Shown here one piece after another: positions 1-64,000 of a stretch of 64,000 nt of DNA. The position numbers were made by a program, and so were the translations under genes. The notes beneath the pieces are model-generated. The model saw only the letters and a program-made list of their open reading frames with translations. It did no database searches and had not been told where the DNA came from. Each line of letters starts with the position of its first letter. Positions within the stretch are counted from its first letter, which is position 1. Source of the stretch: Modicisalibacter xianhensis (GTDB taxonomy: Bacteria; Pseudomonadota; Gammaproteobacteria; Pseudomonadales; Halomonadaceae); the NCBI RefSeq assembly GCF_900113605.1, contig NZ_FOPY01000006.1, positions 210,416 to 274,415 of the forward strand, read 5' to 3'.

Positions 1-1
1 C

Positions 2-853
2 ATGGCACTGCACCCGGGTCTCGAGGTGGAACTGGTGGCGATGTCCACCCGGGGCGACAAGATTCTCGATACGCCGCTGGCCAAGGTCGGCGGCAAGGGC
101 CTGTTCGTCAAGGAGCTCGAGGAGGCGATGATCGACGGTCGTGCCGACATTGCCGTGCATTCCATGAAGGACGTGCCGATGCACTTTCCCGAAGGGCTGG
201 GGCTGTCTGTGATCCTGGAAGGTGCCGAGCCCACGGATGCCTTCGTGTCCAACCACTATGCCAGCTTCGACGACCTGCCCAAGGGCGCGCGCGTGGGTAC
301 GTCGAGCCTGCGTCGCGGCCTGCAGGTCAGCGAGGCGCGCCCCGACCTGCAGGTGCTCAACCTGCGCGGTAACGTGCAGACCCGGTTGGGCAAGCTCGAT
401 GCCGGCGACTTCGATGCCATCATCCTGGCCACGTCCGGACTGCGTCGGCTGGGGCTCGGCGAACGCATCACCATGGAATTGCCGCCGGAAATCTGCTTGC
501 CAGCCTGCGGGCAGGGCGCACTGGGCATCGAGTGCCGGACCGATGCGCCGGAACTGCTTGCGCTGTTGAGACCGCTCGACCACCCCGAGACGGCGACCCG
601 GGTGCGTGCCGAGCGGGCCATGAACACCCGGCTCGAGGGCGGCTGCCAAGTGCCGATTGCCGGACATGCCGTCCTGGAAGGCGATACGCTGTGGCTGCGT
701 GCGCTGGTCGGTATGCCGGATGGCTCCCAGGTGCTGCGCGCCGAGGGCCGTGGCTCGGCCTACGAGCCCGAGGCACTGGGCATACGTGTGGCCGAGGATC
801 TGCTCGACCAAGGGGCCGGCGAGATCCTGGCCAACGTCTACGGCGAGTATTGA
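2..853 (+). CDS. hemC: Porphobilinogen deaminase (hydroxymethylbilane synthase), 5' end outside window
   Basis: HemC polymerises four porphobilinogen molecules into hydroxymethylbilane in cytosolic heme synthesis. The readable 283 residues contain [18 protein letters not shown], the [12 protein letters not shown] block, [17 protein letters not shown] and EGGCQVP, whose Cys carries the dipyrromethane cofactor. Compared with the usual ~310 residues, about 28 N-terminal residues are missing because the gene starts left of the window. The stop overlaps the hemD start by one base (TGATG), so the two are probably translationally coupled in a hemCDXY operon. Confidence 0.97.
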
Positions 854-1644
854 TGCCGCCGCGCCCCCGTGTCCTGATCACGCGCCCCGGCAAGCGGGCG
901 CAACCGCTGCATCGGGCACTCGAGGCGGCGGGCGCCGAGGCGGTTGCGCTGGAGGCCATGCGTCTGGAGCCGCTGACGGAAACGCCCGAGGTGCGGCAGG
1001 CCTGGCTCGACTTCGATCTGTTCCAGCGGGTCGTGGTGGTCAGCCCCTTCGCCGCGGAATGCCTTGCCGATGGGCTCGACCGCTACTGGCCGCAACTGCC
1101 GTTGGGTCCGAGTTTCTACGCGGTGGGTGCAGGCACGGCCCAGGTGCTGCACGATATGCTGGGTGTGCGCGTTCACCTGCCGCCGGCCAATGCCGAGGAC
1201 AACAGCAGTGAGGCACTGCTGCAACTGCCTTCGCTGCAGCGGCTGGATGATCAGCGTGTGTTGCTGGTCGCCGGCGAAGGGGGGCGAACCGTGCTGGCCG
1301 ACAGCCTTGCCCAGCGGGGAGCAAAGCTGACCCGGTTGGCGTTGTATCGCCGCACCCCGGTTGAGCCTGGCGGGCCGGGCGCGCAGTATCTGGCACAGGG
1401 AGATTACTCCGCACTGGTGGTGACGAGCGGCGAATTGCTGGAACATCTGGCAGGATGGTGTTCTGGCAAGGCGTTGAACCAACCGCTAATCGTTTCCAGC
1501 CAGCGTTTGGCTACACTGGCCCACACGCTGGGCTATCTGCGTCCACATGTGGCGCAAGGCGCCACACCGGCCGCCCTGACGGCTGCCGTGGCCAACGCGT
1601 GTAACCTGGATGGCGCCGATCATGATGATCTTGAAAAGGGCTAG
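853..1644 (+). CDS. hemD: Uroporphyrinogen-III synthase
   Basis: HemD cyclises hydroxymethylbilane to uroporphyrinogen III, inverting ring D. The 263-residue product starts [16 protein letters not shown], the typical N-terminal Rossmann-like strand of the family, and shows the two-lobe layout with VVVSPFAAECLAD and VVTSGELLEHL near the expected hinge regions. HemD sequences diverge strongly, so the call rests on these motifs, the size and the position between hemC and hemX. The ATG at 853 overlaps the hemC stop. An upstream in-frame extension is possible but would run through hemC. Confidence 0.93.
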   Translation: MPPRPRVLITRPGKRAQPLHRALEAAGAEAVALEAMRLEPLTETPEVRQAWLDFDLFQRVVVVSPFAAECLADGLDRYWPQLPLGPSFYAVGAGTAQVLHDMLGVRVHLPPANAEDNSSEALLQLPSLQRLDDQRVLLVAGEGGRTVLADSLAQRGAKLTRLALYRRTPVEPGGPGAQYLAQGDYSALVVTSGELLEHLAGWCSGKALNQPLIVSSQRLATLAHTLGYLRPHVAQGATPAALTAAVANACNLDGADHDDLEKG

Positions 1645-1650
1645 CGACAG

Positions 1651-3147
1651 ATGAGCAAGCAAGAGCACGATCAGGACGAACAACGTGCGCCTTCCGGCGC
1701 GGGCAAGGGCGAGTCCCCTGGCGACGCGTCGAAAAAACCGGCTACGGACAAGGGGGCTGCGGCCCAGTCCGGCAATGGCAAGGCTGCGTCGACATCCTCG
1801 AATAACGACAAGAGCAAGGCGGCGGAACCTGCCGGAAAAACGGACAGATCCCATGCCAGCCGTCCGGCGACGGACAGTGCCAAGTCCAGGCAGGAAGGCT
1901 CGGCAGCACCGGCCAAGGCCCAGGAGGACGGCAAGCCCGGGAAGTCTCAGGACACCAAGCCGGAGCCGGCGAAGACGGGCATTGGTAGCAACGCTGGTAC
2001 CAGCAAGCCCGGCGACAAGCCCAAGGACACGCCATCCAGGCCGGCCACCCCAGGCACCACCGCTACGTCAGGCAGCGGTAGTGCGGGGACGACAGCCACG
2101 CGACCCACGAGTGGCAGTGGCGGTGGGGGTAGCAAGGCCGGTGTCGTCGCGCTGGTCCTGGTCATCCTTTTGCTGCTGGTCGCGGTTATCGCCGGCTGGT
2201 GGGCATGGCAGAAGCTACAGGCCCAGCAGTCGCAGCTCTCCCAGGTTTCCCAGGTCCAGAGCAATACCAGTGCCAACGCCGACGCCATCGACGAATTGCG
2301 TTCGCAGCTCAGTGGACGCGACCAGCAGCGCCAGCAGGCCGTGCAGGAACTGCGCAACGAGATGCAGCAATATCGTCAGGAGATGAACCAGACGCTCGAC
2401 GACGTACTGGCGAAGCTGGCCGAGGAGCAGGAAACCAACCCCAACGAGTGGTTATTCTCCGAGGTCGAATATCTGCTGCGTCTGGCCAACCAGCGCTTGC
2501 AGCTCGAGCGCGACGTCAACGGCGCGATTTCGCTGTTGCGCACCGCTGACGAGCGTCTGGCAGAGGCCGACAATCCCGCTCTGACCCCGGTACGTCGTGC
2601 CATCCAGTCCGAGTTGGGCGAATTGAAATCGGTACCCGACATCGACCGCACTGGCCTCTACCTGCAGCTGATGGCGCAGCAGCAGCAGCTTGCCAAGCTG
2701 CCGCTGCAGCAGGATATCGAACAGATTGCCGCCGAGGCAGGCGATACTTCGACGGTCGAGGGCGCCTGGCAGCAGCAGTTGTCGCGTCTGTGGCAGGAAA
2801 TCAAGGAGCTGGTCGTCGTGCGTCGTCATGACCAGGCCCTGGAAGCCCTGATGACCCCCGAGCAGGAGTCCTACCTGCGCCAGAACGTACGCCTGCAGCT
2901 CGAGCAGGCCCAGTTGGCATTGCTCCAGGCCAATCCTGAGCTGTATCGCGCCAGTCTGGAAAAGGCGATCACCCTGATCGAGGGTTACTACGATACCGAC
3001 AGTGACGGGGTCCAGCAGGTACTGGATACCCTGCGTTCGCTGATGGACAAGACCATCCGCCCCGAGCTGCCTGATATCAGCGAGTCGCTGCAGGCCCTGC
3101 GAGACTTCATGACGCGTCGCCAAGGCGGCGGGGGTGGTGAGGCATGA
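1651..3147 (+). CDS. hemX: HemX-family membrane protein (uroporphyrinogen-III C-methyltransferase-like annotation)
   Basis: The 498-residue protein is in the usual hemX position. Its first ~160 residues are low complexity (Lys, Ala, Ser, Gly, Thr, Pro) and probably disordered in the cytoplasm. One membrane segment follows at about residues 163-185 (VVALVLVILLLLVAVIAGWW), then a Gln-rich coiled coil and the conserved HemX domain (NEWLFSEVEYLLRLANQRLQLERD). Family members are often labelled methyltransferases, but no SAM-binding motif is visible here. The true role is unclear, and a scaffold in heme synthesis has been suggested. The stop overlaps the hemY start by 4 nt. Confidence 0.9.
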   Translation: MSKQEHDQDEQRAPSGAGKGESPGDASKKPATDKGAAAQSGNGKAASTSSNNDKSKAAEPAGKTDRSHASRPATDSAKSRQEGSAAPAKAQEDGKPGKSQDTKPEPAKTGIGSNAGTSKPGDKPKDTPSRPATPGTTATSGSGSAGTTATRPTSGSGGGGSKAGVVALVLVILLLLVAVIAGWWAWQKLQAQQSQLSQVSQVQSNTSANADAIDELRSQLSGRDQQRQQAVQELRNEMQQYRQEMNQTLDDVLAKLAEEQETNPNEWLFSEVEYLLRLANQRLQLERDVNGAISLLRTADERLAEADNPALTPVRRAIQSELGELKSVPDIDRTGLYLQLMAQQQQLAKLPLQQDIEQIAAEAGDTSTVEGAWQQQLSRLWQEIKELVVVRRHDQALEALMTPEQESYLRQNVRLQLEQAQLALLQANPELYRASLEKAITLIEGYYDTDSDGVQQVLDTLRSLMDKTIRPELPDISESLQALRDFMTRRQGGGGGEA

Positions 3148-4367
3148 GAAAACTGATACTCATCGTCGTCATCGGCCTGGCCCTGGGGGCTTTGCTGGGC
3201 CAACTGATGCAGGCGCTGCCCGGCTACTGGCTGGTGCGTGTCGGCGACACCTCCTTCCAGACCTCGTTCTGGTTTGGCTTGGTGATGCTGTTGGCCCTGT
3301 TCGTGGTGCTGCATTTCGTGCTGCGCCTGCTGACGCGCATGCGTCGTCCGGTCAGTCGGCTCAAGGTCTGGAACAGCCGCAACCGCAACCGCAATGCCAT
3401 GCGGCGTACCGTGCGTGGCCTGGTGGCGCTGGCCGAAGGGCGCTGGAAACGTGCCGAGAAGGCGCTGACCAAGGCGGCTGACGATTCCAGCACCCCGTTG
3501 GTCAACTATCTGTCGGCAGCCTTGGCCGCCCACTACCAGGGACGTTACGAGCAGGCCGACACGCTGCTGCGCCGGGCACATAGCAGCACCGAAGGCGCCG
3601 ACACCGCTGTCGGCATGGTCCAGGCCCAACTGATGCTCGACCGCCAGCAGTTCGAGGAGGCGCTGGCGACGCTGACGCGCCTCGAGAAACAACTGCCCGA
3701 GCACCCACAAGTGCTCAAACTGCTCAAGCAGGCCTACCTGAGCGTCAACGACTGGGAAGGCATTCGGCGGCTGATGCCGCGCATGGCCCGTCAGCAGCTG
3801 GTCACGCAGGAAGAGCGTCACGAACTCGAGCAGCGTGCCTATCGTGAGCTGATCCTGCAGGCGGCGCGTCACCCCGGCGATGTCGAGCGGGTCCGCAACC
3901 TGTGGGCGGACATGCCCGATCACCTGCGTAGCGATGTGGAGCTGGTCGGCCTCTACACCGAGGCGCTGGTGCGTGGCAAGGAGGAAGGCATCGCCGAACG
4001 GCTGCTGCGCCATTCCCTCAAGGAGCGTTGGGACAGTCGCCTGGTGCTGCGCTACGGGCTGCTCAACGTCGATCCCGGTCGCCAGCTGGCTTATGCCGAG
4101 AAGTGGCTGCAGGAGCGTCCCAACGATCCCGATCTGCTGCTGACCCTGGGCCGTTTGTCGCTACGCAATGCCTACTGGGGCAAGGCGCAGGAATATTTCG
4201 AGGCCAGCCAGCGACAGCGCCCCAGCGGTGTGGTATGTGCCGAACTGGCACGGCTGTTCGCCAACCTGGGCGAACACAACAAGAGCCAGCTCTACTATCG
4301 CCAGAGCGTCGAGCTGCTCGACAAGTCGCTGCCGGCGTTGCCACAACCCAGCGACAGCAACCGCTAG
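3144..4367 (+). CDS. hemY: HemY-family inner-membrane TPR protein
   Basis: This is the 407-residue gammaproteobacterial HemY, not the protoporphyrinogen oxidase of the same name in Gram-positives. Two N-terminal membrane segments (about residues 3-24 and 43-65) are followed by RRTVRGLVALAEGRWKRAEKAL and several TPR-like helical repeats. The ATG overlaps the hemX stop (ATGA), which implies coupling. It is the last gene of the operon, and a strong terminator follows 21 bp after the stop. Biochemical function is not established; the family is tied to heme synthesis by context. Confidence 0.92.
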   Translation: MRKLILIVVIGLALGALLGQLMQALPGYWLVRVGDTSFQTSFWFGLVMLLALFVVLHFVLRLLTRMRRPVSRLKVWNSRNRNRNAMRRTVRGLVALAEGRWKRAEKALTKAADDSSTPLVNYLSAALAAHYQGRYEQADTLLRRAHSSTEGADTAVGMVQAQLMLDRQQFEEALATLTRLEKQLPEHPQVLKLLKQAYLSVNDWEGIRRLMPRMARQQLVTQEERHELEQRAYRELILQAARHPGDVERVRNLWADMPDHLRSDVELVGLYTEALVRGKEEGIAERLLRHSLKERWDSRLVLRYGLLNVDPGRQLAYAEKWLQERPNDPDLLLTLGRLSLRNAYWGKAQEYFEASQRQRPSGVVCAELARLFANLGEHNKSQLYYRQSVELLDKSLPALPQPSDSNR

Positions 4368-4388
4368 CCCCGTTCCCTTTGCTCTCCT

Positions 4389-4412
4389 GGGCGCCGCATG
4401 GCGCCCTTTTTT
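4389..4412 (+). terminator. Rho-independent terminator after hemY
   Basis: A perfect 7-bp GC stem (GGGCGCC/GGCGCCC) with a GCAT loop is followed directly by six T. It ends the hemCDXY transcript. Confidence 0.9.
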
Positions 4413-4542
4413 ATGCTTGCTGTAGGCACTGCTGCTCTACTTTTGTATACATGTGCCGTCAATCAAGTTGTCCATTTGGTCAGATTTGCCTACCCTGTAG
4501 ACGAAATCAAACCCCTATCCACAACAATAATGGGATACACCA

Positions 4543-5907
4543 ATGGACCAGAGCCCTTCCGTGCCCTACGACGAGGTGACCCCCGGCGTCCGTGACGAAC
4601 GCTGGATCGAGCATTACTTCGGCATACGTCGTAGAGGCTCTACACTGCGCACCGAGATGCTTGCCGGTGTTGCCACCTTCCTTGCCGGGATGTACATCAT
4701 TGTTGTCAATCCGGCCATTCTGAGCGATGCCGGCATTCCTTTCTCGGCGGCGCTGTCGGCCACGGTGATGATCAGCTTCCTCAGCAGTCTCGCCATGGGT
4801 TTGTATGCAAGAAATCCGATCCTCGTTGCACCGGGTATGGGGATGAACGCGCTATTCACCTATACCCTGGTGCAGGGCGCCGGCTTGCCCTGGCAGACTG
4901 CGCTGGGCTGCGTGTTCTGGTCGGGCGTGATGTTCGCGGTGCTGGCCATGTTCAATGTGCGCAAGGCGATCATCGAGGCGATACCCGACTCGCTACGTTT
5001 CGCGATCACCTGTGGTATCGGCCTGTTCATCACCTTCATTGGCTTCAAGAATGCCGGCTTCGTGGTCGCCAACCCGGCCACCCTGGTGTCGCTGGGCAGC
5101 CTCGATCCCTCACTGGTCACTTTCTTTCTAGGCATGATGGCGACGGCCATCTTCACGATCCTGCGCTGGAACGGAGCCTTGATACTCGGCATTGCCTTCA
5201 CCACCCTGCTGGCCCTGCCCATGGGCCGCCTATGGGGTGACGAAGTGCTCGTGCAGTGGAGCGGGCTGGCGGCATGGCCCGACTTCAGTGCTGTCATGCA
5301 GGTGGATCTGTGGGGCGCACTCAAGGTCGCCTACCTGCCGTTCATCTTCGTCATGCTGTTTACCAATTTCTTCGATGCGCTGTCCTGCTTCCTGGCACTG
5401 TCCGAGTCGGCCGATCTCAAGGACAAGGACGGCAACCCGCGCAATCTCAAGCGCTCGATGACGGTGGATGCCTTCGCCTCGATGATTGCAGCGCCGCTGG
5501 GTACCAGTGCCGCACAGACCTTCATCGAATCGGGGGCTGGCGTGTCGCAGGGTGGGCGCACCGGGCTGGTCGCCGTGGTCATTGCGCTGTTGTTCCTGCC
5601 GTTTCTGTTCCTCTCGCCGCTACTGTCGCTGGTCCCGGCGATCGCCACGGCACCGGCCCTGATCCTGGTCGGGCTGTTCATGATGTCGCCGATCAGTCAG
5701 ATCGATTGGAACCGCTTCGATCAGGCCTTTCCTGCCTTCCTGGCGATCATCCTGATGCCGCTGACCTACTCGATCACTCTCGGTATTGCCTTCGGCTTTC
5801 TCAGCTTCGTGCTGGTCAAGCTGTGCACCGGGCGGCTGGCCGAGATCAAGCCGGCGATGTGGGTCACGGCGCTGCTCAGCGTGGTGATGCTGGTGACTAC
5901 CCAGTAG
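4543..5907 (+). CDS. NCS2-family purine permease (guanine/hypoxanthine or adenine type)
   Basis: A 454-residue integral membrane protein with about 12-14 hydrophobic segments. The opening, with YFGIRRRGSTLRTEMLAGVATFLAGMYI (split here only in reading), and the APGMGMNALFTYT and GTSAAQTFIESGAGVSQGGRTG segments are characteristic of the AzgA-like branch of NCS2 transporters (E. coli GhxP/GhxQ/AdeP). That branch moves purine bases by proton symport. Substrate cannot be settled between adenine and guanine/hypoxanthine. It is a single-gene unit between terminators. No purine riboswitch was recognised in the 130-bp leader. Confidence 0.9.
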   Translation: MDQSPSVPYDEVTPGVRDERWIEHYFGIRRRGSTLRTEMLAGVATFLAGMYIIVVNPAILSDAGIPFSAALSATVMISFLSSLAMGLYARNPILVAPGMGMNALFTYTLVQGAGLPWQTALGCVFWSGVMFAVLAMFNVRKAIIEAIPDSLRFAITCGIGLFITFIGFKNAGFVVANPATLVSLGSLDPSLVTFFLGMMATAIFTILRWNGALILGIAFTTLLALPMGRLWGDEVLVQWSGLAAWPDFSAVMQVDLWGALKVAYLPFIFVMLFTNFFDALSCFLALSESADLKDKDGNPRNLKRSMTVDAFASMIAAPLGTSAAQTFIESGAGVSQGGRTGLVAVVIALLFLPFLFLSPLLSLVPAIATAPALILVGLFMMSPISQIDWNRFDQAFPAFLAIILMPLTYSITLGIAFGFLSFVLVKLCTGRLAEIKPAMWVTALLSVVMLVTTQ

Positions 5908-5928
5908 GGCATGTTCTTCCGGGCACAA

Positions 5929-5959
5929 AAAAGGGGCTGCCGATCCGGCAGCCCCTTTT
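5929..5959. terminator. Bidirectional terminator between permease and mechanosensitive channel
   Basis: A 14-bp perfect inverted repeat (arms AAAAGGGGCTGCCG) has A-run and T-run flanks. It can serve the permease on the plus strand and the convergent channel gene on the minus strand. Confidence 0.9.
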
Positions 5960-5977
5960 CACATTCAGGCAACGCGG

Positions 5978-8350
5978 TCAGCGTGCCTGGGGTGCGTCCA
6001 CGTCGTCCGAGTCCGGCTTGTCGTGGGACGGGTCGCTGACCCGGTAGGTCTCGGTGTCCGAGGTGGCGGGCTGTTCCGGCTGGGTCTCCACCGCCTGACG
6101 ACGCTCCTCGGCCAGGCGCAGGTGAGCCGGCGGTGCCGTCCCATCCTTGTTCTCGCCGAAGTACAACGTGGTATGCGGGAACGGAATCTCGATACCCGCA
6201 GCGTCGAAGTGGATCTTGACCAGGCGGTTGTAGGCACGGCCCACGCCCCACTGGTCACCCGGCGTGGTCTTGATGATCACGCGGATATTGACCGAACTGT
6301 CGGCCAGGGCGGTAACCCCTGCCACGGTGAGCGGCGCCAGGATCTTGTGGCCGTGTTCCTCGCTGGCCTTGAGCTCCTCGAAGGCAGCCTCCAGATGCTC
6401 GATGGCGTGATCGATGTTCTCGCGATAGGCAATGCCGTATTCGCCGACGTGGTTACCGAACTCGCGCATGTAGTTGGATACCGTGTCGACGCTGGAGAAC
6501 GGCACGATGTGATAGGTGCCGGACAGGTCGCGAATGCCCACCGAGCGGATGCTCAGGCGTTCGGCCGTACCGGTGACGCCACCCACCGAGACCACGTCGC
6601 CGGTGTTCATAGCATTTTCCACCTGGATGAAGATACCGGTGATGATGTCCTGCACCAGCTTCTGGGCACCGAAGCCGATGGCCAGGCCCAGCACCCCGGC
6701 GCCGGCGATCAGCGGTCCGATGTTGATGCCGATCTCGGCCAGCACGATCATGCCGGTCATGGTGATCAGGGTAATGGCCAAGGCGTTGCGGAACAGGCTG
6801 AGCAACGTCTTGGCACGGGCAGAAGGCTCGCCGGTGCCGGTCTCGGGGCTCAGGCGGTGCTCGATCAGGCTGGCCAGGGCGATCCACAGCGCGGCTGCCA
6901 CGACCAGGATGATGATCACGTCGATCAGCTTGCTGACCGTGCCCGAACCAGCGTCGGTGGCGTACCAGGCGGCCAGGTCGAAGATGCCCCAGGCATTCAG
7001 CACCAGCAGCACGACGGTAATCAGGATGATGGCGCGAATCACCTTGAGGAAGGTGGGGATGTAAGCGTTCAGCCGCACTTCGAGCTTGGGCAACTTGCGA
7101 CGCAGATCGTCGGATAGCGTGATGCGCTTGCCGATCAGTTGGGTCAGCACACCGGAGAGCAGCATGCCGATGCCGACAATGATCAAGGTCTGCAGCGTGG
7201 CCAGCATGACGCTGGGCAAGGCATCCTCGGGACGCACGATGCTCAGCAGCAACACGACCAGGAAGTAGGCGATGGCAAGCCAATGCCAGAGCTTGGCCAG
7301 CAGGTTCAGGGCAACGCGCGAGGCGCCCATGCTGGTTCTGGCGGCACGCGCCTCCAGGGCATGGCGCAGCTTGAGACGATTCTTGAGCACGAAGACCGTG
7401 GCATAGACGAACGCCAGCAGCATGACGACCAGCCCGAGGCCGCGACCCAGTGCCGGTGAGAGATAGTAATTGACGATGGGTACTGCAACCAGCATGCCGT
7501 AGCCAACGAAGCCGGTCAGCGTGGCCAGCCAGCGGTTCCAGTGTGCGGCTTCCCCGGCAGAGGCCGGCAGCAGGCGTAGTCCCTCGTAGCGGGAGGAGAA
7601 CAGCATGCGAATCGCGGCCTTGACCAGCTCGATGATCAGGAAGGCGTTGAGGAACAGCGAGGCGCGCGTGGAAAGCTCTCCTGCTTCGCCGATGGCGAAA
7701 GTGGCGATGAGGCTACCACCGACGTAGGCCAGGGCTACGACGACGATATCGATCAGCGCGGCAATGGTCACGGCGGCGATGACGCGCAGCAGGGGGCTGC
7801 GCCCACTGCCTTGCTGCGACCAGCGGCTGATCTTCGAGAACAAGGGGCGGGCCAGGCTGCGCAGGATCAGGAACGCGGCAAAGGTCGCTATGATCACCAG
7901 GGCCAGGTTCAGGGCAGCGCTCGTGATCTCGTCCATGCTGATCCGAGGGCCGGTGTCGGCGCCTGTCGACGTGAAGAGGGCGCCTAGCGCATCGACCAGC
8001 AGGGTGAACTGATGGCCCAGATCGCTGGCCACTTCACTGGTGGTTTCGGCCAGTCGCCTGGCCAATGATGCTTCGGCAGGGTTTGGCTCGCCAGCGGCTT
8101 CCTGAGCCGCGATCTCGCCAGGGGCCTCGACACTGGTGTCATCACTGGCCAGGGTGCGTAACTGCTCGATCAGGCGCTGGCGGGTGGCATCGTTCTCCAG
8201 CAGGTCGGCCAGGGTGGAATAGGCCACGGTGTCGCTGGCGGTATCGCCCGCGGTAGTCTCTGCCTGTTGAGCCAGGGCCGGCATTGCCACCAGGAGCAAT
8301 ATGAGCGCAAGCCAATGACTCAACCGGGCTTTCAGGCGCGGTAGTAACAC
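5978..8350 (-). CDS. YbiO-like large MscS-family mechanosensitive channel
   Basis: A 790-residue protein with an N-terminal signal peptide ending near MPALAQQAE, a periplasmic segment (YSTLADLLENDATRQRLIEQLRTL closely resembles E. coli YbiO), many membrane helices, and a C-terminal MscS core. The core includes LIAGAGVLGLAIGFGAQKLVQDIITG (the pore-lining TM3 type, Gly/Ala rich) and the beta domain GDVVSVGGVTGTAERLSIRSVGIRD. Such channels open on hypo-osmotic shock and release solutes, which suits a halophile or halotolerant host. It is monocistronic and converges with the upstream permease. YbiO is the best match by overall architecture; other large MscS paralogues are possible. Confidence 0.88.
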   Translation of the reverse strand: MLLPRLKARLSHWLALILLLVAMPALAQQAETTAGDTASDTVAYSTLADLLENDATRQRLIEQLRTLASDDTSVEAPGEIAAQEAAGEPNPAEASLARRLAETTSEVASDLGHQFTLLVDALGALFTSTGADTGPRISMDEITSAALNLALVIIATFAAFLILRSLARPLFSKISRWSQQGSGRSPLLRVIAAVTIAALIDIVVVALAYVGGSLIATFAIGEAGELSTRASLFLNAFLIIELVKAAIRMLFSSRYEGLRLLPASAGEAAHWNRWLATLTGFVGYGMLVAVPIVNYYLSPALGRGLGLVVMLLAFVYATVFVLKNRLKLRHALEARAARTSMGASRVALNLLAKLWHWLAIAYFLVVLLLSIVRPEDALPSVMLATLQTLIIVGIGMLLSGVLTQLIGKRITLSDDLRRKLPKLEVRLNAYIPTFLKVIRAIILITVVLLVLNAWGIFDLAAWYATDAGSGTVSKLIDVIIILVVAAALWIALASLIEHRLSPETGTGEPSARAKTLLSLFRNALAITLITMTGMIVLAEIGINIGPLIAGAGVLGLAIGFGAQKLVQDIITGIFIQVENAMNTGDVVSVGGVTGTAERLSIRSVGIRDLSGTYHIVPFSSVDTVSNYMREFGNHVGEYGIAYRENIDHAIEHLEAAFEELKASEEHGHKILAPLTVAGVTALADSSVNIRVIIKTTPGDQWGVGRAYNRLVKIHFDAAGIEIPFPHTTLYFGENKDGTAPPAHLRLAEERRQAVETQPEQPATSDTETYRVSDPSHDKPDSDDVDAPQAR

Positions 8351-8485
8351 TACAGACCTCCATGTTGGCGGGATGATGGTCCCGCATTGTCTTGCTGGTT
8401 GATGTCAGGGTGAGTTCGGACAGGTGTCGGGACGGCAAGCGGGCCGTACTGCCCCATTAGCATGATACAGACTCTAGTCTGACGG

Positions 8486-8501
8486 TTTATTCGCGAATAA
8501 A
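8486..8501. promoter_or_regulatory. 16-bp perfect palindrome between divergent genes
   Basis: TTTATTCGCGAATAAA is a perfect palindrome in the 239-bp gap between the channel gene (minus) and the small zinc-ribbon gene (plus). It is followed at 8511-8527 by a direct repeat TTGTAC-N5-TTGTAC (11-bp period). Both look like protein-binding sites. The factor is unknown. Confidence 0.5.
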
Positions 8502-8549
8502 AAAGTTTGCTTGTACGCAAGTTGTACAGTCAGCCGTCGTGCGGGAAGG

Positions 8550-8555
8550 TATAAT
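8550..8555 (+). promoter_or_regulatory. Probable -10 element of the zinc-ribbon gene
   Basis: A consensus TATAAT lies 35 bp before the start codon. No good -35 is present at 16-18 bp, which suggests an activator-dependent or weak promoter. Confidence 0.5.
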
Positions 8556-8589
8556 GCGCTGGTCGCATTGTTTGGAAAAGGACAGCCCA

Positions 8590-8793
8590 ATGCTCAAGGT
8601 AACCCTGGATTTGCGCTGCAATGTCTGTGGCGGAGAGCGCTTCATGATTCCCACCCCTAACGATCAGGAACAGGACGTTCGCTGTGCCGATTGTCATGCG
8701 TTCAAGTGCTGTAGCGATGCGCTCGAGGAGACGATGGCCAGTGCCAGACGGCGCTTGCCGCATCAGGATCAGTGGGGGTATCTGGCCTCCTGA
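8590..8793 (+). CDS. Small zinc-ribbon-like protein, unknown function
   Basis: A 67-residue protein with CNVCGG near residue 10 and CADCHAFKCC near residue 32. The two CxxC pairs give a likely single zinc-binding ribbon. An AAAAGGA ribosome-binding site lies just upstream of the ATG at 8590; an in-frame start further upstream lacks a site. It has no recognised family and no operon partner. The terminal part (HQDQWGYLAS) is polar. Function cannot be assigned; ribosome- or RNA-associated zinc ribbons of this size are common. Confidence 0.75.
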   Translation: MLKVTLDLRCNVCGGERFMIPTPNDQEQDVRCADCHAFKCCSDALEETMASARRRLPHQDQWGYLAS

Positions 8794-9044
8794 GTGGCGC
8801 TGCCTTTTTTCCTGAAAATGACAAGTGGCAGCGATTGGCCTCCCGGTCGGGTGACCTTTTTGCATGATCGCCCTGCCTGGCAGCCATGTGAGTAGCCTGA
8901 TTTTTAGCGTCCTCCTCAGTGCAGTAACCCTCGCCTTTTGCCATGAGCCGATTTCATCTCGACGGTTTGGCTTGCCGGTGCCACGCTTGTCATGAAGAAG
9001 CCAGAACCACTGGCCGATGAAAGGGAAATATCAAGGGGAATGCC

Positions 9045-9257
9045 ATGAGTGCTGCCGACAGTCGCGCACTGTATGTCTGTCGTCATTGCCAGTGCATGGT
9101 CTACATGGATGCACTGACACCTATCAAGCCGCCGTGTCCAACGTGTCTTGCGATCGATTACGATGCTGTCAGCGTGCCTGCCTACACCCAGGCATCGCAG
9201 GCCATTACCTATATGCTGACCAGCATCAAGACAAGCTGGCAGCAGGGTGCCCACTGA
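9045..9257 (+). CDS. Second small cysteine-rich protein, unknown function
   Basis: A 70-residue protein with CRHCQC near residue 12 and CPTC near residue 31, again two CxxC pairs of zinc-ribbon type, preceded by an AAGGGGAA ribosome-binding site. It lies 251 bp after the first zinc-ribbon gene on the same strand. The two are not close paralogues beyond the Cys pattern. A short amphipathic C-terminus follows (ITYMLTSIKTSWQQGAH). It sits directly upstream of the GGA-rich RNA at 9340-9520, but no functional link can be shown. Confidence 0.7.
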   Translation: MSAADSRALYVCRHCQCMVYMDALTPIKPPCPTCLAIDYDAVSVPAYTQASQAITYMLTSIKTSWQQGAH

Positions 9258-9339
9258 CAGAATGCCTACCAGGCCATCGACTACATGACCTATCGTCGAT
9301 TTCCTACAAAGCATGCTAACGTGGATTAAACACGGGGCG

Positions 9340-9520
9340 TCCGTAATTTGGCAGAATGCATATCACGGGGTCACGGAGAGACCTCGCAGGCAAGGAAGCC
9401 ATACCAGCCAGGACGGCTGATGTACCCAAGGATGCGTGGACAGGATGTCTGCGAAGGGACACAAGGAAAGTGGCGCTCGAAGCGCCCAGAAAGCCCGGCC
9501 GCTAGGCCGGGCTTTCTTGC
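9340..9520 (+). ncRNA. CsrB/RsmZ-type small RNA (CsrA/RsmA-binding), predicted
   Basis: Non-coding stretch with at least seven GGA motifs in 100 nt and an intrinsic terminator. Hairpins with GGA in the loop: 9367-9385 (GGGGTC/GACCTC, loop ACGGAGA), 9389-9400 (GGC/GCC, loop AAGGAA), 9405-9419 (CAGCC/GGCTG, loop AGGAC), 9438-9450 (GGAC/GTCT, loop AGGAT). Unpaired AAGGAT, AAGGGA and AAGGAA lie at 9428, 9454 and 9463. A GGCGCT/AGCGCC hairpin at 9472-9486 precedes the terminator. RNAs of the CsrB, RsmY and RsmZ families have this architecture and titrate CsrA/RsmA. The 5' end is uncertain: -10-like ATTAAA (9325) or TAATTT (9344) would start it between about 9335 and 9360. No convincing GacA box (TGTAAG-N6-CTTACA) was found. 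Confidence 0.75.
9488..9517. terminator. Terminator of the GGA-rich RNA
   Basis: A perfect 13-bp stem (AGAAAGCCCGGCC) with a GCTA loop and a 3' U-rich arm. Its symmetry lets it also stop the convergent LysR gene. Confidence 0.85.
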
Positions 9521-9580
9521 GTCTGGGCCAGAAGTTTCCTGGCGAATTGCCTTGCCACATACCCGCCAACCCTTCCGTGG

Positions 9581-10549
9581 TCATACTTCGTCTACCGGCT
9601 TTTCCAATGTCCCCAGCATGACGTGCAACTCGTTGGCGAGAAATCGCGGTTCCACACATTCGTCGAGATGCCCCGCGGCAAAGCGCAAGAAGCCCAGGGC
9701 AGCATGAGACAGGCGCTGGTCGAGGCGGACGATGAACTGCCAGTAGCTTTCTACCGGGAAGTCGCGCACCGGCAAGATCGCCAGATCGGGATGTTCCGGT
9801 GGCAGCACGTGTTCGGACAGCACGGCCAGGCCCAGGCCCGCTGCCACCCCCACGCGGATCGCCTCGTTGCTTGCCATCTGCAATGTGGGGCCCAGCGACA
9901 GGCCATGTTCCTGCAGCCAGCTCTCGAACAGCATGCGGGTTGCCGACCCGGGTTCACGAAGCAGAAAGCGCTCATCCAGAAGATCATGCATCGCCACTTG
10001 CTCCCGCCCGGCGAAACGGTGGGTGTGCGGTGCCACCACGACCAGCGGGTTGCGCAAGAATCGGCCAGCCAAGGCCTGGTCCAGCGACGGTGGGTGGCTG
10101 AACACGTAGAGGTCATCGTCCTGATGCTCAAAGCGCGTCAGTACTTGGCGGCGATTGCCGATGTGAAGAGTGACGTTTACCTCGGGAAAGGACTGGCTGA
10201 AGGGGCCGAGCAGGCGGGGCAGCACATACTGCGCGGTGCTGACCAGGGCGATGCTGAAGCGCCCCCGCTTGCCGCCGCGTAGCGCTGTCAGATAATCCTG
10301 GAAATCATCGAAGCGACCGAGTACCTCGCGGCTGGCCCGATAAAGCTCCCGGCCTGCTTCAGTCGGCATCAGGCGGCCCTGGCTGTTTTGCAGTAGCGAT
10401 TCGCCCACGGCTTCGGTCAAGCGTCGAAGCTGTTGCGAAACCGTCGGCTGGGTCAGATGAAGCTGACGTGCTTCTTCGCTGACCGAGCCTGTGCGTACTA
10501 CCGTGGTGAATACTTGCAGAAGCCGGAAGGTAAGATGGCGGACGTTCAT
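9581..10549 (-). CDS. LysR-family transcriptional regulator, probable regulator of the SbtA-like permease
   Basis: A 322-residue LTTR: N-terminal winged helix-turn-helix (FTTVVRTGSVSEEARQLHLT then QPTVSQQLRRLTEAVGESLL, residues ~10-60) and a C-terminal effector-binding domain from about residue 90. Divergent transcription from the permease gene at 10676, with inverted repeats in the 126-bp gap, is the classical LTTR arrangement. It predicts autoregulation and control of the permease. The effector is unknown; CbbR/CmpR-type inorganic-carbon regulators are one possible relation, not proven by sequence. Confidence 0.9.
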   Translation of the reverse strand: MNVRHLTFRLLQVFTTVVRTGSVSEEARQLHLTQPTVSQQLRRLTEAVGESLLQNSQGRLMPTEAGRELYRASREVLGRFDDFQDYLTALRGGKRGRFSIALVSTAQYVLPRLLGPFSQSFPEVNVTLHIGNRRQVLTRFEHQDDDLYVFSHPPSLDQALAGRFLRNPLVVVAPHTHRFAGREQVAMHDLLDERFLLREPGSATRMLFESWLQEHGLSLGPTLQMASNEAIRVGVAAGLGLAVLSEHVLPPEHPDLAILPVRDFPVESYWQFIVRLDQRLSHAALGFLRFAAGHLDECVEPRFLANELHVMLGTLEKPVDEV

Positions 10550-10557
10550 TGGCAGTT

Positions 10558-10589
10558 TCTATGTCGAGTCATAGAGTATTATCCATACT
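10558..10589. promoter_or_regulatory. Tandem inverted repeats in the LysR/SbtA intergenic region
   Basis: Two adjoining dyads: TCTATG-N6-CATAGA (10558-10575) and AGTAT-N5-ATACT (10575-10589). The second fits the T-N11-A rule of LysR boxes. They lie just upstream of the LysR start and about 85-115 bp from the permease start, as expected for recognition and activation sites. Confidence 0.6.
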
Positions 10590-10675
10590 GGATTCGCTAG
10601 AAATTTATTAGGGTCAATATATCACGCTCTGCATAATTCGCGGGTTTGCCATTGCCTGCGACAAGAGAGTGATTC

Positions 10676-11617
10676 ATGCCTGATATTGTGGTGATGTTCT
10701 TCCTGCTCGGCCTGTTGGCCGGCGTTCTGAAATCCGACCTGGCCATTCCCAAGGCTGCCTACGATACACTGAGCCTACTGCTCATGCTGACCATCGGCCT
10801 CAAGGGCGGCATGGCGCTTTACGGCAATCTCGGCTGGTCTGTCGTGCCGGAGCTGTTATCGGTGGCGTCTCTTGGTGCGCTGATCCCGTTGGCGCTGATG
10901 CCGGTGCTGCGTCGCGTCGTGCGTCTGTCGCCGGCTGACAGTGCCAGCCTGGCTGCCCACTATGGCTCGGTCAGCGCCGGCACCTTCGCCGTGGCTCTCG
11001 CCTTTGCCGAAGGGCGTGGCCTGCCTATCGGTGCGGAGGTCACCCTCTATCTCGTGATGATGGAATTGCCGGCGATCATGGTCGCCATCGCGATTTTCCG
11101 CCGATATCGCGGCAAGCATACCGGCGAGGCCATGCAGGGAATCTGGCACGAGACATTGACCAATCGCGGCGTGATACTGCTCGCAGGCGGTGTGGTCATT
11201 GGGGCCATGTATGGCCCGGCAGAAGGGGCCAACGTCACCAATCTTCTGACCGGAGCCTTCCATGCCGTGCTGGCCCTGTTTCTGCTTGAGATGGGGCTCA
11301 CCGCAGCGGGAACCCTGCGTCCCATTCCTTGGCGGCACTGGCGGTTGCTTGCCTTCGCCCTGGCTGCACCGGCTGTGCTTTCCCTGGTGGGCATGTCGGT
11401 CGGGGTTATCCTGGGCCTGCCCGCCGGTTCGGTGCTCATCCTGACCGCGCTTGCCGCCAGTGCCTCCTACATTGCCGCACCGGCAGCAATGCGCACGGCC
11501 ATACCCGAGGCGAATATCGGGCTGGCGATGCTTGCCTCCCTTGGTTTTACCTTTCCGCTGAACGTGATTGTAGGTATCCCGCTCTATCATCAACTGGTTC
11601 TGTGGGCTACGGCCTAG
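10676..11617 (+). CDS. SbtA-type sodium-dependent bicarbonate transport family permease
   Basis: A 313-residue, about 10-helix membrane protein. The opening FFLLGLLAGVLKSDLAIPKA, LMLTIGLKGG, the AHYGSVSAGTFAVALAF segment and ASASYIAAPAAMRTAIPEAN are hallmarks of the SbtA (DUF897) family. Cyanobacterial SbtA is a Na+-dependent high-affinity bicarbonate importer. Heterotrophic members are mostly untested, so bicarbonate as the substrate is an inference. No SbtB (PII-like) partner gene follows. The divergent LysR gene probably regulates it. Confidence 0.88.
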   Translation: MPDIVVMFFLLGLLAGVLKSDLAIPKAAYDTLSLLLMLTIGLKGGMALYGNLGWSVVPELLSVASLGALIPLALMPVLRRVVRLSPADSASLAAHYGSVSAGTFAVALAFAEGRGLPIGAEVTLYLVMMELPAIMVAIAIFRRYRGKHTGEAMQGIWHETLTNRGVILLAGGVVIGAMYGPAEGANVTNLLTGAFHAVLALFLLEMGLTAAGTLRPIPWRHWRLLAFALAAPAVLSLVGMSVGVILGLPAGSVLILTALAASASYIAAPAAMRTAIPEANIGLAMLASLGFTFPLNVIVGIPLYHQLVLWATA

Positions 11618-11977
11618 GGTCCGTGAGAAAGCTAGTTGTGAATTCGTGGCCGGTATGGCCTGCCAGAGCCATGCCGGTCCGGGGCATCAGCCGGTTGGGC
11701 TGTTCCCGGTATGGATTGGAATGCCCCGAAACCGGTATGTGGCCTCTTATATGTTTGTTGCTAACTCACCATTAGCTATTGCTTCCGTCAGCAGAACTAG
11801 TGCCCGGGTTGGCTTCAATCGTGAGACGTGGACCAAGAACAAGCACATTAGTCGTAAGATGCAAGCAACCATTCAATTTGTTTGCGACCTTTGCAGCCCC
11901 AGCAGAATGCAGTTTACCTGGCCCGTCAATAGCTTATGCCTGGCCTGGTGGTGATTCCTGGAACGCGTTGTCTTGCG
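11618..11977. other. Non-coding gap with strong inverted repeats
   Basis: About 360 bp without a credible gene. It opens with a 12-bp stem-loop at 11648-11679 (GGCCGGTATGGC/GCCATGCCGGTC, two wobbles, 8-nt loop). A nested structure follows at 11681-11727 (GGGGCAT/ATGCCCC enclosing CAGCC-GGTTG-GGCTG). CGGTATG recurs at 11652, 11708 and 11733. No T-tract follows, so it is not a simple terminator. The second half (11760-11960) is less GC-rich than its surroundings, and its open frames encode nothing recognisable. Confidence 0.5.
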
Positions 11978-12778
11978 TTACGGCGCTTTCTGCGCAGACA
12001 CAATCAAGGCCGGCATAGTGAAGTCGATCCAGCCATTTTCATGCTGAAAGGGCAGCAGGGATACCTGAGCTTCGCGATCCAGACGGTCGAATTCCTCATC
12101 ATCAAGTATCCCACCCAGCGTCCATGCGCAGGCGCGTTCTGTGGTGATCAGATCGCTGATGGAGGCAAAGTGTACGTTGCCGTCACGTCTCTCGATTCCT
12201 GCCTCGGAAAGTCCGGCATCCAAGCAGAGCATTTGTAGCCGATCCTGATCTCCCAGAATGAACGGGGCGCGAAAGGCGTCGGCGACCGGGGGGCCGAATA
12301 GGCGATGCAGCAATTCCACGAGCACAGCGTAGCCAGGCGAGTGGTCCAACGCATCGCAAACGGCAACGGCCAGCTTTCCTCCCGTGCGCAGTACACGCAT
12401 CATTTCCCGAAGGCCTGCGGCAGGGTCATCGAAGAACATCAGGCCGAATTGACTAACCACACGGTCGAAGCTGGCATCGGGAAAGGGGAGCGCCTCACCT
12501 CGACCCTCCCGCCATTCGACAAGAGGATGCTTGAACGCCGCCACGGCTAGCATGTCGGAATTGGGGTCGAGCCCCACCACGCTACCTTGCGCCCCGGCAC
12601 GTTCAGCCGCTGCGCAGGCGGCAACTCCGGTCCCGCAGGCAACGTCCAGAACCCGGTGTCCGAAGCCTACCGAGGCGGCCTCTGTCATCACGTCTCCCCA
12701 CTGCTGAAACAGTGCGGGGACGAAAGCCTCCTCGTAGATCTCGGCGGGGGAGAGTGAGTGTTCATGTAATGCTGACAT
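11978..12778 (-). CDS. Class I SAM-dependent methyltransferase
   Basis: A 266-residue protein with SAM-binding motif I VLDVACGTGVAACAAAERAG (about residue 45), an acidic motif II (VVGLDPNSDMLAVA) and FDRVVSQFGLMFFDDPAAGLREMMRVLRTGG split over motifs post-II and III. This is the UbiE/Methyltransf_11 type. The substrate cannot be deduced. It is divergent from the AraC regulator at 12976, which may control it. Confidence 0.85.
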   Translation of the reverse strand: MSALHEHSLSPAEIYEEAFVPALFQQWGDVMTEAASVGFGHRVLDVACGTGVAACAAAERAGAQGSVVGLDPNSDMLAVAAFKHPLVEWREGRGEALPFPDASFDRVVSQFGLMFFDDPAAGLREMMRVLRTGGKLAVAVCDALDHSPGYAVLVELLHRLFGPPVADAFRAPFILGDQDRLQMLCLDAGLSEAGIERRDGNVHFASISDLITTERACAWTLGGILDDEEFDRLDREAQVSLLPFQHENGWIDFTMPALIVSAQKAP

Positions 12779-12975
12779 TGTCTGGTCTCCCTTTGCGTCG
12801 AGAGAACATATTGAAAGCGGTAATGACCACGACTATTCGTTTCACATGCTGTGGAGCATGGCGGGCTGGGCTTTCCACGCTCTGTCGCTCCTGTTATCCG
12901 GCGGGGCTGCAAAGAGACCAGGCCGGACAAGTACACCGAACGCCGACGGCCATGAGGGGAGTCTAGGAGGGCACG

Positions 12976-14028
12976 ATGAACCGTCGCCATGATCAAGGGT
13001 CCGGATCGCCCGTCTCGACGTCCGAGACTTTATGGCCAGCGGCGGGTTGCAGAGATGACCCGTTATCCGATGCACTGGAGCATGTCCGGTTGCAGGGCGC
13101 CTTGTTCTTTGTCTGGGAGCCGTCATGGCCGTTCGTGACAGCGGTTTCCGATAGCGCAGGACTTCGTCGGGTCATCATGCCTGCCGCCGATCTAATCGTG
13201 TCCTATCACATCCTGGTCGAGGGGACGTGTTGGGTATCGGTCGCTGATCAGGAACCTATGTGGCTGGAGACAGGAGATATCCTCGTGATTCCTCACGGCG
13301 AGAAGTACGTCATGTCCAGCGTGCCGACACATCCTGACCATTATGCGTACGAGTCGTCTCTTGCTTTCTTTCGCCAGATGGCGGCAGGTGAGCTTCCCTC
13401 CGTGGTCGCGGAGGGCGACGGTGTACGGCGAAACAGAATCATCTGTGGCTTTCTCGGCTGCGCGACGCGCCCGTTCAATCCGATATTCGGCGCACTGCCG
13501 AGCATGGTTCGTGTGCCGGCTGTCGAGGCCGGCCATGAAGATACCGTTCGGCATATGGTGGATTTCGCTGTGAGAGAGTCTCGCTACAAACAGGAGGGAG
13601 GCTTTTGCGTGCTTCTACGGCTCAGTGAACTGTTGTTCGTGGAAATCATCCGCCGCTATCTGGCCCTGGACACTGCGGGAAAGCGAGGGTGGCTGGCCGC
13701 CTTGCAGGACCCGGTAGTGGGCCGTGCGCTGCAAGTTCTGCATCGACATCCTGCTGCGTCTTGGACGCTCGGACACCTTGCGCGGGAGGTCGGGACCTCA
13801 CGCTCCGTGCTTGCCGAGCGCTTCATGCATGAGGTGGGGCTCCCCCCCAAAGAGTATCTAACACGGTGGCGCATGCAGATCGCTGCGCAACAACTGTTAG
13901 AGGGCGTGGACAAGGTCTATACCGTTGCCCGGGAGGTCGGCTACGACTCGGAGGCAGCTTTCAGCCGTGCATTCAAGCGCATCGTTGGCACATCGCCTAC
14001 AGCTTGGCGCGCCCATCGACATGAGTGA
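12976..14028 (+). CDS. AraC-family transcriptional regulator with N-terminal cupin domain
   Basis: A 350-residue regulator. Residues ~35-215 form a cupin-like effector domain of the AraC_binding type (LIVSYHILVEGTCWVSV, WLETGDILVIPHGEKYVMSS). Residues ~240-345 carry two HTH units (WTLGHLAREVGTSRSVLAERF and VYTVAREVGYDSEAAFSRAFKRIVGTSP). An AGGAGG ribosome-binding site precedes the ATG. It is divergent from the methyltransferase gene. Ligand unknown. Confidence 0.9.
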   Translation: MNRRHDQGSGSPVSTSETLWPAAGCRDDPLSDALEHVRLQGALFFVWEPSWPFVTAVSDSAGLRRVIMPAADLIVSYHILVEGTCWVSVADQEPMWLETGDILVIPHGEKYVMSSVPTHPDHYAYESSLAFFRQMAAGELPSVVAEGDGVRRNRIICGFLGCATRPFNPIFGALPSMVRVPAVEAGHEDTVRHMVDFAVRESRYKQEGGFCVLLRLSELLFVEIIRRYLALDTAGKRGWLAALQDPVVGRALQVLHRHPAASWTLGHLAREVGTSRSVLAERFMHEVGLPPKEYLTRWRMQIAAQQLLEGVDKVYTVAREVGYDSEAAFSRAFKRIVGTSPTAWRAHRHE

Positions 14029-14121
14029 CAGGGCGGATGCTTCGGCTTGCCGGAAGTCGTCTGGGGCAACTTGCTGCGTTGTGGAGTGTAGCTCGGGCAG
14101 GTTAACTAACGGCCAGAAACG

Positions 14122-14143
14122 AAAAAAGCACCCGCAGGTGCTT
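14122..14143 (-). terminator. Terminator of tmRNA
   Basis: Reading the minus strand, AAGCACC-TGCG-GGTGCTT is followed by a T-run, 17 nt beyond the CCA end of ssrA. Confidence 0.85.
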
Positions 14144-14159
14144 GATTCGCAATCATGTT

Positions 14160-14539
14160 TGGTGGAGGCGGCGGGAATTGAACCCGCGTCCGCCGGTACT
14201 CGCTCTTCGGCTCTACATGCTTAGGTCCGTCTTCTGATTTAGCGGCATGAACTCCGACGGGCAGGATTCCATACCGCGATCCTTCTAAGTGTTAACGGTT
14301 AACGGGAAGGCGCCGTCAACCGCGATCCTATCAGCTTTAGCTCGTCTCCCCTCCACGATGGATAGGCACATCGCTTTGGGGCCAGGCTAACTACCAGCAG
14401 TTTTTAAGCTGCCAGAGCGCCCTGAGCGTAGTTTTCGTCGTTTGCGACTATTTAAATGTGATGTTGGATTTACGAGATACACCACGCTCTCGGCATGCAC
14501 CTAGGAGGTTGTCACCGGCGTCGAAGCCATGTCGCCCCC
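14160..14539 (-). ncRNA. ssrA: tmRNA (transfer-messenger RNA)
   Basis: About 380 nt. The 5' end GGGGGCG pairs with CGCCTCC next to the 3' ACCA to form the tRNA-like acceptor. The 3' end has a T-arm with GGGTTCAATTCCCGC. The tag frame at 14404-14445 reads ANDENYAQGALAA then TAA, a proteolysis tag with the usual ALAA end. tmRNA with SmpB rescues stalled ribosomes. It lies 59 nt downstream of smpB on the same strand, and a terminator follows. Confidence 0.98.
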
Positions 14540-14598
14540 GTTGGAACCTGTATATGTTATCAGGTGGGGCCGGGGTATCGCAAGTTCAAGCCCGACTC

Positions 14599-15075
14599 TT
14601 ACTTGTTTTCACGCATGATACGTGCCTTCTGGCGATTCCAGTCGCGCTCCTTCTCGGTAGCCCGCTTGTCATGCTGCTTCTTGCCGGTCACCAACGCCAG
14701 CTCGCACTTGATCAGGTTCTTCTTCCAGTACAGCTTGAGCGGGACGCAGGTGTGTCCCTTGTCCTGGGTCCGCGAGAAGATCTTGGCGATTTCCTTGCGA
14801 TGCAACAGCAGCTTGCGAGTCCGTGTCGGGTCGGCCACGACGTGCGTGCTGGCCGTGTTGAGGGGAGTGATGTGGCTACCCAGCAACCAGGCCTCGCCAT
14901 TCTTGACCAGGATATAGGTATCGGTGAGCTGGGCCTTGCCGGCGCGCATGCTCTTCACTTCCCATCCGGCCAGGGCCAATCCGGCCTCGAAGGTTTCATC
15001 GATGTGGTATTCGAAGCGTGCCTTCTTGTTGAGAGCGATGACGTTATCGCCCATCTTGGCTTTTTTCTTGGCCAT
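14599..15075 (-). CDS. smpB: SsrA-binding protein SmpB
   Basis: A 158-residue Smp[40 protein letters not shown], and the basic C-terminal tail ([22 protein letters not shown] split at residue ~140), which inserts in the ribosomal A site and mRNA channel, are all present. It binds tmRNA encoded immediately downstream; both act in trans-translation. Length and start are typical. Confidence 0.98.
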
Positions 15076-15261
15076 GAGTCCTCGTGTCTCGTTGTGCCAA
15101 TGTCCGCCAGGCCTACGATATGAGGTGAGGCATGATATCCTTCAAGGCCTTGGCGTCGAATTTTGCCATGATACGCTTAACGGTGCGTCTACCATAGTGC
15201 GCAGGTTGCGCCGGGCCGATACGCTGGCGGGCCCGGTTCATTGAAGACAGCGGAGAGGTGC

Positions 15262-15696
15262 ATGCCAACGGTCAATCGGTCCGCCCTGGTGCGGCATTCC
15301 GCCCAAGCCATGTTCGACCTGGTCAATGATTTCGAAAGTTACCCGGAATTTCTTCCCGGCTGTCGGCGAGCCCGGCTCCTCGAGCGGGACCGGGTCCACC
15401 TGATAGGGGAGCTGACGCTCGCCAAGGCCGGCGTCGAGCAAAGCTTCACGACACGCAACGACCTGTACGAGCCGGACCGGATCGAGCTGTCTCTGGTGCA
15501 GGGGCCATTCAAGCGTCTGAATGGGCAGTGGCTGTTCACGCCGATGGGCGAACACGCCTGCAAGGTCAGCCTGGAGATGAACTTCGAGTTTTCCAACCGC
15601 CTGCTGGGGATGGCCTTCGGTAAGCTGTTCAGCCAGGTAGCAGGCCAATTGGTCGATGCCTTCACTCAGCGGGCCGATGAGGTCTATGGCCGCTGA
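15262..15696 (+). CDS. ratA: RatA-like START-domain protein (COQ10/ubiquinone-binding family)
   Basis: A 144-residue single START/polyketide-cyclase fold: MPTVNRSALVRHSAQAMFDL, VNDFESYPEFLPGC, and a C-terminal helix LFSQVAGQLVDAFTQRADEV. E. coli RatA was reported to inhibit 70S association, while relatives bind ubiquinone, so the role is debated. The ATG at 15262 has a GGAGAGG site; a TTG seven codons upstream is less likely. It overlaps rnfH by 11 nt, the conserved ratA-rnfH pair, and is divergent from smpB. Confidence 0.92.
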   Translation: MPTVNRSALVRHSAQAMFDLVNDFESYPEFLPGCRRARLLERDRVHLIGELTLAKAGVEQSFTTRNDLYEPDRIELSLVQGPFKRLNGQWLFTPMGEHACKVSLEMNFEFSNRLLGMAFGKLFSQVAGQLVDAFTQRADEVYGR

Positions 15697-16024
15697 ACCC
15701 AACGTAACAGGCGAGGCAAAGCCTGCGGCGACCGTGACCGTCGAGGTGGCCTATGCCCTGCCGGATCGCCAGAAGATCGTTACCGTGGCGGTGAAACCCG
15801 GCACCACGGCGCGTGACGCCGTGCGACTCGCCGATATGGCTCGCTACTTTCCCGACGTGCCCGAAACTACCTTTACACAGGCGCCGCTCGGCATCTTCGG
15901 CAAGCGCCTGCGTGATCCCGAACGACACGAACTGCAAGCCGGCGATCGCGTCGAAATCTACCGGCCACTGCTCATCGACCCCAAGCAGGCGCGCGCCAAG
16001 CGCGCCGCCGACACTTCCCGCTAA
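15686..16024 (+). CDS. rnfH: RnfH-family ubiquitin-like protein
   Basis: A 112-residue beta-grasp protein: VTVEVAYALPDRQKIVTVAV, GIFGKRLRDPERHELQAGDRVEIYRPL matches RnfH/RatB. The ratA-rnfH pair is conserved, and an antitoxin role proposed for RatB is not well supported. The ATG at 15686 lies inside the ratA end. An alternative ATG three codons earlier (15677) cannot be excluded. Confidence 0.9.
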   Translation: MAAEPNVTGEAKPAATVTVEVAYALPDRQKIVTVAVKPGTTARDAVRLADMARYFPDVPETTFTQAPLGIFGKRLRDPERHELQAGDRVEIYRPLLIDPKQARAKRAADTSR

Positions 16025-16044
16025 AGGCTATTCGCAACCGCGCG

Positions 16045-16482
16045 TCAGAGTGGATCCTCGCCCGTGGTGGGGACGCTCTGCGGCATGGCCGGGGTAGCCG
16101 GGCCGCCTTCATCCATGGCCGGGCCGATATCGGTGTCCGTCGAGAGGTTCATGTCGGCCTGCATGTCACCGTAGGTTTCGATGTCCACCAGTTGGTTGCC
16201 ATCGAAAGTCAGTGTCACGCGGCGTTGCTTGACGTCGCCGTATGCCTCGTCGAGGCGATAGACATAATCCCACTGGTTGGCGTCGAAGGGGGCCGGCAAC
16301 AGCGGGCTTCCCATCACGTACTGAACTTGCTCACGGCTCATGCCCGGCTGCAGTTGGCTGACCATGTCTTGCGTCACCAGATTGCCCTGGGGCAGGTCAC
16401 GCTTGTAGACACCGAAGTAGCTGCATCCGCTCACCATCGTGAGGACGAGTGTAAAAGTGACTGTTTTAATCAGATTTTGCAT
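16045..16482 (-). CDS. bamE: Outer-membrane assembly lipoprotein BamE
   Basis: A 145-residue lipoprotein with lipobox LTMVSGC (Cys ~20). The BamE/SmpA domain follows: GNLVTQDMVSQLQPGMSREQ, VQYVMGSPLLPAPFDANQWD, RRVTLTFDGNQLVDI. It is part of the BAM complex that folds outer-membrane beta barrels. A Pro/Met/Gly-rich tail after residue ~110 is longer than in E. coli. The gene is divergent from fur, a common gammaproteobacterial arrangement. Confidence 0.96.
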   Translation of the reverse strand: MQNLIKTVTFTLVLTMVSGCSYFGVYKRDLPQGNLVTQDMVSQLQPGMSREQVQYVMGSPLLPAPFDANQWDYVYRLDEAYGDVKQRRVTLTFDGNQLVDIETYGDMQADMNLSTDTDIGPAMDEGGPATPAMPQSVPTTGEDPL

Positions 16483-16556
16483 TTGCCCCTATCTTTCACT
16501 ATCGTTTGCAATTGGTCGATTATACTCGAGTCAATAAGTTACTGCGAAGAGCAACC

Positions 16557-17018
16557 ATGGCCGATAGAAACCAGGAATTACGCAAGGCAGGTCTAAAGGT
16601 CACCTTGCCCCGAGTCAAGATACTGCAGATCCTGGAGGCGACTCGCGAAGAAGATCTTCACATGAGTGCCGAGGATGTCTACAAGGCACTTCTCGACGCG
16701 GGTGAAGACGTTGGCCTGGCAACAGTGTATCGCGTATTGACCCAGTTCGAATCCGCAGGCTTGGTGGTGCGCCACAATTTCGATGGCGGCCATGCCGTGT
16801 TCGAGATGTCCCAGGAAGAGCACCACGACCACATGCTGTGCCTGGAGACTGGCGAGGTCGTCGAGTTCTATGATGCCGAGATCGAGCGTCGCCAGCGCGA
16901 ACTTGCCGAAGAGCGCGGCTTCGAGCTGGTCGATCATGCCTTGGTACTCTACGTGCGCCCCAAGGGCTCGAATGCCACGCGCCGTCAGGAAGGTGGCGGC
17001 GGAGGCCATCGCCGCTGA
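16557..17018 (+). CDS. fur: Ferric uptake regulator Fur
   Basis: A 153-residue Fur with N-terminal winged helix (LKVTLPRVKILQILE, LATVYRVLTQFESAGL) and the metal-binding HHDHMLCLETGEVVEF block. Only one Cys is left where E. coli has CxxC, so the structural zinc site resembles that of Pseudomonas Fur. The C-terminus is Gly/His rich (GGGGGHRR). It represses iron-uptake genes when Fe2+ is bound, possibly including the importer at 23993-26923. The ATG at 16557 is preferred over an upstream frame extension without a binding site. A TATACT -10-like box is at 16521. Confidence 0.96.
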   Translation: MADRNQELRKAGLKVTLPRVKILQILEATREEDLHMSAEDVYKALLDAGEDVGLATVYRVLTQFESAGLVVRHNFDGGHAVFEMSQEEHHDHMLCLETGEVVEFYDAEIERRQRELAEERGFELVDHALVLYVRPKGSNATRRQEGGGGGHRR

Positions 17019-17040
17019 ACGAAGCGTGCGAATTTCAATG

Positions 17041-17072
17041 AAAAAGCCACGGCGGTTGCCGTGGCTTTTTTT
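17041..17072. terminator. Bidirectional terminator between fur and recN
   Basis: A perfect 13-bp stem AAAAAGCCACGGC with a GGTT loop and T-run. It serves both convergent genes. Confidence 0.92.
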
Positions 17073-17094
17073 GTGGCTTGAAGGGTGCCGGTCA

Positions 17095-18768
17095 TCAATG
17101 GTGCTGATACTGGCTGGCATCCAGCATCTCACGAGCATGGGCCAGGGTACGGTCCGACAGGTGAACGCCACCCAGCATGCGGGCGAGCTCGCGAACGCGG
17201 CCGGCCTCGTCGAGCAGGGCCATGTGGGTGAGCGTCACGTCCTCCTTGGCCTGTTTCTCGATGTGGAGATGCTGGTGGGCCTGGGCGGCAACCTGCGGCA
17301 GGTGGGTCACGGTCAGCACCTGACCTGACTGGCCCAGGCGCCTCAGCAGTTGCCCGACGATCTCGGCCGTGGCGCCGGAAATGCCGACGTCGACCTCATC
17401 GAAGACCAGACTGGGAATCGTGCTGTGACTGGCCGCCACGACCTGGATCGCCAGGCTGATGCGTGACAGCTCCCCGCCCGAGGCGACCTTGGCCAAGGGG
17501 CGCGCCGGCTGACCCGGGTTGGCGCTGATCAAGAAGCGCGCCATGTCCATACCGTCCGGCTGGGGCGTCTCCCGGGCCACGACCTCGATCTCGAAACTGG
17601 CCTTGCCCATGGCCAGGAAGCCGAGCTGGTCCTGGACTTCCTTGGCGAAGGCAGTCGCCGCCTGGCGGCGAGCCTCGCCGACGGTGCGAGCAAGGGCGCG
17701 GTAATCGTCGCGTACCGTCTTGACTTCGGCTGTCAGCGTCTCGAGGTCCTGGTCGCCCCCTTCCAGCGAGTCGAGCTCCGTGCGCAGCTTGCCATGCAGC
17801 TCGACCAGTTCCTCGGGCATGACATGATGCTTGCGAGCGATGCGGTGCACTTCGCCGAGGCGCTCTTCGACACTGGCCAGCCGCGCGGGATCGAGCTCGG
17901 TGCCGTCGACGAAATGGTGGAGCTCGCGGGCGGCTTCCTCAATCTGGATACGTGCATCGCCCAGCATGGTACAGGCTTCGGCGAGCGGGCCACGACTGGC
18001 GCCGGGCAGGTTGCCGAGCCGGGCCAGGGCCTGGTGCAGCAAATTCAGTGCCCCGCCTTCGTCATGATCGCAGCAGTCGGCGGCGAATTGCGCCTCGCGC
18101 AAGGTTTCTTCGGCATGGGCGAGCTCCTCCTGCTCCTGCTCCAAGGCTTCGAGCTCACCTTCGCCGAGTGCAAGCTGGTCCAGCTCCTCGACCTGATAGC
18201 GCAGCAACTGGCGGCGGGCTTGTATCTCGTCGCTGGTATCGGAGAGTTTCTTCAGCTTGCGGCGTAACCCCTGCCAGTGCCGGTACAGCTCGCCCAGCTC
18301 GGCAACGGCACGGGTCTGTCCCGCAAAATCGTCGAGCAGGCGCAGGTGAGTCTCTTCGCGCAGCAGCGCCTGGTGGGCATGCTGGCCATGAATCTCGATG
18401 AGGTGCTCGCCAAGCTCCTTGAGATCGCCCACCGTGCATGGCTGGCCATTGATCCATGCCTTGGAGCGGCCGCTGACGGTAATCACGCGGCGCAGCAGGC
18501 AATCGTCGCTGGGCAGTTCGCGGGCATCGAGCCAGCCCTGTGCGGCAGGCAGGCCGGAAATGTCGAAGCGGGCCGTGATATCGGCACGCTTGGTGCCGTG
18601 GCGTACGCTGCCGGCATCGGCACGTTCCCCCAGGCACAGGCCCAGGGCATCGAGCAGGATCGACTTGCCGGCACCTGTTTCCCCGGTGATGGCAGTCATG
18701 CCGCCATGCAGGTCGAGATCGAGTCGGTCGACGATGGCAAAATCGCGAATCGCAAGCTGTACCAGCAT
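17095..18768 (-). CDS. recN: DNA repair protein RecN
   Basis: A 557-residue SMC-like ATPase for double-strand break repair. Walker A GETGAGKSILLDAL lies near the N-terminus, long coiled-coil arms follow (residues ~150-370), and a C-terminal ATPase half carries ASGGELSRISLAIQVV (signature) and LVFDEVDVGISG (Walker B). The ATG at 18768 (MLVQLAIRDFAIVDRL, as in E. coli) sits 5 nt after a GGAGG site and is preferred over the GTG two codons upstream. No LexA box was identified with confidence. Confidence 0.96.
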   Translation of the reverse strand: MLVQLAIRDFAIVDRLDLDLHGGMTAITGETGAGKSILLDALGLCLGERADAGSVRHGTKRADITARFDISGLPAAQGWLDARELPSDDCLLRRVITVSGRSKAWINGQPCTVGDLKELGEHLIEIHGQHAHQALLREETHLRLLDDFAGQTRAVAELGELYRHWQGLRRKLKKLSDTSDEIQARRQLLRYQVEELDQLALGEGELEALEQEQEELAHAEETLREAQFAADCCDHDEGGALNLLHQALARLGNLPGASRGPLAEACTMLGDARIQIEEAARELHHFVDGTELDPARLASVEERLGEVHRIARKHHVMPEELVELHGKLRTELDSLEGGDQDLETLTAEVKTVRDDYRALARTVGEARRQAATAFAKEVQDQLGFLAMGKASFEIEVVARETPQPDGMDMARFLISANPGQPARPLAKVASGGELSRISLAIQVVAASHSTIPSLVFDEVDVGISGATAEIVGQLLRRLGQSGQVLTVTHLPQVAAQAHQHLHIEKQAKEDVTLTHMALLDEAGRVRELARMLGGVHLSDRTLAHAREMLDASQYQHH

Positions 18769-18881
18769 GGCCACCTCCGGGCGCGTCTTGGTTCCTGGGC
18801 GTCAGGTTTCGCTGTCTGTGCGTTTATACAGTAGTCCATGCCTGGGCTTCAATCACCCTTGTGTCGTATCCGTGTCTGCCC

Positions 18882-18909
18882 CTTGAGTTCGCCGGCGCTA
18901 ACCCCATAT
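18882..18909 (+). promoter_or_regulatory. Sigma-32 heat-shock promoter of grpE
   Basis: CTTGAG, 14-nt spacer, CCCCATAT: near-consensus -35 and -10 for RpoH (CTTGAA / CCCCATnT). It is 60 bp before the grpE start. Confidence 0.85.
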
Positions 18910-18969
18910 AGGGGCAAACCGCCAATCAATGCGGCCCGAGTGCCGTTTGACGTTTTTCAGGAGAGCGAC

Positions 18970-19608
18970 ATGGCCAAAGATCCACAGACGCGTATGGACG
19001 AGGAGCTCGAGCGCAGCGAGCAGGACGCCGAGCCCCAAGCCGAGCCCCTTGAAGGCCAACTCGACGAGACCGGTGCCACCGATCAGCAGGCCATGGCCGA
19101 CGAGAAGGCGGACGGCACCGATACGCCGGCCGATCCTGAAGCCGAAATCCTGGCGGCCAAGGTCGATGAGCTCGAGCAGGCCCTCGGCGAGGCGAAGGAT
19201 CAGGCGCTGCGCGCTGCGGCCGAGGCGCAGAACGTGCGTCGCCGCTCTGAGCAAGACGTAGAGAAGGCGCGCAAGTTCGCCCTCGAGAAGTTCGTCAAGG
19301 AACTGCTGCCCGTGGTCGACAGCCTGGAGAAGGCGCTCGAGTCGATGGGCGAGGATGCCAGCGAGGCGCATCGCGAAGGTGTGTCGATGACGCTGAAGCT
19401 GCAACTCGACACCCTGGCCAAGTTCGGTGTCGAGCCCGTTGAGCCACAAGGCGAGCCTTTCGACCCGCAGTATCACGAAGCCATGGCCATGGTGCCCAAC
19501 CCGGACCTGGAGCCCAACACCGTCATGGACGTGATGCAGAAGGGCTACCTGCTCAATGGCCGTCTCGTTCGTCCGGCCATGGTGGTGGTCAGCCAGGCGG
19601 CGAAATAG
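18970..19608 (+). CDS. grpE: Nucleotide exchange factor GrpE
   Basis: A 212-residue GrpE with a Glu/Asp-rich N-terminus (~60 residues), a coiled coil ([20 protein letters not shown]), [20 protein letters not shown] and the C-terminal wing [20 protein letters not shown]. It releases ADP from DnaK. The ATG at 18970 follows a CAGGAGAG site. First gene of grpE-dnaK-dnaJ, heat-shock controlled. Confidence 0.97.
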
Positions 19609-19637
19609 TCAATTGTCAGGGGAGCGGCCCTTCAGCC

Positions 19638-19665
19638 CTTGAAAGGTTCGGTCGAGTCCCCACAT
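19638..19665 (+). promoter_or_regulatory. Second sigma-32 promoter, upstream of dnaK
   Basis: CTTGAA, 14-nt spacer, CCCCACAT: perfect -35 and 7/8 -10 for RpoH, 63 bp before the dnaK start, giving dnaK a promoter separate from grpE. Confidence 0.75.
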
Positions 19666-19727
19666 AGACGACAAAGACGCGGCGAAAGCCGCAATGAACA
19701 GGCAAGCAACGAATCTTCGAGGTGATT

Positions 19728-21662
19728 ATGGGACGCATCATCGGTATTGATCTGGGGACAACCAACTCCTGTGTCGCCGTGCTCGACGGCGACAAGCCTA
19801 AAGTCATCGAGAACGCCGAAGGCGCACGCACCACGCCGTCGATCATCGCCTACACCGACGACGGTGAGACGCTGGTCGGCCAGGCGGCCAAGCGCCAGGC
19901 GGTGACCAACCCGAGCAACACCCTTTACGCGATCAAGCGCCTGATCGGTCGTCGCTTCAAGGACGACGTGGTGCAGAAGGACATCAAGATGGTGCCCTAC
20001 AAGATCGCGGAAGCCGACAACGGTGACGCCTGGGTCGAGGTCAAGGGCAAGAAGCTGGCACCGCCGCAGGTCAGCGCCGAAGTGCTGAAGAAAATGAAGA
20101 AGACGGCCGAAGACTACCTGGGTGAAACCGTCACCGAGGCGGTCATCACCGTGCCGGCTTACTTCAACGACTCGCAGCGCCAGGCCACCAAGGATGCCGG
20201 TCGCATTGCCGGTCTCGAGGTCAAGCGCATCATCAACGAGCCGACTGCGGCTGCGCTGGCCTACGGCATGGACAAGGCGCGTGGCGACAAGACTATCGCC
20301 GTATACGACCTGGGTGGCGGTACCTTCGATATCTCGATCATCGAAGTGGCCGACGTCGACGGCGAGACCCAGTTCGAGGTGCTGGCCACCAACGGCGACA
20401 CCTTCCTGGGCGGTGAAGACTTCGACCTCAAGCTGATCAACTACCTGGTCGATCAATTCAAGGCCGACAGCGGTATCGACCTGTCTGGCGACAACCTGGC
20501 CATGCAGCGCCTCAAGGAAGCTGCCGAGAAGGCCAAGATCGAGCTGTCCAGCGCGCAGCAGACCGAGGTCAACCTGCCGTACATCACGGCCGACAACACC
20601 GGTCCCAAGCACCTGAACGTCAAGATCACCCGCGCCAAGCTCGAGTCGCTGGTCGAGGATCTGGTCAAGCAGTCGCTGGGACCGTGCAAGACCGCCCTGG
20701 CCGATGCCGGTCTCTCCAATGCCGAGATCGACGACGTCATTCTGGTCGGTGGTCAGACCCGCATGCCGCTGGTGCAATCCAAGGTGGCCGAATTCTTCGG
20801 CAAGGATGCACGCAAGGACGTCAACCCGGACGAGGCCGTGGCCATCGGTGCGGCGATCCAGGGCGGCGTGCTGGGCGGTGACGTCAAGGACGTGCTGCTG
20901 CTCGACGTGACTCCGCTGACGCTGGGTATCGAAACGCTGGGTGGCGTGATGACCCCGCTGATCGAGAAGAACACCACCATCCCGACCAAGAAGACCCAGA
21001 CCTTCTCGACCGCGGATGACAACCAGACGGCCGTGACCATCCATGTCCTGCAGGGTGAGCGCAAGCAGTCGAGCGGCAACAAGTCGCTGGGTCGCTTCGA
21101 CCTGGCCGACATTCCGCCGGCGCCGCGTGGCGTGCCGCAGATCGAGGTGGCGTTCGACCTCGATGCCAACGGTATCCTCAACGTGTCCGCCAAGGACAAG
21201 GCAACCGGCAAGGAACAGTCGATCGTCATCAAGGCCTCCAGCGGTCTCTCCGACGACGAGATCGAGCAGATGGTTCGCGATGCCGAGGCGCACGCCGCCG
21301 AGGACCAGAAGTTCGAGGAAATGGTGCAGCTGCGCAACCAGGCCGACGGCATGATCCACGCCGCGCGCAAGACCCTCGACGAGGCGGGCGACAAGGCCAG
21401 CGCCGAGGACAAGGAAAAGATCGAAAGCGCCATCAAGGAGCTCGAGGAAGCGCTCCAGGGCGACGACCAGGAGGCCATCCAGGCCAAGCTGGACGCCCTG
21501 ACCGAAGCCTCCGGTAGCCTGGCGCAGAAGATGTACGCCGAGCAGTCCGAATCCGCTCAGGGTGGAGCCCAGGGCGGTGCCCAGGCCGACGGCGCCAAGC
21601 AGGAAGACGATGTGGTCGACGCCGAGTATGAAGAAGTCAACGACGACCAGAAAAAGCAGTAA
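19728..21662 (+). CDS. dnaK: Chaperone DnaK (Hsp70)
   Basis: A 644-residue Hsp70: nucleotide-binding domain with [59 protein letters not shown] and [11 protein letters not shown]; linker and substrate-binding domain ([19 protein letters not shown]); helical lid ending [10 protein letters not shown]. The ATG at 19728 has a GAGG site 5 nt upstream and encodes [10 protein letters not shown] as in other proteobacteria. It works with DnaJ and GrpE encoded alongside. Confidence 0.99.
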
Positions 21663-21685
21663 CCACAACGTCTGACACGGTAACG

Positions 21686-21720
21686 GCGGCGCGGGGGCAA
21701 ACGACTCCCGCGTCGCTGTT
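21686..21720 (+). terminator. Hairpin between dnaK and dnaJ
   Basis: A 10-bp stem GCGGCGCGGG/CCCGCGTCGC (one G-U) followed by TGTTT. The T-tract is weak, so it may attenuate rather than fully stop readthrough into dnaJ. Confidence 0.55.
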
Positions 21721-21752
21721 TCCGTGGACCCGACACGGAGGCGGACAGATCC

Positions 21753-22901
21753 ATGTCCAAGCGTGACTACTACGAGGTACTGGGCGTCGAGCGCAGTGCC
21801 GACCAGAAAGAGATCAAGAAGGCCTACCGGCGCCTGGCCCAGAAATACCATCCGGACCGCAATCCGGACGACGACACCTCGGCGGAGAAGTTCCGCGAGG
21901 TGTCCGAAGCGTATGAAGTCCTCACCGACAGCGAGAAGCGCGCTGCCTACGACCAGTTCGGCCATGCCGGTGTCGACGGACAGGCCGGCGGCTTCGGAGG
22001 CGGCGGCTTCGGCGGTGCCGGGGCCGGTGGCTTCAGCGACATCTTCGGCGATGTCTTCGGCGACATCTTCGGTGGCGGCGGCGGTGCCCGGCGCAACCCC
22101 AATGCGCCACAGCGCGGTGCCGACCTGCGCTACAACCTCGAGCTCGATCTTGAGGATGCAGTCACCGGCACTACCGTCGACATCCGTGTACCACGCCATG
22201 TGGAATGCGGCCATTGCGATGGCAACGGCGCTGAGCCCGGTTCCAGCAAGGAAACTTGCCCGACCTGTCATGGCATGGGCCAGGTGCGCATGCAGCAGGG
22301 CTTTTTCGCCGTGCAGCAGACTTGCCCGACCTGTCACGGTCGCGGCGAGGTCATCAAGGTGCCGTGCCGCGAATGTCGTGGCGAGGGGCGCGTACGGGAG
22401 ACTCGGACCCTGTCGGTGAAGATTCCCGCTGGCGTAGATACCGGCGATCGCATCCGCCTCAACAACGAGGGCGAAGCGGGCGCCAACGGCGGACCACCGG
22501 GCGATCTCTACGTTCAGGTGGCCATCAAGTCGCACCCGATCTTCGAGCGCGACGGCCGCCATCTGCACTGCGAAGTGCCGATCAACTTCATCGATGCGGC
22601 CCTGGGCGGCGAGCTGGAAGTGCCGACGCTGGAAGGCCGGGTGAAACTCAAGATTCCGCCCGAGACCCAGACCGGCAAGCTGTTCCGCCTGCGCGGCAAG
22701 GGTGTCAAGCCGGTGCGCGGCGGCCCGCCAGGCGACCTGCTGTGCAAGGTCGTGCTGGAAACCCCGGTCAACCTGACCGAGCACCAGAAAGACCTGCTGC
22801 GCCAGTTCCAGGACAGCTTGGGCAACAGCAATACCCACTCGCCCAAGAAGGATGGCTGGTTCGACGGCGTGAAGAAGTTCTTCGAGGACATGAAGCCGTA
22901 A
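21753..22901 (+). CDS. dnaJ: Co-chaperone DnaJ (Hsp40)
   Basis: A 382-residue class A J-protein: J domain with the HPD motif ([11 protein letters not shown]), Gly/Phe-rich linker (residues ~75-115), four CxxCxGxG zinc repeats ([32 protein letters not shown]), and C-terminal client-binding domains. It stimulates DnaK ATPase and delivers unfolded clients. Confidence 0.99.
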
Positions 22902-22927
22902 GGCTGCATCTTCGGCGGAGTGGCCGA

Positions 22928-22958
22928 GGCCCCGCGCTCCCCAGGGAGGCGGGGCCTT
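22928..22958 (+). terminator. Terminator after dnaJ
   Basis: A nested GC-rich stem (GGCCCCGC/GCGGGGCC enclosing CTCC/GGAG) starts 26 bp after dnaJ. Only a short T-tract follows. Confidence 0.7.
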
Positions 22959-23115
22959 GTCGTGTCCGGCGGCAGGCTAAGCGTCGTGTTAACGGGGCGC
23001 AGGATACGGAAATCCTTCACGTCAGCGGTGTATCATGTCCGGCCGATTTCCAATGCCAAGGCTCGCGGCAGCGCCAGATGCTCGTCATGTTCGCATAAAG
23101 CAACCAAGGATCTAC

Positions 23116-24015
23116 ATGGACAACGTCACGGATCGGCCATTGGCCGGTATCCTGCTCCGGCTGCTGTCGGGCATCCTGTTCACGGGGATGATGGTATGCG
23201 TGAAGGCGGTGAGTACAGAGGTGCCGCTGGGGCAGACCGTGTTTTTCCGCTCGGCCTTCGCGCTGCTGCCCATCGTGATCTTCATGGCCTGGCGGCGGGA
23301 GTTCCCTAGGGCCCTGGCCACGCGCCGGCCGTTGGGGCATCTGGTGCGCTCGGGGCTGGGGGCGGCGGCGATGTTCGCCTCCTTCGCTGCGGTGGCGCGG
23401 CTACCGGTGGCTGAAGCGACGCTGTTGGCGCAGTTGTCTCCGGTGGCCATGGCCGTGGGTGGCGTGGTGCTGCTCGGCGAGCGCTTCACCCGGCATCGGG
23501 CGGTGGCGTTCGCCTTGGTGCTGGCGGGCGTGGTGGCCTTGGTGGCGCCGGACCTGGGCGACAATCAGGATCAGGGGCGCGTGCTGGGCTACGGGCTGGG
23601 TGTGCTGGCCGCGCTACTGACAGCGGGAGCGCTGGTGACGGTACGGCGCATCTCACGCACCGAGACGGCGGCCTCCATCGCTTTCTACTTCGTGCTGGTC
23701 ACGGCGCTGGCCGGACTGGCCACCTTGCCGCTGGGCTGGGTGGCCGTGTCCGGCGAGACGCTGGCACTGCTGGTGCTGGCGGGGTTGTTCGGCGGGGCAG
23801 CGCACATCTGCATGACGCTGGCGCTGCGCTACGCCGAGGTTTCGCGCCTGGCGCCTTTCGAGTACGTGGCGCTGATCTGGCCGGTGCTGGCCGACCTGAT
23901 GATCTTTGGACTGGCACCGTCCCATGGCTTTCTGGTAGCACTGCCCTTGGTGCTTGGCGGGGCGGGCCTGGCGGCGCTGGAGGGGCGCCGCTTCAGACGG
24001 CCCCTTCGACAATGA
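23116..24015 (+). CDS. EamA/DMT-family transporter
   Basis: A 299-residue protein with ten predicted membrane helices in two EamA repeats. GILFTGMMVCVKAVSTEVPLG and VARLPVAEATLLAQLSPV lie in the first repeat, RYAEVSRLAPFEYVALIWPV in the second. DMT members export amino acids, nucleotides or other metabolites; the substrate is unknown. The ATG at 23116 follows AAGGA. Its last 23 nt overlap the 3' end of the convergent ABC ATPase gene. Confidence 0.88.
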   Translation: MDNVTDRPLAGILLRLLSGILFTGMMVCVKAVSTEVPLGQTVFFRSAFALLPIVIFMAWRREFPRALATRRPLGHLVRSGLGAAAMFASFAAVARLPVAEATLLAQLSPVAMAVGGVVLLGERFTRHRAVAFALVLAGVVALVAPDLGDNQDQGRVLGYGLGVLAALLTAGALVTVRRISRTETAASIAFYFVLVTALAGLATLPLGWVAVSGETLALLVLAGLFGGAAHICMTLALRYAEVSRLAPFEYVALIWPVLADLMIFGLAPSHGFLVALPLVLGGAGLAALEGRRFRRPLRQ

Positions 24016-24742
24016 GTTGGGGCAGGCCGCGAGAACAGGGCTCGATGCGGGCCTCGACCTGATAGACACGCCGCAGGAGATCGGGAGTCACCACCTGATC
24101 GGTGGGGCCGCAGGTGATGAGCCGGCCGCGCTCGAGGACCATGGCCTGATCGGTGAAGCGCAGGGCATGGCCAAGGTCGTGCAGGGCGGCCATGATCAGC
24201 ATCTGCCGTTCCTCTGCCAGACGGCGCAGGATCGTCAGCAGGCCGAGCTGGCGATTGAGATCGAGTGCGGAGGTGGGCTCGTCGAGCAGCAGGATTTCGG
24301 GCTCCTGCACCAAGGCCTGGGCGGCGCTCAGCAATTGCCGCTGGCCGCCACTGAGGTTGCCGATGTCGCGTTCGCCGAGGGCGGCGATCCCCAGTTCCTC
24401 GAGGGCCCGGTCGACATGGGCCAGGTCCTCGTTCTGTACCTTCATCCCGCGCCCCTGCATGCGCGCCAGCAGCACCGCCTCGTAGACGCTGAGCACGGCA
24501 CTGGCGCCGGTGTCCTGCGGCATGTAGGCCACCGGAGTCGCCGTGCGTGCGCCGGTGATCCTGACATGGCCGCCGCCCTTGAGCATGCCGAAGATACGAC
24601 GGAACAGGGTCGATTTACCGGCAGCGTTGGGGCCCAGCAGCGCCACGACCTGACCGCCCTGGAACTCGGGCGTGGACACCTCGGAGAGTATTTCCTGGCG
24701 ACCGTAACTCGCCGATACGCGGTCGAGCTGAAGCGTTACCAT
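23993..24742 (-). CDS. Iron-type ABC transporter ATPase (FecE/FepC family)
   Basis: A 249-residue ATPase: Walker A LLGPNAAGKSTLFRRIF, signature NLSGGQRQLLSAAQAL, Walker B LLLDEPTSALDLNRQ, H-loop AALHDLGHAL. The start MVTLQLDRVSASYG at 24742 overlaps the permease stop by 7 nt. An upstream open extension lies inside the permease gene and is not part of it. It powers the importer encoded by the next two genes, likely for ferric-siderophore, heme or cobalamin. Confidence 0.92.
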   Translation of the reverse strand: MVTLQLDRVSASYGRQEILSEVSTPEFQGGQVVALLGPNAAGKSTLFRRIFGMLKGGGHVRITGARTATPVAYMPQDTGASAVLSVYEAVLLARMQGRGMKVQNEDLAHVDRALEELGIAALGERDIGNLSGGQRQLLSAAQALVQEPEILLLDEPTSALDLNRQLGLLTILRRLAEERQMLIMAALHDLGHALRFTDQAMVLERGRLITCGPTDQVVTPDLLRRVYQVEARIEPCSRGLPQLIVEGAV

Positions 24743-25806
24743 GCGGATTTCCGGTGACTGAGGACGAGAAAGAGGAAAAACGGAATGCCCACCAGTGAGG
24801 TGATGATCCCGATCGGGATGACCGTGCCGGGAATGATGACCTTCGACAGGACCGAGCCGATGGACAGCAACAGCGCCCCGCAGATCGCCGAGCCGGGCAG
24901 GAAGAAGCGCTGATCTTCCCCGAGCAGGAGGCGCGCGATGTGCGGCCCCACCAGTCCGATGAACCCGATGGTACCCACGAAGGCAACGGCGATGGCGGCG
25001 AGCAATGACACGAGCGCCAGGACCTCGAGGCGTATCCTGCGGGGGTTGACGCCCATGGAGGCCGCCTTGGTGTCGCCCAGGCGCATGGCAGTCAGCGCCC
25101 AGCCATGACGCACCAGCAGTGGAATCACGGCCAGCAGGATACCGAACGTGACCCAGAACTTGGGCCATGTCGCCTTGGTCAGGCTGCCCATGGTCCAGAA
25201 GACCACGGCTGCCACGGCCTGCTGGCTGGCGAAGAACTGAATCAGTCCCATCAGCGCGTTGAAGATGAAGACCATGGCGATCCCCAGCAGCACGATCGTC
25301 TCGATCGTCACCCCGCGCCTGAGACTCAATGCATAGATGAACAGCGACGTCAGCATGGCCATCAAAAACGCATTGATGGGAATCACGTAATCGACGGCGG
25401 CAGGAATGAAGATCACGCCGAAGGCTAATCCCAGCGCGGCGCCGAAGCTGGCGCCTGCCGAGATGCCCAGCGTGAAGGGGCTGGCCAGCGGATTGCTGAG
25501 GATGGTCTGCATCTGTGCACCGGCGATCGACAGGCTGGCGCCGACCACGAGCGCCATCAGCGCCACGGGCATGCGGATATCCCAGAGGATGACGCGGACC
25601 TGCTCGCTGACGGCGTCAGGCATGAAGAGCGCCGCGACGACTTCCTCGAGGCCATAGCGGGCAGGGCCTAGCGCCAGGTCGGTGCACAGGCTCAGGAAAA
25701 GCGCCAGCGTCAGGCCGGCAAGAATCAACTGACGGCGCAAGACCAGGGCGCGGTAGTAGGCGCGCCCGCCGAGCAGGCCGGGGTGAACGGAGGCTTCACT
25801 GCTCAT
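24736..25806 (-). CDS. Iron-type ABC transporter permease (FecCD family)
   Basis: A 356-residue permease with about ten helices. Family marks include GASLSIAGAQMQTILSNPLA, PFTLGISAGASFGAALGLAF, LGDTKAASMGVNPRR and FVGTIGFIGLVGPHIARLLL. Single-permease systems usually work as a homodimer. It overlaps the substrate-binding protein gene by 11 nt and the ATPase gene by 7 nt, a tight three-gene operon. Confidence 0.94.
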   Translation of the reverse strand: MSSEASVHPGLLGGRAYYRALVLRRQLILAGLTLALFLSLCTDLALGPARYGLEEVVAALFMPDAVSEQVRVILWDIRMPVALMALVVGASLSIAGAQMQTILSNPLASPFTLGISAGASFGAALGLAFGVIFIPAAVDYVIPINAFLMAMLTSLFIYALSLRRGVTIETIVLLGIAMVFIFNALMGLIQFFASQQAVAAVVFWTMGSLTKATWPKFWVTFGILLAVIPLLVRHGWALTAMRLGDTKAASMGVNPRRIRLEVLALVSLLAAIAVAFVGTIGFIGLVGPHIARLLLGEDQRFFLPGSAICGALLLSIGSVLSKVIIPGTVIPIGIITSLVGIPFFLFLVLSHRKSAW

Positions 25807-26923
25807 CGAGCGAGACCCAGTAGCCGGGCTGGTAGTCGACGGGCAAGAAGCGCTCGTGCAGTTCCTTCATCGTGGCCTCGGGGTCGAGGTCACCGAAGAG
25901 CTCGGGGTGGAACCACTTGGCCAGTTGCTGTACGGCCACGAAATAGTAGGGGCTGTTGTAGAACTGGTGCCAAATGGCGTGGAAGTTGTCGTTCTCAACG
26001 GCCTTGATACCGGTCATGGCAGTGCGTTCCGTCAGGGCGTCGAGCTTGGCGCGGGCTGCCTCCGGATCGGCTCCCGGGCCGACACCGACCCAGGCGCCGC
26101 CGGGGACATAGGCGTCCCAGTGGCCGCCGGTCACTACCACATGGTCGGGGTTGGCGGAAATGATCTGCTCGGGGCTCAGCGTGCCGAACGTGGCGGGAAT
26201 GATATCGGCGGCAATGTTGTTGCCACCGGCAAGCTCGACGTACTCGCCGAAATTGCCATCACCGAAGCTCATGCAACAATCTTCCGAGTAACCGCCGGCC
26301 CGGTCCACGAACACGTCGGGGCGGTCGGGATTCGTATTGTCGATGACGTCCGTGACGCGCTTCATCTGAGCTTCGGAAAAATCGATGAAGGCCTCGGCCC
26401 TTTCTTCCTCACCCAGGAGTTGGCCCATGAGCCGCATTGACGGCGTGGTGTGCTGGAGCGGGTCTTCGCGGAAGTCGACATAGACGATGGGGATCCCCAG
26501 CTTGGCCAGCTTGTCGTCATAGCTGGCTTCCTCGGTGGCCGCCTTGGCCTCGATGTTCATGAAGACCACATCGGGCTGGAGCGCCGCGGCCTGTTCCACG
26601 TCGAACGTGCCATCCTTGAAACCACCGAACGTGGGCAGTGTCTTCAATGACGGAAACTGGTCGGCATACTGCGCATAATTGTCCGGATCGGCTTGTGAAA
26701 AGTCCTCGCGCCAGCCCACGACGCGTGCAAAGGGATCTTCCGGCTCGAGCACGCTGAGAAGGTAGATCTGCCGCCCCTCGCCAAGGATGATGCGATCCAC
26801 CGGGGCATCGACGGTGACCTCCCGGCCGGCGATGTCGGTCACGGTGAGTTCCTTGGCCGGTGCGCTCGCGCAGACCAGAGCAAGAAGTGAGCCACTGACG
26901 ATGCTGAACAGTTTATGGGCCAT
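25796..26923 (-). CDS. Periplasmic iron/siderophore-type substrate-binding protein
   Basis: A 375-residue cluster-A binding protein. The signal peptide ends near CASAPAKE. The mature start is LTVTDIAGREVTVDAPVDRI, typical of the FepB/BtuF/FhuD superfamily. A CC pair (SEDCCMSFGDGNFGEYVELA) is unusual. First gene of the operon. The substrate is not determined. No clear Fur box was found in the 130 bp upstream. Confidence 0.9.
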   Translation of the reverse strand: MAHKLFSIVSGSLLALVCASAPAKELTVTDIAGREVTVDAPVDRIILGEGRQIYLLSVLEPEDPFARVVGWREDFSQADPDNYAQYADQFPSLKTLPTFGGFKDGTFDVEQAAALQPDVVFMNIEAKAATEEASYDDKLAKLGIPIVYVDFREDPLQHTTPSMRLMGQLLGEEERAEAFIDFSEAQMKRVTDVIDNTNPDRPDVFVDRAGGYSEDCCMSFGDGNFGEYVELAGGNNIAADIIPATFGTLSPEQIISANPDHVVVTGGHWDAYVPGGAWVGVGPGADPEAARAKLDALTERTAMTGIKAVENDNFHAIWHQFYNSPYYFVAVQQLAKWFHPELFGDLDPEATMKELHERFLPVDYQPGYWVSLDEQ

Positions 26924-27052
26924 GTTTGCTGTATTACCTGCAATGCGTGAGGTGAAGGGCCGGGAGCGCGCCGTCAGCCAGCCTGGGCCCGCAGATGCAT
27001 TCGCGTTGGCGGCATTGCATGGTCATATCGGCTGGCAAGAAATGTCGGGAGA

Positions 27053-28979
<1,927 letters not shown>

Positions 28980-29066
28980 TCGCGGCGCGACGAATCCTGT
29001 AAACTCCAGCCAATTTGGCCGGGGTAAGGCAGCAGGCAGGCCCTCATGTGCCGAGCAGAACAACAA

Positions 29067-29110
29067 GCGGGATGAAACCGGTCTTTTCTCAGGTTTCGTC
29101 CCGCTTTTTT
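29067..29110 (+). terminator. Strong hairpin terminator between dapB and carA (possible attenuator)
   Basis: A 13-bp stem GCGGGATGAAACC/GGTTTCGTCCCGC (one G-U), a 12-nt loop, then six T. It lies 88 nt after dapB and 120 nt before carA. It may simply end dapB, or act on a carA leader. The rest of 28980-29230 shows no gene. Confidence 0.85.
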
Positions 29111-29230
29111 ACGACCTGTACGTATGACGAATCCGGCGTTTCGTCAGGTCCATCATGCGGAAGGCCCCTCAGGCAGCCCGGCGAAAGCGGGGCGGCATAC
29201 AGTCTTAGAAAAGCAGTGGAGGACGTTGCG

Positions 29231-30376
29231 TTGAACAGACCCGCGATACTGGCCTTGGAAGATGGCAGCGTATTTCATGGCAGCGCCATCGGCGCCGATG
29301 GACAGACCAGCGGTGAGGTGGTGTTCAATACGGCCATGACCGGGTATCAGGAAATCCTCACAGATCCCTCCTACGCACGCCAGATCGTCACCCTGACCTA
29401 CCCGCACATCGGCAACACCGGCGTGAACGCCGAGGACGTGGAGTCCGATCGTATCTACGTGGCGGGCCTGGTGATTCGCGACCTGCCGTTGCTGGCCAGC
29501 AACTTCCGCAGCGAACAGACCCTCGATGCCTACCTGAAGAGCCAGAACATTCTGGGCATCGCCGATATCGATACCCGCCGTCTGACGCGCATCCTGCGCG
29601 ACAAGGGCGCCCAGAATGGCGCGATCCTGGCCGGTGCCGACGCCGAAGGCGAGGACGCCGTCGAGCGCGCGCTGGCCGTGGCGCGTGACTTCCCCGGCCT
29701 GAAGGGCATGGATTTGGCCAAGGAGGTCTCCTGCAAGGCGACCTACGAGTGGAGCCAGGGCGAGTGGGCGCTGGGTGCCGGCTACGCCGATGCCGCCGCC
29801 AGCGAGCGCCCGTACCATGTCGTGGCCTACGACTACGGGGTCAAGTACAACATCCTGCGCATGCTGGCCGAGCGCGGCTGCCGCCTGACCGTGGTGCCGG
29901 CGCAGACCTCGGCCAGCGAGGTGCTGGCGATGAATCCCGACGGCGTTTTCCTGGCCAACGGCCCGGGCGACCCCGAGCCCTGCGACTACGCGATCACGGC
30001 GATCCGCGAGATTCTTGAGACCGATCTGCCCGTGTTCGGTATCTGCCTGGGCCACCAGTTGCTGGCGCTGGCCTCCGGCGCCAGGACGGTGAAGATGAAC
30101 CACGGTCACCATGGTGCCAATCACCCGGTCCAGGACCTGGACACCGGTCACGTCATGATCACCAGCCAGAACCACGGCTTCGCCGCCGACGAGACCAGCC
30201 TGCCGCCGACGCTGCGCGCCACGCACCGCTCGCTGTTCGACGGCACCCTGCAGGGCATCGAGCGTACCGATCGTCCGGCATTCAGCTTCCAGGGCCATCC
30301 CGAGGCGAGTCCCGGGCCGCGCGACGTGTCGCCGCTGTTCGATCGCTTCGTGCGGATGATGCAGGAACGCCGCTGA
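29231..30376 (+). CDS. carA: Carbamoyl-phosphate synthase small (glutaminase) subunit
   Basis: A 381-residue CarA beginning [20 protein letters not shown] from a TTG codon at 29231, 7 nt after a perfect GGAGGA site. An open frame continues upstream, but homology begins here. The GATase domain has [13 protein letters not shown] (nucleophile Cys) and [13 protein letters not shown] (His/Glu). It supplies ammonia to CarB for pyrimidine and arginine synthesis. Confidence 0.97.
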
Positions 30377-30431
30377 GCCTCCATCGCCGTCATCCAGACC
30401 TGTTTTCACCGAATTAGCCGCGGGAATCGTC

Positions 30432-33658
<3,227 letters not shown>

Positions 33659-33662
<4 letters not shown>

Positions 33663-34135
33663 ACAAGGTCCCGATGACCGTCGTAGGCGAGCAGCGCCTG
33701 CGTGAGGAGCTGAACCAGCTCAAGGGAGTGGAACGTCCTCGGGTGATCAATGCCATCGCCGAAGCGCGTGAGCACGGCGACCTCAAGGAGAACGCCGAAT
33801 ACCATGCGGCGCGCGAGCAGCAGGGATTCATCGAAGGGCGTATCCAGGAGATCGAGTCCAAGCTGTCCTTGGCACAGGTGATCGATGTCACCAAGATGCC
33901 CAAGACCGGCAAGGTGATCTTCGGCGTGACGGTCGAACTGATCAACCTGGATAACGACGAGGAAGTGCGTTATCAGATCGTCGGCGAGGACGAGGCCGAC
34001 ATCAAGGCAGGCAAGATCTCGGTGACCTCACCGATCGCCCGCGCGCTGATCGGCAAGGAGGAAGGGGATGTGGCGCTGGTGCGCACCCCCGGCGGTGAAG
34101 TGGAGTACGAGATCTCGAACGTCGAGCATCTCTGA
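33659..34135 (+). CDS. greA: Transcription elongation factor GreA
   Basis: A 158-residue GreA: N-terminal coiled coil with [18 protein letters not shown], whose acidic tip residues act in the RNA polymerase secondary channel, and the C-terminal globular domain ending [13 protein letters not shown]. It rescues backtracked polymerase by stimulating transcript cleavage. Coupled to carB by a 4-nt overlap. Confidence 0.98.
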
Positions 34136-34157
34136 GCGCAAGCCGGCCGTAAAGTAA

Positions 34158-34192
34158 CGAAAGCCCGCGACAAAATGTTGCGGGCTTTCGTG
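34158..34192. terminator. Terminator after greA
   Basis: A 12-bp stem ACGAAAGCCCGC/GCGGGCTTTCGT. It also lies just beyond the convergent yhbY stop and can act on both strands. Confidence 0.85.
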
Positions 34193-34235
34193 TATGCATC
34201 ATGGACCGGTCGCGTCAGCGAAGTTCTGCAGGGGG

Positions 34236-34562
34236 TCAGTGCCGCCCGTGGTGCGCCTCGAAGCGCTTGACATTGGACAGCTTGGGGTTGGCCTTGGGAT
34301 TGCGGCGGTAGAGCAGCGCCATCTTGCCGATCACCTGGACGACCTCGGCGCGCGCGTCGGCGGCCAGTTCGTCGATGGCCTGGCGGCGAATCTCGCGGTC
34401 GCCTACGGCCAGCTTGATCTTGATCAGTTCATGGTCGCTCAGTGCGCGGTCGAGCTCGGCCATGACGCCTTCCGACAGGCCGTTCTCCGAAACCGTGACC
34501 ACCGGATTAAGGTGATGGCCGATGCTGCGAAATGCTTTCTTTTGTGCCTGTGACAAGCTCAT
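34236..34562 (-). CDS. yhbY: YhbY-type CRM-domain RNA-binding protein
   Basis: A 108-residue single CRM domain: KKAFRSIGHHLNPVVTVSEN, GLSEGVMAELDRALSDHELI, KIKLAVGDREIRRQAIDELA, VVQVIGKMALLYRRNPKANP (GxxG-type loop). It associates with pre-50S ribosomal particles in E. coli. The start MSLSQAQKKAF at 34562 is chosen over an upstream extension. Divergent from rlmE, as is common. Confidence 0.95.
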   Translation of the reverse strand: MSLSQAQKKAFRSIGHHLNPVVTVSENGLSEGVMAELDRALSDHELIKIKLAVGDREIRRQAIDELAADARAEVVQVIGKMALLYRRNPKANPKLSNVKRFEAHHGRH

Positions 34563-34772
34563 GGTATCGTGGCTGTTCCCGGTTGGCGTGCATTGCTTGG
34601 GCGGCGGACGCCGCGATGATACGAACGCCGCAGCGGCTGAACGCGCCATGGTACGGCGAAAGTCGATTGATGCAAAGCGCCGCTTTTATCGTAGAGTCAT
34701 GACCATGGCGTACCGGGTACCTTCCATTGCCATTCCAGTCCGGGACCTGTCCCGAACGTATCAGGTGAATTC

Positions 34773-35402
34773 GTGGCTCGAACGTCCTCCAGCAAGAGCA
34801 GCGCAGGCTGGCTCAAGGAACATTTCGACGATCAGTATGTCCAGCGTTCTTGGCAGGACGGCTACCGCTCACGGGCCAGCTACAAGCTTCTCGAGATCGA
34901 CGCCAAGGACAAGCTGTTCAAGCCGGGCATGACCGTCATCGACCTGGGGGCTGCGCCGGGCGGCTGGAGTCAGATCGCTGCCGACAAGGTGGGTCCCTCG
35001 GGCGTGGTTATCGCCTCGGACATCCTCGAGATGGATGCCTTGGCCGGGGTCGATTTCATCCAGGGCGACTTTACCGAAGACGCCGTGCTGAACGCCATAC
35101 TCGGCGCACTTGGCGAACGTCCCGTGGATTTGATCATCTCGGACATGGCGCCCAACATGAGTGGCATGGCGGCCATCGATCAGCCTCAGGCCATGTATCT
35201 CGTGGAGTTGGCGCTCGACCTGGCGCGGCAGACGCTCAGGCCCGGCGGGCACTTCCTGGCCAAGGTGTTTCAGGGCGAAGGTTTCGATGAGTTCCTCAAG
35301 GAGCTGCGCGGCAGCTTCACTCGGGTGGTCACACGCAAGCCGGAGGCATCACGCGCACGTTCCCGCGAAGTCTATCTGCTCGCGGAAGGATTCAAGGGCT
35401 AA
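34773..35402 (+). CDS. rlmE: 23S rRNA 2'-O-ribose U2552 methyltransferase RlmE (FtsJ)
   Basis: A 209-residue FtsJ. The catalytic K-D-K set lies in [34 protein letters not shown] (SAM motif), [20 protein letters not shown] and [16 protein letters not shown]. It methylates the ribosomal A loop and is heat-shock induced in E. coli. The GTG start at 34773 follows AGGTG. Next to ftsH, the classical ftsJ-ftsH pair. Confidence 0.97.
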
Positions 35403-35490
35403 GCTTGCAAACATGGTTGAACGCCCCCACGTGGTGTAGTGTCAAACATGGGCACGCTTGGCAGTCAGATTATGCAATGAGGGTATTGCC

Positions 35491-37473
35491 TTGAACGACA
35501 TGGCGAAGAACCTGATTCTTTGGTTGGTCATCGCAGCGGTTCTGCTGACGGTGTTCAACAACTTCAGCGTCGATAACACGACGCAGACGATGAACTATTC
35601 GCAGTTCGTCGAACAGGTCCAGGACGGGCAGGTCCGGACGGTCACCATCGATGGTTACACCATCTCCGGTGAGCGTCAGGACGGCTCGCAGTTCCAGACC
35701 ATTCGCCCGGCGGCCCAGGATCCCAAACTGATGGATGACCTGCTGGCCAACGATGTCAATGTGATCGGCAAGAAGCCCGAGGAGCAGAGCCTGTGGACGC
35801 GGCTGCTGATCGCCAGTTTCCCGATCCTGATCATCCTGGCGATCTTCCTGTTCTTCATGCGTCAGATGCAGGGCGGTGGTGCCGGCAAGGGCGGACCGAT
35901 GAGCTTCGGCAAGTCCAAGGCCAAGCTGCTCACCCAGGATCAGGTCAAGACCACCTTTGCCGATGTCGCCGGCTGCGACGAAGCCAAGGAAGAAGTCGAG
36001 GAACTGGTCGACTTCCTCAAGGACCCCAGTAAGTTCCAGCGTCTGGGCGGCCAGATACCGCGCGGCGTGCTGATGGTGGGGCCGCCGGGGACCGGTAAGA
36101 CGCTGCTCGCCAAGGCCATCGCCGGCGAGGCCAAGGTGCCTTTCTTTACCATCTCGGGCTCCGACTTCGTCGAGATGTTCGTGGGTGTCGGTGCTTCCCG
36201 TGTGCGCGACATGTTCGAGCAGGCCAAAAAGCAGGCACCCTGTATCATCTTCATTGACGAAATCGATGCAGTGGGTCGTCACCGTGGCTCCGGCATGGGT
36301 GGCGGTCACGATGAGCGCGAACAGACGTTGAACCAGTTGCTCGTCGAGATGGACGGCTTCGAGGCCAATGATGGCATCATCGTCATCGCTGCTACCAACC
36401 GTCCTGACGTGCTCGACCCCGCACTGCTGCGTCCGGGTCGTTTCGACCGCCAGGTTACCGTCGGCCTGCCCGACATCCGTGGCCGTGAACATATTCTTGG
36501 TGTTCACCTGCGCAAGGTGCCACTCGGTGAGGACGTCAAGCCGAGCTTGATCGCCCGCGGTACGCCAGGCTTCTCCGGCGCTGACCTGGCCAACCTGGTC
36601 AACGAGGCTGCCCTGTTCGCCGCGCGCCGTAACCGCCGCTTGGTGGGCATGGAGGAGCTCGAGCTGGCCAAGGACAAGATTCTTATGGGCGCCGAGCGCA
36701 AGTCCATGGTCATGACCGAGAAGGAAAAGCTCAACACGGCTTACCACGAGTCCGGTCACGCGATCATCGGCCTGCTGATGCCCGAGCATGACCCGGTCTA
36801 CAAGGTCACGATCATCCCGCGCGGTCGTGCCCTGGGTGTCACCATGTTCCTGCCGGAAGAGGATCGCTACAGCTTCTCCCGCCAGCAGATTCTCAGCCAG
36901 ATCTGCTCACTGTTCGGCGGCCGTATTGCCGAAGAGATGACGTTGGGGCCGAACGGGGTCACTACCGGTGCGTCCAACGATATCAAGCGCGCTACCGAAC
37001 TGGCCCACAACATGGTGGCCAAGTGGGGCCTGTCGGCGGAAATGGGGCCGATCATGTACGACGAGGACGAGTCCCACCAGTTCCTCGGCGGTCCTGGCCA
37101 GGGCGGTGGCAAGCTCAAGTCGGGCGAGACCACGACGCGTCTCGACAAGGAAGTGCGCCGTATCATCGACGAGTGCTACAACCAGGCCAAGCAGCTGCTG
37201 GAAGAAAACCGCGGCAAGCTGGACATGATGGCCGAAGCGCTGATGCAGTACGAGACCATCGACGCCGACCAGCTCAAGGACATCATGGAGGGCCGCAAGC
37301 CACGCCCGCCGAAGGACTGGGACGACAACGACTCGGGTCGGGGTGCGCCGGTCAGCGAGCAGCCGAGTGCTCAGGGGCGCCCGGATCCGGGTTCCGATGC
37401 GGATGACGGCGAAGAAGATGACGATCGTACACGGCGTCCCTCCGACCCCTTGGGTGGTCCGGCCGGACAGTAA
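35491..37473 (+). CDS. ftsH: ATP-dependent zinc metalloprotease FtsH
   Basis: A 660-residue inner-membrane AAA+ protease: two membrane helices (residues ~8-25 and ~115-135) around a periplasmic domain, Walker [19 protein letters not shown], Walker [16 protein letters not shown] region [20 protein letters not shown], zinc motif HESGHA. The TTG at 35491 ([10 protein letters not shown]) lies 7 nt after GAGGG. ATG at 35500 is the alternative. The C-terminus is Asp/Pro-rich. It degrades misfolded membrane proteins, sigma-32 and LpxC in relatives. Confidence 0.98.
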
Positions 37474-37492
37474 CCTCATCAACGAAACCAAG

Positions 37493-37516
37493 CTAGGCGC
37501 CCTGCGGGGCGCCTAG
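37493..37516 (+). terminator. Hairpin between ftsH and folP
   Basis: A perfect 10-bp stem CTAGGCGCCC/GGGCGCCTAG with a TGCG loop but no T-tract. Partial termination or mRNA stabilisation is possible. Confidence 0.5.
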
Positions 37517-37558
37517 TGCCTTCAGGAAAGCGTACCTTCCCCGCCAACGGGTTCAAGA

Positions 37559-38422
37559 ATGACAGAGTTTCCCTCCAGCGCCGTCCTGCAATGCGGCCGG
37601 CACTCCCTTGATCTATCTCGTCCCCGTGTCATGGGGATTCTCAACGCCACGCCGGACTCCTTTTCCGACGGTGGAAACTATACTTCGACCGATGCCGCGT
37701 TGCGCCATGCCGAGCATATGCTCGGCGAAGGTGCGACGATCATCGACGTGGGCGGCGAGTCGACCCGGCCCGGTGCAGAGCCGGTCTCGCTGCAGGAAGA
37801 GTTGGATCGCGTGGCGCCGGTCGTCGAGCGCCTGGTCGATGAGTTCGATGCGTTGGTGTCCGTGGATACCAGCTCGCCCGAGGTCATGCGCGAAGTCGCC
37901 CGCCTGGGGGCCGGCATGATCAATGACGTACGCTCCCTGCAGCGTCCTGGCGCGCTCGATGCGGCGGCGGCCAGCCGATTGCCGGTATGCGTGATGCACA
38001 TGTTGGGAGAGCCTGGCGATATGCAGCGCAGCCCGTACTATGACCAACCGGTGGAAGACGCCGTGACGGCATTTCTCGCCGATCGGGTGGCAGCTTGCGA
38101 GGCGGCCGGCATCGCCCGTGAACGCCTGCTCGTCGATCCAGGGTTCGGTTTCGCCAAGACCGTCGAACATAACCTGCGTCTGCTCAAGCGCATGGATGCC
38201 CTGGCGCGCCTGGCGCTGCCGGTGCTGGTCGGCATGTCGCGCAAGAGCATGATCGGCAAGGTCCTCGATCGTCCCGTCGAGGAGCGCCTGCCGGGAGGAT
38301 TGGCACTTGTGGCACTGGCGGTGGAGCGCGGTGCCCGTATCGTTCGCGTGCACGACGTCGGCCCCAGCGTGGACGCGGTGAACATGACCTGGGCCGTGCT
38401 ACAGGAAGGCGCAAACCAATGA
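37559..38422 (+). CDS. folP: Dihydropteroate synthase
   Basis: A 287-residue TIM-barrel enzyme: [73 protein letters not shown]. It condenses pABA with the pterin pyrophosphate in folate synthesis and is the sulfonamide target. Its end overlaps glmM by 4 nt, a conserved ftsH-folP-glmM order. Confidence 0.98.
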
Positions 38423-39768
38423 CACGACGCTATTTCGGTACCGATGGTATTCGCGGCACGGTCGGAGAGTACCCGATCACCGCCGATTTCATGCTCAAGC
38501 TGGGTTGGGCCATGGGGCGTGTGCTGGACAAGCAGCGCGGGCGCGCCAAGGTGTTGATCGGCAAGGACACTCGCATATCGGGCTACATGTTCGAGTCGGC
38601 CCTGGAGGCCGGGCTGTCGGCGGCGGGAGTTGATGTCTCCCTGCTTGGCCCGATGCCCACGCCGGGTATTGCCTATCTGACACGCACGTTCCGGGCCGAT
38701 GCCGGTATCGTGATTTCCGCCTCGCACAACGCCTATCAGGACAATGGCATCAAGTTCTTCTCGGCCGAGGGCGCCAAATTGCCCGATGAGATCGAGATGC
38801 GCATCGAGGATGAACTCGAGAAGCCGCTGGAAACGGTGCCGGCCGACCGGCTCGGCAAGGCGGTGCGCATCAACGATGCCGCCGGTCGCTATATCGAGTT
38901 CTGCAAGTCCACCGTGCCGCATCGCCTATCTCTGCATGGCCTGAAGATCGTTCTCGACTGTGCCCACGGGGCGACCTATCACATCGCGCCCAATGTGTTC
39001 CGCGAGCTAGGGGCGCAGGTGAGCCTGGTCGGGGCGGATCCCGATGGCTTGAACATCAACTATCGTGTCGGCTCCACGCATCCGGCCTCGCTGCGGGCTG
39101 CCGTGATCGAGCGTGGTGCCGACCTGGGCATCGCCTTCGATGGCGATGGTGACCGGGTCATTCTGGTGGATGCCGACGGGCGCGAGGTGGATGGCGACGA
39201 TATCCTCTACCTGATTGCCAGGGATCGGCACTCGCGAGGCGAGTTGGGCGGTGGCGTGGTCGGTACGCTGATGAGCAACTTCGGCCTGGCGGCTGCGCTG
39301 GAAGCCCTGGCGATTCCTTTCGAGCGCGCCAAGGTGGGTGATCGTTACGTCATGGAGCGGCTCGCGGCCAACGGCTGGCAGCTCGGCGGCGAGTCGTCCG
39401 GGCACATCGTGTGCGGGCATGTGCAGTCCACCGGTGACGGGATCGTCTCGGCTCTGCAGGTGCTGTCCATCATGGTCAGCCAGGGACAGTCGCTTGCAGC
39501 GCTTCTCAGGGACTTCGAGAAGGCGCCGCAGGCGCTAGTCAATGTGCGTCTGACGCCGGGTACCGACAAGCAGGCCCTGCTGGAAAGCGAGCCGCTCAGG
39601 AATTCGGTGGCTGCCGTGGAAGAGGAACTCAATGGCAGTGGCCGTGTGCTGCTGCGTCCGTCGGGGACCGAGCCGCTGATTCGGGTCATGGTCGAGGGCC
39701 GGCCGCGCTTCGACGTGACTGCCCTGGCGCAGCGTATTGCCGCTGATGTCGAACGCCTGATGAACTGA
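38419..39768 (+). CDS. glmM: Phosphoglucosamine mutase
   Basis: A 449-residue Glm[21 protein letters not shown], active serine in [18 protein letters not shown], metal loop [27 protein letters not shown]-terminal [17 protein letters not shown]. It converts glucosamine-6-P to glucosamine-1-P for UDP-GlcNAc, peptidoglycan and LPS. Activated by serine phosphorylation in the family. Confidence 0.99.
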
Positions 39769-39841
39769 AGGTGTGGCCCGCGGTTGTCTTGATCGGGGCG
39801 CTCCTATAACATTTCGCACCACTTTGAGAAAGGGATTTGTC

Positions 39842-40591
39842 ATGCGCATGCCGCTGATCGCCGGGAACTGGAAGATGAATGGCTCTTTGGAGCTGGTCGA
39901 ACAGTTCGGACGGGCCTTTGCCGAGACGGGGCTTCCCCCCTCGGTGGAAGTGGCACTGATTCCTCCGGCGCCCTTCCTGGCAGCAATGCAGGCGGCCCTG
40001 GCCGGTTCCCCGGTCGCGCTGGGGGCGCAGACGCTCAATCCGGAACCCGAGGGAGCGCATACCGGCGAAGTCAGTGCGGCGATGCTCGGCGAGTTCGACG
40101 TGCGTTATGTGCTGGTCGGCCACTCTGAGCGTCGCTCGATGTACCATGAGGACGACGCGGCAGTACTGGCGCGGGTCAAGGCGGCACTGGCAGCCGGGCT
40201 GGTCCCGGTGTTGTGTGTCGGTGAGACGCTCGAGCAGCGTGAGGCGGGGCAGACCGAAGCGGTAGTGCTGGGGCAGGTCGAGGCAGTCCTGGATGCCCTG
40301 GACGGGAAGCAGCGCGCCCGCCTGGTGATCGCCTACGAGCCGGTCTGGGCGATTGGTACCGGTCGCACTGCAACACCGCAGCAGGCCCAGGAAGTGCATG
40401 CCGCGATCCGTGCGCGCCTGGGCGAGTATGACAGCGAACTGGCGGCTCAACTGCGCCTTCTCTATGGCGGTAGCATGAAGGCCGACAATGCCGCCGATCT
40501 GCTTGCCGAGCCGGATATCGACGGCGGGCTCATCGGCGGTGCATCGCTCAAGACCAACGAATTTCTAGCCATATGTCAGTCAGCAGGTTGA
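39842..40591 (+). CDS. tpiA: Triosephosphate isomerase
   Basis: A 249-residue TIM with LIAGNWKMNGS, catalytic His in VLVGHSERRSMYHE, catalytic Glu in VIAYEPVWAIGTGRTATP and phosphate-binding LLYGGSMKADNAADL. It interconverts DHAP and glyceraldehyde-3-P. The ATG at 39842 follows AGAAAGGG. It sits between glmM and secG, as in other gammaproteobacteria. Confidence 0.99.
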   Translation: MRMPLIAGNWKMNGSLELVEQFGRAFAETGLPPSVEVALIPPAPFLAAMQAALAGSPVALGAQTLNPEPEGAHTGEVSAAMLGEFDVRYVLVGHSERRSMYHEDDAAVLARVKAALAAGLVPVLCVGETLEQREAGQTEAVVLGQVEAVLDALDGKQRARLVIAYEPVWAIGTGRTATPQQAQEVHAAIRARLGEYDSELAAQLRLLYGGSMKADNAADLLAEPDIDGGLIGGASLKTNEFLAICQSAG

Positions 40592-40595
40592 AAAC

Positions 40596-40955
40596 ATGCA
40601 AATTGCGATTCTTATGATTCACGTGGTCATCGCCATCGCACTGGTCGCGCTCGTCCTGCTGCAGCAGGGCAAGGGCGCCGAGGCCGGTGCAGCGTTCGGT
40701 GGTGGTGCCTCACAGACGGTCTTCGGCTCACGCGGAAGCGGCGGCTTCCTGGCCAAGTTGACCGGTGCCTTGGCGGCGGCGTTTTTCGCCACCTCGTTGG
40801 CGCTGGCCTACTTCGCTTCCCAGGCCGGCGATGCGCCCGAGCAGGGCATTCCCGATGCCGAAGTCATCGAGCAGCGTAATGCCGCACCGACACTTGACGA
40901 TGGTGCGCAAAGTATGGATAATTCTGCGCCAGCGCTAGAGGAGAGCGGAGAGTGA
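40596..40955 (+). CDS. secG: Protein-export membrane protein SecG
   Basis: A 119-residue SecG: first helix IAIALVALVLLQQGKGAEAG, the conserved cytosolic AFGGGASQTVFGSRGSGGFL loop, second helix AALAAAFFATSLALAYF region, then an acidic tail. Part of the SecYEG translocon. The tRNA-Leu gene follows 92 nt later, the usual order. Confidence 0.98.
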   Translation: MQIAILMIHVVIAIALVALVLLQQGKGAEAGAAFGGGASQTVFGSRGSGGFLAKLTGALAAAFFATSLALAYFASQAGDAPEQGIPDAEVIEQRNAAPTLDDGAQSMDNSAPALEESGE

Positions 40956-41047
40956 TTTCCACGCCTCAATCGTAGTGCGGGTCGGTTTTTTGATTGTCCG
41001 GCCCACGGGTGGAAAGGTGTTGCAATGCCTGACCCTCGTCCCCTGAT

Positions 41048-41134
41048 GCCGAAGTGGTGGAATTGGTAGACACGCTATCTTGAGGGGGTAGTGACCTTAT
41101 GGTCGTGGGGGTTCAAGTCCCCCCTTCGGCACCA
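41048..41134 (+). tRNA. tRNA-Leu(GAG)
   Basis: 87 nt including CCA. The acceptor GCCGAAG pairs with CTTCGGC. The anticodon arm CTATC-TTGAGGG-GGTAG gives anticodon GAG, reading CUC/CUU. A long type II variable arm (TGACCTTATGGTCGT region) and T-loop GTTCAAGTC follow. Located after secG as in many gammaproteobacteria. Confidence 0.97.
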
Positions 41135-41200
41135 TCTGAAGATTGCCTGGTTGGCAGGCGTTCAGAAGCACGATTGGCACGATGTGGCGATGCGCTTTCC

Positions 41201-41230
41201 TTGACCGAGAGGCGAGCGAGTTCCTATAAT
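41201..41230 (+). promoter_or_regulatory. Sigma-70 promoter of the initiator tRNA gene
   Basis: TTGACC, 18-bp spacer, consensus TATAAT, ending 13 bp before the tRNA 5' end. A strong stable-RNA promoter. Confidence 0.8.
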
Positions 41231-41243
41231 CGCCAAGCTATGA

Positions 41244-41320
<77 letters not shown>

Positions 41321-41331
41321 AGTTTTATGTG

Positions 41332-41361
41332 AAAGGCCCCTTCCTCAGAAGGGGCTTTTTG
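41332..41361 (+). terminator. Terminator after tRNA-fMet
   Basis: A stem of ~11 bp (AAGGCCCCTTC/GAAGGGGCTTT with one G-U), a CTCA loop and a T5 run, 12 nt after the tRNA. Confidence 0.88.
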
Positions 41362-41461
41362 TTAGCGGTCCGTTCCGCTGGCACCAACGCCAATCAGCCA
41401 CCTAGCTTTTCCCTTACTCCCGGTCAGGTGCCTGATGCAACTGCTGTAGGAGCCTTCGTCT

Positions 41462-41926
41462 GTGGCTAGCAACAAGAACGCTGCGCTGGAAGCGCTGATC
41501 GAGCCGGTGGTAACCGCCATGGGTTTCGAGCTCTGGGGCATCGAACACCTGTCTCAGGGCAAGCATTCACGTCTGGTGATCTACATTGACAGCCCTGAGG
41601 GGATTACCGTCGACCACTGTGCCGATGTCAGTCGCCAGGTCAGCGGCATTCTGGATGTCGAGGACCCGATACCCGGTCAGTACCAGCTCGAGGTGTCTTC
41701 GCCGGGTATGGATCGACCGCTTTTTACCCTGGCGCAGTTCGAGCGCTACAAGGGGAATACCGTGTCGTTGCGCCTGCGTGCTCCCTTCGAGGGCCGGCGC
41801 AAGTTCAAGGGGCTGCTGGCCGGTATCGACGGCGACGAGGTGCTATTGCACCTTGACGGCGAGGAATACTGCTTTCCCATCGATAGTATCGATCAGGCGC
41901 GGGTGGTCCCGCAGTTCGATGCATAA
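41462..41926 (+). CDS. rimP: Ribosome maturation factor RimP
   Basis: A 154-residue RimP from a GTG start with an AGGAG site: LEALIEPVVTAMGFELWGIE, VIYIDSPEGITVDHCADVSR, YQLEVSSPGMDRPLFTLAQF, DGEEYCFPIDSIDQARVVPQ. It is needed for 30S subunit maturation. First gene of rimP-nusA-infB-rbfA-truB-rpsO-pnp. Confidence 0.97.
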   Translation: MASNKNAALEALIEPVVTAMGFELWGIEHLSQGKHSRLVIYIDSPEGITVDHCADVSRQVSGILDVEDPIPGQYQLEVSSPGMDRPLFTLAQFERYKGNTVSLRLRAPFEGRRKFKGLLAGIDGDEVLLHLDGEEYCFPIDSIDQARVVPQFDA

Positions 41927-41953
41927 GAACTGTTTTCTGGCGAGGCTTTAGGA

Positions 41954-43447
41954 ATGAGCAAAGAGATTCTGCTGGTCGTTGATGCGATCTCGAACGAGAA
42001 GGGCGTGCCCCGTGAGGTAATCTTCGAAGCGGTCGAGTCTGCACTGGCCAGTGCGTCGCGCAAGCGTTTCGAAGGCCAGGAGGTCAGTGTCCGCGTCAAG
42101 ATCGATCGCTCGACCGGCGACTACGAGACATTCCGCCGCTGGGTGGTGATCGAGGACGACGAGTTCGAGAATCCGGATGCCGAGATCAAGCAGTCGTTTG
42201 CCGAGCAGCGCGACCCGCCCTTGACCTTGGGCGATGTGGTCGAGGAGCGCATCGAGAATGCCGCATTCGGTCGTATCGCCGCGCAGACCGCCAAGCAGGT
42301 CATCGTGCAGAAGGTCCGCGAGGCCGAGCGGGCCCAGATCGTGCGCCACTATGCCGAGCGTGAAGGCGAACTGGTTGCCGGTACGGTCAAGAAGACGACA
42401 CGCGATGGCCTGATCATCGACCTGGGTGACAATGCCGAAGCGTTCCTGCCACGCAGCGAGATGATTCCCGGCGAGCGCTACCGCATGAACGAGCGCGTAC
42501 GCGCCCTGCTGTGGAAGGTCGACCCGGAGGCGCGCGGCTCGCAGCTGATCCTGTCACGTACGCGTCCCGAGTTGATCATAGAGTTGTTCAAGATCGAGGT
42601 GCCGGAAATCGCCGAGCAGCTCATCGAGATCAAGGGGGCGGCACGCGATCCCGGTTCCCGGGCCAAGATCGCCGTCAAGACCAACGACAAGCGCATCGAC
42701 CCGGTCGGAGCGTGTGTCGGCATGCGCGGATCGCGTGTGCAAGCGGTGTCCAACGAACTGCAGAATGAGCGCGTGGACATTATCCTGTGGGACGACAACC
42801 CGGCGCAGTTGGTCATCAACGCCATGGCGCCTGCCGATGTCGCTTCCATTCTCGTCGACGAGGACACCCACTCGATGGATGTCGCCGTTGCCGAAGACAA
42901 TCTCGCCCAGGCCATCGGTCGCAGCGGCCAGAACGTACGCTTGGCCAGTGAGTTGACGGGGTGGGCGCTCAACGTGATGACCGAGGACGAAGCCGAGGGC
43001 AAGCGCGAACAAGAGATCGATAGCCTGATCGAGTACTTCATCAATCATCTCGAGATCGACGAGGAGTTGGCTCGGGTACTGGTCGAAGAAGGCTTTACCT
43101 CTCTCGAGGAACTGGCCTATGTGCCCATCGAGGAGATGCTGGAGATCGAAGAATTCGATGAAGACCTGATAGAAGAACTGCGCGCACGCGCTAAAGACGA
43201 GCTGTTGAACCTGGCAATCGCTTCCGAGGAAGTCCTGGATGGCGCCCAGCCCGCCGAGGATCTGCTCGAGATGGACGGGATGGATCGACACCTGGCCTTT
43301 ATTCTGGCCAGCCGTGGCATCGTCACCATGGAAGATCTTGCCGAGCAGTCCATCGATGATCTCAAGGACATCGAGGACGTTGATGAAGAGCGCGCCGCGG
43401 CATTGATCATGACCGCCCGTGCGCCCTGGTTCGAGAGTGAACAGTAA
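41954..43447 (+). CDS. nusA: Transcription termination/antitermination factor NusA
   Basis: A 497-residue NusA: N-terminal RNA polymerase-binding domain, S1 domain ([20 protein letters not shown]), KH1/KH2 ([38 protein letters not shown]), and two acidic C-terminal repeats, each ~70 residues ([20 protein letters not shown] and [20 protein letters not shown]), as in E. coli. Confidence 0.99.
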
Positions 43448-43474
43448 CTAGGTCACGGGCTCAGGAGGGTCGTA

Positions 43475-46024
43475 ATGTCAGAAATGACAGTTAAAGATTT
43501 CGCAGTCAAGGTGGGGCGAGAGACTTCCCGCCTTCTGGAACAGATGAAAGATGCGGGTCTCCCGCACAAGAACGAAGGCGATGCCGTGTCCGAAGAGGAC
43601 AAGCAGCGGCTGCTCGAGCACCTCACCAAGAGTCATGGCGGTGGCGAGCGCGCGCCCAAGAACCGCATCACCCTGACGCGCAAGACCAAGAGTCGCATCA
43701 AGAGCGGCGACCGGGGCAAGACCATTGAGGTGCAGGTTCGCAAGAAGCGTACCTACGTCAAGCGCGACGAGGAAGAGGCGGCGGCGAAGCCCGAGCCGGT
43801 CGAGCAGGGGCCGCGCCAGCTGGTCGGCGACATGGCCGACACGCAGGCGCGTGCACAGGCAGAAGAGGCACGCGCTGCAGAGGTGCGTGCGGCTGAAGCT
43901 GAAGAGGTGGCCAAGCAGGAAGCCGAGCGCAAGGCGGCCGAAGAGAAGGCCGAGCAGCAGAAGCGCAAGGCGCCCGAGCCCGAGATCCCGACCGAACTCG
44001 AGTTGCCGGATGACAGCGGCAGTAGCGAAGAGCCGGTCGTCGAGGCGCCGCTCAAGGAGCCGCGCAGCGACAACCGCCGTGCCAACCCGAAGAAGGCTGC
44101 AGCCAAGAAGGGACGCCACGACACCAGTCGTGATGAAGAGCGCGAAGAGCGCAGCGAGCGCCGGCGTGGCAGTGGCAAGAAGGTCAAGCGTGCCGAACGG
44201 CGCGGTTCTCGGCGCGGCGGTCGTGACAGCGGCGGCGGCAAGCACGGCTTCCAGAAGCCGACGCAGCCGATCGTGCGCGAAGTGGCGATTCCCGAGTCGA
44301 TCAGCGTCGCCGACCTGGCCGACAAGATGGCGATCAAGGCCAACGAAGTCATCAAGGCCATGTTCACCATGGGCGCGGCGGTGACCATCAACCAGACCAT
44401 CGACCAGGACACGGCAGCTATCGTGGTCGAGGAAATGGGCCACAAGCCCAAGCTGGTCAAGGACGATGCGCTGGAGACCGAAGTGCTCGAGGGCATCTCC
44501 TACGAAGGCGAGGAGATCACGCGTGCGCCGGTCGTGACCGTGATGGGTCACGTCGACCACGGTAAGACCTCGCTGCTCGACTACATCCGTCGTACCAAGG
44601 TGGCCACCGGCGAAGCGGGTGGTATCACTCAGCACATCGGTGCCTATCACGTCGAGCACGAGACGGGCGACATCACGTTCCTCGATACGCCCGGGCACGC
44701 GGCGTTTACCGCCATGCGTGCACGCGGCGCCCAGGCAACCGACGTGGTCATCCTGGTGGTGGCCGCCGACGACGGTGTCATGCCGCAGACTATCGAGGCC
44801 GTCGAGCACGCCAAGGCGGCCGAAGTGCCGCTGGTGGTCGCGGTCAACAAGATCGACAAGCAGGGTGCCGATCCGGATCGCGTCAAGAACGAACTCTCGC
44901 AGCATGGCGTGATTTCGGAAGAGTGGGGCGGCGATACCCAGTTCGTCCACGTGTCGGCGAAGACCGGCGAAGGCATCGATGCACTGCTTGAAGCCGTGCT
45001 GTTGGTTTCCGAGGTTCTCGAGCTCAAGGCGGTTCCCGATGCCCCGGCCAAGGGCGTGGTTGTCGAGTCGCGCCTCGACAAGGGACGCGGTCCGGTAGCT
45101 ACCGTGCTGGTCCAGAACGGGACGCTGCGGCGTGGCGATATCGTGCTGGCCGGTTTGCACTATGGTCGCGTACGTGCGCTGACCAACGAACTTGGCAAGC
45201 AGGTCGAGTCGGTCGGCCCGGCCATGCCGGTCGAGATTCAGGGCCTGGATGGCACGCCGGAAGCCGGTGAGGACTTCATGGTGCTGGCCGACGAGAAGAA
45301 GGCGCGCGAAGTCGCCAACTTCCGTCAGGGCAAGTACCGTGAGGTGCGCCTGGCACGCCAGCAGAAGGCCAAGCTGGAGAACATGTTCTCGCAGATGGGC
45401 CAAGACGAGGTGGCCAAGGTCAACATCGTGCTCAAGGCCGACGTACAGGGCTCGCTGGAAGCCATCCGCGGTGCACTGGAAGAGCTGTCCACCGACGAAG
45501 TGCAGGTTGCCGTAGTGTCGTCCGGGGTCGGTGGTATCACCGGGACCGACGCCAACCTGGCACTGGCCAGTGACGCCATCGTGGTCGGCTTCAACGTGCG
45601 TGCCGATGCCGCCGCTCGCGAAATCATCGAGCGCGAAGGACTGGATCTGCGCTACTACAGCGTCATCTACCAGCTCATCGACGAGGTCAAGCAGGCCATG
45701 AGCGGCATGCTGGCACCGGAGTGGAAGGAAGAAATCGTCGGTGTGGCCGAAGTGCGCGACGTCTTCAAGGCACCCAAGATTGGTGCGGTGGCCGGCTGTA
45801 TGGTCGTCGAGGGCACCGTCTACCGCAACAAGCGAATTCGTGTACTGCGCGAAAACGTGGTCATCTACGAGGGCGAGCTGGAGTCTCTGCGTCGCTTCAA
45901 GGATGACGTCAACGAAGTGCGCAACGGCATGGAGTGCGGTATCGGCGTCAAGAACTACAACGACGTCCAGGTCGGCGACAAGATCGAGGTCTTCGACCAG
46001 ATCAGGGTCGAGCGCAGCCTGTAA
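43475..46024 (+). CDS. infB: Translation initiation factor IF-2
   Basis: An 849-residue IF-2: N-terminal IF2_N motifs, a long charged Glu/Arg/Lys/Ala-rich linker (residues ~60-265), G domain with [17 protein letters not shown] (G1), [15 protein letters not shown] (G3), [12 protein letters not shown] (G4), then domains II-IV with the fMet-tRNA-binding C2 region ending [14 protein letters not shown]. It recruits the initiator tRNA, whose gene lies just upstream of the operon. Confidence 0.99.
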
Positions 46025-46048
46025 CGCGCCGACAAGGAGAGCGAGCCG

Positions 46049-46450
46049 ATGCGCGAGTTCAAGCGTACCGACCGGGTGGCCGACCAGCTCCAGCAGGAGC
46101 TGGCGGTACTCATCCAGCGCGAGATCAAGGATCCGCGCCTGGGCATGGTGACGGTGAGTGGCGTCAATGTCAGCCGCGATCTGGGCTATGCCGACGTCTA
46201 CGTCACCTTGCTGGGAGACGACGACGCCGAGCGCATCAAGGAAAACCTGGCGGTGCTCAAGCGCGCCGCCGGCTTCCTGCGCAGCCAGATTGCCCAGCGT
46301 ATCAAGCTGCGTCATGTGCCGGAACTGCGCTTTCATTACGATGAAAGTGTGGCGCGTGGACACAAGTTGTCGTCGCTGATCGATCAGGCGGTCGAATCCG
46401 ACCGTGCGCGTAGCGGCAATGACGACACATCCTCCGAGGACGAGCGCTGA
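46049..46450 (+). CDS. rbfA: 30S ribosome-binding factor RbfA
   Basis: A 133-residue KH-type protein: REFKRTDRVADQLQQELAVL, IQREIKDPRLGMVTVSGVNV, VPELRFHYDESVARGHKLSS. It assists late 30S assembly and cold adaptation. Its stop overlaps truB by one base. Confidence 0.97.
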   Translation: MREFKRTDRVADQLQQELAVLIQREIKDPRLGMVTVSGVNVSRDLGYADVYVTLLGDDDAERIKENLAVLKRAAGFLRSQIAQRIKLRHVPELRFHYDESVARGHKLSSLIDQAVESDRARSGNDDTSSEDER

Positions 46451-47397
46451 TGGCGCGACGCCGCCGCGGATTGCCCGTCAATGGTGTATTGTTGCTCGAC
46501 AAGCCACAGGGCATGTCGAGCAACTTTGCCTTGCAACGCGCACGCCGCCTCTTGCAGGCGCAGAAGGCGGGGCACACCGGGACGCTGGACCCGATGGCCA
46601 CTGGCTTGTTGCCGGTGTGCTTCGGTGAAGCGACCAAATTTTCCTCGCACCTGCTGGAATCGGACAAGGTTTACCGGACCCGGGTACGCCTGGGTGAGAC
46701 CACCGATACCGGCGATGCCGAGGGTACCGTCGTCGAGCGTCGCCCGGTCGAGCCGTTCAGCGAGGCCGATCTCGAAGATGTACTGGCCCGTTTTCGCGGC
46801 GTGATCGAGCAGGTGCCGCCGATGTATTCGGCGCTCAAGCATCAGGGGCGCCCGCTCTACGAACTGGCCCGTCAGGGCAAGTCGATTGAGCGTGCACCAC
46901 GACGTGTGACGGTTTATGATACGCGCCTTCTGTCCAGCGACACCGAGGGGTTCGACCTCGAGGTGGCCTGCAGCAAGGGCACTTATATTCGCACCCTGGC
47001 CGAGGATATCGGTCATGCGTTAGGGTGTGGCGCCCATATCACTGCCCTGCGGCGACTGAAAACCGGTCCCTTCGGTGCGACTGCCCTGAAGGACACGGTA
47101 TCTGACGTGGGGGAGAAAATGCTGACGCTGGAGCAGATCGAGGCCCGGGAGGACCAGGCATCTCGGGAAGCGTTGTTGCTGCCCATGGATATCCTGGTAT
47201 CGTACCTGCCGCGGCTCGATGTGGATGACGCCGCGGCCGACCGGCTGCTGCATGGCCAGCGCGCCAGCATCGATACGACCGGCCTGGCGAAGGACGGTCT
47301 GGCAAGATTGTACCGCAACCAGGCGTTTCTGGGTCTGGTTGCTGTCACGGCGACGGGCGAAATCGCACCGCGTCGCCTGGTCGCTACCGCAGGGTAG
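46450..47397 (+). CDS. truB: tRNA pseudouridine-55 synthase TruB
   Basis: A 315-residue TruB: NGVLLLDKPQGMSSNFALQR, HTGTLDPMATGLLPVCFGEA (catalytic Asp), YELARQGKSIERAPRRV, CSKGTYIRTLAEDIG and a C-terminal PUA-like domain. It makes the psi in the T-loop of tRNAs. Confidence 0.98.
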   Translation: MARRRRGLPVNGVLLLDKPQGMSSNFALQRARRLLQAQKAGHTGTLDPMATGLLPVCFGEATKFSSHLLESDKVYRTRVRLGETTDTGDAEGTVVERRPVEPFSEADLEDVLARFRGVIEQVPPMYSALKHQGRPLYELARQGKSIERAPRRVTVYDTRLLSSDTEGFDLEVACSKGTYIRTLAEDIGHALGCGAHITALRRLKTGPFGATALKDTVSDVGEKMLTLEQIEAREDQASREALLLPMDILVSYLPRLDVDDAAADRLLHGQRASIDTTGLAKDGLARLYRNQAFLGLVAVTATGEIAPRRLVATAG

Positions 47398-47496
47398 CGG
47401 CGCGGTCGCCGTTCGCGGCGACTCCACCATGGAGACTGCAAATATGCGTGGTCTCCGACATTCATCGTTTAGGCATATTGCTTACTGGAGAGACAG

Positions 47497-47766
47497 ATGG
47501 CACTTACTGCTGAAAAGAAGGCTGAAATCGTCAAGGAATACGGACGTGGTGACAACGACACCGGTTCCCCCGAAGTTCAGGTTGCCCTGCTGACCGCCAA
47601 TATCGATGGCCTGCAGGATCACTTCAAGACCAACAAGCAGGACCACCATTCGCGTCGTGGCCTGATCCGCATGGTCAACCAGCGCCGCAAGCTGCTCGAC
47701 TATCTCAAGCGCAAGGATCTCGAGCGCTATCAGTCGCTGATCCAGCGCCTGGGCCTGCGTCGCTAA
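47497..47766 (+). CDS. rpsO: 30S ribosomal protein S15
   Basis: An 89-residue S15: [60 protein letters not shown], with the usual GLRR end. It is a primary 16S rRNA binder. E. coli rpsO is autoregulated by an mRNA pseudoknot; the 99-nt leader here was not shown to form one. Confidence 0.99.
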
Positions 47767-47789
47767 GACCGCGCCAACGCAAGACCTTC

Positions 47790-47823
47790 GAACAAGCAAC
47801 CCCTCGGGGTTGCTTGTTCTTTT
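47790..47823 (+). terminator. Strong terminator after rpsO
   Basis: A 14-bp perfect stem GAACAAGCAACCCC with a 2-nt minimal loop (effectively larger in RNA), then TTTT. It separates rpsO from pnp, probably with partial readthrough. Confidence 0.93.
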
Positions 47824-47918
47824 ATGGGCCACCGGTAGCTCTTGACCCCGTGAACTCCTAAAATGGTCGCCGAGTCAAAAGGCCCGAACATGAAACAGAC
47901 AAGTTGAAGGAAGTCACC

Positions 47919-50042
47919 GTGAATCCGGTCAAGAAAACATTCCAGTACGGTCAGAGCACCGTCACCCTAGAAACCGGGCGTGTTGCCCGCCAGGCCACCG
48001 GTGCCGTTCAGGTCACCATGGACGGCGCAGTGGTACTGTGTACCGTCGTGGCCAAGAAGGAGACGAAGCCGGGTCAGGATTTCTTCCCGCTGTCGGTCCA
48101 TTACCAGGAAAGAACCTACTCGGTAGGCAAGATCCCCGGTGGCTTCTTCAAGCGCGAAGGGCGTCCGACCGAGAAAGAGACGCTGACCTCACGCCTGATC
48201 GATCGCCCGATCCGCCCCTTGTTTCCCAAGGGCTTCATGAATGAAGTGCAGGTCATTTGTACCGTGCTGTCCGCTGATCGCAACCAGGACCCGGACATTG
48301 CCGCCATGATTGGTACGTCTGCCGCCCTGGCGATCTCCGGCGTACCTTTCAACGGCCCGATCGGCGCCGCACGCGTGGCCTTCACCGAAGATCGTGGTTA
48401 CTTCCTCAACCCGACGGTCGAGGAACTGCAGACCTCCGAACTCGACATGGTCGTGGCCGGTACCGAGAAGGCCGTGTTGATGGTCGAGTCCGAAGCCAAG
48501 GAATTGCTCGAGGATGAGATGCTGGGCGCCGTGCTTTACGGCCACCAGGAAATGCAGACCGTCATCGAAGCCATCAAGGAGCTTGCCAGCGAAGCTGCCA
48601 AGCCCAGGTGGGACTGGCAGCCGGCACCGGAAAACACGGCGCTAAAAGATGCCGTGACCGAGGCCTTCGAAGCCAAGGTCGGTGATGCCTATCGCATCAC
48701 CGACAAGATGGCGCGTCAGGATGCGCTGGCAGCACTCAAGGCCGAGGCGGTCGAGCAACTGGCCGGCAGTGAAGAAAGCAAATACTCCCCTGACGAAGTC
48801 GGTGCAGCCTTTGCCAGCCTCGAGAAGCGGGTGGTGCGTGGTCGTGTGGTCGCGGGTGAACCGCGTATCGATGGGCGCGACAGCAAGACCGTTCGTCCGC
48901 TGGACATCGAGGTTGGCGTACTGCCGCGTACGCATGGCTCCGCACTGTTCACGCGTGGCGAGACCCAGGCCATGGTCATTGCCACCTTGGGTACACTGCG
49001 TGATGCCCAGTTGATCGAATCGCTGGAAGGCGAGCGCAAGGACCGGTTCCTGCTGCACTATAACTTTCCTCCCTACAGCGTGGGCGAGGCCGGCTTCATC
49101 GGCAGTCCCAAGCGTCGCGAGATCGGTCATGGACGATTGGCGCGTCGTGGGGTGCAGGCCATGCTGCCCAGCGAAGATGAATTCCCGTACACCATCCGTG
49201 TGGTATCCGAGATCACCGAGTCCAACGGCTCAAGCTCCATGGCCTCAGTGTGCGGTTCGTCACTGGCCCTGATGGACGCTGGCGTACCCCTCAAGGCACC
49301 GGTGGCGGGTATCGCCATGGGATTGGTCAAGGACGACAGTGGCTTTGCCGTGCTGACCGACATTCTGGGTGACGAGGACCACCTCGGTGACATGGACTTC
49401 AAGGTGGCCGGTTCTGCCGACGGCGTGACCGCACTGCAGATGGACATCAAGATCGAGGGCATCAACGAGGAAATCATGGAGACTGCGTTGCAGCAGGCCC
49501 ATGATGCCCGCCTGCATATCCTGGCTGAGATGAACCAGGTAATCGCCCAGAGTCGTGCGGAAATCTCTTCCAACGCGCCGTCCATGGCGACCATCAAGAT
49601 CGATCCCGAGAAGATTCGCGATGTCATCGGCAAGGGCGGTGCGACGATCCGCAAGATCTGCGAAGACACCGGCGCCTCCATTGATCTCGACGACGACGGT
49701 ACCGTACGTATCTACGCCGACGACAAGGCCGCTGCCAAGCGTGCCATCGATACGGTGCTCGGTATCACCGCCGAAGCCGAGATTGGCAAGCTGTATCGCG
49801 GCAAGGTAGTACGGATCGCCGATTTCGGGGCTTTCGTCAACTTCATGCCGGGTACCGACGGGCTGGTTCACATTTCCCAGATCGTCCCCGAGCGCGTCAA
49901 TGACGTGCGTGATTTCCTCAACGAGGGTGATGATATCATCGTCAAGGTCCTCGACATCGACAACCGCAACCGCGTGAAGCTGTCGATCAAGGAAATCACC
50001 GCCGAGGAAAAGGCCGCATTCGAAGCCACCCTGGCCGAATAA
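47919..50042 (+). CDS. pnp: Polynucleotide phosphorylase
   Basis: A 707-residue PNPase: two RNase PH domains ([20 protein letters not shown] type block; [40 protein letters not shown]), KH domain ([20 protein letters not shown]) and S1 domain ([20 protein letters not shown]). The GTG at 47919 ([12 protein letters not shown]) follows GAAGGAAG and matches E. coli; a TTG five codons earlier is disfavoured. 3'-5' phosphorolytic RNase of the degradosome. Confidence 0.98.
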
Positions 50043-50080
50043 AGCGCCGCATAAGTCAGCCAAGCAGCACGCTGCAAAGA

Positions 50081-50115
50081 AACGCCCCTGCAGGCCAAGC
50101 CTGCAGGGGCGTTTT
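50081..50115. terminator. Bidirectional terminator between pnp and the thiolase gene
   Basis: A 14-bp perfect stem AACGCCCCTGCAGG with a CCAAG loop and T4 on the plus side. It serves both convergent genes. Confidence 0.92.
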
Positions 50116-50133
50116 CATGATTGCCAGGTTTCT

Positions 50134-51312
50134 TTATCTTTCGATAGCCAAGGCAACCCCCTGACCCCCGCCAATACACAGCGTGGCCAGGCCCTTCCTG
50201 GCATCACGCGCAATCATCTCGTGCACCAGCGTGACCAGCACGCGGCAGCCCGACGCCCCGATGGGGTGTCCCAGTGCAATGGCCCCGCCATTGACGTTGA
50301 TCTTTGCGGTATCCCAGCCAAGCTCCTTGTTGACTGACAGAGCCTGGGCGGCAAACGCTTCGTTGGCCTCGATCAGGTCCAGTTCATCGATCGACCAGCC
50401 GGCCTTTTCCAGGCAACGGCGCGTGGCCGGGGCCGGGCCGATGCCCATGATGGCCGGATCCACGCCAGCGTTGGCGTAGGCCTTGATGCGTGCCAGCGGC
50501 TCCAGGCCGAGTTCGCGTGCCTTGGCCTCGGAGCAGAGCATGGTCACGGCGGCGCCGTCGTTGATCGATGAGGCATTGCCAGCGGTGATCGTGCCGTCCT
50601 TCTTGAAGGCAGGCTTCATGCCGGCCAGCTTTTCAGCCGTAATGCCCTTGCGCGGGCCTTCGTCGGTATCGAAAACGAGCGGGTCGCCCTTACGCTGGGG
50701 AATTTCGATGGGCACGATCTGGCTCTTGAAGCGTCCGCTGTCGATGGCGTCGCTGGCCTTCTGCTGGGAAGCGGCGGCAAATTCATCCATCTGTTCGCGG
50801 GTAATGCCATACTTCTCGGCCAAGTTCTCGGCGGTGATACCCATGTGGTAATTGTTGAACGCGTCCCACAGCCCGTCATGGACCATGGTATCGATCGCCT
50901 TCCAGTCACCCATGCGTTGACCGGTACGCGAGTTGGGCAGGACGTGGGGCGAGAGCGACATGTTTTCCTGGCCACCGGCCAGGATCAGGTCGGCGTCCCC
51001 GAGGCGAATGGCCTGGGTCGCCAGGTGCAGGGCCTTGAGGCCCGAGCCACAGACCTTGTTGATGGTCATGGCGGGAACGGCATCGGGCAGGCCGGCCAGG
51101 ATCGATGCCTGACGTGCCGGGTTCTGGCCGACGCCTGCAGTCAGCACCTGGCCCAGCAGGACTTCATCGACCTGATCAGGTGAAACGCCGGTGCCGGCGA
51201 GAATGTCCTTGATCACCTTGGCGCCCAGCTCGGCGGCAGGCGTCGTGGCGAGCGAGCCGCCAAAGGTACCGATGGCAGTGCGGCGAGCCGCGACGATGAC
51301 CACGTCTTGCAT
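50134..51312 (-). CDS. phaA: Acetyl-CoA C-acetyltransferase (biosynthetic-type thiolase)
   Basis: A 392-residue thiolase: nucleophilic Cys in [38 protein letters not shown] (His) and [16 protein letters not shown] (second Cys). It condenses two acetyl-CoA to acetoacetyl-CoA. The PhaA-type sequence suits polyhydroxybutyrate synthesis, common in halomonads, but no phaB/phaC is adjacent, so atoB-type metabolism is equally possible. The ATG at 51312 follows AAGGAG. Confidence 0.93.
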
Positions 51313-51477
51313 GCGAAACTCCTTGAAACGAGGGCAGACGACTACATCCTCAGCATAGGAGCGGTTGTGCATCGCGGCAATCGCTAAAAAGTGGCATCTT
51401 GACGTGTGTCTAGATACCGGCAGGAGAACAGTTCGCGCATGGCCGCCGTCCGTGGCGGCCAGGAACATCGTGCAGGG

Positions 51478-51858
51478 TCAGGCGACCTGGACGGGAATGG
51501 CGTGGCTGGTATGGCTGACCTGGTTACCTTCCTGCAGGTAGATGAGGGTCGGCTTGTGATTGTCCAACTCGCTTTCGTTGTAATGGGCATAGCTGCAGAT
51601 GATCACCCGGTCCTGGACGCTGGCCAGGTGGGCCGCGGCGCCATTGACCGAAATGATCCGTGAGCCTTCCTCGCCGCGAATCGCATAAGTCGTGAAGCGT
51701 TGACCATTCTCGACGTTGTAGATCTGGATCTGTTCATTTTCGCGAATACTGGCCATGTCGAGCAGTTCCCCATCGATGGCGCAGGAACCCTCGTAATTGA
51801 GCACGGCGTGGGTGACACGGGCCATGTGCAGCTTGGCCTTGAGCATGACGGTATACAT
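51478..51858 (-). CDS. panD: Aspartate 1-decarboxylase precursor
   Basis: A 126-residue PanD. The self-cleavage site is Gly24-Ser25 ([13 protein letters not shown]), which leaves the pyruvoyl group on Ser25. It makes beta-alanine for pantothenate. It follows panB-panC in the same direction with a 33-nt gap, completing the pantothenate set panBCD. Confidence 0.98.
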
Positions 51859-51891
51859 CGTAGTTCTCTTCTTGCTGATTCCCGGCGCGCC

Positions 51892-52749
51892 TCAGAGCGG
51901 CAGGGTCACCTTGAGATTGTCGATCAGGCGGGCACTGCCCAGATGCACCGCACCCAACAGTACGGCATTGCGTGTCGTTTCGGTGACCGGGCCAAGATCA
52001 TCGGCGCGCCGCAGTTCCAGATAATCCGGCTTGAGGCTGCCATGGGCGAGCTGACCGAGTGCCCCACGCAACACCTCATCCGGTAGCTGACCTTTTTCGA
52101 GGGCGACGCGCGCCTCGTGCAGAACCTGGTAAAGGCGCGGTGCCTCGGCACGCTGCGACGCATTGAGGTAGCCGTTGCGCGAGGACAGGGCCAGGCCATC
52201 ATCGGCCCGTACGGTCGGTACACCGATGATCTCGATCGGCAGGTGCAGATCGGCCACCATCTTGCGAATGACGGTCAGTTGCTGGTAATCCTTCTCGCCG
52301 AAGCAGGCGATATCCGGCTGCACCAGATTGAAGAGCATGGCGACGATCGTGGCCACACCTTCGAAATGGCCTGGACGGCGAGCCCCGCACAGGCCCTCGG
52401 AGACATGGGGAACCCGAATGGTGGTCTGGTCGTCCAGGCCGTTGGGATAGAGCATCTGGCTGGTCGGGGTGAACACCAGGTCGCAGCCCGCCGTTTCAAG
52501 CGCAGCTCGATCCTCATCCAGGGTGCGCGGATAGCTGTCGAGATCCTCGTTGCGGCCGAACTGCAACGGATTGACGAAGATCGTGGCAATGACCACATCG
52601 GCACGCGCACGCGCGGCTTCGACCAGGGCCAGGTGGCCCTGGTGCAGATTGCCCATGGTCGGCACCAGGCCGATGCGCTTGCCCTGGCGGCGGGCGTCCT
52701 GCATCGCATGGCGCAGCGAGGGGATATCGTTGAGCATGAGCAGGGACAT
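51892..52749 (-). CDS. panC: Pantothenate synthetase
   Basis: A 285-residue PanC: RIGLVPTMGNLHQGHLALVE (HIGH-like), IFVNPLQFGRNEDLDSYPRT, CFGEKDYQQLTVIRKMVADL (KMSKS-like), LALSSRNGYL. It joins pantoate and beta-alanine with ATP. Its ATG overlaps the panB stop by one base (TGATG). An ATG four codons in is a possible alternative start. Confidence 0.98.
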   Translation of the reverse strand: MSLLMLNDIPSLRHAMQDARRQGKRIGLVPTMGNLHQGHLALVEAARARADVVIATIFVNPLQFGRNEDLDSYPRTLDEDRAALETAGCDLVFTPTSQMLYPNGLDDQTTIRVPHVSEGLCGARRPGHFEGVATIVAMLFNLVQPDIACFGEKDYQQLTVIRKMVADLHLPIEIIGVPTVRADDGLALSSRNGYLNASQRAEAPRLYQVLHEARVALEKGQLPDEVLRGALGQLAHGSLKPDYLELRRADDLGPVTETTRNAVLLGAVHLGSARLIDNLKVTLPL

Positions 52750-53540
52750 CAGAAACTGTGCTCCTCGGCCGGAAAGCGGCGCGCCTTGACTGCCTCGTGA
52801 TAGGCACGAAATGCATCCTCGATCGACGCGGTATCGGCCAGGAAGTTCCGCGAAAAGCGCGGAATGCGGCCCAGGCTGACGCCGAGCACGTCATGCATGA
52901 CCAGAATCTGCCCATCGACGTCCGGGCCGGCGCCGATCCCGATGACCGGCACGTCGATGGCGTCACGCATCGCCTGGCCCAGGCTGGCGGGCACGCACTC
53001 CAGCAGAATGATCGAGGCCCCGGCGGCGACCAGTTGGCGGGCATCCTCGATGATCCGCTCGGCATGCGCCGCATCCCGGCCCTGGACCTTGTAGCCTCCC
53101 ATCTGGTGGACGGTCTGCGGCGTCAGGCCCATGTGGGCACAGACCGGCACGCCGCGTCGGGTCAGTTCGCGAATGCCGTCGGCCAGCCAGGCCTCGCCCT
53201 CGATCTTGACCATCTCCGCACCGGCACGCATCAGCGCACCGGCATGCTGCATGAGCTGCTCCAGGGTGGCATTGCTCATGAACGGCAGGTCGGCCATCAG
53301 CAGGCTGCGCCCTTTGCCACGCGCCACGCAACGGGTGTGATAACAGATATCGTCGATGGTCACGGGCAGGGTACTGGTATGCCCCTGCAGCACCATGCCC
53401 AGGGAGTCGCCGACCAGCAGCACGTCGATACCGGCCTGGCTGGCGGCATGGGCGAACGAGGCATCGTAGGCGGTCAGGCAGCTGAACGGCTCGCCGGCGC
53501 GCTTGGCTGCCTGCAGCGTGCTCAGAGTGACGGTTTTCAT
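52749..53540 (-). CDS. panB: Ketopantoate hydroxymethyltransferase
   Basis: A 263-residue PanB barrel: PFSCLTAYDASFAHAASQAG, VLLVGDSLGMVLQGH, MVKIEGEAWLADGIRELTRR, VCAHMGLTPQTVHQMGGYKV, VIGIGAGPDVDGQILVMHDV. It transfers a hydroxymethyl group to ketoisovalerate, the first committed pantothenate step. Coupled to panC. Confidence 0.98.
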   Translation of the reverse strand: MKTVTLSTLQAAKRAGEPFSCLTAYDASFAHAASQAGIDVLLVGDSLGMVLQGHTSTLPVTIDDICYHTRCVARGKGRSLLMADLPFMSNATLEQLMQHAGALMRAGAEMVKIEGEAWLADGIRELTRRGVPVCAHMGLTPQTVHQMGGYKVQGRDAAHAERIIEDARQLVAAGASIILLECVPASLGQAMRDAIDVPVIGIGAGPDVDGQILVMHDVLGVSLGRIPRFSRNFLADTASIEDAFRAYHEAVKARRFPAEEHSF

Positions 53541-53598
53541 GGCTTCAGGTCTCGTCTCCTGTGGCTGGCGTTGCCCACCGTGATCGGGGCGCAGGGAG

Positions 53599-53647
53599 TG
53601 TTACCGTAATTGTTACTGTACGACGGTAGCAGTGTGGATCGGTAACA
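53599..53647 (-). promoter_or_regulatory. Cluster of TGTTAC/GTAACA half-sites upstream of panB
   Basis: On the plus strand TGTTAC occurs at 53599 and 53611 and GTAACA at 53642. Read along the minus strand this is TGTTAC-N25-GTAACA-N6-GTAACA, 59-107 bp before panB. The same hexamers flank the CrcZ-like promoter (56236, 56281), which suggests a shared regulator such as CbrB. No -24/-12 promoter was found between them and panB. Confidence 0.4.
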
Positions 53648-53667
53648 AAAGCCGCACAACTCTACCT

Positions 53668-54147
53668 TTAGGGGGAAAGCCGCCGCAAGCCGCCATCCGC
53701 GACTTGGGCCAGCAAGCGATGCAATGGCATGCCGTCGATGGCCAGGTCGGGTGCGATGTCCGCCAGAGGCACCAGTACGAAGGCGCGTTCATGCATGCAG
53801 GGATGCGGTACCTTCAAGCGTGGCAGATCGAGAGTCAGGTCGTCGAATATCAGCAGGTCGAGGTCCAGGGTCCTGGGTCCCCACTGACGCAGCCGCCGGC
53901 GGCGATGGGCCTGTTCCAGCGCCTGTAACTGATCGAGCAAGGCCAGTGGTGACAGGCGGGTCGAGACGCAGGCCACGGCATTGACGAAATCGGGCTGGTC
54001 ATGGGGGCCGACCGGCGTGCTGGCATAGCATGGCGATGCCATGACCAGCTGCGTCAGGGGAAGGCGGTCCAAGGCTGCCAGTGCCTGAGCCACCCGCTGC
54101 TCGGGACCGTCGAGGTTGCTGCCCAGGCCGATATAGGCGATAGCCAT
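53668..54147 (-). CDS. folK: 2-amino-4-hydroxy-6-hydroxymethyldihydropteridine pyrophosphokinase
   Basis: A 159-residue HPPK: AYIGLGSNLDGPEQRVAQAL, HDQPDFVNAV, WGPRTLDLDLLIFDDLTLDL, LKVPHPCMHERAFVLVPL. It activates the pterin for FolP (encoded at 37559). The ATG at 54147 overlaps the pcnB stop (TTGATGG). The pcnB-folK-panB order is conserved in gammaproteobacteria. Confidence 0.98.
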   Translation of the reverse strand: MAIAYIGLGSNLDGPEQRVAQALAALDRLPLTQLVMASPCYASTPVGPHDQPDFVNAVACVSTRLSPLALLDQLQALEQAHRRRRLRQWGPRTLDLDLLIFDDLTLDLPRLKVPHPCMHERAFVLVPLADIAPDLAIDGMPLHRLLAQVADGGLRRLSP

Positions 54148-55568
54148 CAATCTTGGCCGGGGGAGGGCTTGCGCCGCCGTCGGCGCGGTCGGCGCTTGCG
54201 CGTGTCGGGCTGGCCTGCCGGGTCGCTGTCGATCTTGCCGAGCAGGCGGCGCTGCTCGTGCTCATCGGCCTGCTGGAAGGCCTCCCACCAGGCGCCTAGC
54301 CCGGATGGGATCTCACCGGCGGCCTCACGCAATAGCAGGAAGTCGAAAGCTGCCCGGAAGCGAGGATGCTCGCGTGTCTGGAAAGCCCGCTTGCCACGCC
54401 GCTTGGGTAGCCGTTGCTGCAGGTCCCAGATATCACGCATCGGCAGACTGAAGCGCTTGGGAATGGAGGTGTGCTGGAGCTGGCGCGACACGGCCTGATG
54501 CGAGGCCGTCTGCTGGGCCGGGATCGGTGGCATGCCTTCGGCATGCAGGCGCTGACAGCGCAAATGCACCCCGGGCCACAGCAGCGCGGCAAACAGGAAG
54601 GCCGGGGTGACCGGGCGCTCTTCCTGGATACGTGCATCGGTATTGGCCAGCGCCTGGACGATCAATTCCTCGGCCCAGGGCAACGCTTCCATGGCCTCTT
54701 CCGCTTCGGGGAACAGCATGGCGAACAGCCCGTATTCGCGCAGCTTGTGAAACGTCTGGACGGCATGGCCCGAGAGAAACAGCTTGAGTACTTCCTCGAA
54801 CAGGCGGGCGGGAGGAATCTGCAGTAACAAGGGGGCCATTTCGCGGATTGGTGCTTCTGTCGCCGGGTCGATGGCAAAGTCGAGCTTGGCGGCAAAGCGG
54901 ATGGCGCGCAGCATCCGCACCGGGTCCTCGCGATAGCGCGTCTCGGGGTCGCCGATCAGACGCAGGGTGCGGCGCTCGATGTCATGCAACGCATCTGCCC
55001 AGTCATGCAGCGAAAAATCGGCGATGTTGTAGTAGAGCGCATTGACGGTGAAGTCGCGGCGCAGGGCGTCTTCCTCGATATTGCCCCACACGTTGTCGCG
55101 CAGCAGCAGGCCATGCTCCGACTGCTGAGCCACGTGCTCGCCATGGTCGTCGTTGGGACGACCGCGAAACGTGGTGACTTCGATGATCTCGCGGCCAAAA
55201 CGGACGTGCACGATGCGGAATCGCCTCCCGATGATGCGGGAGTTGCGGAACAGGTCGCGTACCTGCTCGGGGGTGGCGTCGGTCGCCACATCGAAGTCCT
55301 TGGGCGTCTTGCCGAGAATCGCGTCACGCAGGCAGCCACCCACAAGATAGGCATCGAAGCCCGCATTGTGCAGACGATAGAGCACCTTCAACGCGCCGTC
55401 GCTGAACATCTGACGCGAGATCGTATGGTCTTGGCGGGGAATGATTTGCAGCGTCGGCACGTTGCCTTTGCTGTTCTGATTGTTACCGAATAGGGTCTTC
55501 AAACCTTCACCGGAATAGTGAAAAAAGCGGCTAAATCCTTTAAGCATTCCGCGGTATCGGCTCGCCAT
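54147..55568 (-). CDS. pcnB: Poly(A) polymerase I
   Basis: A 473-residue nucleotidyltransferase: DAYLVGGCLRDAILGKTPKD, FDVATDATPEQVRDLFRNSR, RRDFTVNALYYNIADFSLHD, and a very basic C-terminus (RKRRPRRRRRKPSPGQD). It adds poly(A) tails that promote RNA decay. The start is uncertain: the ATG at 55568 has no clear site, an ATG at 55547 is an alternative, and relatives use non-ATG starts. The upstream RNA terminator at 55647 separates it from the cbr region. Confidence 0.95.
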   Translation of the reverse strand: MASRYRGMLKGFSRFFHYSGEGLKTLFGNNQNSKGNVPTLQIIPRQDHTISRQMFSDGALKVLYRLHNAGFDAYLVGGCLRDAILGKTPKDFDVATDATPEQVRDLFRNSRIIGRRFRIVHVRFGREIIEVTTFRGRPNDDHGEHVAQQSEHGLLLRDNVWGNIEEDALRRDFTVNALYYNIADFSLHDWADALHDIERRTLRLIGDPETRYREDPVRMLRAIRFAAKLDFAIDPATEAPIREMAPLLLQIPPARLFEEVLKLFLSGHAVQTFHKLREYGLFAMLFPEAEEAMEALPWAEELIVQALANTDARIQEERPVTPAFLFAALLWPGVHLRCQRLHAEGMPPIPAQQTASHQAVSRQLQHTSIPKRFSLPMRDIWDLQQRLPKRRGKRAFQTREHPRFRAAFDFLLLREAAGEIPSGLGAWWEAFQQADEHEQRRLLGKIDSDPAGQPDTRKRRPRRRRRKPSPGQD

Positions 55569-55646
55569 GGACTGAAGGGCTCAGTGTAGCGAAGCCCCGG
55601 GGGCTTGCAAAGCCTTGTCAAACGTGTCAGCCGAATACACATGCAG

Positions 55647-55674
55647 AAAGGGGAGACCAATTGGCCTCCCCTTT
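55647..55674. terminator. Terminator of the CrcZ-like RNA
   Basis: Stem AAAGGGGAG/CTCCCCTTT continued inward by CCAATTGG. On the minus strand it ends TTTCTG, and it is 79 bp before the pcnB start. It is nearly symmetric, so it also works on the plus strand. Confidence 0.85.
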
Positions 55675-56135
55675 TAAGCAAATCGTTCAGCATCCGTGCT
55701 GATGTTTCTTCTTCGTGATGGCGCATCGCCTTGAATACGCACCACAGTCACCAATCCGATAGTTCAGGCAAGCAGTCTTCTTGTCGTTGTTGATCTTCCT
55801 GGTGCGACCGTCTCGTATTCAAAACAATAATCCAACCACGACGGCAGGGTGTCTGCCTCCCTTCGGCTTGTTGTCGTTGTTGCCGAAGGTGCCCCTCCGA
55901 TGGAACCTGTAGTTGTTGTTGATCCCATTCACGGAGCGTCGCGTCCCGATATCTTTACCGGTCGGCCAACCGATTGTTGTTATTGGGGTTGGCTCGCTTG
56001 TCTCGATACTTGTTGTTGTAATGTCGGTACAAGCGTTATCTATCCCAGCACTTGTCATTGTTGTTGCCGGTCGTTGTCTGGCCACGTCTTGTTGTTGTTC
56101 GTGGTCATTGGCATCCGGTTTATTGTTTTTCTTAC
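55647..56135 (-). ncRNA. crcZ: CrcZ-like small RNA (Hfq/Crc-sequestering), predicted
   Basis: The cbrB-pcnB gap holds no credible protein. Read on the minus strand it is full of A-rich CA motifs. Exact AAnAAnAA occur at 56120-56127, 56089-56099 (AACAACAACAA, two registers), 56058-56065, 56010-56017, 55974-55984 (two registers), 55913-55920 and 55706-55713. Near matches lie at 55868-55881 and 55778-55792. The 55868-55881 motif forms the 14-nt loop of a 7-bp hairpin (CTTCGGC/GCCGAAG, 55861-55888). The predicted start is ~56135 from a -24/-12 promoter; the end is the terminator at 55647. Length ~490 nt versus ~400 nt for Pseudomonas CrcZ, which is also encoded directly after cbrB. An open frame through the region (Asn/Thr/Gln-rich) is a by-product of the repeats. 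Confidence 0.85.
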
Positions 56136-56145
56136 CCAAGAATAC

Positions 56146-56161
56146 TGCAGGCTCTGTGCCA
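56146..56161 (-). promoter_or_regulatory. Sigma-54 (RpoN) promoter of the CrcZ-like RNA
   Basis: Minus strand TGGCACAGAGCCTGCA: TGGCAC is a perfect -24 block, GG and GC are exactly 10 nt apart, and the -12 block is CTGCA against TTGCA. The start is expected near 56135. Confidence 0.85.
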
Positions 56162-56235
56162 TTCATGTTTTTTTCCATTAAAAACAGTTGGTTGATGTTG
56201 AGTGCAGAACAAGGGCGGGCAGCCGACCCGGGGTG

Positions 56236-56286
56236 TGTTACCCCGGGTGGTGCAGTTTGGGGAGATGGCTGTGTGGGATGGTAACA
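56236..56286 (-). promoter_or_regulatory. Upstream activator half-sites for CbrB, predicted
   Basis: Along the minus strand, TGTTAC (56286-56281), 39 nt, GTAACA (56241-56236), centred ~125 bp before the predicted start, a normal enhancer distance for a sigma-54 activator. From memory, such hexamers are CbrB subsites in Pseudomonas. A 9-bp dyad ACCCGGGGT/ACCCCGGGT at 56226-56248 covers one of them. Confidence 0.6.
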
Positions 56287-56370
56287 AATGGTGCAGAAGT
56301 GGCGGTTTGTAGAGGGCTCACAATTCATCGGCTAACGGATTTGCCCTCTTATACCTTGGTCGTGCGAATA

Positions 56371-57747
56371 TCAGGCTGAGCGACTGCGTGGGCTTTTCTT
56401 GCGGGGAATGCCCAGGCGCTGGCGGCGTTCCCACAGGCATTTGCGACTGATGCCCAGTTTCTGGGCCAGCTCGGTCTCGCTCATCTGGTCCTGATGCTCG
56501 AGCACGAAGTGCTGAAAGTAATCTTCCAGCGAGAGATCCTCTTCGTCGTCGCTCGTCTCGGGCGTTGGGGCTGGCGCCGATTTCTTGGCCGGTGGGTAAT
56601 GCGTACCGGTCGCCGGCTTGAGGCCCAGGTCATCGGGATGAATGAGGTTGCCCTCGGCCAGGATCACGCCGCGCTCGAGCGCATTCTCGAGTTCGCGCAC
56701 ATTGCCCGGCCATGGGTAGTCGCGAATGTCTCGCCGGGCCGCTCTCGAGAGCTTGAGCCCTTCGCGTTCATGTCGCCGGCAGGCGCCCTCGAGCAGCACG
56801 TCGGCAATCTCGAGTATGTCGTCCTCGCGCTCACGCAGCGGTGGCAGGTCGATCTGCATGACATTGAGGCGGTAATAAAGGTCGAGGCGAAATTCCCCGC
56901 TCTTCGACAGCGCGCTCAGGTCGCGGTGCGTGGCGGCAATCAAGCGTACGTCGACATGCCGGGTCTCGACCGAGCCAATCTTGCGAATCTCGCCTTCCTG
57001 CAACACACGCAACAGGCGGGCCTGGGCATCGAGCGGCAATTCACCGATCTCGTCCAAAAACAGCGTGCCGCCATCGGCGGCTTCCACCAGGCCGGTGCGC
57101 GCCGCGCTGGCGCCCGTGAAGGCGCCTTTCTCATGACCGAACAGCTCGGACTCGATCAGGGTCTCGGGGATGGCGGCGCAATTGACGCAGATCAACGGCG
57201 CCTTGGCACGGCGGCTCTGGCGATGGATGGCTCGTGCCACGAGCTCCTTGCCGGTGCCGGACTCGCCCTGGATGAGCACGGTGACATCCGCAGGTGCGGT
57301 CTTGCGGATGCGGTTGTAGACCACCTGCATGGCGGTGCAATTGCCGATCATCTCCTGCGGCGGACTGGAGGAGCGTTCTGCTTCCGGTGCCGGGGAGGGT
57401 GCGTGGTTTTCCAGTGCCTTGGCGACAGTGGCGAGCAACTCGTCGTGGTCGAAAGGCTTGGCGACATAATCCACCGCACCCAGCTTCAGGGTGTCAACCG
57501 CCGAGCGCATGCTGGCGTAGCTGGTCATGATCAGCACTGGCGTGGGCGCGGCGGCCTCGATCAGCGCGGTGCCTTCCTCACCGGGCAGGCGCAGGTCACT
57601 GATGACCAGGTCGAAGCGTTGCGGGTCATGTTCGAGCGCCTCGGCCACCGAGCCGGCTTCGCTGACCTGATACTCGTGACGCTCCAGTAGCCGGCGCAGG
57701 GCCGAGCGGATGATGGCTTCATCTTCAACGATCAATATCCGGGGCAT
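56371..57747 (-). CDS. cbrB: CbrB, NtrC-family sigma-54-dependent response regulator
   Basis: A 458-residue regulator: receiver domain with phospho-Asp in [10 protein letters not shown] (~51) and Lys in VAKPFD; AAA+ domain with Walker [18 protein letters not shown], the sigma-54-contacting GAFTGA loop and Walker [22 protein letters not shown]-terminal Fis-type HTH ([20 protein letters not shown]). It overlaps cbrA by 23 nt. Assigned as CbrB rather than another NtrC by the transporter-kinase partner and the neighbouring CrcZ-like RNA and pcnB. Confidence 0.93.
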
Positions 57748-60682
57748 CGGAATCTTCGCCGTCCTGTTGGGTTCGGGGCAGCCACACCGTGATGCGGGTA
57801 CCGTGCGTGCGGTCCGGAGGGGGGGAGTCGATCCGGATATGGCCATGATGCTCACGAACGATGTTATAGACCAGAGGCAGCCCGAGCCCGGTTCCCTGGC
57901 CAGGCGCCTTGGTGGTGGTGAAGGGCTCGAACAGGTGATCTCGGATTGCGGCATCGATACCGTGCCCGTCATCAGTGACGCACATATGAATGCCGTCGTC
58001 GTGAGGTTGGGCATCGATCTCGACATGCCCGCCAGCCTGGCAGGCATCGCGCGCGTTGCCGATCAGGTTGACAAGCACCTGGACAAGACGCTGGGCATTG
58101 CCGTCGACCTCCAGGCCCGACGGACATCGGTTGCTGTAGCGGATATCCTGACCCGAGCGCGCCAGGCGGATCAAGTGCAGCGCTTCCTCGCAGAGCTGGT
58201 GCAGATCGACACGCTCGACGTGACTGCCCTGTAGATGACGCCCGCTATGGGCAAAGCTCACCAGTGAGCTGACGATACTCGATACGCGCTCGGTCAACTG
58301 CTGAATCTGGGCGGCGGTCTCGAGCAGAGCTGGGTCGTCGGTATCGTAGCGCAGGTTCTGGGCCAGCGAGGAAATACCGGTAATGGGGTTGCCGATCTCG
58401 TGGGCCACACCTGCTGCCAAGCGTCCAATGGAGGCCAGGCGTTCGGCATGGACCAGCTCGTCTTCCAGCCATTTCATCTCGCTGTGGTCTTCCACGAGGA
58501 TCACCGTGCCGCCCCGCTCGTCGCCATGCGCTGCCAATGTCGCCTTGTGCAGGCTCAGATAGCGTAGTTCGGCGCCTATGCGCACGGCCTGCTTGTAGAG
58601 CTGGGGTTGACCGGTGTCGATCATGCGGCTCAGCAATTCGGCCCAGGGGGCAGGCAGGCTGGCACAATGCGCCCCGATCACGCTCTCGCCGGCGATGCCC
58701 GAAAGCCGAGCTAATGCCGAATTCCACATCAGCAGTTCACGGTCCTCGCCGAAGGCACACAGCCCGACGGGCAACTCGGCCAGGGTCCGGCGATGATGGC
58801 GCCGCAGGCTGTCGAGTTCCCGCGCCAGTCCGGTGAGCCGCGAGCGGTAAGCCTCCAGGCGACTTTCGACGTAATGAATGTCGGGCGTAGCCTGAAGGTC
58901 CTGATGGTAGGGCAGGAAGCGGTCGACGATGTCCCGCGCCACGGCCGGCCCCATCAGGCCCGACAGGTTGGCCTGCAGGCGGTCGCGCAGGCGACGCAGC
59001 GCGTAGGGGCGGCCATCGAGCGGCGACAGGCCGAGCGCCTCGAGGGCTGTGGACACTTCCCGTTCGGCGACGTCGGGACCCAGTGCCTGGGCCAGATGTC
59101 GTTTGAAATCCTCGCCGTTCTTCGCAGCCAGGCTATGTCGCTTGGGGCGGATCACGGCATCCACCGAGCAGGCCTCCGCTGCCGCTCGCTCGCCCTCCGA
59201 GGTCCGCGTCATAAGCGACACTAGGATGAAAACGAGAATATTGCAGGCCAGCGAGAGCAGGGTGATGGCGTACCAGCCGGGCGTACCCTCGAGGCTCTCC
59301 AGTCCCGGTGGAATCACCACCAGGGCGGGATAGCCGGCTAGCAGTGGTAGCCATAGGCCGAGTAGCCAGATCGTGCAGCCGATTGCCAATCCGCTGACCA
59401 TGCCCTTGCGGTTGGCTCCGGGCCAGTAGAGCACGGCGAGCATGCCGGGCAGGCACTGGGCCATGCCGACAAAGGCCGCCAGCCCCAGGGTGGTCAGGTC
59501 GTGCTTGATGCCGATGGTGCGATAGAACAGCCAGCCGGATAGGATCACTGCCACGATCAATGCCCGTCGCAACCACAAGAGCCAGCGGTACAGGTCGGGG
59601 CGATTGTCGGGTGGGTGAGCGACCAGCACCACATGGTTGAGGATCATGCCGGCCAGCGAGAGAGCAATAAGAATCATGGTGCCGCTGGCGGCGGCCAGGC
59701 CCGCAAGGAAGACCAGCGTATCGACCCAGGGGCTGTCGGAGAGGGCGAAGGCCAGGTAAGCGATGCCTGGCGTGGTGGTATCGATACCCAGGCGCTGCGC
59801 GCCCCACAGTATCAGGGGGATGGGCACGGCCATCAGCAGCAGGAAGAGAGGCAGGCTCCAGCTGGTCTGCAACAGGGCACGCCGCGATGGCGTCTCGGTA
59901 AAGACCATATGGAACATGTGCGGCATCAGGAAGGCGGCGGCAAAGAACAGCAGCAGCAGGGTGCGCCATTGCCCCGAGTCGAGCTGGCGCGTTTGGGCCT
60001 GCGTGATCAGTCCGGGGCCGTCGAGCCAGGCCTGCAGGTCTGCCGGGCCGTCGAATATGCCGTACAGGGCGATACCGCCTAGCGTGAGCATGGCTCCCAG
60101 CTTGACCAGCGACTCTACTGCGATGACGGCAATTAACGCCTCGTGACGGGCTGGCTGATGGGTATGGCGTGCACCGAAGGCCAAGGCGAGCCCGGCGATC
60201 AATAGGCAGAACAACAGCGCCAGCAGGCTCGGCGAGGCCGCTCTGGTCAAGAGGTGTACCGCCTCGCCCAAGGTCTGGATCTGCAGGGCCAGCAGCGGCA
60301 GCACGGCAAGCAGCGTCACCAGGGTGATCAGGGTGCCGACCCAGCGACTGCGAAAGCGGAACACGAACAGGTCAGCCAGCGAGGCCAGCTGGTAGGTCCG
60401 GGTCATGCGCTGGATGGGCAGCAGCATGACCGGCCCCAGCAGGAAGGCACCCGCAACGCCAAGATAGTAGGCAAGGTAGCCGTAGCCGGCATCGGCGGCG
60501 AACTCGACGCTGCCATAGATGGCCCAGGCGCTGGCATAGACGCCAAGCGCCTGGGTATAGACAGCGGGGTGATGCAGGAGGCGCGCCGGTATCCAGCCGC
60601 GCTCCGCAGCCTGCGCACAGAGCAAAAGCAGGACGAGATAGCCGACCCCCAGGGCGAGCAGGCCTGTCAGGCTAGTGCTCAT
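57725..60682 (-). CDS. cbrA: CbrA, transporter-linked sensor histidine kinase
   Basis: A 985-residue membrane protein. Residues ~1-505 are an SLC5/SSS-like transporter with about 13 helices ([40 protein letters not shown]). A linker with a STAC-like region and a PAS domain (~640-740) follows. The kinase core has the H-box [20 protein letters not shown] (His ~760), N-box [15 protein letters not shown], and G-boxes DDGHGID and [12 protein letters not shown]. Pseudomonas CbrA senses carbon/nitrogen status and transports histidine. The ATG at 60682 follows AAGGA; it overlaps cbrX and cbrB. Confidence 0.94.
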
Positions 60683-60848
60683 CCAGCTTCCTTTTCTGTT
60701 CCAGCCAGACGGACAGTGCAATCAGGCCGCCCCAGATCACGAAGGGGCGGTACCAGGCCGTTCCCGGCACTGCCCAGCCGCTCATCAGCATGGGCGACAG
60801 CAGATACCCACCGAAGACGAGGAACAGCATGATGCGATAGACGTACAT
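60672..60848 (-). CDS. cbrX: Small membrane protein CbrX overlapping cbrA
   Basis: A 58-residue protein with two hydrophobic helices: MYVYRIMLFLVFGGYLLSP and WYRPFVIWGGLIALSVWLEQ, then a charged tail KRKLDEH. The last 11 nt overlap the cbrA start (ATGAGCACTAG), so translational coupling is likely. A similar small ORF precedes cbrA in Pseudomonas (cbrX). A GTG two codons upstream is an alternative start. Function unknown. Confidence 0.8.
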   Translation of the reverse strand: MYVYRIMLFLVFGGYLLSPMLMSGWAVPGTAWYRPFVIWGGLIALSVWLEQKRKLDEH

Positions 60849-60932
60849 GGTCACGGCCGCCGAAAATTCGTCCCCAGTCTATGGAGAGCGGCCGACCCCC
60901 TCAACTCGACCTGAGTCTAGGGGCGGGGTCGT

Positions 60933-61820
60933 TCAGCCCTGAGGCAGGGGGCGGAATGCCTGCGCCTGGAGACGCGAGGCATCCCAGGCGGCGATGGCGG
61001 CGGCGAGCTGATCGGCGACCGGGGCATTGGCCAGCATCGCCGGCGGTGCCTGGTCGAGTGCGACCAGGGCCTGGTGAAGCAGCGGACGCACCGCATCGTC
61101 ATCGGTGGGCAGGGCCGGGGCCAGGTTCTGCTTGGACAGCTTCTGGCCATTATCGGCAACAATCAGGGGCAGGTGGAGGTAGCGGGGCGTGGGCAGGTCG
61201 AGCGCGGCCTGCAACTGGCGTTGCCAGGGGGTGTTGTCGAGCAGGTCGTAGCCGCGCACCACGTCGCTGATGCCCTGGTCGGCGTCGTCGACGACCACGG
61301 CCAGCTGATAGGCCCACAGGTCGTCCTTGCGCTTGAGCACCACGTCGCCGAGCTGAGCTGGATCGAAGGCTTGCTCCCCGAACAGGCGGTCCTGCCAGGC
61401 TATTGGACGCAGCCCGAGGTCGCTACGCAGGCGCCAGGCCACCGGCTTGCCGGGCTCGCGGAGAGTGTCTCTGCACCAGCCGGGGTAGATGGCATGCTCG
61501 CGCCACTGCTTGCGCGAACAGCTGCACGGGTAGGCCAGGCCCAGTGCCGCCAGCCGGTCCAGGGCGGTCTGGTAGGCAGCATGCCGGGTACTCTGGTAAC
61601 TCACCGCCTCGTCCCAGTGCAGGCCGAAGGCCTCGAGCTGGCGCAGGATCTCGGCATCGGCGCCGGGAGGGCAGCGGGGCGGGTCGACATCCTCGATCCG
61701 TACCAGCCATGCACCACCGGCATGACGGGCATCCAGAAAGCTCGCCAAGGCAGTGATCAGCGAACCGAAATGCAGCGGGCCGGAAGGAGTCGGTGCAAAG
61801 CGGCCACGGTAGTCGGACAT
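60933..61820 (-). CDS. gluQ: Glutamyl-Q tRNA(Asp) synthetase
   Basis: A 295-residue truncated GluRS paralogue: [20 protein letters not shown] (HIGH-like), [10 protein letters not shown], zinc Cys set [28 protein letters not shown] (KMSKS-like), no anticodon-binding domain. It attaches glutamate to queuosine-34 of tRNA-Asp. The start MSDYRG at 61820 is chosen by homology. It follows dksA behind an intergenic terminator, as in enteric bacteria. Confidence 0.96.
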
Positions 61821-61849
61821 GATGTAGTCTTCTCGCTGAGCCACAACGC

Positions 61850-61872
61850 AAAAGGGCGCCACGAGGGCGCCC
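61850..61872 (-). terminator. Intrinsic terminator between dksA and gluQ
   Basis: Minus strand GGGCGCC-CTCGT-GGCGCCC followed by TTTT, 19 bp after the dksA stop. It should limit dksA-to-gluQ readthrough. Confidence 0.85.
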
Positions 61873-61890
61873 ATGCAGGGGACGTTTCGA

Positions 61891-62328
61891 TCAACCGCCG
61901 AGCTGCTTTTCCTTCAGCTCTGCCAGTGTCTTGCAGTCGACACATAGCGTGGCGGTGGGACGTGCCTCGAGACGACGAATGCCGATCTCGACGCCACAGG
62001 CCTCGCAGAAGCCGTAATCGTCTTCGTCGATCTTCTCGATCGTCTCGTTGATCTTCTTGAGCAGCTTGCGCTCGCGATCGCGGGTGCGCAGTTCCAGGCT
62101 GAACCCTTCCTCCTGGGTGGCGCGATCGGCGGGATCGGCATAATTGTTGGCGTCTTCCTGCAGATGACGCACGGTGCGATCCACCTCTTCCATGAGATCC
62201 TGTTTCCAGCCGAGCAGGATCTGGCGGAAGTGCTCCAGCTGCTTCTCGTTCATGTACTCTTCACCCGGCGCCGGCTCGTACGGGGTGAATTTCTTTGGCG
62301 CTTCCGTCTTCTTTTCTGCTACTGGCAT
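61891..62328 (-). CDS. dksA: RNA polymerase-binding transcription factor DksA
   Basis: A 145-residue DksA: coiled coil with [20 protein letters not shown] and acidic tip [20 protein letters not shown], then a C4 zinc finger (CEAC ... CVDC). It works with ppGpp to reset transcription. All four zinc cysteines are present. It heads the minus-strand run dksA-gluQ-cbrXAB-crcZ-pcnB-folK-panBCD. Confidence 0.98.
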
Positions 62329-62567
62329 GGGGCTGCCTCATTCCTCAAGTGACTTGGGCCGATGCCCGGCCTGTCAGGTCGCGGTGAAACGACAGGGGTC
62401 AAGCGACCTGCTGGGTGGCATGCCCACCCGAAGCCTTGCTTATTTAGCGAAAAAGCCCGCCGTTTGCAACCGCTCTGCTAACGGATGACTGCAGAGTTTG
62501 ACGACAGTCGGGTAAGATGAAGCGTTTGACGCCGCTTGGCGGCATTGGTTCACGGCAAGGAGTCGGC

Positions 62568-63740
62568 ATGGGCTGGAGCTCACGTATCGAGGGCGTCGCC
62601 CCCTTTCGCGTCATGGGACTGCTGGAGCAGGCCCAGGCCCGCGAGGCAGCGGGACACGACGTCATCCACCTGGAAATCGGCGAGCCCGACTTTCCCACGC
62701 CCGAGCCGGTGATCGCTGCCGGCCAGCGGGCCCTGGCCCGTGGGCAGACCCGTTATACGCCGGCAGCTGGCCTGCCGGCACTGCGCGAGGCGATCGCCGG
62801 GCACTATGCCGAGCATTTCGGCGCGCGGGTCGATCCGGCACGCATTCTCGTCACACCGGGGGCGTCGGGCGCGCTGCTGCTGGCCAGCCAGTTGCTGGCC
62901 CAGCGTGGCGACAGGGTACTGATGGCCGACCCCACCTATCCCTGCAATCGTCACTTCATGGCACTGGCCGAGGCCGAGGTCGACGTGGTGGCGGTCGGGC
63001 CCGAGAGCGGCTGGCAGCTCGATGCGCAGTTGATCGATGCCCACTGGCGCAACGAGACGCGCCTGGCGATGCTGGCCACGCCATCCAACCCGACCGGGCA
63101 TACCCTTGATGCATCACGTCTCTCGGCGGTAATTGATACCGTGCAGGCACGGGGCGGCACACTGCTGGTCGACGAGATCTACCAGGGGCTGACCTACGGT
63201 GTCGAACCATTGTCGGCGGTGTCGCTGAGCCCGGATGCCTTCGTGGTCAACAGCTTCTCCAAGTATTTCGGCATGACCGGCTGGCGGCTGGGCTGGCTGG
63301 TCGCACCCGAGGGTGCCGTCGAGCCACTGGCGCGCCTGGCGCAGAACGTGTTCCTGGCGGCGCCGACACCGTCGCAATATGCCGCGCTGGCCGCGTTCGC
63401 GCCCGAGTGCCGCGAGGAGCTAGAGCGGCGCCGCCGGGAATTGCACCGCCGGCGCGACGTGCTGCTGGCCGGACTCGAACGCCTGGGGCTGGCACCGTCG
63501 CAGCCACCGCAGGGCGCCTTCTACGTGTGGCTGGACGTCTCACAGTACACCCGCGACAGCCAGGTCTTCTGCCAGCGCCTGCTCGAGGAGGAAAACGTCG
63601 CCATTACGCCGGGCATCGATTTCGCCGTGCACGGTGGCGAGCGTCATGTACGCATTGCCTTCACCAACGAGACGGCGCGCCTCGAGGAGGCCCTGGTGCG
63701 TCTTGAGCGCTTCCTGGCCCGACAATCGGCGCCGGCATGA
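62568..63740 (+). CDS. Class I/II PLP-dependent aminotransferase
   Basis: A 390-residue aminotransferase: [62 protein letters not shown] lysine in [21 protein letters not shown]-terminal [20 protein letters not shown]. Aspartate/alanine/aromatic specificity cannot be fixed. The ATG at 62568 follows AAGGAG with 5-nt spacing. Divergent from dksA and overlapping sfsA (ATGA). Confidence 0.92.
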
Positions 63741-64000
63741 AGTATCCAGCGCTCGTTCCGGGCATCCTGCGGCGACGCTACAAGCGCTTTCTGGCCGATG
63801 TGGAACTCGCCGACGGCGAGCTCGTCGTCGCGCATTGCCCGAATACCGGCTCGATGCGGGCCGTCAGCGTCCCGGGATGTCGCGTGTGGCTGGCGCCGAG
63901 TACCAATCCGGCACGCAAGCTGGCCTGGACCTGGGAGCTCATCGAGCTGCCGCAGCCCGACGGTGGCGTGGCCCTGGCGTCGGTGCACACCGGGCGTGCC
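63737..64000 (+). CDS. sfsA: SfsA (sugar fermentation stimulation/DNA-binding protein), 3' end outside window
   Basis: 88 codons are visible: [60 protein letters not shown] match the SfsA N-terminal OB and nuclease-like core. It starts within the aminotransferase stop (ATGA). In E. coli sfsA lies just upstream of dksA, so the neighbourhood agrees. The function is uncertain even in E. coli. Confidence 0.93.

Follow-up and report, generated by a model that had tools for sequence, protein, structure and literature searches.

A putative CrcZ-type Hfq/Crc sponge RNA with a conserved 3′ domain between cbrB and pcnB of Halomonadaceae

The window (the whole 64,000-nt stretch of Modicisalibacter xianhensis DNA that was analyzed) carries on its minus strand a cbrA gene (57725–60721) for a sensor kinase with HisKA, HATPase_c, and PAS domains, a cbrB gene (56371–57747) for a sigma-54 response regulator, and pcnB (54147–55568; TIGR01942, E = 1.3e-163). 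CbrB, whose gene adjoins cbrA, is composed of a response regulator domain, a sigma-54 AAA domain, and a Pseudomonas-like DNA-binding end. It is 64% identical to the CrcZ-adjacent CbrB of a Pseudomonas-type genome (G222), with near-identity at the end that includes the DNA-binding part, and the kinase part of CbrA is 50% identical to that of G222. The gap between cbrB and pcnB (55647–56135; 489 nt, minus strand) had been proposed in a first-pass annotation to encode a CrcZ-type sponge RNA placed as in Pseudomonas, and the gene order, with the RNA between cbrB and pcnB, is indeed the same. Judged by the positions of promoter and terminator, the candidate RNA would extend over 55644–56136 (minus strand), its predicted 5′ end lying ∼12 nt past the GC of the sigma-54 box and its 3′ end being that of the terminator.

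On the minus strand of the gap, 11 overlapping or seven non-overlapping exact AAnAAnAA motifs were counted, the latter agreeing with the number first given. Dinucleotide shuffles of the gap (n = 2,000) contained 0.66 overlapping motifs on average and five at most, so that 11 was reached in none; when both strands were scanned in steps of 50 bases, the gap was denser than any other 489-nt stretch in the window, the next separate one holding three motifs. The predicted 5′ terminal Hfq/Crc site (56120–56133) consists of three overlapping motifs, many As of which are invariant across 35 sequences; it lies outside hairpin loops, as does the AAGAAGAA site at 55706–55713. The predicted fold places the other sites, AACAACAACAA (56089–56099), AACAACAA (56058–56065, 56010–56017, and 55913–55920), and AATAACAACAA (55974–55984), all on the minus strand, in hairpin loops, which amounts to five of the seven motif blocks of the window's RNA. 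The A-rich hairpin loop annotated at about 55861–55888 was recovered in this fold, as part of a hairpin at about 55858–55890 (minus strand) with a near-match site in its loop. The annotated intrinsic terminator, too, was found, as a hairpin followed by a T tract at 55647–55675 (minus strand). With regard to protein-coding potential, an ORF of 169 aa (55819–56328) runs across the sigma-54 promoter. Over 45 loci, the longest frame contained in the RNA measures anything from 19 to 125 aa, so that no conserved gene or shared protein is seen there, in agreement with the earlier statement that a credible ORF is absent.

The perfect GG-N10-GC sigma-54 promoter of the first-pass annotation corresponds to TGGCACAGAGCCTGCAGT, a TGGCAC-type box at 56144–56161 (minus strand). 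Since about 2.2 such strings are expected per window by chance, the weight of the box derives from its position and its conservation in relatives, a similar box being present at 45 of 45 loci. In P. putida, CbrB binds TGTTAC (subsite F) and GTAACA (subsite R) upstream of crcZ, according to excerpts of PMC6296734. Candidates for both are present on the minus strand of the window, subsite F at 56281–56286, −125 from the promoter box, and subsite R at 56236–56241, −80 from it. When a spacing of 25–65 bases was allowed, the dyad of F and R, in this fixed order, was found in 45 of 45 promoters downstream of cbrB (shuffle mean 0.0) and in none of 15 promoters from loci without cbrB, where gluQ, not cbrAB, is located just upstream; a narrower spacing of 30–60 bases yielded 43 of the 45. 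The cbrB-less set comprised 15 of 16 loci (L123 was dropped, its strand pattern being unmatched), 10 of them from one genus (g4), and the status of eight was assigned by genome-wide search for CbrB, that of the other seven by locus and genus. One member of this set, L117, has a single TGTTAC, unpaired and at a different place. Relative to the sigma-54 box, the position of subsite R is −79 to −81 at all 45 cbrB loci, and that of subsite F is −124 to −126 at 39 of them. In G222, the sequence preceding CrcZ contains TGTTAC at −124, GTAACA at −103, and GTAACG at −80 (the last counted by hand). Other motifs were also observed in these promoters. At about −190 to −207 relative to this box (as in L115–L119), a GAC-N4-GTC palindrome is present in 31 of 45 promoters with cbrB, where 23 matches fall at −198 to −200, and in 14 of 15 without; it is absent from the window. 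GCACCA, possibly an NtrC-like half site, occurs in 31 of 45 and 15 of 15, respectively, near −134 at the cbrB-less loci and at 56289–56294 and 56248–56253 in the window.

Among 61 family genomes, the window's own included, 46 encode a CbrB ortholog (E below 1e-150); the best matches in the other 15 (E about 1e-90 to 1e-97) were taken for probable paralogs. The RNA unit is present at 45 of the 46 cbrB loci: the gap before pcnB contains 11–26 motifs, a sigma-54 box immediately preceding the first cluster of motifs, and, in 45 of 45 cases, a terminator-like hairpin that ends the RNA, whose length as set by the promoter and terminator rules is 464–556 nt. The remaining genome, G024 (L051 and L277), has cbrB and crc, but pcnB is located elsewhere, and the sponge RNA was found at neither place; lacking a nearby pcnB, L051 was dropped from the 46-locus table.

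The minus strand from 55647 to 56135 has a minimum free energy of −166 kcal/mol, which corresponds to z = −6.94 relative to 100 shuffles. The RNAalifold consensus of 35 of the 45 RNAs (alignment A1; alignment A3 held 31 of the 45) comprises 43 pairs, 22 of which are changed on both sides. In the control count, 94.4% of the cells were paired and the 22 double-change pairs of 43 were equaled in none of 500 shuffles; sliding the pairing partners abolished the covariation signal, with the proviso that the structure was derived from the same alignment and is therefore favored over its slid versions. Double changes affect all four pairs in the stem of the hairpin at 55858–55890 (columns 410–413/440–444) and all nine counted pairs of the terminator. 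In a subset of 13 of the 45 RNAs, hairpin loops hold 3–7 of the 7–9 motif blocks per RNA, compared with 1.2–2.4 in spacer-shuffled controls, and all 13 fold better than every one of 60 controls each; for one of them, L010, the loop count was not above control (16 of 60 shuffles were as high). Thus, the RNA tends to show its A-tracts on stems, beyond what mere A-richness would produce. The notion that the gap is a simple, functionless A-rich spacer of low complexity could appeal to its repeat-like AAC tracts; the placed promoter sites, the covariation, the folding, and the retention throughout the family leave it with next to no probability.

Besides the A-rich tracts, the RNA contains a conserved 3′ domain, which the first-pass annotation had missed. 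It is matched by covariance model R1 at 55711–55840 (minus strand; 137 bits, E = 6.4e-37, the window sequence having been in the model) and contains a 15-bp helix between two conserved complementary strands, at 55814–55828 (5′ strand) and 55725–55739 (3′ strand). In most sequences, these strands near the 3′ end read ATTGTTTTGAATACG and CGTATTCARGGCGAT, and both are present in 45 of 45 RNAs. Across 35 sequences, 99.6% of the helix cells are paired, 11 of the 15 pairs never vary, and none is changed on both sides; because such near-invariance leaves no room for proof by covariation, the helix is argued from the complementarity of its two conserved strands. It was also observed that, in the window, the U-rich part of the strand at 55814–55828 and the A-rich site at the RNA's 5′ end (56120–56133) are mutually complementary. 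The RNA might possibly alternate between the 15-bp helix and pairing with this 5′ site, which differs in some relatives (as judged by eye).

Exactly one copy of the 3′ domain (R1) per genome was found in 198 of 201 family genomes and no match in G222, G067, or G074, and among 145 order-wide genomes, matches were returned for five family genomes and for G586. The G586 match (28.8 bits) falls within a leucine-rich-repeat reading frame and was rejected as a false positive. A scan of a virus collection for the helix strand gave no match. Among the matches listed from an exact-pattern scan of named genomes are Halomonas, Vreelandella, Salinicola, Chromohalobacter, Cobetia, Marinospirillum, Oceanospirillum, and others, as well as one MAG titled Pseudomonadaceae (L184). 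Of at least 120 matching loci, 80 were considered, and seven of these were left out of the promoter count (less than 500 nt upstream). A sigma-54 box was found at each of the 73 scorable loci. The two CbrB subsites occur together at 68 of them, the exceptions being four Salinicola loci and one MAG; the pattern of the 3′ strand is present in 68 of the 70 loci of this set with enough downstream sequence. The 3′ domain is an added module that would most likely serve as a protein-binding or stability element. Conceivably, the RNA could act chiefly through this domain—by base pairing or via a protein other than Hfq—with the A-rich loops recruiting Hfq for stability, and the helix strands are in fact among the most conserved parts and the domain is kept at one copy per genome. 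The A-tracts are likewise conserved and, moreover, repeated, and two genera beyond those described below (G017 and G018) keep an RNA that is shorter and rich in motifs, has a sigma-54-like box but no adjacent cbrAB, and lacks the 3′ domain, which makes this alternative quite unlikely.

The RNA is not restricted to loci with cbrAB. The gene order dksA-gluQ-RNA-pcnB-folK-panB, with no cbrAB between gluQ and the RNA, was found at six loci from five genera, and these loci keep promoter, motifs, terminator, and 3′ domain (R1, E = 4.8e-26 to 1.1e-11); ten further loci from one of the five genera have gluQ directly upstream and pcnB downstream. Of the original proposal that the whole CbrAB–CrcZ circuit exists in this lineage, the part concerning the window's genome holds, but it does not extend family-wide, several genera having no cbrAB at the RNA locus. 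Because both the RNA and the promoter persist in Salinicola and other genera that have no cbrAB at this locus, control of the RNA has probably been rewired. The occurrence of cbrAB at the same place in Pseudomonas and throughout most of the family leads us to infer a loss rather than an original absence; a PcnB tree, in which the outgroup branch was very long, did not separate one loss from several. When cbrB-less promoters (seven loci from seven genera) were scored for an NtrC-type palindrome, the mean best score was 9.2 of 12 compared with 7.6 in shuffles, and 6 of 300 permuted palindromes did as well, a modest, weak signal. As a separate observation, cbrB is found between gluQ and the RNA without cbrA there in L145 and L152 (Chromohalobacter), L163 (Cobetia), and L195 and L204 (Halomonas), L204 retaining a cbrA remnant at the locus; unless cbrA is encoded elsewhere in the genome, the CbrB of these five loci may be an orphan. 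The fact that the RNA stays upstream of pcnB even without cbrAB would also be expected if it were a long leader or read-through segment regulating pcnB, its A-rich Hfq sites acting in cis. Such a role is very unlikely: the strong terminator, with double changes in all of its counted pairs, ends the RNA before pcnB, and CbrB, whose type of site is present in every one of the promoters with cbrB, is a carbon regulator in Pseudomonas.

The protein partners of a CrcZ-type RNA are both encoded in the genome. The search for crc identified a protein of the EEP type whose best match of solved structure is the catabolite repression control protein 4jg3 (E = 2.4e-77; 48% identity, 121 of 252 residues). 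Eight of the eight contact residues checked, which excerpts of PMC6422490 give as contacting RNA, Hfq, or Crc (R138, K139, R140, R141, E142, E193, R229, and R230), are identical. A match to Crc with E below 1e-110 was found in 61 of 61 family genomes, in two of which the matched frame contains one stop codon. Hfq is present as a close match to solved Hfq proteins, and the residues listed in the same excerpts for the ARN pocket of its distal face (Tyr25, Leu26, Ile30, Leu32, and Gln33; PMC6422490) are kept except that Tyr25 is replaced by Phe.

Putative targets were sought in 464 kb (400 kb plus the window) comprising 374 genes with crude start calls. AAnAAnAA was found 25 times on the sense and 2 times on the antisense strand between −60 and +20 of these starts, and 26 and 17 times, respectively, in the remainder of −200 to +200. 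A-rich leaders are common in bacteria, and part of this signal may therefore be general. Sixteen genes carry the motif within −45 to +12. Sorting by eye, and not blindly, assigned ten of them to uptake or catabolism according to their Pfam families (three DctP, SBP_bac_3, Xan_ur_permease, DHDPS, E1_dh, Aldedh, 3-hydroxyisobutyrate dehydrogenase type, and ECH). Another two, RimP and an iron–sulfur protein, do not fit, and four are without a family. Among 20 random genes from the same DNA, three were uptake or catabolic genes (five if every transporter is counted).

The similarity of the family RNA to CrcZ resides in organization. The Rfam CrcZ model (RF01675) gave no match at its gathering score in window positions 50000–62000 or in the genome, nor any with E ≤ 10, which bears out the suspicion that the RNA has diverged beyond simple sequence search; weak matches to other Rfam models (such as P24 and snoR12) were dismissed as chance or terminator-like. 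The CrcZ model does match G222 (E = 6.7e-87), the only one of 369 class-wide genomes above the cut-off, with four weaker matches elsewhere (E = 4.5e-6 to 7.7e-4), and an nhmmer profile of the family RNAs matched Pseudomonas CrcZ weakly (E = 0.011), in a repeat-like stretch. Comparison with the one genome G222 shows that the family RNA has in common with CrcZ its position between cbrB and pcnB, a sigma-54 promoter, similarly spaced CbrB-type subsites, the repetition of AAnAAnAA, and a similar terminator. Unlike CrcZ, the family RNA fails the Rfam model, is longer (464–556 nt versus about 370–400 nt), bears the 3′ domain, which was not found in G222, and in some genera has no cbrAB at its locus. 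Its A-tracts are mostly in predicted hairpin loops, a test that covers the family RNAs alone. Common descent with CrcZ is likely, on the basis of position and promoter rather than sequence. CrcY (Pseudomonas and Azotobacter) and CrcX are extra sponge-RNA copies elsewhere in the genome; they are of like kind, whereas here there is one copy per genome, as far as domain-bearing copies are concerned. In P. putida, crcY is a CbrB target, according to excerpts of PMC6296734.

CbrB-like proteins (about 51–64% identity) are encoded in 37 of the 369 class-wide genomes, including the window's own and two RNA-bearing relatives. At the other gammaproteobacterial CbrB-like loci (L062–L088), a CbrA-like kinase part is adjacent in five of five cases checked. 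As hosts of the RNA, 27 of 27 such loci examined were rejected: in a stretch of at most about 1.5 kb after cbrB, pcnB is absent and 0–3 motifs occur. A review describes CbrAB with crcZ as unique to Pseudomonadaceae (PMC8871633). Given the CbrB-like regulators of other gammaproteobacterial families, CbrAB-like systems seem to be more widespread than the review states. A search of the open-access literature by title and start of abstract found no report of a CrcZ-type RNA in Halomonadaceae, and the retrieved portions of two articles naming Halomonas together with CrcZ or CbrB (PMC5073097 and PMC9049629) do not describe CrcZ or CbrB of Halomonas.

The interpretation that we favor by a wide margin, with a probability of roughly 90%, is that the gap encodes a ∼490-nt CrcZ-type Hfq/Crc sponge RNA driven by CbrB and sigma-54. 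Counting against it are the failure of the Rfam CrcZ model, the weakness of the profile match to Pseudomonas CrcZ, and the Phe that replaces Tyr25 of Hfq. It is based on sequence, conservation, covariation, promoter sites, the presence of Crc and Hfq, and the motifs at sampled catabolic starts; from these, we infer transcription, binding of CbrB, binding of Hfq/Crc, and relief of repression. The first-pass interpretation is thereby supported, with gene order, sigma-54 box, CbrB subsites, Crc, Hfq, catabolic-gene motifs, and family-wide conservation all in agreement. When a good carbon source is exhausted, CbrA–CbrB would activate the sigma-54 promoter via the subsites at −125 and −80. Hfq together with Crc would then bind to the A-rich (ARN) tracts of the RNA (seven blocks in the window, 7–9 in 13 RNAs), the majority of which would be exposed in hairpin loops. 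Hfq/Crc would thus be drawn off the starts of catabolic mRNAs, and repression would be relieved.

Tentatively, the RNA could be viewed as composed of two modules, a 5′ Hfq/Crc sponge with swapped control—by CbrAB in Halomonas-type genera and by another sigma-54 activator where the locus has no cbrAB, as in Salinicola and other genera—and a nearly invariant 3′ helix domain with a second function. The replacement activator is perhaps NtrC, which would tie carbon repression to nitrogen, and the second function might, equally tentatively, be control over the release of Hfq/Crc from the sponge or over RNA decay. According to excerpts of an eLife paper, how CrcZ is displaced from Hfq/Crc is unknown (PMC6422490); the conserved 3′ helix would offer a testable handle on this question.

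As far as its sequence features tell, the RNA would function like CrcZ and is positioned like CrcZ, yet it fails the Rfam model and bears a family-specific module. Some Halomonadaceae are grown for bioplastics, and their carbon preference matters for production. The RNA without cbrAB constitutes a natural experiment on the rewiring of a global sponge. The CrcZ-like circuit would extend to a halophile family, against the view of the review (PMC8871633) that it is unique to Pseudomonadaceae.
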